A DNA stretch of 20,851 bases from a virus: positions 1 to 20,851 of the IMG/VR virus record IMGVR_UViG_3300020419_000099. One strand, given 5' to 3'. This document shows positions 1-20,851 of the stretch, one piece after another. The notes under the pieces are model-generated. The model worked only from the letters and a program-made list of their open reading frames with translations. It made no database searches and had not been told where the DNA came from. The position numbers were made by a program, and so were the translations under genes. Within the stretch, counting starts at the first letter, position 1; every line of letters starts with the position of its first letter.

Positions 1-7
1 TTAAAAA

Positions 8-373
8 ATGAAATCTAAAGGACTTGGAGATAGTATTGAAAAGATAACTAAAGCAACTGGAATAGATAAAGTAGCTAAATTCATATTGGGTGAAGATTGT
101 GGGTGTGAAGCCAGAAAAGAAAAACTAAATAAACTATTCCCATATAAAAATGCTAAATGCTTAATAGAAGATGAATACAATTATCTAAAAGAATTCTTCA
201 GCAAACATAGAAACACATTAACCAACATAGAACAAAAAGAATTATTAAAAATATTTAATAGAGTATTTAATGCCAAAAAAGAATCATCAAACTGTGGAAC
301 TTGTGTAAGGGACTTAATACAACAAATGAAAACTTTATACAAAACCTATGAAGAAGAAAACAAAGAAAAGTGA
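8..373 (+). CDS. Conserved hypothetical phage protein with CxC and CxxC pairs, upstream of terminase
   Basis: A 121-residue soluble, charged protein with no signal peptide or membrane segment. It has a CGC pair at residues 31-33, a single Cys at 51 and a CGTC pair at 96-99, a pattern that could bind a metal or form disulfides, although no established zinc-finger spacing is evident. I recall similar proteins (an EDCGCE..K..LN..FPY core) just upstream of terminases in flavobacterial phages, but their function is unknown to me. The ATG at 8 follows an A-rich leader (TTAAAAA) in the Bacteroidetes style. The next micro-ORF starts inside its last codons, which suggests coupled expression with the packaging genes. 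A DNA-packaging or regulatory role is only a guess from position. Confidence 0.75.
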   Translation: MKSKGLGDSIEKITKATGIDKVAKFILGEDCGCEARKEKLNKLFPYKNAKCLIEDEYNYLKEFFSKHRNTLTNIEQKELLKIFNRVFNAKKESSNCGTCVRDLIQQMKTLYKTYEEENKEK

Positions 374-470
374 ACATAAAACAAGAAAACAAACTGAAGA
401 AAAATTATTATTATATTTAGAACAGTTAGAACAAATCAACAATGAAAATACAATGAATGATGGCAAATGA
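348..470 (+). CDS. 40-aa basic micro-ORF bridging to the small terminase
   Basis: This short ORF (ATG at 348, TGA ending 470) overlaps the end of the preceding gene by 26 nt and the start of the small terminase candidate by 14 nt, so it fills the gap between them exactly. The N-terminal half is very basic (MKKKTKKSEHKTRK) and the second half is a predicted amphipathic helix (EEKLLLYLEQLEQINNEN). No function is recognised. The tiling with both neighbours supports real translation, perhaps serving to couple the genes, but an ORF this short in AT-rich DNA can arise by chance. Confidence is therefore moderate. Confidence 0.5.
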   Translation: MKKKTKKSEHKTRKQTEEKLLLYLEQLEQINNENTMNDGK

Positions 471-804
471 AGAAAATTTAAAAAGTTGGACAAAAGGACA
501 AAGTGGAAATCCTAAAGGCAGACCCAAAGGAAGTAAGAATAGAAGTACAGTAGTAAGAGAATTATTAGAAGTTTTATTAAAAAGAAAAAATCCATTAACT
601 GGCAAAGAAGAATGGTTAAGTGCTGAACATCATATGACTATTGCAGTATTACAAAAGGCATTTGAAAAAGGTGATGTAAATGCTTATAATGCATTAATGA
701 ATTCAGGTTATGGTTCACCAAAAGATACAGTAGATTTAAACACAACAGAAACAGTATCTCATGACTTTAAACAATTAGTTAGTGCAATTAAGTTTAAGCA
801 ATAA
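457..804 (+). CDS. terS: DUF5681-like protein, probable small terminase subunit
   Basis: A 115-residue protein with an N-terminal GQSGNPKGRPKGSKN motif (residues about 15-29), the signature of DUF5681-type phage proteins. A helical region follows (STVVRELLEVLLKRK, then an AVLQKAFEKGDVNAYNALM segment), which is compatible with an oligomerising DNA-recognition protein. It lies immediately upstream of the large terminase and overlaps it by 23 nt, the classic position for TerS, which recognises phage DNA at the packaging start and hands it to TerL. Tandem ATG codons at 457 and 460 are both usable. The assignment rests on motif plus position. DUF5681 proteins are not all proven small terminases, so a different DNA-binding role remains possible. 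Confidence 0.7.
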   Translation: MMANEENLKSWTKGQSGNPKGRPKGSKNRSTVVRELLEVLLKRKNPLTGKEEWLSAEHHMTIAVLQKAFEKGDVNAYNALMNSGYGSPKDTVDLNTTETVSHDFKQLVSAIKFKQ

Positions 805-1990
805 ATACAAAATATTTGAAGAATCTGATTCACGTTATTTTATTGTAACTGGTGGAAGGGGTTCTGGTAAATCCTTTGCGATTAACACATTCTTACTATT
901 ACTAACATATGAAGCTGGACATACTATTCTATTCACAAGATATACATTAAGGTCTGCATCAATATCAATTATTCCTGAGTTCATAGAAAAGATAGAACTA
1001 CTAAAAAAAACAGATGACTTTGTAATAACTAAAGATGAGGTATTAAACAAGGTAACTAAATCTAAAATACTTTTTAGAGGTATTAAAACAAGTTCAGGTG
1101 ACCAAACTGCAAATCTTAAATCATTACAAGGCATAACAACATGGGTATTTGATGAAGCAGAAGAAATGACAGATGAAGATATGTTTGATAAAATAGATTT
1201 AAGTGTAAGGCAAAAGGGTTTAGATAATAGAGTAATATTAATACTCAATCCAACAACTAAAGAAAACTTTATATATCAAAGATGGTTTGAAGCAAGAGGT
1301 GTACAAGCTGGAAGCAACATAACTAAAGATGATACAACTTACATTCACACAACCTATTTAGATAACATTGAAAACCTCAGCACAAGTTATATAGAGCAAA
1401 TAGAAAGAATGAAAGAACGTAGGCCAAGTAGATACAAGCACACTATACTTGGTTCATGGTTAGATAAAGCAGAAGGTGTAATATTTACTAATTGGAAAAT
1501 AGGAAAGTTTAAGCAAGTAGGAAAAAATGTATTTGGACAAGATTATGGATTTAGTAATGACCCTACAACATTAGTACAAACCAATATAGATAAAGAGAAT
1601 AAACTTATTTATATTAAGTTATGTTTCTACCAACCTAAACTCACAACAAGTGATATAGCAACACTAAATACTAAATTTGCAAATAGAGATTTAATTGTAG
1701 GTGATTCAGCTGAACCAAGATTAATTTCTGAGTTAACAAGAAACAATAATATAGTAGCAGCAATAAAAGGTCAAGGCAGTATAACTTATGGCATTAGTTT
1801 ATTGCAAGATTATGATTTAATTATTGATGAAGAAAGTACAGATTTAATTAAAGAACTTAACAACTATTGTTGGTTAGAAAAGAAATCACAAACACCAATA
1901 GATAAATTTAACCATGCTATTGATGCTTTAAGATATGCAGTTAGCTACCAATTACAAAACCCAAATAAGGGTGAATATCATTACTATTAA
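782..1990 (+). CDS. terL: Phage terminase large subunit (PBSX/Terminase_6-like ATPase-nuclease)
   Basis: The motor that translocates DNA into the prohead and cuts concatemers. The N-terminal ATPase has a Walker A GGRGSGKS at residues 24-31, a Walker B TWVFDEAEE with acidic D124/E125, and a likely coupling segment ILNPTTK around 154-160. The C-terminal RNase H-like nuclease shows the expected three acidic sites: D254 in FGQDYGFSNDPT, D308 in IVGDSAEP and D381 in HAIDALRY. At 402 residues it is a normal length. Translation starts at GTG 782 inside the small terminase gene; this start keeps the short N-terminal segment that precedes Walker A in relatives. No internal ATG before Walker A would do so. 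A hairpin terminator follows directly. The call is secure. Confidence 0.97.
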   Translation: MQLSLSNKYKIFEESDSRYFIVTGGRGSGKSFAINTFLLLLTYEAGHTILFTRYTLRSASISIIPEFIEKIELLKKTDDFVITKDEVLNKVTKSKILFRGIKTSSGDQTANLKSLQGITTWVFDEAEEMTDEDMFDKIDLSVRQKGLDNRVILILNPTTKENFIYQRWFEARGVQAGSNITKDDTTYIHTTYLDNIENLSTSYIEQIERMKERRPSRYKHTILGSWLDKAEGVIFTNWKIGKFKQVGKNVFGQDYGFSNDPTTLVQTNIDKENKLIYIKLCFYQPKLTTSDIATLNTKFANRDLIVGDSAEPRLISELTRNNNIVAAIKGQGSITYGISLLQDYDLIIDEESTDLIKELNNYCWLEKKSQTPIDKFNHAIDALRYAVSYQLQNPNKGEYHYY

Positions 1991-1994
1991 AAAT

Positions 1995-2030
1995 AAATGG
2001 GGTAACCACCACCAAGTAGAACCCCATTTT
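1995..2030 (+). terminator. Hairpin terminator after terL
   Basis: A 9-bp perfect inverted repeat, AAATGGGGT at 1995-2003 and ACCCCATTT at 2021-2029, with a 17-nt loop, begins four bases after the terL stop and ends in a short T run. It separates the packaging genes from the tail module, whose own promoter-like box lies about 70 bp downstream. Confidence 0.7.
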
Positions 2031-2097
2031 ATGATAAAAAGTTTTGCACGCCTTTTTAAAATATTTAATAAATATAATAATAAATATTAAATTCCTA

Positions 2098-2136
2098 TAT
2101 AACAAAGTCAAAAAAAAAACATTTATATAATATGAA
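2098..2136 (+). promoter_or_regulatory. Repeated 39-bp promoter-like box, copy 1 (tail module)
   Basis: The box reads TATAACAA, then AGTC, ten A residues, CATTTATATA, A and TATGAA. It matches a second copy at 10747-10785 in everything except the four-base insert (AGTC versus GTTG) and one A/G change, with identical spacing. Both copies sit just before a gene cluster and both end on the ATG of the next ORF. It does not match the Bacteroidetes vegetative consensus (TTG at -33, TAnnTTTG at -7) well, so a phage-specific promoter is the simplest reading. A translation-leader element is the alternative. Function is inferred from repetition and placement. Confidence 0.6.
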
Positions 2137-2230
2137 GCTTATTAAAAAGATAATTAAATACATTAAATATATTGAACAAGAAAAAGTTAAATTTAGTATA
2201 AAAGCATTTACATCAACTAACCTTTTTTAA
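2132..2230 (+). CDS. 32-aa lysine/isoleucine-rich micro-ORF
   Basis: An ATG at 2132 lies at the end of the repeated box and opens a 32-codon frame that stops two bases before the next gene's ATG. The predicted peptide starts MKLIKKIIKYIKYIEQE, a basic amphipathic helix. No family is recognised. The ATG context is the same as that of the scaffold gene at the second box, which favours real initiation here. The composition is also what AT-rich noncoding DNA would give. It may act as a leader peptide for the tail module. Confidence 0.4.
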   Translation: MKLIKKIIKYIKYIEQEKVKFSIKAFTSTNLF

Positions 2231-2231
2231 T

Positions 2232-2876
2232 ATGGCAATTAAACTAACTATACCAGAATCACTAAATGAAATTACATTAGGCCAATATCAAAAATGGCTT
2301 AAAATAACTGATGGCAAAGAAATGAATACTTTCTACCAACAGAAGATGATTGAGATTTTTTGTAAAACAAGATTAATAGATGCTTTAAGAATGAAAGTAA
2401 CAGACATTAATAAAATTACTTTTGACTTAAATAAAATATTTGAAGATAAACCAGCATTTAAAGATAGATTCAGAATGAATGAAAAAGAATTTGGCTTCAT
2501 TCCTAAATTAGATGATATGACTTTTGGGGAATATGTTGATTTAGATAATTATCTTAATGAATGGGAAACAATGGATAAAGCAATGGGTGTTTTATTTAGG
2601 CCAATATCATTTAAAAGAAAAGGGCAATACAGAATAGAAGAATATGAAACTGCAAGTAAATACAATATGAAGAATATGCCCTTAGATATTGTAATGGCTT
2701 CACTACTTTTTTTTTGGAATTTAAAAAAAGAATTATTGAAACATATAGTGAATTATTTACAGAATCAGCAAGAAGTGAATTTGCCTCCACATCTGATAGC
2801 TTCATTAAAAAATGGGGTTGGTATCAATCCATTTACGGACTCAGTAAGGGAGATATTAGAAACATATCAGAAGTGA
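2232..2876 (+). CDS. Conserved phage protein, probable tail assembly chaperone (zero-frame product)
   Basis: A 214-residue soluble protein of a family I recall in flavobacterial phages (features: IPESLNEITLGQYQKW near the N-terminus, FGFIPKLDDMTFGEYVDLD near residues 87-105, and MPLDIVMASLLFFWNL near 150-164). The last 53 codons overlap a second reading frame in the -1 phase. The start of that overlap holds the perfect slippery runs T TTT TTT and A AAA AAA. The arrangement resembles the G/GT tail assembly chaperones of lambda-like phages, in which a shorter product and a frameshifted longer product help the tail tube polymerise on the tape measure. The usual position just before the tape measure is not kept: the tape measure is about 4.6 kb downstream, so the chaperone role is an inference. 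First gene of the tail module. Confidence 0.7.
   Translation: MAIKLTIPESLNEITLGQYQKWLKITDGKEMNTFYQQKMIEIFCKTRLIDALRMKVTDINKITFDLNKIFEDKPAFKDRFRMNEKEFGFIPKLDDMTFGEYVDLDNYLNEWETMDKAMGVLFRPISFKRKGQYRIEEYETASKYNMKNMPLDIVMASLLFFWNLKKELLKHIVNYLQNQQEVNLPPHLIASLKNGVGINPFTDSVREILETYQK
2708..2730 (+). promoter_or_regulatory. Candidate programmed -1 frameshift site (two slippery heptamers)
   Basis: In the zero frame the codons read CTT TTT TTT TGG AAT TTA AAA AAA GAA. This gives a perfect X XXY YYZ heptamer of T at 2708-2714 and another of A at 2723-2729. A -1 slip at either site enters the ORF that ends at 2974 and gives a fusion of 247 residues if the slip is at the first. No strong downstream stem-loop is visible by eye. 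The nine-T run could also hide a sequencing indel. Confidence 0.65.
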
Positions 2877-2974
2877 CTAAATTAAAGTTACACCAATGTT
2901 TGTATATGTTATCATTTGAAAAGGACAAAGCAAAAGTAGAAGAAAGTATTTTAAAAAGAAATGCAAAAGGATAA
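2714..2974 (+). CDS. Downstream frame of the probable tail assembly chaperone (expressed by -1 frameshift)
   Basis: An 86-codon frame whose only upstream start candidate is a TTG formed by the end of a T run. The next in-frame Met lies past residue 65, after the conserved-looking core KKWGWYQSIYGLSKGDIR, and there is no in-frame ATG or GTG before that core. Independent initiation is thus unlikely. The frame is open from 2660, so a -1 slip at 2708-2714 or 2723-2729 would join it to the preceding protein. The core, followed by EVTKLKLHQCLYMLSFEKDK, resembles a small phage protein I recall next to this family, which argues it is truly coded. It overlaps the next gene by 14 nt. The alternative is a separate product from a weak TTG start. 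Confidence 0.7.
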   Translation: MEFKKRIIETYSELFTESARSEFASTSDSFIKKWGWYQSIYGLSKGDIRNISEVTKLKLHQCLYMLSFEKDKAKVEESILKRNAKG

Positions 2975-3227
2975 AATAATAGAAGAACTAATAGAAAGAA
3001 AACTATTCTTAGAAGATGATGTAATTGTTCTTGCAGATGGTTATGAAGAAGCCATGATTGGTGTTACTGCTACAAAACCACTAAGAGTAATATATGACTT
3101 TTGGAAATGTTTAGACATTACAATAAAAGATGAAGATATGAGCTTTGATGATGCATTAGATTTTTTAAATGAATTTATAGAAGAAGATATGGGTGGACAT
3201 TCTCCCCTATACATAAAAAATATATAG
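2961..3227 (+). CDS. Small conserved phage protein (LADGYE family), function unknown
   Basis: An 88-residue acidic protein with the pattern VLADGYEEAMIGV, then RVIYDFWKCLDI, then MSFDDALDFLNEFI and GGHSPLYI. I recall this pattern (LADGFE, a K-C-I-x-I strand and a FxxN/GxxTPxF ending) in many small phage proteins without an assigned role. There are no membrane segments or catalytic motifs. The ATG at 2961 overlaps the previous frame by 14 nt and the gene ends one base before the next ATG, so it belongs to the tail operon by arrangement. Its relevance to tail assembly is only positional. Confidence 0.75.
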   Translation: MQKDKIIEELIERKLFLEDDVIVLADGYEEAMIGVTATKPLRVIYDFWKCLDITIKDEDMSFDDALDFLNEFIEEDMGGHSPLYIKNI

Positions 3228-3228
3228 T

Positions 3229-3684
3229 ATGAATAGTTTTTACAGAGTAATAGACAATATTAAAAATGCAATAAGTGCTGAACCATTTAATCACCAAGTT
3301 ACATTTGGAGATATAGCAGACATTGATTTGCAAAAACAAAGCTTATACCCATTGTGCCATATAATGGTTAATAATGCAACTATTACTAATAACATAGTTC
3401 AGCAGAACATGACAATTTTTTTAATGGATTTAGTAGATGTAAGCAACTCAGAAGATGCAAGTTTATTTTTAGGTAATGACAATAGGCAAGATATATTAAA
3501 TACTCAATTAGCATTAGGCACAAGAATAATGAGAGTATTACAAAAGGCAGATGCATATAGAGATGAATTTGAAATTGTAGGTGATGCAACTTGTGAACCA
3601 TTTACAGAAAGATTTGAGAATATGTTAGCTGGATGGGCAATAACATTTACTATTAACACTTATACAGATATGACATATTGCTAA
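3229..3684 (+). CDS. Putative tail terminator/tail completion protein
   Basis: A 151-residue protein with the pattern FNHQVTFGDIADIDLQKQSLYP, then HIMVNNAT, MTIFLMDLVDVS and, near the C-terminus, ATCEPFTERFENMLAGW. I recall this family in flavobacterial phages, where it is usually left as hypothetical. Its size, alternating beta and helical pattern and place beside an HK97 gp10-like gene fit a tail-terminator or neck-completion protein, which caps the tail tube and joins it to the head. The ATG at 3229 follows one base after the preceding stop. The stop overlaps the next gene's start as TAATG. Family membership is fairly sure; function is inferred. Confidence 0.65.
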   Translation: MNSFYRVIDNIKNAISAEPFNHQVTFGDIADIDLQKQSLYPLCHIMVNNATITNNIVQQNMTIFLMDLVDVSNSEDASLFLGNDNRQDILNTQLALGTRIMRVLQKADAYRDEFEIVGDATCEPFTERFENMLAGWAITFTINTYTDMTYC

Positions 3685-4178
3685 TGAAAAATTTTGAAGA
3701 AGCATTAAAGAAGTATGCAGAATATGTAATTAAAAAAGCTAAAGAAAATTTAGCTAAGGGTGGCAAATATGGCTCACAAGATAAAACTGGTGCTTTATCA
3801 AATAGTTTAAGTTATAAAATAAATAAAGGCAAGGTATCATTTTTAGCAGAAAATTATGGAGTGTTTCAAGACCAAGGTGTAAAAGGTGCAAAGTCAACTT
3901 ACCCTGAAAGTAGAACATCACCATTTAAATACACAAATAAAATGCCACCAAGTAATGTATTTGATAAATGGACAATTAGAAGTGGAATAGCACCAAGAGA
4001 TAAAAAGGGAAGGTTTATAAAAAGAAAGTCATTAAACTTTTTAATAGCCAGAAGCATATATAAAAAAGGAATTAGGGCAACTATGTTTTTTACTAAACCA
4101 TTTGAAGAAGCTTTGCCATTATTTGAAGATGAAATATTAGAAGGGTTTTTAGAAGATAATTTAAATTTAGAAGAATGA
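3684..4178 (+). CDS. HK97 gp10-like putative neck/tail-completion protein
   Basis: A 164-residue basic protein with an N-terminal helix (FEEALKKYAEYVIKKAKENL), then the LAENYGVFQDQGVKG segment typical of gp10-like proteins (a Y..F.D.G turn), a conserved-looking SPFKYTNKMPPSNVFDKW stretch, and a C-terminal helical part (FTKPFEEALPLFEDEI). The family is thought to sit at the head-tail interface. I take the ATG at 3684, which overlaps the previous stop (TAATG), rather than a TTG two codons upstream. The end overlaps the next start as ATGA. Position after a tail-terminator candidate supports the call; a minor structural role elsewhere is possible. Confidence 0.65.
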   Translation: MKNFEEALKKYAEYVIKKAKENLAKGGKYGSQDKTGALSNSLSYKINKGKVSFLAENYGVFQDQGVKGAKSTYPESRTSPFKYTNKMPPSNVFDKWTIRSGIAPRDKKGRFIKRKSLNFLIARSIYKKGIRATMFFTKPFEEALPLFEDEILEGFLEDNLNLEE

Positions 4179-5209
4179 GTACAAGAATACAAACAAGGTC
4201 ACCATATTACATAAGGCCAGCAAATGTAACTGGATTAACATCAACACAATTAAAGTTATATATTTTTAGTGGTGTGATTGGAGATAAGCCAGCTTCTCCA
4301 CAATATACACTAACTAAGAAACCAATTAATAGTGAAACAAGTGTAACATTTGAAATAAGTGAATTAATACAAGATTACTTTTCACATGCTTTTACAGGTT
4401 CATATTCTGGTGCTGGTTCAACTCTATGGGTGATTGCTGATTTTCAATATACAACAGCAAGTGCAGTAACAACTTCATCAAGTACATTTTTAGCATTTGA
4501 TTCATTTAGTGAGTTCAAGGATGGAGCAAACCATCTGTTAAATTTAGATGATTTAGTAACTGCAAGTTATATGCAATACAATAAAGGAACTACAATAGTA
4601 TTACCAATAAATGCTGAATCAGCAACTAATGTAACATTTAAATTAAATGGCTCTAATGTGCAAACAACTGCAATTACAGATAATGGAAACACAAACCAAA
4701 AAATACAATATATTACTTATTCTGGTACTGCTGATAGAATTGATATTGCTGGAACAGTTGGTGATACAATTATAACACTTGAAGAAGTAGAAGAATGCAA
4801 ATACACACCTATCAAAATAACATTCATAAATAAAAATGGAGCATTGCAAGATTTATGGTTCTTTAAAAAGTCATTAGAAAACATGAATGTAACTAAAAGT
4901 GAATTTAACAGAAATTTATTAGATAGAGTTAATGTAAGCTATACAACAACAGAAGCTTCAAAAAGAACATATGACATAAATGCAAATGAATCAATTAGTA
5001 TTAATTCAGGTTTTGTAGATGAAGCAATGAATCCAACATTTGAAGAATTATTAGTTAGCAATTTAGTATGGATGACAAAAGACAGTACAGTATTTCCAAT
5101 GAAGGTTGCTGATAGTTCACTAAGTTTTAAAACAAGTTTAAATGATAAATTAATAAACTATGCTATCAATTTTGAATATGCATTTGATTTAATTAATAAC
5201 GTACATTAA
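4175..5209 (+). CDS. Putative tail structural protein, flavobacterial phage family
   Basis: A 344-residue protein rich in Thr, Ser and beta strands, starting with RIQTRSPYYIRP and followed by TFEISELIQDYF near residues 58-70. I recall related proteins in the same position in flavobacterial phages (a short hydrophobic-aromatic start, an EISEL..DY motif and a KRTY..N..E segment near the C-terminus). There is no signal peptide, membrane helix or catalytic motif. It is linked to both neighbours by ATGA and TAATG overlaps. The position before the large tail/baseplate protein and the tape measure suggests a minor tail or distal-tail component; the exact role is not known to me. Confidence 0.6.
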   Translation: MSTRIQTRSPYYIRPANVTGLTSTQLKLYIFSGVIGDKPASPQYTLTKKPINSETSVTFEISELIQDYFSHAFTGSYSGAGSTLWVIADFQYTTASAVTTSSSTFLAFDSFSEFKDGANHLLNLDDLVTASYMQYNKGTTIVLPINAESATNVTFKLNGSNVQTTAITDNGNTNQKIQYITYSGTADRIDIAGTVGDTIITLEEVEECKYTPIKITFINKNGALQDLWFFKKSLENMNVTKSEFNRNLLDRVNVSYTTTEASKRTYDINANESISINSGFVDEAMNPTFEELLVSNLVWMTKDSTVFPMKVADSSLSFKTSLNDKLINYAINFEYAFDLINNVH

Positions 5210-7404
5210 TGCAAGAATTAATATTATATATCAGACCACAATTTAGAAACAATGTCACACAAGATTATGTGAAGGTAGACATGTTTAGTGATGAAAATGT
5301 AACATTAACACAAGTCATTCAAGATGTAAGAGATATTGACAAAGTATTTACAGATTTTTCACAGACGTTTAGTTTACCAGCATCACAAATTAATAATAAA
5401 CTATTTCAACATTGGTACAATCCAGATATAGATGGGTTTGATAGCAATATACAAAGTGAAGCAATCATTGAACTAAATTACCAACCTTTTAAAAGTGGCA
5501 AAATACAACTTCAGGAAGTTAAAATGAAGAACAATAAACCAAGTGTTTACAAGGTTACTTTCTATGGTAAAACAGTTAGCTTAAATAATACATTTGGCGA
5601 AGATAAGTTGAGCAACTTAAATTGGTTAAGTAATTTATCTTATGATAATACAAGCGCAAATATATTAGCTGGCTTAAATGCTGGTTTAGATATTACAGTA
5701 GATTCAACAACATATACTGATGCAATTATTTACCCTTTATTATCTCAAAACCAAAGATACATTTATGATTCAGGTGGTAATTTTGACAATCAAGGAAATA
5801 TAAGTTATAATACATCATCTACTGATGCAACATATTATAACAGAAGGGGTGTAATGCCAGAAGATTTAAAACCAGCTATAAAAGCAAGTTTAATAATTAA
5901 GGCAATAGAAGAACAATACGGATTAACTTTTAAATCAAGTGAATTTTTTGATTCAACTGAATTTAGTAATGTTTATTTGTGGATGAATAGAGAAAAAGGA
6001 AAAATTACTTTATCAAGTAATATATTAATAGATAGTGAAACTTTTTCTTGTACAAGTCCATCACCAGCAAGTGCATGTACATATTTTTCTTCAACTACTC
6101 AATCTCAATTTGTAGATGGGGTTTTTAAAATTGAAAGAACGGCAACTATTGATGAATTTCATTATACTGCAATTGTATCTCCAGCATCAGGTTATACATC
6201 TGTAATATATACTATTGAAATTATAGATAGATTATCTAATACAGTTGTATCATCAGCAACTGGTAGTGGAACAGTACAAGCAAATATAATTTATGGCGGT
6301 TCATTGGCTGGTGGTTCATTAGCTCAAGAAATAGCATTAGGAGAAAAAAAGGAATTAGTAACAAGAGTAAGTTCTGAATCTTCTTTAAATTTTAGTATTA
6401 ATGAAAACTTAAAAACAGTTGATACGGGTGTTTCTTATGAAGTTGTTAATCTTTCAACTACATCACCTTTAAGTTTAGCAAGTCCAAAAATATTACCAAA
6501 TAATCAAATGCCAGATATTAAGATTATTGATTATTTAAAAGGTATATTTAAAACATTTAATTTGACTGCATTTTTAGATAGTAATGATGAAATAGTGGTA
6601 AAAACATTAGATGATTTTTATGGTGATTCAACTACAACACATGATATTAGCCAATATGTTAAAACAGATGAAAATACAGTTAGTGAAGCATTGCCATTTA
6701 GTACAATAGATTTAGAATATGTAGAACCACAGTCCAAACTGGCAGTTACACAAACTAATTTATTTAATAAAAAATTTGGAAGTGCTGAATTTAATGCAAA
6801 TGCAAGTAGAGGAAAACAATATAAAGTTGAAGCACCATTTGAACATATGTTATATGAAAGATTAATCAATTTAGGTTCTGGTACTTACACAGAAGTACAA
6901 TATGGTTTAATGGTAAATGAAAATGATGAATCATTTGTAAATAAACCATTATTATTTTATGCTATTTATCAAACATCTATTTCACCTTCAATAAACTTTG
7001 TAGATAGTACAAGGCCTACAAGTGGAATGCCTGCAGCACAACCACAAACAGAAGTGACAAATTATTGGATGCCTCACAATGCAAATGAATTAGGAACTGC
7101 ATCTACTGCACCAGCATTTAATCTAAACTTTGGAAGTGAAATTAACAGTTACACATTAACTGACTATGGTGGAAACAATAATTCTTTATTTCAAAAGTTT
7201 TATGAAAATTATATAGTAAGAGTATTCAATACTAAAACAAGAATATTTAAATATAAAGCCATATTGCCATTAAAGTTTTTATTGACTTATTCATTAGCTG
7301 ATAAAGTATTTGTAAATGGAAGGTCATTTACTATAAATAAAATTACAACTAAACTACAAACTGGAGAATCATCACTTGAATTATTAAATGAACCAACATC
7401 ATGA
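5209..7404 (+). CDS. Large tail/baseplate protein, putative
   Basis: A 731-residue structural protein. The N-terminal 120 residues carry a pattern I recall from flavobacterial phage tail proteins: VDMFSDENVTLTQVIQDVRD, DKVFTDFSQTFSLPAS, an ELNYQPFKSGKIQL strand and VKMKNNKPSVYKVTFYGK. The middle is Ser/Thr-rich and beta-like (about 265-400), and the C-terminus returns to mixed strands with a RIFKYKAILPLKFLL segment. The N-terminal part resembles baseplate-hub-type proteins in general pattern, but I see no lysozyme or peptidase motif. It starts at TAATG with the previous gene and ends at ATGA with the next. A tail-tip or hub role is inferred from size and its place just upstream of the tape measure. 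Confidence 0.6.
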   Translation: MQELILYIRPQFRNNVTQDYVKVDMFSDENVTLTQVIQDVRDIDKVFTDFSQTFSLPASQINNKLFQHWYNPDIDGFDSNIQSEAIIELNYQPFKSGKIQLQEVKMKNNKPSVYKVTFYGKTVSLNNTFGEDKLSNLNWLSNLSYDNTSANILAGLNAGLDITVDSTTYTDAIIYPLLSQNQRYIYDSGGNFDNQGNISYNTSSTDATYYNRRGVMPEDLKPAIKASLIIKAIEEQYGLTFKSSEFFDSTEFSNVYLWMNREKGKITLSSNILIDSETFSCTSPSPASACTYFSSTTQSQFVDGVFKIERTATIDEFHYTAIVSPASGYTSVIYTIEIIDRLSNTVVSSATGSGTVQANIIYGGSLAGGSLAQEIALGEKKELVTRVSSESSLNFSINENLKTVDTGVSYEVVNLSTTSPLSLASPKILPNNQMPDIKIIDYLKGIFKTFNLTAFLDSNDEIVVKTLDDFYGDSTTTHDISQYVKTDENTVSEALPFSTIDLEYVEPQSKLAVTQTNLFNKKFGSAEFNANASRGKQYKVEAPFEHMLYERLINLGSGTYTEVQYGLMVNENDESFVNKPLLFYAIYQTSISPSINFVDSTRPTSGMPAAQPQTEVTNYWMPHNANELGTASTAPAFNLNFGSEINSYTLTDYGGNNNSLFQKFYENYIVRVFNTKTRIFKYKAILPLKFLLTYSLADKVFVNGRSFTINKITTKLQTGESSLELLNEPTS

Positions 7405-7562
7405 AAGAATTAATTGAAGCATTAGAATTTTGCAAGGAAAATAATATCTATGATAAAAACATAAATATTGCATTAGGGAAAAACTTATATGCACAAACTT
7501 TTGAAGAAGGTGCAATACAAAAAAAAATAAAAGAATATGAAAACTATCTTAGTAGAAATTGA
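7401..7562 (+). CDS. 53-aa micro-ORF between tail protein and tape measure
   Basis: The ATG at 7401 overlaps the previous stop (ATGA), and the frame ends 26 nt inside the tape measure gene, so it fills the interval exactly. The peptide is helical and charged (KELIEALEFCKENNIYDKN, then a KKIKEYENYL helix). No family is assigned. Its coupling to both neighbours and reasonable amino acid composition suggest that it is real. A small tail-assembly accessory or a translational coupler are both possible. Confidence 0.6.
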   Translation: MKELIEALEFCKENNIYDKNINIALGKNLYAQTFEEGAIQKKIKEYENYLSRN

Positions 7563-9483
7563 TGTAGAGGGTGCACCACAGGCCATTAAGAATATTAATG
7601 ACTTAGAAAATGCTATTGGTTCATTAGAAGATGAATTAAAACAAGCTGAATTTGGTAGTGAAGAATTTAAAAAATTATCAAGGGAATTAACCAAGGCACA
7701 AAAGGAGTTAAAGAATACAGAACTTGCTATTGAATCTTTGGATTCAGAACAAGTTGCAAGTGAGTTTGGAGCATTAACTGGTGCAGTTGGTGATGTTACT
7801 GGTGCATTTGTTTTGCTTGGTGGTGAGGATGGGCCAATAGGTGAAGTTGGTGAAAGAATTAGTACTGCTATTGGTATATCAATGGCATTTAAAGGAGCAA
7901 TAGAAGGTATTAGTGCTGGTAGAAAATTATTAAACAATGCATTAGCAACATCAAACACATTACAAAAAATTAATAATACTGTCAATGTTGCAGCAACTGC
8001 AATTATGGGTTTATTTGGCAAATCTGTAAAAGCTACATCATTATCATTTAAAGCTTTAAAAGGTGCAATTATTGCAACTGGTATTGGTGCTTTAGTTGTT
8101 GGAATATCTTCTGCAATTAGTGCCATTGGAGATTGGATTAGTGGCACCTCTGGTGCAGAAGAAGCACAAGAAGCATTTCAAGCATCAATAGAAAGAACTA
8201 ATGAAGCATTAGATAAACAAACTAAAGCTTTTCAAGACCTTGGAAGGGAATTAGATAGAAATACAAAACTTCAAATTGCATTAGCAAAAGCACAAGGCAA
8301 ATCAAATGAGCAAATTGCCAGAATGGAAGAAAATGCTTTAAAACAAAAAATATTAAACATAAATAAAGAAATATCAGAAACAACAAAGCTGTATAAACAA
8401 AAACTTGAACAAGCTCAAACAAATCTTCATACAGAAGAAGAATTAAGAGAAATGAATTTACTCGGCATAAAAGATATATTTGAAAAAGAAGCCGAATTGC
8501 AACAAACAAGAAAGGATTTAGCTGCTGACTTAGCAATAATGATTAAAACAAATAATGCTAATGAAATAAAAGAAGAAAAAGAAAAACAAAATAAAATAAT
8601 AGAAACAGAAAAAAAGGCATCTCAAGAAAGAAGTAAAGAAAGAAAGAAAAATATAGAAGAAGCTGAAAAAGATGCTAAAGAACAAGCTGAAAAAGAAGCA
8701 CAAGAAGAATTACAAAGACAAAGAGAGCATGAGCAAAATTTAGCAGATATTAGAAATGAATTTTTATTAGAGTTAGAAGAAGAAACAGAAATATATAGAC
8801 AAAGTTTTTTAACAGAACAACAAATAGAGATTGAAGCAGTACAAGATAAATATTTTAGATTAAAAGAATTAGCAATACAACATGGTGAAGATACTACACA
8901 ATTAGTAGCAAATGAAGAAAAAGCAAAAGCAGATATTAGAAAAAAGTTTGCTGACCAAGAATTAAACAATAGAAGAGATTTAGCGCAACAACAACTTTCA
9001 ATTGCTTCTGATGCATTAGGTGCTATAAATGATTTAGTACAAGCATTTGCAAAAGAAGATGAAGAAAGCGCAAGAAAAGCATTTAATGTAAATAAAGCAA
9101 TAGGAATAGCACAAGCAATTGTTTCTACTGCTCAAGGTATAATAGCACAACTTGCAGTACCTCAAGATGCTTTGACTGGTGCAAACTTTGTAAAAGCTGG
9201 AATAGTGGCAGCAACTGGAGCAGCACAAATAGCAACAATATCAAAAACACAATTTCAAGGAAGTCAATCTGCACCACCGCCAAGGCCAAATTTAGGCACT
9301 GGTGCTGGAACTGGAGCAACAACACAACCACCAGCATTTAATGTAGTAGGCCAATCAGGATTTAATCAAATAGCAACTGCATTAGGCCAAGGCCAACCAC
9401 CAATACAAGCATTTGTAGTATCTCAAGATGTTACAACAGCACAACAATTAGATAATGCAATAATACAAACAGCAACTTTTTAA
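7537..9483 (+). CDS. Tail tape measure protein
   Basis: A 648-residue protein with the architecture of a tape measure. An N-terminal coiled-coil region (about 17-70) is followed by Gly/Ala-rich hydrophobic segments (about 78-95, 111-128, 150-162 and a longer one at 174-203). Next comes a long charged helical stretch of Lys/Glu/Gln heptads (about 205-480), a second Ala-rich hydrophobic patch (about 515-560) and a Pro/Gly-rich tail ending in QAFVVSQDVTTAQQLDNA. That ending is typical of flavobacterial phage tape measures as I recall. The protein sets the tail length, and the hydrophobic segments may help DNA cross the inner membrane. With the usual 1.5 A per residue rule the tail would be roughly 95-100 nm. 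The start overlaps the preceding micro-ORF. Confidence 0.88.
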   Translation: MKTILVEIDVEGAPQAIKNINDLENAIGSLEDELKQAEFGSEEFKKLSRELTKAQKELKNTELAIESLDSEQVASEFGALTGAVGDVTGAFVLLGGEDGPIGEVGERISTAIGISMAFKGAIEGISAGRKLLNNALATSNTLQKINNTVNVAATAIMGLFGKSVKATSLSFKALKGAIIATGIGALVVGISSAISAIGDWISGTSGAEEAQEAFQASIERTNEALDKQTKAFQDLGRELDRNTKLQIALAKAQGKSNEQIARMEENALKQKILNINKEISETTKLYKQKLEQAQTNLHTEEELREMNLLGIKDIFEKEAELQQTRKDLAADLAIMIKTNNANEIKEEKEKQNKIIETEKKASQERSKERKKNIEEAEKDAKEQAEKEAQEELQRQREHEQNLADIRNEFLLELEEETEIYRQSFLTEQQIEIEAVQDKYFRLKELAIQHGEDTTQLVANEEKAKADIRKKFADQELNNRRDLAQQQLSIASDALGAINDLVQAFAKEDEESARKAFNVNKAIGIAQAIVSTAQGIIAQLAVPQDALTGANFVKAGIVAATGAAQIATISKTQFQGSQSAPPPRPNLGTGAGTGATTQPPAFNVVGQSGFNQIATALGQGQPPIQAFVVSQDVTTAQQLDNAIIQTATF

Positions 9484-9495
9484 AAACAAAACAAA

Positions 9496-10575
9496 ATGGA
9501 AATAATAGAACTTTTATTAGATGAAGAAAATGAAACTGCTGGAATAGATGCAATAAGTATTGTATCATCACCCGCCATTGAATCAGATTTTATAAAACTA
9601 AAATCACAAGAAATTAAATTTGCAAAAGTAGATGATGAAAAGCGCATCTTAATGGGTGCTGCTTTAATACCAAATAAACCTATATACAGAAAGGATGAAA
9701 AGAAAGAATACTATGTTTATTTTTCTGCTGATACAGTAAGGAAGGCAAGTGAATTATTCTTTATGAATGGAAACCAAAACAATGCAACCTTAGAACACAA
9801 TATGAACTTAAACGGTTTGACAGTTGTTGAATCATGGATAGTAGAAGGTGAACAAGATAAAAGCAAAATGTATGGCCTTGATGTTCCAGTAGGTACATGG
9901 ATGGTATCTATGAAAGTAAACAATGATGAAATCTGGAATGAATATGTGAAAACAGATAAAGTAAAAGGATTTTCAATTGAAGGTTACTTTGCTGACAAAG
10001 CAAATATCAAAGCAAGTGTAGAAGATGTTGCTGAAAAAAAAGCAGAAGAAAAAATAGAAAAAATTAGAAATCTATTTAAAAAAAAAAAGATTGAATTAGA
10101 AACTTATAATGATTATCCTGATGCAGTTAGTAATAATGCTAAAAGGGGAATAGAACTAAATAAAAAAGTAAATAATAAATGTGCTACACAAGTTGGCAAA
10201 GTAAGGGCGCAACAATTAGCAGATAAAAAAAATATAAGTTTAGACACTATTAAAAGAATGTATAGTTATTTAAGTAGGGCAGAAGTATATTATGATGAAA
10301 GTGATACTAAAGCATGTGGAACAATATCTTATTTATTGTGGGGTGGCAAAGCTGGTTTAAGATGGTCATTAAGCAAACTTAAAGAACTTGATGAAGTTAA
10401 TTTAGCATCAATGGTTATAGATGAAGATTATGCAGTAATAGATGATAGATTAGCTTATAGCACACAAGAAAAAGCAGAAGAAATGGCAATTAATATTGGG
10501 TGTAAAGGTTTTCATACTCATGAATTAGAAAATAAAACTTGGTACATGCCATGTGAAAAACATATAAATAAATAA
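9496..10575 (+). CDS. XkdF-like capsid maturation serine protease with two extra C-terminal domains
   Basis: Residues 1-170 match the XkdF-type phage protease pattern: an N-terminal AGIDAISIVSSPAIES, RILMGAALIPNKPIYR, a His in LEHN (H101) and a Ser in KGFSIEGYF (S160), likely catalytic. It would cleave scaffold and perhaps capsid during prohead maturation. A basic coiled-coil linker follows (about 172-203). A second domain (about 204-300) has a YPDAVSNNAKRGIELN helix, CATQVGKVRAQQLA and ACGTISYLLWGGKAGLRW. A short third module has GCKGFHTHE and YMPCEKH (336-356), which could bind a metal. I recall the same fusion in other Bacteroidetes phages, so it is not an assembly error. It lies directly after the tape measure with an A-rich leader. 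The protease role is well supported; the roles of the added domains are unknown. Confidence 0.85.
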   Translation: MEIIELLLDEENETAGIDAISIVSSPAIESDFIKLKSQEIKFAKVDDEKRILMGAALIPNKPIYRKDEKKEYYVYFSADTVRKASELFFMNGNQNNATLEHNMNLNGLTVVESWIVEGEQDKSKMYGLDVPVGTWMVSMKVNNDEIWNEYVKTDKVKGFSIEGYFADKANIKASVEDVAEKKAEEKIEKIRNLFKKKKIELETYNDYPDAVSNNAKRGIELNKKVNNKCATQVGKVRAQQLADKKNISLDTIKRMYSYLSRAEVYYDESDTKACGTISYLLWGGKAGLRWSLSKLKELDEVNLASMVIDEDYAVIDDRLAYSTQEKAEEMAINIGCKGFHTHELENKTWYMPCEKHINK

Positions 10576-10577
10576 AA

Positions 10578-10724
10578 ATGGGAAATAAACTAACAGACGG
10601 AGAAAAAAGCAGAACCTCACCAAAGGGTGGTAAAAGAGGATGTTTATGTAAAGACAATACATATAATGTTAAATGTTGTGATGGCTCATTGAGGGCGCAA
10701 GGAATAGGCAAAACACAAGCATAA
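10578..10724 (+). CDS. 48-aa Cys-rich conserved microprotein (CLC...CC motif)
   Basis: An ATG after an A-rich leader (AATAAAA) opens a 48-residue frame with a basic start (KSRTSPKGGKRG) followed by GCLCKDNTYNVKCCDGSL and QGIGKTQA. I recall the CLC...TY...CC.GSL..QGIG pattern as a small protein widespread in flavobacterial phages, normally beside protease and scaffold genes. The four Cys residues (22, 24, 34, 35) could hold one metal ion or form disulfides. Function is unknown. Because the residues match a remembered family, I treat this as a real gene although it is very short. Confidence 0.8.
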   Translation: MGNKLTDGEKSRTSPKGGKRGCLCKDNTYNVKCCDGSLRAQGIGKTQA

Positions 10725-10746
10725 TTAAAAAAAAATAAAAAAAAGG

Positions 10747-10785
10747 TATAACAAGTTGAAAAAAAAAACATTTATATAGTATGAA
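10747..10785 (+). promoter_or_regulatory. Repeated 39-bp promoter-like box, copy 2 (scaffold/capsid module)
   Basis: The second copy reads TATAACAA, GTTG, ten A residues, CATTTATATA, G, TATGAA, and its ATG starts the scaffold candidate. It differs from copy 1 (2098-2136) only in the four-base insert and one purine. It lies in the 56-nt gap after the Cys-rich microprotein. Placement before the most highly needed structural genes fits a strong late promoter; the start point cannot be fixed from the sequence. Confidence 0.65.
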
Positions 10786-11431
10786 AGCAAATGATATGTT
10801 AAATAAAATCAAAACCATTATAGGTGGAATTGAACTAACTGAAGAAGTTAGAGAAATTGAATTAGCTGAAATGAAACTACAAAATGGAACAGTAGTAGAA
10901 GCTGAAGAATTTAAAAAAGGGGAAGCTATATTCATTAAATCAGATGATGAAAGAATTGCAATGCCAGTTGGAGAATATGTTCTTGAAGATGGCAAACTTT
11001 TAGTAGTTGAAGAAGAAGGAATTATAGCAGACATGAGAGACGTGTCTGATGATGTACCTGCAAAAGAAGAAGATATGAAAAAAGATATCAAAGAAGAAAT
11101 GGCTGAAGAAGCAGCTGTTTATGATTGGGAAGGAATGGAAAAAAGAATCAAGAACCTTGAGGATGCCATTGCTGACCTTAAAGAAGATAAAGTTGATGCA
11201 CCTGAAGATGTAGAAGCAACAGAAGAACTATCTGAAGAAACAAATGAAGAAGTTAAATCTGAATTATCTAAAGAAGAAATTAAAGAAAATGTAGATGTAG
11301 AACTTTCAGCTGAAGTTGCTGAACCTGTAAAACACAATCCAGAAGCTTCAAATGAAAGTAAGTTTACATTAAATAAAACTAATTATCCTCAAACATTACA
11401 ACAAAGGATATATGAAAAATTAAATAACTAA
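10781..11431 (+). CDS. Putative capsid scaffold protein
   Basis: A 216-residue, very acidic protein. Residues about 24-86 form a compact beta-type segment (ELAEMKLQNGTVVEAEEF, MPVGEYVLEDGKLLVVEEEG), followed by a charged helix (about 94-112), a coiled-coil heptad region (about 117-137), a Glu-rich linker (to about 190) and a conserved-looking C-terminal TNYPQTLQQRIYEKLNN. Acidic, coiled-coil and extended composition, plus position just upstream of the major capsid gene and downstream of the protease, fit a scaffolding protein that directs capsid assembly and is then cleaved. The short C-terminal helix could be the capsid-binding part. It is the first gene after the second promoter-like box. 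Confidence 0.72.
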   Translation: MKANDMLNKIKTIIGGIELTEEVREIELAEMKLQNGTVVEAEEFKKGEAIFIKSDDERIAMPVGEYVLEDGKLLVVEEEGIIADMRDVSDDVPAKEEDMKKDIKEEMAEEAAVYDWEGMEKRIKNLEDAIADLKEDKVDAPEDVEATEELSEETNEEVKSELSKEEIKENVDVELSAEVAEPVKHNPEASNESKFTLNKTNYPQTLQQRIYEKLNN

Positions 11432-11443
11432 AAACAAATAAAA

Positions 11444-12385
11444 ATGGCAACAAGTTTAACAACTACATATGCTGGTGAATTTAAAGATAAATACATTGCA
11501 GCAGCATTAACAAGTGGTAAAACACTTGACAACGGGGGTGTAACAATACTTCCAAACATTGCTTATAAAGAAGTAATGCAAAAATCAGTAATGGGAGATG
11601 ATTTAATAGTAAACGCAGGATGTGATTACACAGATGCTGGTACTTTAACACTTACTGAAAGAGTTCTTGAAGTAGAAGAATTTCAAGTAAACAAAACAGA
11701 ATGTAAAAAGACATTTGCTCAATCTTGGCAATCAGCTGAAATGGGTTATTCTGTATTAAACCAAAGTTTACCAAAATCATTTGCAGATTTTATTGTACAA
11801 CAGTACATAGCTAAAATTGCTGCTAAAACTGAAACGAACATTTGGGCAGGAGTTAATGCTAATGCAGGAGAGTTTGATGGATTCACAACTATTGCTGGTG
11901 CTAACATAGCTGATTTAGCTGGTGGTGCAATTGTAGTTGGAACTGATGTTACTGCCTCAAATGTAATTACTGAATTAGGTAAAGTAGTTGACCATGTTGC
12001 TACTAATACACCAGCAATCTTAGATAAAGAAGATTTAAGAATTTATGTTGGAAACAAAGTATTCCAAGCTTATGTAAGAGCACTTGGTGGTTTTGCATTA
12101 ACTGGTGGTGCTGGCACTGATGATAAAATGACTCAATGGTATAATGGTGGTGGACTTACTTTTGATGGTATTCCAATCTTTTTAGCACCTGGTATGCCAG
12201 CAAACAAAATGATGTGTACGCAAATTTCAAACCTATTCTTTGGGTGTGGTGTTCTTGGAGATTTATCTGAATTAAGATTAATTGATACTGCTGATACTTT
12301 AGGTGACCAAAATGTAAGATTTGTTGCAAGATGGAAAGCTGGTGTTCAAATCGGACTTTTAGGTGAAGTAACATATTATACCTAA
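11444..12385 (+). CDS. Major capsid protein
   Basis: A 313-residue protein of the flavobacterial phage capsid type, presumably HK97-fold. Features are FKDKYIAAALTSGKTLDNGG near the start, LERVLEVEEF-type strands (LTERVLEVEEFQVNKTECK), WQSAEMGYSVLNQSLPKSF, and the C-terminal DLSELRLIDTADTLGDQNV and FVARWKAGVQIGLLGEV. No long N-terminal delta domain is visible, consistent with a separate scaffold upstream. It follows the scaffold candidate after 12 A-rich bases and is followed by a hairpin terminator, which suggests it lies within a strongly expressed unit. The call rests on family resemblance and position. Confidence 0.85.
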   Translation: MATSLTTTYAGEFKDKYIAAALTSGKTLDNGGVTILPNIAYKEVMQKSVMGDDLIVNAGCDYTDAGTLTLTERVLEVEEFQVNKTECKKTFAQSWQSAEMGYSVLNQSLPKSFADFIVQQYIAKIAAKTETNIWAGVNANAGEFDGFTTIAGANIADLAGGAIVVGTDVTASNVITELGKVVDHVATNTPAILDKEDLRIYVGNKVFQAYVRALGGFALTGGAGTDDKMTQWYNGGGLTFDGIPIFLAPGMPANKMMCTQISNLFFGCGVLGDLSELRLIDTADTLGDQNVRFVARWKAGVQIGLLGEVTYYT

Positions 12386-12406
12386 GATATAATTTAATTA
12401 ATAACC

Positions 12407-12438
12407 ATTAAAGGGGGTTTAATTACCCCCCTTAATTT
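12407..12438 (+). terminator. Hairpin terminator after the major capsid gene
   Basis: The arms ATTAAAGGGGG (12407-12417) and CCCCCCTTAAT (12426-12436) pair with one mismatch around an 8-nt loop, with TTT directly after. It lies 21 nt after the capsid stop. Since the downstream gene starts only 13 nt later, it may be a partial terminator that lowers expression of the following gene. Confidence 0.7.
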
Positions 12439-12451
12439 AAAAAAAAACAAA

Positions 12452-13000
12452 ATGGCATGTGATATCAGTTTGGGACGTAAGGTTCCATGTAAAGACGTAA
12501 TAGGCGGAATAACTAAAGTGTATTTTGTTAATTTTGGGGATTTAGGTACAGTTACTACAAATTCAGGTGATGAAATTAGTGATATGACTGGAACTGCTTC
12601 AGCATATGAATATGATGTAAAAGGGACAAGTGCTTTAGAACAAGCTATTAACTCATCAAGAGATAATGGCACAACATTCTTTGAGCAAACCTTGACACTG
12701 TCTTTACCAAAATTAAGCAAAGAAGATAATAAAGAAGTAAAATTACTTTCATACGGAAGGCCACATATTGTGGTAGAGGACAACAATGGAAATTGTGTAA
12801 TGTGCGGTGTAGAGTATGGATGCGATGTGACTGGTGGTAGTATTGCTACTGGTGCTGCAATGGGTGATTTTTCTGGTTATTCTTTGACACTTGTTGGAAT
12901 GGAAAAACTTCCAGCACAGTTCATTGAAAGTGCGGTTGCTGGCAATCCTTTTGCTGGAATGAGTGGAACATTTACAATTGTTCAAGGAACCAATAGTTAA
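12452..13000 (+). CDS. Probable major tail tube protein
   Basis: A 182-residue protein starting MACDISLGRKVPCKDVIGG and containing AYEYDVKGTSALEQ, SSRDNGTTFFEQTLTLSLPKLS, KLLSYGRPHIVVEDNNGN and a Gly-rich segment GGSIATGAAMGDFSGYSLTL. I recall this family in flavobacterial phages. The pattern of alternating strands, size and abundance-type placement fit a tail tube monomer. The position between the capsid and portal genes, away from the other tail genes, is unusual for a tube protein, so a head decoration role is an alternative. It starts after an A10-type leader and is bracketed by two terminators. Confidence 0.6.
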   Translation: MACDISLGRKVPCKDVIGGITKVYFVNFGDLGTVTTNSGDEISDMTGTASAYEYDVKGTSALEQAINSSRDNGTTFFEQTLTLSLPKLSKEDNKEVKLLSYGRPHIVVEDNNGNCVMCGVEYGCDVTGGSIATGAAMGDFSGYSLTLVGMEKLPAQFIESAVAGNPFAGMSGTFTIVQGTNS

Positions 13001-13015
13001 AATAGGCACAAATTC

Positions 13016-13047
13016 ATAGTTTAGTGTGATTCAATATATAGTTTAGT
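13016..13047 (+). repeat. Direct repeat ATAGTTTAGT, two copies 22 bp apart
   Basis: Identical 10-mers at 13016-13025 and 13038-13047 in the short gap after the tail tube gene. The 22-bp spacing is about two helical turns, which would suit a dimeric regulator. It is also a short repeat in AT-rich DNA, so chance is plausible. Confidence 0.35.
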
Positions 13048-13052
13048 TGGCT

Positions 13053-13090
13053 AAAGGAGGGTTACAAATTTGTTTCTCTCCTTTTTTTTT
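13053..13090 (+). terminator. Hairpin terminator after the tail tube gene
   Basis: AAAGGAG (13053-13059) pairs with CTCCTTT (13078-13084) around an 18-nt loop that itself contains the palindrome ACAAATTTGT, and it is followed by a long T run up to 13090. It lies 52 nt after the tube stop and 19 nt before the next gene. Confidence 0.75.
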
Positions 13091-13109
13091 AACAGTAAAA
13101 TAAAAAAAG

Positions 13110-13460
13110 ATGCAAATAATTACCAAAAGCGGAACAAGATTACTAAATTTAATGCCAAGGGAAACTATTGATAATTCTAAGGTGTATAAACTAACTATAA
13201 AAAGTGAAGAACAAAATAAAGTTATTTTAACGGACTCTAACGCATCTTTTACATTAGTCAAGTACTATTACACTTATAGTACAACTCAAGCCCTTGATGA
13301 AGCTAATTTCTATACTGTGGAGGTTAATAATACAACGGATGGTACTTTAATATTTAAAGATAAATTATTTTGTACTGACCAAACATTGTCAACTTTTGAA
13401 ATTAGCAATAATGTATATATTGAAAAATCAACAAGCAATAATGAATACATTTATGCTTAA
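13110..13460 (+). CDS. Small beta-rich structural-type protein, unknown
   Basis: A 116-residue protein with many aromatic residues and short beta-like segments (KVYKLTIKS, FTLVKYYYTYST, FYTVEVNNTTDGTLIFKDKLFCTDQTL). I recall similar small proteins between the tube and portal genes of flavobacterial phages, with an LIYKDKIFCT-type motif near the C-terminus. No function is known to me. There are no membrane segments or signal peptide. It begins right after the terminator at 13053-13090, with an A-rich leader, and ends 13 nt before the portal, so it is probably the first gene of the following unit. A head or tail accessory role is a guess from position. Confidence 0.7.
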   Translation: MQIITKSGTRLLNLMPRETIDNSKVYKLTIKSEEQNKVILTDSNASFTLVKYYYTYSTTQALDEANFYTVEVNNTTDGTLIFKDKLFCTDQTLSTFEISNNVYIEKSTSNNEYIYA

Positions 13461-13473
13461 ATAAAATATTTAG

Positions 13474-15312
13474 ATGGATAATTTACATTTAATACAATTA
13501 AACGAATATCAAAGACCAGTAATTACTGAAGAAAAAAACAGAGATTGGATTGGTATTGGTGAACATAATGACTACTATCAGAATTTGATAGATGCATTCA
13601 TGGATTCAACTACTAACAATGCAGTAATAAATGGTATTGTAGATAGAATCTATGGTAAAGGTTTAGATGCTACTGATAGCCATAAAAAGCCAGAAGAATA
13701 TGCAAACATGAAATCCATCTTAAAGAAAAAAGATTTAAGAAGGGTTTGTCAAGATTTAAAACTATTGGGTGAGGGTGCTTTTCAGGTTACATATCAAGGC
13801 AATAAAATAAAAAGCATTACACATTTTCCAAGGGAAACTTTACGTGCTGAAAAATGCAATGAAGAAGGTGATATTGAAGCTTATTATTATAGTGCTGATT
13901 GGAAAGATGTAAGAAGAAATACTAAATTAAAAAGATTTCCAGTATTTGGTTCAGGCGCACAAAATGAAATATTTATAGTAAGAAGGTATGTTACTGGATA
14001 TTATTACTACTCACCAGCCGATTATCAAATAAGCTATGCAACATTAGAAAAAGAGATTGCAGATTATTTAATTAATGATTGCCAGAATGGTTTTTCAGGT
14101 ACTAAAGTGGTGAACTTTAACAATGGTGTACCAGATAGGGAAAAACAATTAAATATCAAGAATGACGTAATGTCAAAACTGACTGGCAGTTATGGTGAAA
14201 AAGTTATTATTGCTTTTAACAATGATGCAGAAAGTAAAACAACTATTGATGATGTACCTTTAAATGATGCACCAGCGCACTATTCATATCTTAGTGAAGA
14301 ATGCTCTAAAAAGATAATGGTTACACATAGGGTGACATCTCCAATTTTAATTGGTTTAAATTCATCTAATGGCTTTTCAAGTAATGCTGATGAAATTAAA
14401 AATGCTTCATTATTATTTGATAATGTAGTTATAAAACCTTATCAAGAATTATTGATAGATGCATTAGATGAAATGTTTGCAGTAAATGATATTGCATTAA
14501 ATCTTTATTTTCAAACTATTGAACCTTTAGAATTCATTGAAATAGATAAAGATATGGATGCTGAGGTAATAGAAGAAGAAACTGGTATTGATGTAGAAGA
14601 CCAAGATTTTAAAGAAGAAGATGAATATCAACAAATAGAAGAAATTATTAGTAAATCTAAACTAAGTAAATTAGAAAATAAACAAGAATTAACTGATGAA
14701 GATTATGAAGTTATTTTAGATGGTTTACAAGGTGAAGTAATGGATGAAGATTGGGAAGAAGTTGCTGAACGTGATTATTTAGAAACTAATGATGAAGAAG
14801 ATTGGGCTAATAGTTTAATTAAAACTGATTTAGCAAGTATTGATGATAAGCCAAGTGGATTTAGTATTTTAGATAAATCATATTACAAGATTAGATTTAA
14901 ATATACTAAGGGTTCAAATAAACCTAATAAAAAAGGCAATAAATCAAGGCCATTTTGTGAAGCAATGATGGCAAGAACTGCAAATAAAATTGTTTATAGA
15001 ATTGAAGATATAGATAAAGCCAGTACAGTAGCTTTTGAAAAGTCAGCTAAATTACCTATGCACAATGGACAATCATATTCATTGTTTAAATTTAAAGGTG
15101 GTGTATACTGCAAACACAAGTGGGTTCAAGTATTATACAAAATGAAAACAAAAGAAGCACTTGAAGGTAAAAAAGGCAGTAAAGATATAGAAGATTACAA
15201 AAGAGTAAAAGAAATTCCAAAAAGTTACAGACGTTCACCAGCTGGAAGTAATAAAGCAAAAGTAGCACCAATTAATATGCCTAATAACGGACATTACCCC
15301 GGAGTTAAATAA
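13474..15312 (+). CDS. Phage portal protein with an extra C-terminal domain
   Basis: A 612-residue protein. The first roughly 350 residues have the portal pattern: an N-terminal AVINGIVDRIYGKGLD, LKLLGEGAFQVTYQGNKI, ISYATLEKEIADYL, RVTSPILIGLNSSNGFSSNADEI and a final helix with KPYQELLIDALDEMF. Twelve copies would form the DNA entry ring. Next is a very acidic linker (about 360-455) and a C-terminal domain (about 462-575) with YYKIRFKYTKGSN, PFCEAMMARTANKIVYRIEDI and LFKFKGGVYCKHKW, followed by a basic end with INMPNNGHYPGV. I recall this C-terminal domain attached to flavobacterial phage portal proteins. Its Cys and His residues could bind a metal, and its job is unknown. The start is 13 nt after the previous gene. 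The portal assignment is confident. Confidence 0.88.
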   Translation: MDNLHLIQLNEYQRPVITEEKNRDWIGIGEHNDYYQNLIDAFMDSTTNNAVINGIVDRIYGKGLDATDSHKKPEEYANMKSILKKKDLRRVCQDLKLLGEGAFQVTYQGNKIKSITHFPRETLRAEKCNEEGDIEAYYYSADWKDVRRNTKLKRFPVFGSGAQNEIFIVRRYVTGYYYYSPADYQISYATLEKEIADYLINDCQNGFSGTKVVNFNNGVPDREKQLNIKNDVMSKLTGSYGEKVIIAFNNDAESKTTIDDVPLNDAPAHYSYLSEECSKKIMVTHRVTSPILIGLNSSNGFSSNADEIKNASLLFDNVVIKPYQELLIDALDEMFAVNDIALNLYFQTIEPLEFIEIDKDMDAEVIEEETGIDVEDQDFKEEDEYQQIEEIISKSKLSKLENKQELTDEDYEVILDGLQGEVMDEDWEEVAERDYLETNDEEDWANSLIKTDLASIDDKPSGFSILDKSYYKIRFKYTKGSNKPNKKGNKSRPFCEAMMARTANKIVYRIEDIDKASTVAFEKSAKLPMHNGQSYSLFKFKGGVYCKHKWVQVLYKMKTKEALEGKKGSKDIEDYKRVKEIPKSYRRSPAGSNKAKVAPINMPNNGHYPGVK

Positions 15313-15327
15313 TTAAATAAATAAAAA

Positions 15328-15714
15328 ATGAAAACAATAGAAACAGTATATAGCAAACTAAATTCAAATAAAACTGAATTAGGTACACATAAAGTTGAAT
15401 TATCAATTGCAACAGAAATTAAAGATGCTTTAAAAACAAGTAAAGGATTGACAACAAGCATTGATAAAGTTTATGATAAAATGCAAAAAATGGTTACAGT
15501 TTATGAAAAGTTAACAAAAAGTAACAAAGATAATATCAAATTTGCTCAATCAAATATAAAATTTATTGATGATACCCTACAAAAAATTGATAAAATGGCA
15601 AAAGAATTAGATGTTGATGCAGATAGAGTACCTGGCTATAAAGATTTAGAAACAAGAAGAAGTGTACTTGATAAAATGTTGCCAATAATCAAAAATTTAC
15701 CAGAATTAAAATAA
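15328..15714 (+). CDS. Coiled-coil protein of unknown function after portal
   Basis: A 128-residue Lys/Asp-rich, almost fully helical protein with heptad-like repeats across most of its length (IDKVYDKMQKMVTVYEKLTK, FIDDTLQKIDKMAKELD). There are no Cys residues, membrane segments or known motif. Its place between the portal and the head-tail connector suggests a head or neck accessory, possibly an internal head protein or an assembly factor. The ATG is preceded by an A-rich leader (AAATAAATAAAAA). No family is recognised with certainty. Confidence 0.7.
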   Translation: MKTIETVYSKLNSNKTELGTHKVELSIATEIKDALKTSKGLTTSIDKVYDKMQKMVTVYEKLTKSNKDNIKFAQSNIKFIDDTLQKIDKMAKELDVDADRVPGYKDLETRRSVLDKMLPIIKNLPELK

Positions 15715-15721
15715 TTAAAAC

Positions 15722-16231
15722 ATGAAAGCACTTTTCATTACACGTCAAGATTTAGTAACTTTTACAAGTGCCAATGGGAACTTAGACCCAGATAAATTTC
15801 TACCCTATATACGTTTAGCACAAGACATTCACATGCAGAACTATTTAGGTACAGATTTATATGAAAAGATTGAAAAGCTTATTAGAGATGGTGAATTAAC
15901 TGAATTATTAAACCCTAACTATTATAATTTAGTAAAAGATTATTTGAAAGACATGTTAATTTATTGGGCTATGGTAGAATATTTGCCATTTGCTGGTGTT
16001 AATATAACTAATGGTGGAATCTTTTCACATAGTCCAGAAAATGCAACTGCATTAGATAAAGATAGAGTAGATTTTTTAATTGAAAATACAAGAACTAAAG
16101 CACAACATTACACAAATAGGTTCATTGATTACATTTGTTTTAACACTAATTTATTCCCTGAATATAATAGCAATTCAAATGGTGATATAGACCCAGATAC
16201 TGTTGCTAATTTTGGGGGTTGGGTATTATAA
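15722..16231 (+). CDS. Head-tail connector-like protein (DUF6712-type)
   Basis: A 169-residue helical protein with FITRQDLVTFTSANGNLDPD, KFLPYIRLAQDIHMQNYLGTDLYEKI, a YLKDMLIYWAMVEYLPF helix and the C-terminal AQHYTNRFIDYICFN and FPEYNSNSNGDI. I recall this pattern as the DUF6712 family of flavobacterial phages, which resembles head-tail adaptor proteins (gp6/gp15-like helical bundles with a LGTDLY motif). It would bind the portal ring and receive the tail. Its position right after the portal region fits well. It is separated from the preceding gene by 7 nt and followed by a fibre gene with a short A-rich leader. Confidence 0.75.
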   Translation: MKALFITRQDLVTFTSANGNLDPDKFLPYIRLAQDIHMQNYLGTDLYEKIEKLIRDGELTELLNPNYYNLVKDYLKDMLIYWAMVEYLPFAGVNITNGGIFSHSPENATALDKDRVDFLIENTRTKAQHYTNRFIDYICFNTNLFPEYNSNSNGDIDPDTVANFGGWVL

Positions 16232-16250
16232 ATATTAAATAAAAAAAAGT

Positions 16251-17213
16251 ATGTCAGATTTTGGTAAAATATATGAGAGTTCTTATTGGGGTGTTGGTGT
16301 TTGTGATAATACTATTGGATGGGGTTCAATATATAAATCAATAGCAAACTGCTCAGATGCTTCTTTTAGTTATGCTGAATCAAGTTATGCAACAAATGGA
16401 ACTAACCCTACACCTACTATTACTGGTGATACTGGAGGTACTTTTACTGCAACACCTGAAGGTTTAAGTATTAATTCATCAACTGGTGAAATAACATTAT
16501 CAACATCAAGCGTAAATTCATATACTATTAAATATGAGTTATCTGATGGAACATTTACAGAACAATCATTAGGCATAACAGCACCAGCTTTTGCATCAAC
16601 ACAGAGTTTTGAATTTGATGGGGTAAATGACTATTTTGCCACCCCACCATTAACATTTTTAAATGCACAAACTAATGCTTCTTGGTCTATATGGATAAAG
16701 CCAACAGACACAACATATACAGATTTAAAGGTTATTTATCATTCACAAAAATCTGGAGCAACAAATACAAGTTCACAATTTTTCTTAACCTTACAAAAGG
16801 GAGTAGAATTAGAATTTAGCATAAGTGGTACAAGCTTTAGTATTAATGCACCTGACAGTTTTTTAACTTATGGTAGCTGGAATCACGTATTGGTTACTTA
16901 TGACGCTTCAGGTTCTGCTCCTTATACTGGAAATATGTATATAAATGGAGTAGACAGAACAACATCAACTAACTTATATTTTGTATTGCCAGAGGCAAGA
17001 ACAGACGTTAATTTTAGGATTGGAAAAATACAAGAGGCAGGTGGTTATCCATTTTATCAAACATTTTTAGGTAATATGGATGAGTTTGCAATATGGACAA
17101 GTACTTTAAGTTCAACAGCAGTAACGGAGATTTACAATTCAGGAGTTCCGAATGATTTAAACAGTTTAACTAATGCTTCAAATCCATCAATGTGGCTGAG
17201 AATGGGAGATTAA
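16251..17213 (+). CDS. Surface/fibre protein with an Ig-like and a LamG-like domain
   Basis: A 320-residue protein with four parts. An N-terminal anchor-like segment ([21 protein letters not shown], about 4-25) is followed by a putative Ig-like unit (about 40-108; [21 protein letters not shown] is a typical He_PIG-like core). A concanavalin A/LamG-type domain follows (about 115-305), with [41 protein letters not shown] and [14 protein letters not shown]. LamG domains bind glycans or peptides. Here they probably bind host surface polysaccharide or decorate the virion. The family is common in flavobacterial phages. There is no signal peptide, which suits a virion protein. Its neighbours are the connector and a bigger LamG gene. 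Confidence 0.78.
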
Positions 17214-17235
17214 AAAATGATTAATTAAAAAAAAT

Positions 17236-19458
17236 ATGGCAACAGAATTTATATCTAATAGTTGGCTTATGCCAGAAAACAGCAATCAGGATAAACTTGC
17301 TAACTACTCATTAACATTTGATGGAAGTAGTCAATATGTAAATTTAGGTAATGTTTATGATAATATTTTTACAAGTTCAAATTTTACTGTTTCAACTTGG
17401 ATATATTCAACTGGAAACACTTCTTATGATAATTTTTTTAATAAAGGAACAACAGTACAATTTTATCTTGTTTCAAATAAAATTCAAATTTATTTAAGCT
17501 CAAGTTCAAGTGGAATTTGGCCTCTTGAGTCAACTGCTACTTTATCTTTAAATACTTGGTATAATATTGTTTTTACAAGGTCAGGAAATGAAAATAAATT
17601 ATATATAAACGGCACTTTAGATAACTCAGCAACTTCAACAGGGTCAATATCAGCTTCAACTGGTTCTTTAACTTTTTCAAGTTATAACGGGGGTTCAAGT
17701 TATTTTTGGGAAGGAAAGTTGACCGAGTATTCAATATTTGATTATGCTCTTTCAGCATCACAAGTAACACAAGTGTATGGAACTGGCTCAGCAGTTGGCA
17801 ACCCTATGGCAATAACAAACGGTAGAAAACCAGTTGCATATTACCCTTTAGGACAGTCAGCTTTTAACGGTGAGTTTTTAGCAAGTAATGGAGCAGAAAA
17901 AGATTATGTATTTAATTTTACTGGTTCATCTGAACATATTTTACTTCCTCAAGTAAATACAACAGGTGCAATTACTATTTCTTGCTGGATAAAATCAACA
18001 GGCGCTGATTACCAAATGATTTATAATGAAGACGAAGGTATACGAAGTCCAGCTGGTTCAAATAGAAATTTTTTCTATACACTTGCTTTTGGTAAATTAA
18101 GATGGTCTGTTTGGTTCACTACGGGCTTAGTCACAGTTAATAGTTCAAATAACATTAATGACGGAAATTGGCATCATACACTTGGAGTATGGGATGGAAC
18201 AACTAACACTGGGGGTATTAAATTATTTATAGATGGTATATTGCAAGGCAGTGGAACAGCTGGTTCAACTACACGTGTAAATAATACTATGGCAAATAAT
18301 AGTAGTATTATAGGTGGTCAATATTCAAGTTTTGATTTTGACGGTTCTATGTCTAATTTTCAAGTATATACAACAGGACTAAGCTATGGAAGTGCAAGTT
18401 CATCAGGTGATGTAGCTGGAGGAGAAGTTGCAACACTTTACAATTATGGAACACCATACAAAGGAACGCAACCTCAATTAGATAATTTAAAAGTTTGGTA
18501 TGAATTAGATGCTTCAGCAACATTTTCTACTAATTGGAGTATTCCAGATGCTTCAAGTAATTCTAATACTGGCACATCTTCAGGTATGACTGTTGCAAAC
18601 CTTGTTCAAAGTGATTTAATTATAAATGCTCCTTTTGATAGTTTTGCTTTAGATTTTGATGGAACGGATGATAATATAGAAGCAACTAAATTAGGTTTAA
18701 CTACTGCTATATCTGTTTCAGCTTGGGTGAAAACAACAACAACTTCTGGAACAAGAATTATTGTAAATGAAGATGATTGGGGAAGTAATAGAAATTGGCA
18801 TTTATATATTGCTGGTTCAAATAAAGTATTATTTAGAGTTTATGGAGCAAGTGGCCAAATAGCATTTATTATTAGAGCAACTGCAGGAGAAATAACAGAC
18901 GGAAACTGGCATCACGTTTGTGCTACTTGGGATGGAACAACAAATACAAACGGAATACAATTATCAATAGATAATGACATAGAAACAGCAACAGCAACTG
19001 GAACTGGAATAAATACAGATAATGTTGATTTAGCTATTGGTTCTGCAAGTAATAGCTCAAGCACAAATTCATTAAGTGGAACTGTTTCTAATGTTTCAAT
19101 TTACAATACTGGATTAACATCCGCACAAGTAACAACTCTCTACAATGAGGGCAAACCTTTTGACTTAAACACTTTTGCAGTTACACCAGTAAGTTGGTGG
19201 AGATTAGGAGCGGTAAACTCATCATTTGATGGCACAAACTTTACTGTTTTGGATGAAATTTCTACAAGTGGAAATAATGGCACTTCAGCAAATATGACAC
19301 AAGCAGATTTAGTTGATGGAGTAGGGGCAACGGGTTCTGGAACATCTTCGGGAATGTCATCAGGAACAAATAAGGTGGGAAACAGTCCTTATTCAGATAA
19401 CAATGCAGTATCTTACAATATGAGTGTAACCGCAAAATCAACATCAGTACCAACATAA
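17236..19458 (+). CDS. Large protein with three tandem LamG-like domains, putative receptor-binding or tail fibre protein
   Basis: A 740-residue Ser/Thr/Asn-rich protein with three LamG-type units. Unit 1 spans about 23-185 (YSLTFDGSSQYVNLGN), unit 2 about 222-400 (YVFNFTGSSEHILLPQ; DGNWHHTLGVWDGTTN) and unit 3 about 468-640 (FALDFDGTDDNIEA; DGNWHHVCATWDGTTN). Units 2 and 3 share strong local identity even in DNA, so they likely arose by duplication. The N-terminus MATEFISNSWLMPENSNQ and the C-terminal NAVSYNMSVTAKSTSVPT match features I recall in marine flavobacterial phage proteins. Such domains bind sugars, so a receptor-binding or head-fibre role is likely. No catalytic motif is apparent. 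The gene lies 22 nt after the first LamG gene. Confidence 0.8.
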   Translation: MATEFISNSWLMPENSNQDKLANYSLTFDGSSQYVNLGNVYDNIFTSSNFTVSTWIYSTGNTSYDNFFNKGTTVQFYLVSNKIQIYLSSSSSGIWPLESTATLSLNTWYNIVFTRSGNENKLYINGTLDNSATSTGSISASTGSLTFSSYNGGSSYFWEGKLTEYSIFDYALSASQVTQVYGTGSAVGNPMAITNGRKPVAYYPLGQSAFNGEFLASNGAEKDYVFNFTGSSEHILLPQVNTTGAITISCWIKSTGADYQMIYNEDEGIRSPAGSNRNFFYTLAFGKLRWSVWFTTGLVTVNSSNNINDGNWHHTLGVWDGTTNTGGIKLFIDGILQGSGTAGSTTRVNNTMANNSSIIGGQYSSFDFDGSMSNFQVYTTGLSYGSASSSGDVAGGEVATLYNYGTPYKGTQPQLDNLKVWYELDASATFSTNWSIPDASSNSNTGTSSGMTVANLVQSDLIINAPFDSFALDFDGTDDNIEATKLGLTTAISVSAWVKTTTTSGTRIIVNEDDWGSNRNWHLYIAGSNKVLFRVYGASGQIAFIIRATAGEITDGNWHHVCATWDGTTNTNGIQLSIDNDIETATATGTGINTDNVDLAIGSASNSSSTNSLSGTVSNVSIYNTGLTSAQVTTLYNEGKPFDLNTFAVTPVSWWRLGAVNSSFDGTNFTVLDEISTSGNNGTSANMTQADLVDGVGATGSGTSSGMSSGTNKVGNSPYSDNNAVSYNMSVTAKSTSVPT
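18160..18234 (+). repeat. Duplicated LamG core, DNA repeat copy 1
   Basis: A 75-bp segment encoding DGNWHHTLGVWDGTTNTG and the following strand. It lines up without gaps with 18898-18972, including the shared runs GACGGAAA and GGGATGGAACAAC. It marks a duplicated or recombined domain core within the fibre gene. Confidence 0.75.
18898..18972 (+). repeat. Duplicated LamG core, DNA repeat copy 2
   Basis: The partner of 18160-18234, encoding DGNWHHVCATWDGTTNTN and the next strand. It is the same length, with scattered mostly third-position and a few coding differences. The repeat could support recombination between domains and variation in receptor binding. Confidence 0.75.
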
Positions 19459-19476
19459 TATTAAAATAAAAATAAA

Positions 19477-19719
19477 ATGGCAACATACATAATCATTAAT
19501 CTAACAGAAACTTCAAACGTTGACTTTTCACAGGTAAATCAAACAAGCGCACAAACAATGCGCAGAAACTTAGCAAACACTCAAGGGTTATTAAGCTACA
19601 TTACAGAACCAAGTTATGTAACAAGTGGAGCATTACCAATAGTAGGTGATAAAATGAATCACGAAGAGTGTCTTACTCTTATGAGTAGCTCTGAATGGTC
19701 AGAGCCAATGCCTGAATAA
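19477..19719 (+). CDS. 80-aa protein after the fibre genes, unknown
   Basis: An 80-residue protein starting MATYIIINLTETSNVDFSQV and continuing with SAQTMRRNLANTQGLLSY and a C-terminal LTLMSSSEWSEPMPE. No membrane segment or signal peptide is visible. I recall short proteins of this sort (N-terminal strand, TSA.T.R.N..NT core) next to fibre genes in flavobacterial phages, but no role is known to me. It follows the LamG gene after 18 nt with an A-rich leader and ends at TAATG with the next micro-ORF. A fibre chaperone or tip component is a positional guess. Confidence 0.7.
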   Translation: MATYIIINLTETSNVDFSQVNQTSAQTMRRNLANTQGLLSYITEPSYVTSGALPIVGDKMNHEECLTLMSSSEWSEPMPE

Positions 19720-19847
19720 TGAGAGGAACACTAAAAATAGAAGTTGCTCCAAAGCGTAAAAGAAAAGGCATACATGCTAAGAGCAAAACAAGTAAATTAA
19801 AGGGCAGTAAAAACTACTCTAAAAAATATAATGGACAAGGAAAATAA
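19719..19847 (+). CDS. 42-aa highly basic conserved microprotein (KRKGIHAK motif)
   Basis: The ATG overlaps the preceding stop (TAATG). The peptide is extremely basic: APKRKRKGIHAKSKTSKLKG, then SKNYSKKYNGQGK. I recall the KRKG.HAK.K.SK.K.SKNY...Y.GQG pattern as a small conserved protein found before lysis or near structural genes in flavobacterial phages. A nucleic-acid-binding role would fit the charge, but nothing more can be read. Its end overlaps the next gene by 17 nt. Confidence 0.75.
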   Translation: MRGTLKIEVAPKRKRKGIHAKSKTSKLKGSKNYSKKYNGQGK

Positions 19848-20154
19848 CATAGTAATGGAAGACCACAACTTATTGATTGCATTAGCTGGTATAGTTAGTG
19901 CTTTAGGACTGAAAGAGATTTGGAATATTTGGAAAAAAAGAATGGATATTTCAGCAAAGAAAGAAGAACGTGCAGATGGTCTTTCCTTAAAAGTTATTGA
20001 AGAATTAAAAGATAAAATTAGTGCCTTAGAATTAAAGATAGATGTATTAATAACAGAGAATACAGAACTAAGAGTAAAGATTGCTAAGATGGAAGAAAGG
20101 TTAATTCAAAATGCTAAGAAATCAGCATCAAGAAAAAGAAAACCAAATGAGTAA
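19831..20154 (+). CDS. Holin-like protein: one membrane helix plus coiled coil
   Basis: A 107-residue protein with one predicted membrane helix (HNLLIALAGIVSALGLKEIW, about 12-31), a basic stretch just after it (KKRMDISAKKEER) and a coiled coil at about 54-93 (LKVIEELKDKISALELKID), ending in a basic tail (SASRKRKPNE). This layout matches holin-like proteins beside amidases in Bacteroidetes phages, but a regulator of lysis or a membrane-anchored partner cannot be excluded. A second in-frame ATG at 19855 would give 99 residues with the helix intact; dual starts are a known feature of some holins. It overlaps the previous gene by 17 nt and the next micro-ORF by 8 nt. Confidence 0.65.
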   Translation: MDKENNIVMEDHNLLIALAGIVSALGLKEIWNIWKKRMDISAKKEERADGLSLKVIEELKDKISALELKIDVLITENTELRVKIAKMEERLIQNAKKSASRKRKPNE

Positions 20155-20224
20155 TTATTGCTCACATAGTAGTGAAGATATTAAATACTACTATACATAT
20201 GTTAAATCAAAAAAACAATTATGA
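20147..20224 (+). CDS. 25-aa micro-ORF bridging holin-like gene and amidase
   Basis: The ATG at 20147 overlaps the holin-like gene's end, and the stop overlaps the amidase start as ATGA, so the frame fills the gap exactly. The peptide (MSNYCSHSSEDIKYYYTYV...) has no recognised motif. The tiling hints at translational coupling of the amidase, but the length makes this a low-confidence gene. Confidence 0.4.
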   Translation: MSNYCSHSSEDIKYYYTYVKSKKQL

Positions 20225-20736
20225 GAGAAGTAAAATATATTGTAATTCATTGTAGCGCAACAAAAGAAGGTGTAAATGTAAGCGCAGCAACCATTGATAC
20301 ATGGCATAAAAGAAGGGGTTGGAATGGAATAGGTTATCATTACGTTATTGGCATAGATGGTAAAATAGAAGCTGGTAGGCCAGTTAATACAATGGGCGCA
20401 CATGTTGGTGGTGGTGGAAATAGAGCATCTATTGGTATTGCTTACATTGGTGGTGTTGATGCTAATTTAAAAGCAAAAGATACAAGAACAGAAGCACAAA
20501 AGAAGTCATTAATTAAGATAATTGAAATACTAAAAAACATTTATCCACAAGCTTCTATACATGGTCATAGGGACTATTCAGTAGACAAAGATGGTGATGG
20601 TGTAGAGCCACATGAATTTATGAAAATGTGCCCATGCTTTGATGCAGAAGTAGAATACATGGACTATCAACCAAAAAGTTTTAAACCTAAAAGCAAAAAA
20701 GCAAGGGACATTAAAAAATCAAAATCTAAGAAATGA
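20221..20736 (+). CDS. N-acetylmuramoyl-L-alanine amidase endolysin (Amidase_2 type)
   Basis: A 171-residue zinc amidase that cleaves the bond between muramic acid and L-alanine in peptidoglycan to lyse the host. The N-terminal VKYIVIHCSAT holds the first ligand (H10). GIGYHYVIGIDGKI carries the usual catalytic Tyr region, and HGHRDYS holds another His ligand (H116). CPCFDA supplies the Cys ligand (C139). GAHVGGGGNRASIGIAYIGG forms the typical core. The DKDGDGVEP loop before the Cys is acidic and may bind a cation; I recall similar loops in Bacteroidetes phage amidases. A basic tail (KPKSKKARDIKKSKSKK) could help it bind the envelope. There is no signal peptide, so a holin would be needed for export. 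It overlaps both neighbours as ATGA. Confidence 0.95.
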   Translation: MREVKYIVIHCSATKEGVNVSAATIDTWHKRRGWNGIGYHYVIGIDGKIEAGRPVNTMGAHVGGGGNRASIGIAYIGGVDANLKAKDTRTEAQKKSLIKIIEILKNIYPQASIHGHRDYSVDKDGDGVEPHEFMKMCPCFDAEVEYMDYQPKSFKPKSKKARDIKKSKSKK

Positions 20737-20851
20737 GCAATAAAGTAAAAAATACAATAACTAACATACTTGGTATAGCATTATTTATTTATAATGTATA
20801 TATGTACTATTATGGTGAAGAATCCTTTGCAAGTTTTGTTAGTATATTAGC
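20733..20851 (+). CDS. Partial small membrane protein, cut by window end
   Basis: The ATG overlaps the amidase stop (ATGA), and 39 complete codons are visible before the window ends. A hydrophobic helix is likely at about residues 8-28 (TITNILGIALFIYNVYMYYYG), and a polar stretch follows. By position it could be a second lysis protein (holin or antiholin) or a small inner-membrane protein. The full length is unknown. Confidence 0.6.
   Translation, partial: MSNKVKNTITNILGIALFIYNVYMYYYGEESFASFVSIL

Follow-up and report, generated by a model that had tools for sequence, protein, structure and literature searches.

A conserved T run joining two overlapping frames in marine flavobacterial phages, a candidate site of RNA polymerase slippage

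The gene pair and its surroundings

The DNA analysed here, referred to as the window, is a virus record of 20,851 bases from IMG/VR (IMGVR_UViG_3300020419_000099). It is a phage contig, and the isolates closest to this phage are the Nonlabens phages P12024S and P12024L. A gene belonging to phrog_32199 is overlapped by a second frame in the -1 phase, and between this gene and the tape measure gene there is a run of tail genes. The features are the following:

782-1990: terminase, large subunit
2232-2876, plus strand: zero-frame gene, 214 aa (ATG at 2232, stop at 2874-2876; phrog_32199), with a conserved N-terminal domain (about residues 1-177) and then a variable tail
2660-2974, plus strand: -1 frame, open from stop to stop (stop at 2972-2974)
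2707-2715, plus strand: T9 run, the conserved frame-change site, with T TTT TTT in phase at 2708-2714
2714-2974, plus strand: part of the -1 frame that would be used after a shift, 86 codons plus stop
2723-2729, plus strand: A7 heptamer (A AAA AAA, in phase), incidental
2961-3227, plus strand: next gene, 88 aa, its start overlapping the end of the -1 frame
7537-9483, plus strand: tape measure protein (phrog_1506, E 8e-8, and four other tape measure families)
9496-10575: head maturation protease-like gene
13474-15312: portal

In codons, the run at 2707-2715 reads CTT TTT TTT TGG, and a fusion made there would count 161 + 86 = 247 aa. The nearest start codon in the -1 frame of the window is a TTG at 2714-2716. 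The original prediction, which proposed a programmed -1 frameshift at this place, had given the limits of both frames, the positions of two slippery heptamers, the TTG at the T run and products of 214 and 247 aa, and all of these coordinates proved exact. No Pfam family was matched by the zero-frame or the -1 part of this window. A small ORF of about 32 codons (2133-2230) lies between the terminase and the zero-frame gene and ends just 5' of the ATG of the latter.

Conservation of the T run and of the -1 domain

Protein searches of IMG/VR, GTDB genomes and INPHARED recovered more than 300 relatives, among them a Winogradskyella MAG and, at about 25% identity, two phages in culture, Nonlabens phages P12024S and P12024L. 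Bacterial genomes contributed a few prophage-like copies only, with T9 in all four that were inspected, and one further weak match (L313). Conservation of the overlap phase and of a slippery run among homologues had been named as a check on the frameshift, and the T run is indeed kept across 325 distinct homologues, with the phase conserved too. Over this set, in which identity falls to about 25%, the run has nine T's in 303 sequences, ten in 21 and eleven in one, and none has seven or eight. One sequence (L015) was left out of the count, as the contig end cuts inside its run; the site of L331 is T9. The ten-T runs were produced by substitution and keep the -1 relation. In the first set of homologues, T TTT TTT is in phase in 261 of 262 distinct zero frames, and the remaining one stops before the site. 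Across these alignments, the presence of the run at the same place in 325 homologues is far beyond chance. Of the two heptamers put forward as slippery sites, the T run is thus the conserved one, whereas only 4 of 250 homologues have the A7 heptamer in phase, and it has to be regarded as incidental. Several relatives also have a run of eight or nine T's in noncoding DNA, a short way 5' of the start codon of their zero-frame gene (L127, 608-616; L129, 4947-4955; L146, 3469-3477; L135, 3568-3575).

Codon usage at the site was compared in 70 sequences less than 95% identical. At codons 159-161, synonymous change is absent: the two phenylalanine codons are TTT and TTT, and the third base of codon 159 is T, in 70/70 sequences. 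This third base is fixed despite variation in the amino acid encoded (V, L, I or G). Elsewhere, TTC makes up 16.5% of Phe codons in the zero-frame gene, and at one other conserved Phe it is used in about half of the sequences. In the same 70 sequences, the ratio of observed to expected synonymous difference drops from 0.87 before the T run to 0.53 after it, as would be expected of a stretch read in two frames.

The -1 part is likewise conserved. In a set of 254 sequences, it measures 80-89 aa in all complete homologues, and the fusion has a near-constant length, mostly 241-250 aa (231 in P12024), whereas the end of the zero-frame product varies (166 to 242 aa) with the -1 domain kept. Mean identity is 0.594 in the -1 domain past the zero-frame stop, compared with 0.484 in the zero-frame tail, and the core of the -1 domain, KWGWYQSIYG, is conserved. 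The claim that the -1 frame has no ATG or GTG before this core holds for 105 of 115 representatives between the run and the core, and 69 of the 115 have no TTG there either. In 59 of 97 relatives, the ATG of the next gene overlaps the -1 stop as ATGA, an arrangement which suggests that this gene is coupled to translation of the -1 frame.

Taken together, the conserved overlap phase, run, -1 domain and fused length, all read from genome sequences, strongly support a programmed -1 frame change. This part of the original prediction has therefore stood, whereas the ribosomal mechanism attached to it is put in doubt by the constant retention of at least nine T's, the lack of structure and the rarity of Shine-Dalgarno (SD)-like motifs. 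As a separate observation, the +1 frame has a stop two codons past the T run in 102 of 115 homologues; this stop is probably forced by the two overlapping frames, and it would immediately terminate the products of other slips.

Predicted folds and the tail chaperone question

The zero-frame protein and the -1 domain were folded as separate models. In the AlphaFold2 model of the former, pLDDT per ten-residue block is 81-94 up to residue 160 and 36-53 after residue 170, so the unshifted tail appears to have no predicted fold. The -1 domain is modelled as all-helical with moderate confidence (pLDDT 73), and a predicted helix (151-177) spans the shift site. In Foldseek searches of BFVD, the N-domain and -1-domain models both match the same single viral proteins of 243-267 aa, encoded by uncultured phages (A0A6J5N0W0, A0A516L611, A0A516L5A8 and A0A6J7WJY4 among others), which on the basis of these models could be natural single-frame versions of the fusion. 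No PDB match was found for the zero-frame or the -1 part, by sequence or by fold. Flavobacterium phage 6H was considered as a relative and set aside: the fold match is weak, its gene lacks a long T run, and the layout of the frames there is unclear. In that phage (L314, 10352-10927, minus strand), the downstream coding sequence seems to change frame within about 100 bases, and these apparent changes could be sequencing errors or recoding.

A role as tail assembly chaperone, the function assigned in the original prediction, is plausible from the position of the pair in the module, its overlapping-frame architecture and its size, although the hints of sequence or fold that link it to known G/GT proteins are weak. 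Twenty of 73 members match phrog_166 ('tail protein') weakly, with a best E value of 9e-4, and the Foldseek matches to annotated tail chaperone proteins have E values of 0.09-0.27; no sequence homology of the pair to lambda G/GT and their counterparts was detectable. Like lambda G/GT, the pair belongs to a tail module, consists of a short product and a -1 fusion with an extra C-terminal domain, and has its slippery site in the overlap, with both site and phase conserved. It differs in its site, which is always a T run (T9-T11), where lambda-type G/GT have a mixed heptamer such as G GGA AAG. Nor does it sit beside the tape measure gene: a location between the major tail protein and tape measure genes is lacking, and the pair instead follows the gene for the terminase large subunit. 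The unusual spacing that had been noticed earlier is real: the tape measure gene begins 4.66 kb past the zero-frame stop, with several genes between. The same block is present in Nonlabens phage P12024S, in the order terminase, pair, phrog_30964, phrog_29822, phrog_35281, phrog_38559 and tape measure, with small genes interspersed. The homologous pairs of P12024S and P12024L (genes 38/39 and 40/41), at about 25% identity, share the T9, the frame relation and the neighbouring gene families; in their deposits, however, each half is a hypothetical protein in its own right and no frameshift is annotated.

Polymerase or ribosome

Unshifted expression would yield the 214-aa protein, whose last 50 or so residues are poorly conserved, and a frame change at T9 would join the N-terminal domain to the 86-residue helical -1 domain to give 247 aa. 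In the reading that we prefer, the polymerase would insert one U while transcribing the run, so that a fraction of the mRNAs would carry U10 and be read through in frame, and ribosomes that slip by -1 on the in-phase U UUU UUU inside the run may contribute too. The products would most likely form a G/GT-like pair, in which the short form is accompanied by a longer one carrying a second binding domain. We consider it fairly probable that two proteins are made by RNA polymerase slippage at T9 and that they are such a pair. The wider proposal concerns a widespread group of marine flavobacterial phages, in which a tail gene would be recoded at the RNA level instead of on the ribosome, slippage of RNA polymerase on a conserved T run yielding both versions of a protein that resembles a tail assembly chaperone; we hold this to be slightly more likely than not. 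What we infer rather than observe is that the polymerase and not the ribosome slips, in what ratio the products are made, and that they act as chaperones.

Two explanations would dispense with recoding altogether. Homopolymers are prone to error, and the true run could have ten T's within one ordinary gene, sequenced or assembled wrongly or broken. The same frame relation recurs, however, in two isolate genomes and in distinct homologues that come from many independent assemblies, the ten-T runs that do exist leave the -1 relation intact, and the zero-frame stop shifts position while the -1 domain is retained; this explanation is refuted in practice and hardly credible. Nearly as improbable is a separate, unfused gene in the -1 frame with its own start, reached by internal initiation or re-initiation. 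The TTG in the -1 frame at the run would fit such a gene, as would the annotation of P12024S as two genes meeting near the site, but the 69 representatives that lack ATG, GTG and TTG between run and core would have no start for it, conservation of the T run would be unneeded, and the single-chain viral proteins of 243-267 aa in BFVD match both domain models.

Programmed -1 ribosomal frameshifting on U UUU UUU, in the style of lambda G/GT and without a strong downstream stimulator, is a different matter. It is the less probable route in our judgement, but it has to be taken seriously, either as a rival or as a partner of polymerase slippage. T TTT TTT is in phase in every intact homologue, and since every T9 contains this heptamer, ribosomal slippage would be possible at every site; the direction of the shift and the overlap match those of tail chaperone genes, for which the known cases are described as ribosomal (PMC5009743). 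The T's in eighth and ninth position would then be a by-product of amino-acid preference, whereas seven would be enough for the ribosome, and runs of seven or eight are absent from the 325 homologues. The stimulators of ribosomal frameshifting, a downstream structure or an upstream SD-like element, are common though not obligatory. Neither is evident here: downstream RNA, examined for nested structures, shows no excess stability (mean z +0.15, n=90) and gave an empty consensus fold, and SD-like motifs upstream of the site are rare (13/115). Weak or absent stimulators are not unusual among known tail-chaperone shifts.

The composition of the run bears on the same choice. In canonical members, the T's beyond the heptamer come from the second base of codon 159 and the first base of codon 162. 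Sequences were classed by the number of T's upstream and downstream of the first in-phase heptamer, which gave (1,1) in 295, (1,2) in 13, (2,0) in seven, (2,1) in six, (0,3) in two, and (0,2) and (1,3) in one each. The upstream T was lost in three sequences at three separate places in the tree, all of which carry two or three T's downstream, and the downstream T was lost in seven sequences at no fewer than two places, all of which carry two upstream. Such replacement of a T lost on one flank by one on the other speaks against the ribosomal explanation. With independent flanks, 9.5 rows with fewer than nine T's would be predicted; none was observed, none of 20,000 permutations pairing the flanks at random matched, and counting origins instead of rows gives a probability of about 2e-7. 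These figures are a guide only, since adjacent amino acids depend on one another and the choice of test was made with the data already in view. The five compensated origins (three plus at least two) are also few. Moreover, run length is not a clean measure, because a preference for V, L or I before and Y, W, C or F after the run partly explains the flanking T's. In the other coding sequence of the 115 representatives (577 kb), T7 occurs 63 times, T8 six times and nine or more T's once, whereas outside those ORFs runs of at least nine are far commoner (19 in 245 kb). Long T runs are therefore avoided in these genes, yet they are always kept at this site.

A run of nine A's or T's whose length is conserved among homologues very likely serves transcriptional slippage (Baranov et al., 2005; PMC1088944). 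The present site is of this kind, with about nine or more T's, conserved in length, joining overlapping ORFs. This, together with the absence of structure and the rarity of SD-like motifs, favours polymerase slippage, which we judge to be at least as good an explanation as ribosomal slippage and probably the better one, although sequence alone gives no proof. As both routes yield the same protein, only RNA data can separate them. The closest precedents are mxiE of Shigella flexneri and bacterial IS elements, which use T or A runs about nine long for transcriptional slippage (PMC1088944); there too, two overlapping ORFs are joined by a one-nucleotide insertion at a homopolymer of conserved length. 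The gene described here differs from them in being a phage structural-module gene.

Frameshifted tail genes and slippage on 9T are both already known. In the literature searched, which was thin on subscription papers, no earlier report was found of 9T slippage in a tail-gene pair of a large unannotated marine group. The present analysis identifies phrog_32199 and its unannotated -1 partner, whose function was previously unknown, as a recoded gene pair that hundreds of marine phages share. If the polymerase does slip, transcription would fix the ratios for tail assembly in these phages, and two different recoding levels would have arrived at one protein logic, as is known for dnaX. The question of slippage is directly testable in a culturable phage.

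A second homopolymer was noted in the head maturation protease-like gene (9496-10575). It is a run of eleven A's (10078-10088), read in frame as LFKKKKIELE, that falls where the head maturation protease domain meets a C-terminal domain; both other frames stop within three codons. More distant relatives of this gene mostly have no such run and are read in one frame. Close relatives have 9-11 A's, and in two of them with ten (L419 and L422) the C-terminal part lies in the -1 frame. The A11 run may be another site of slippage, or else a fragile linker.
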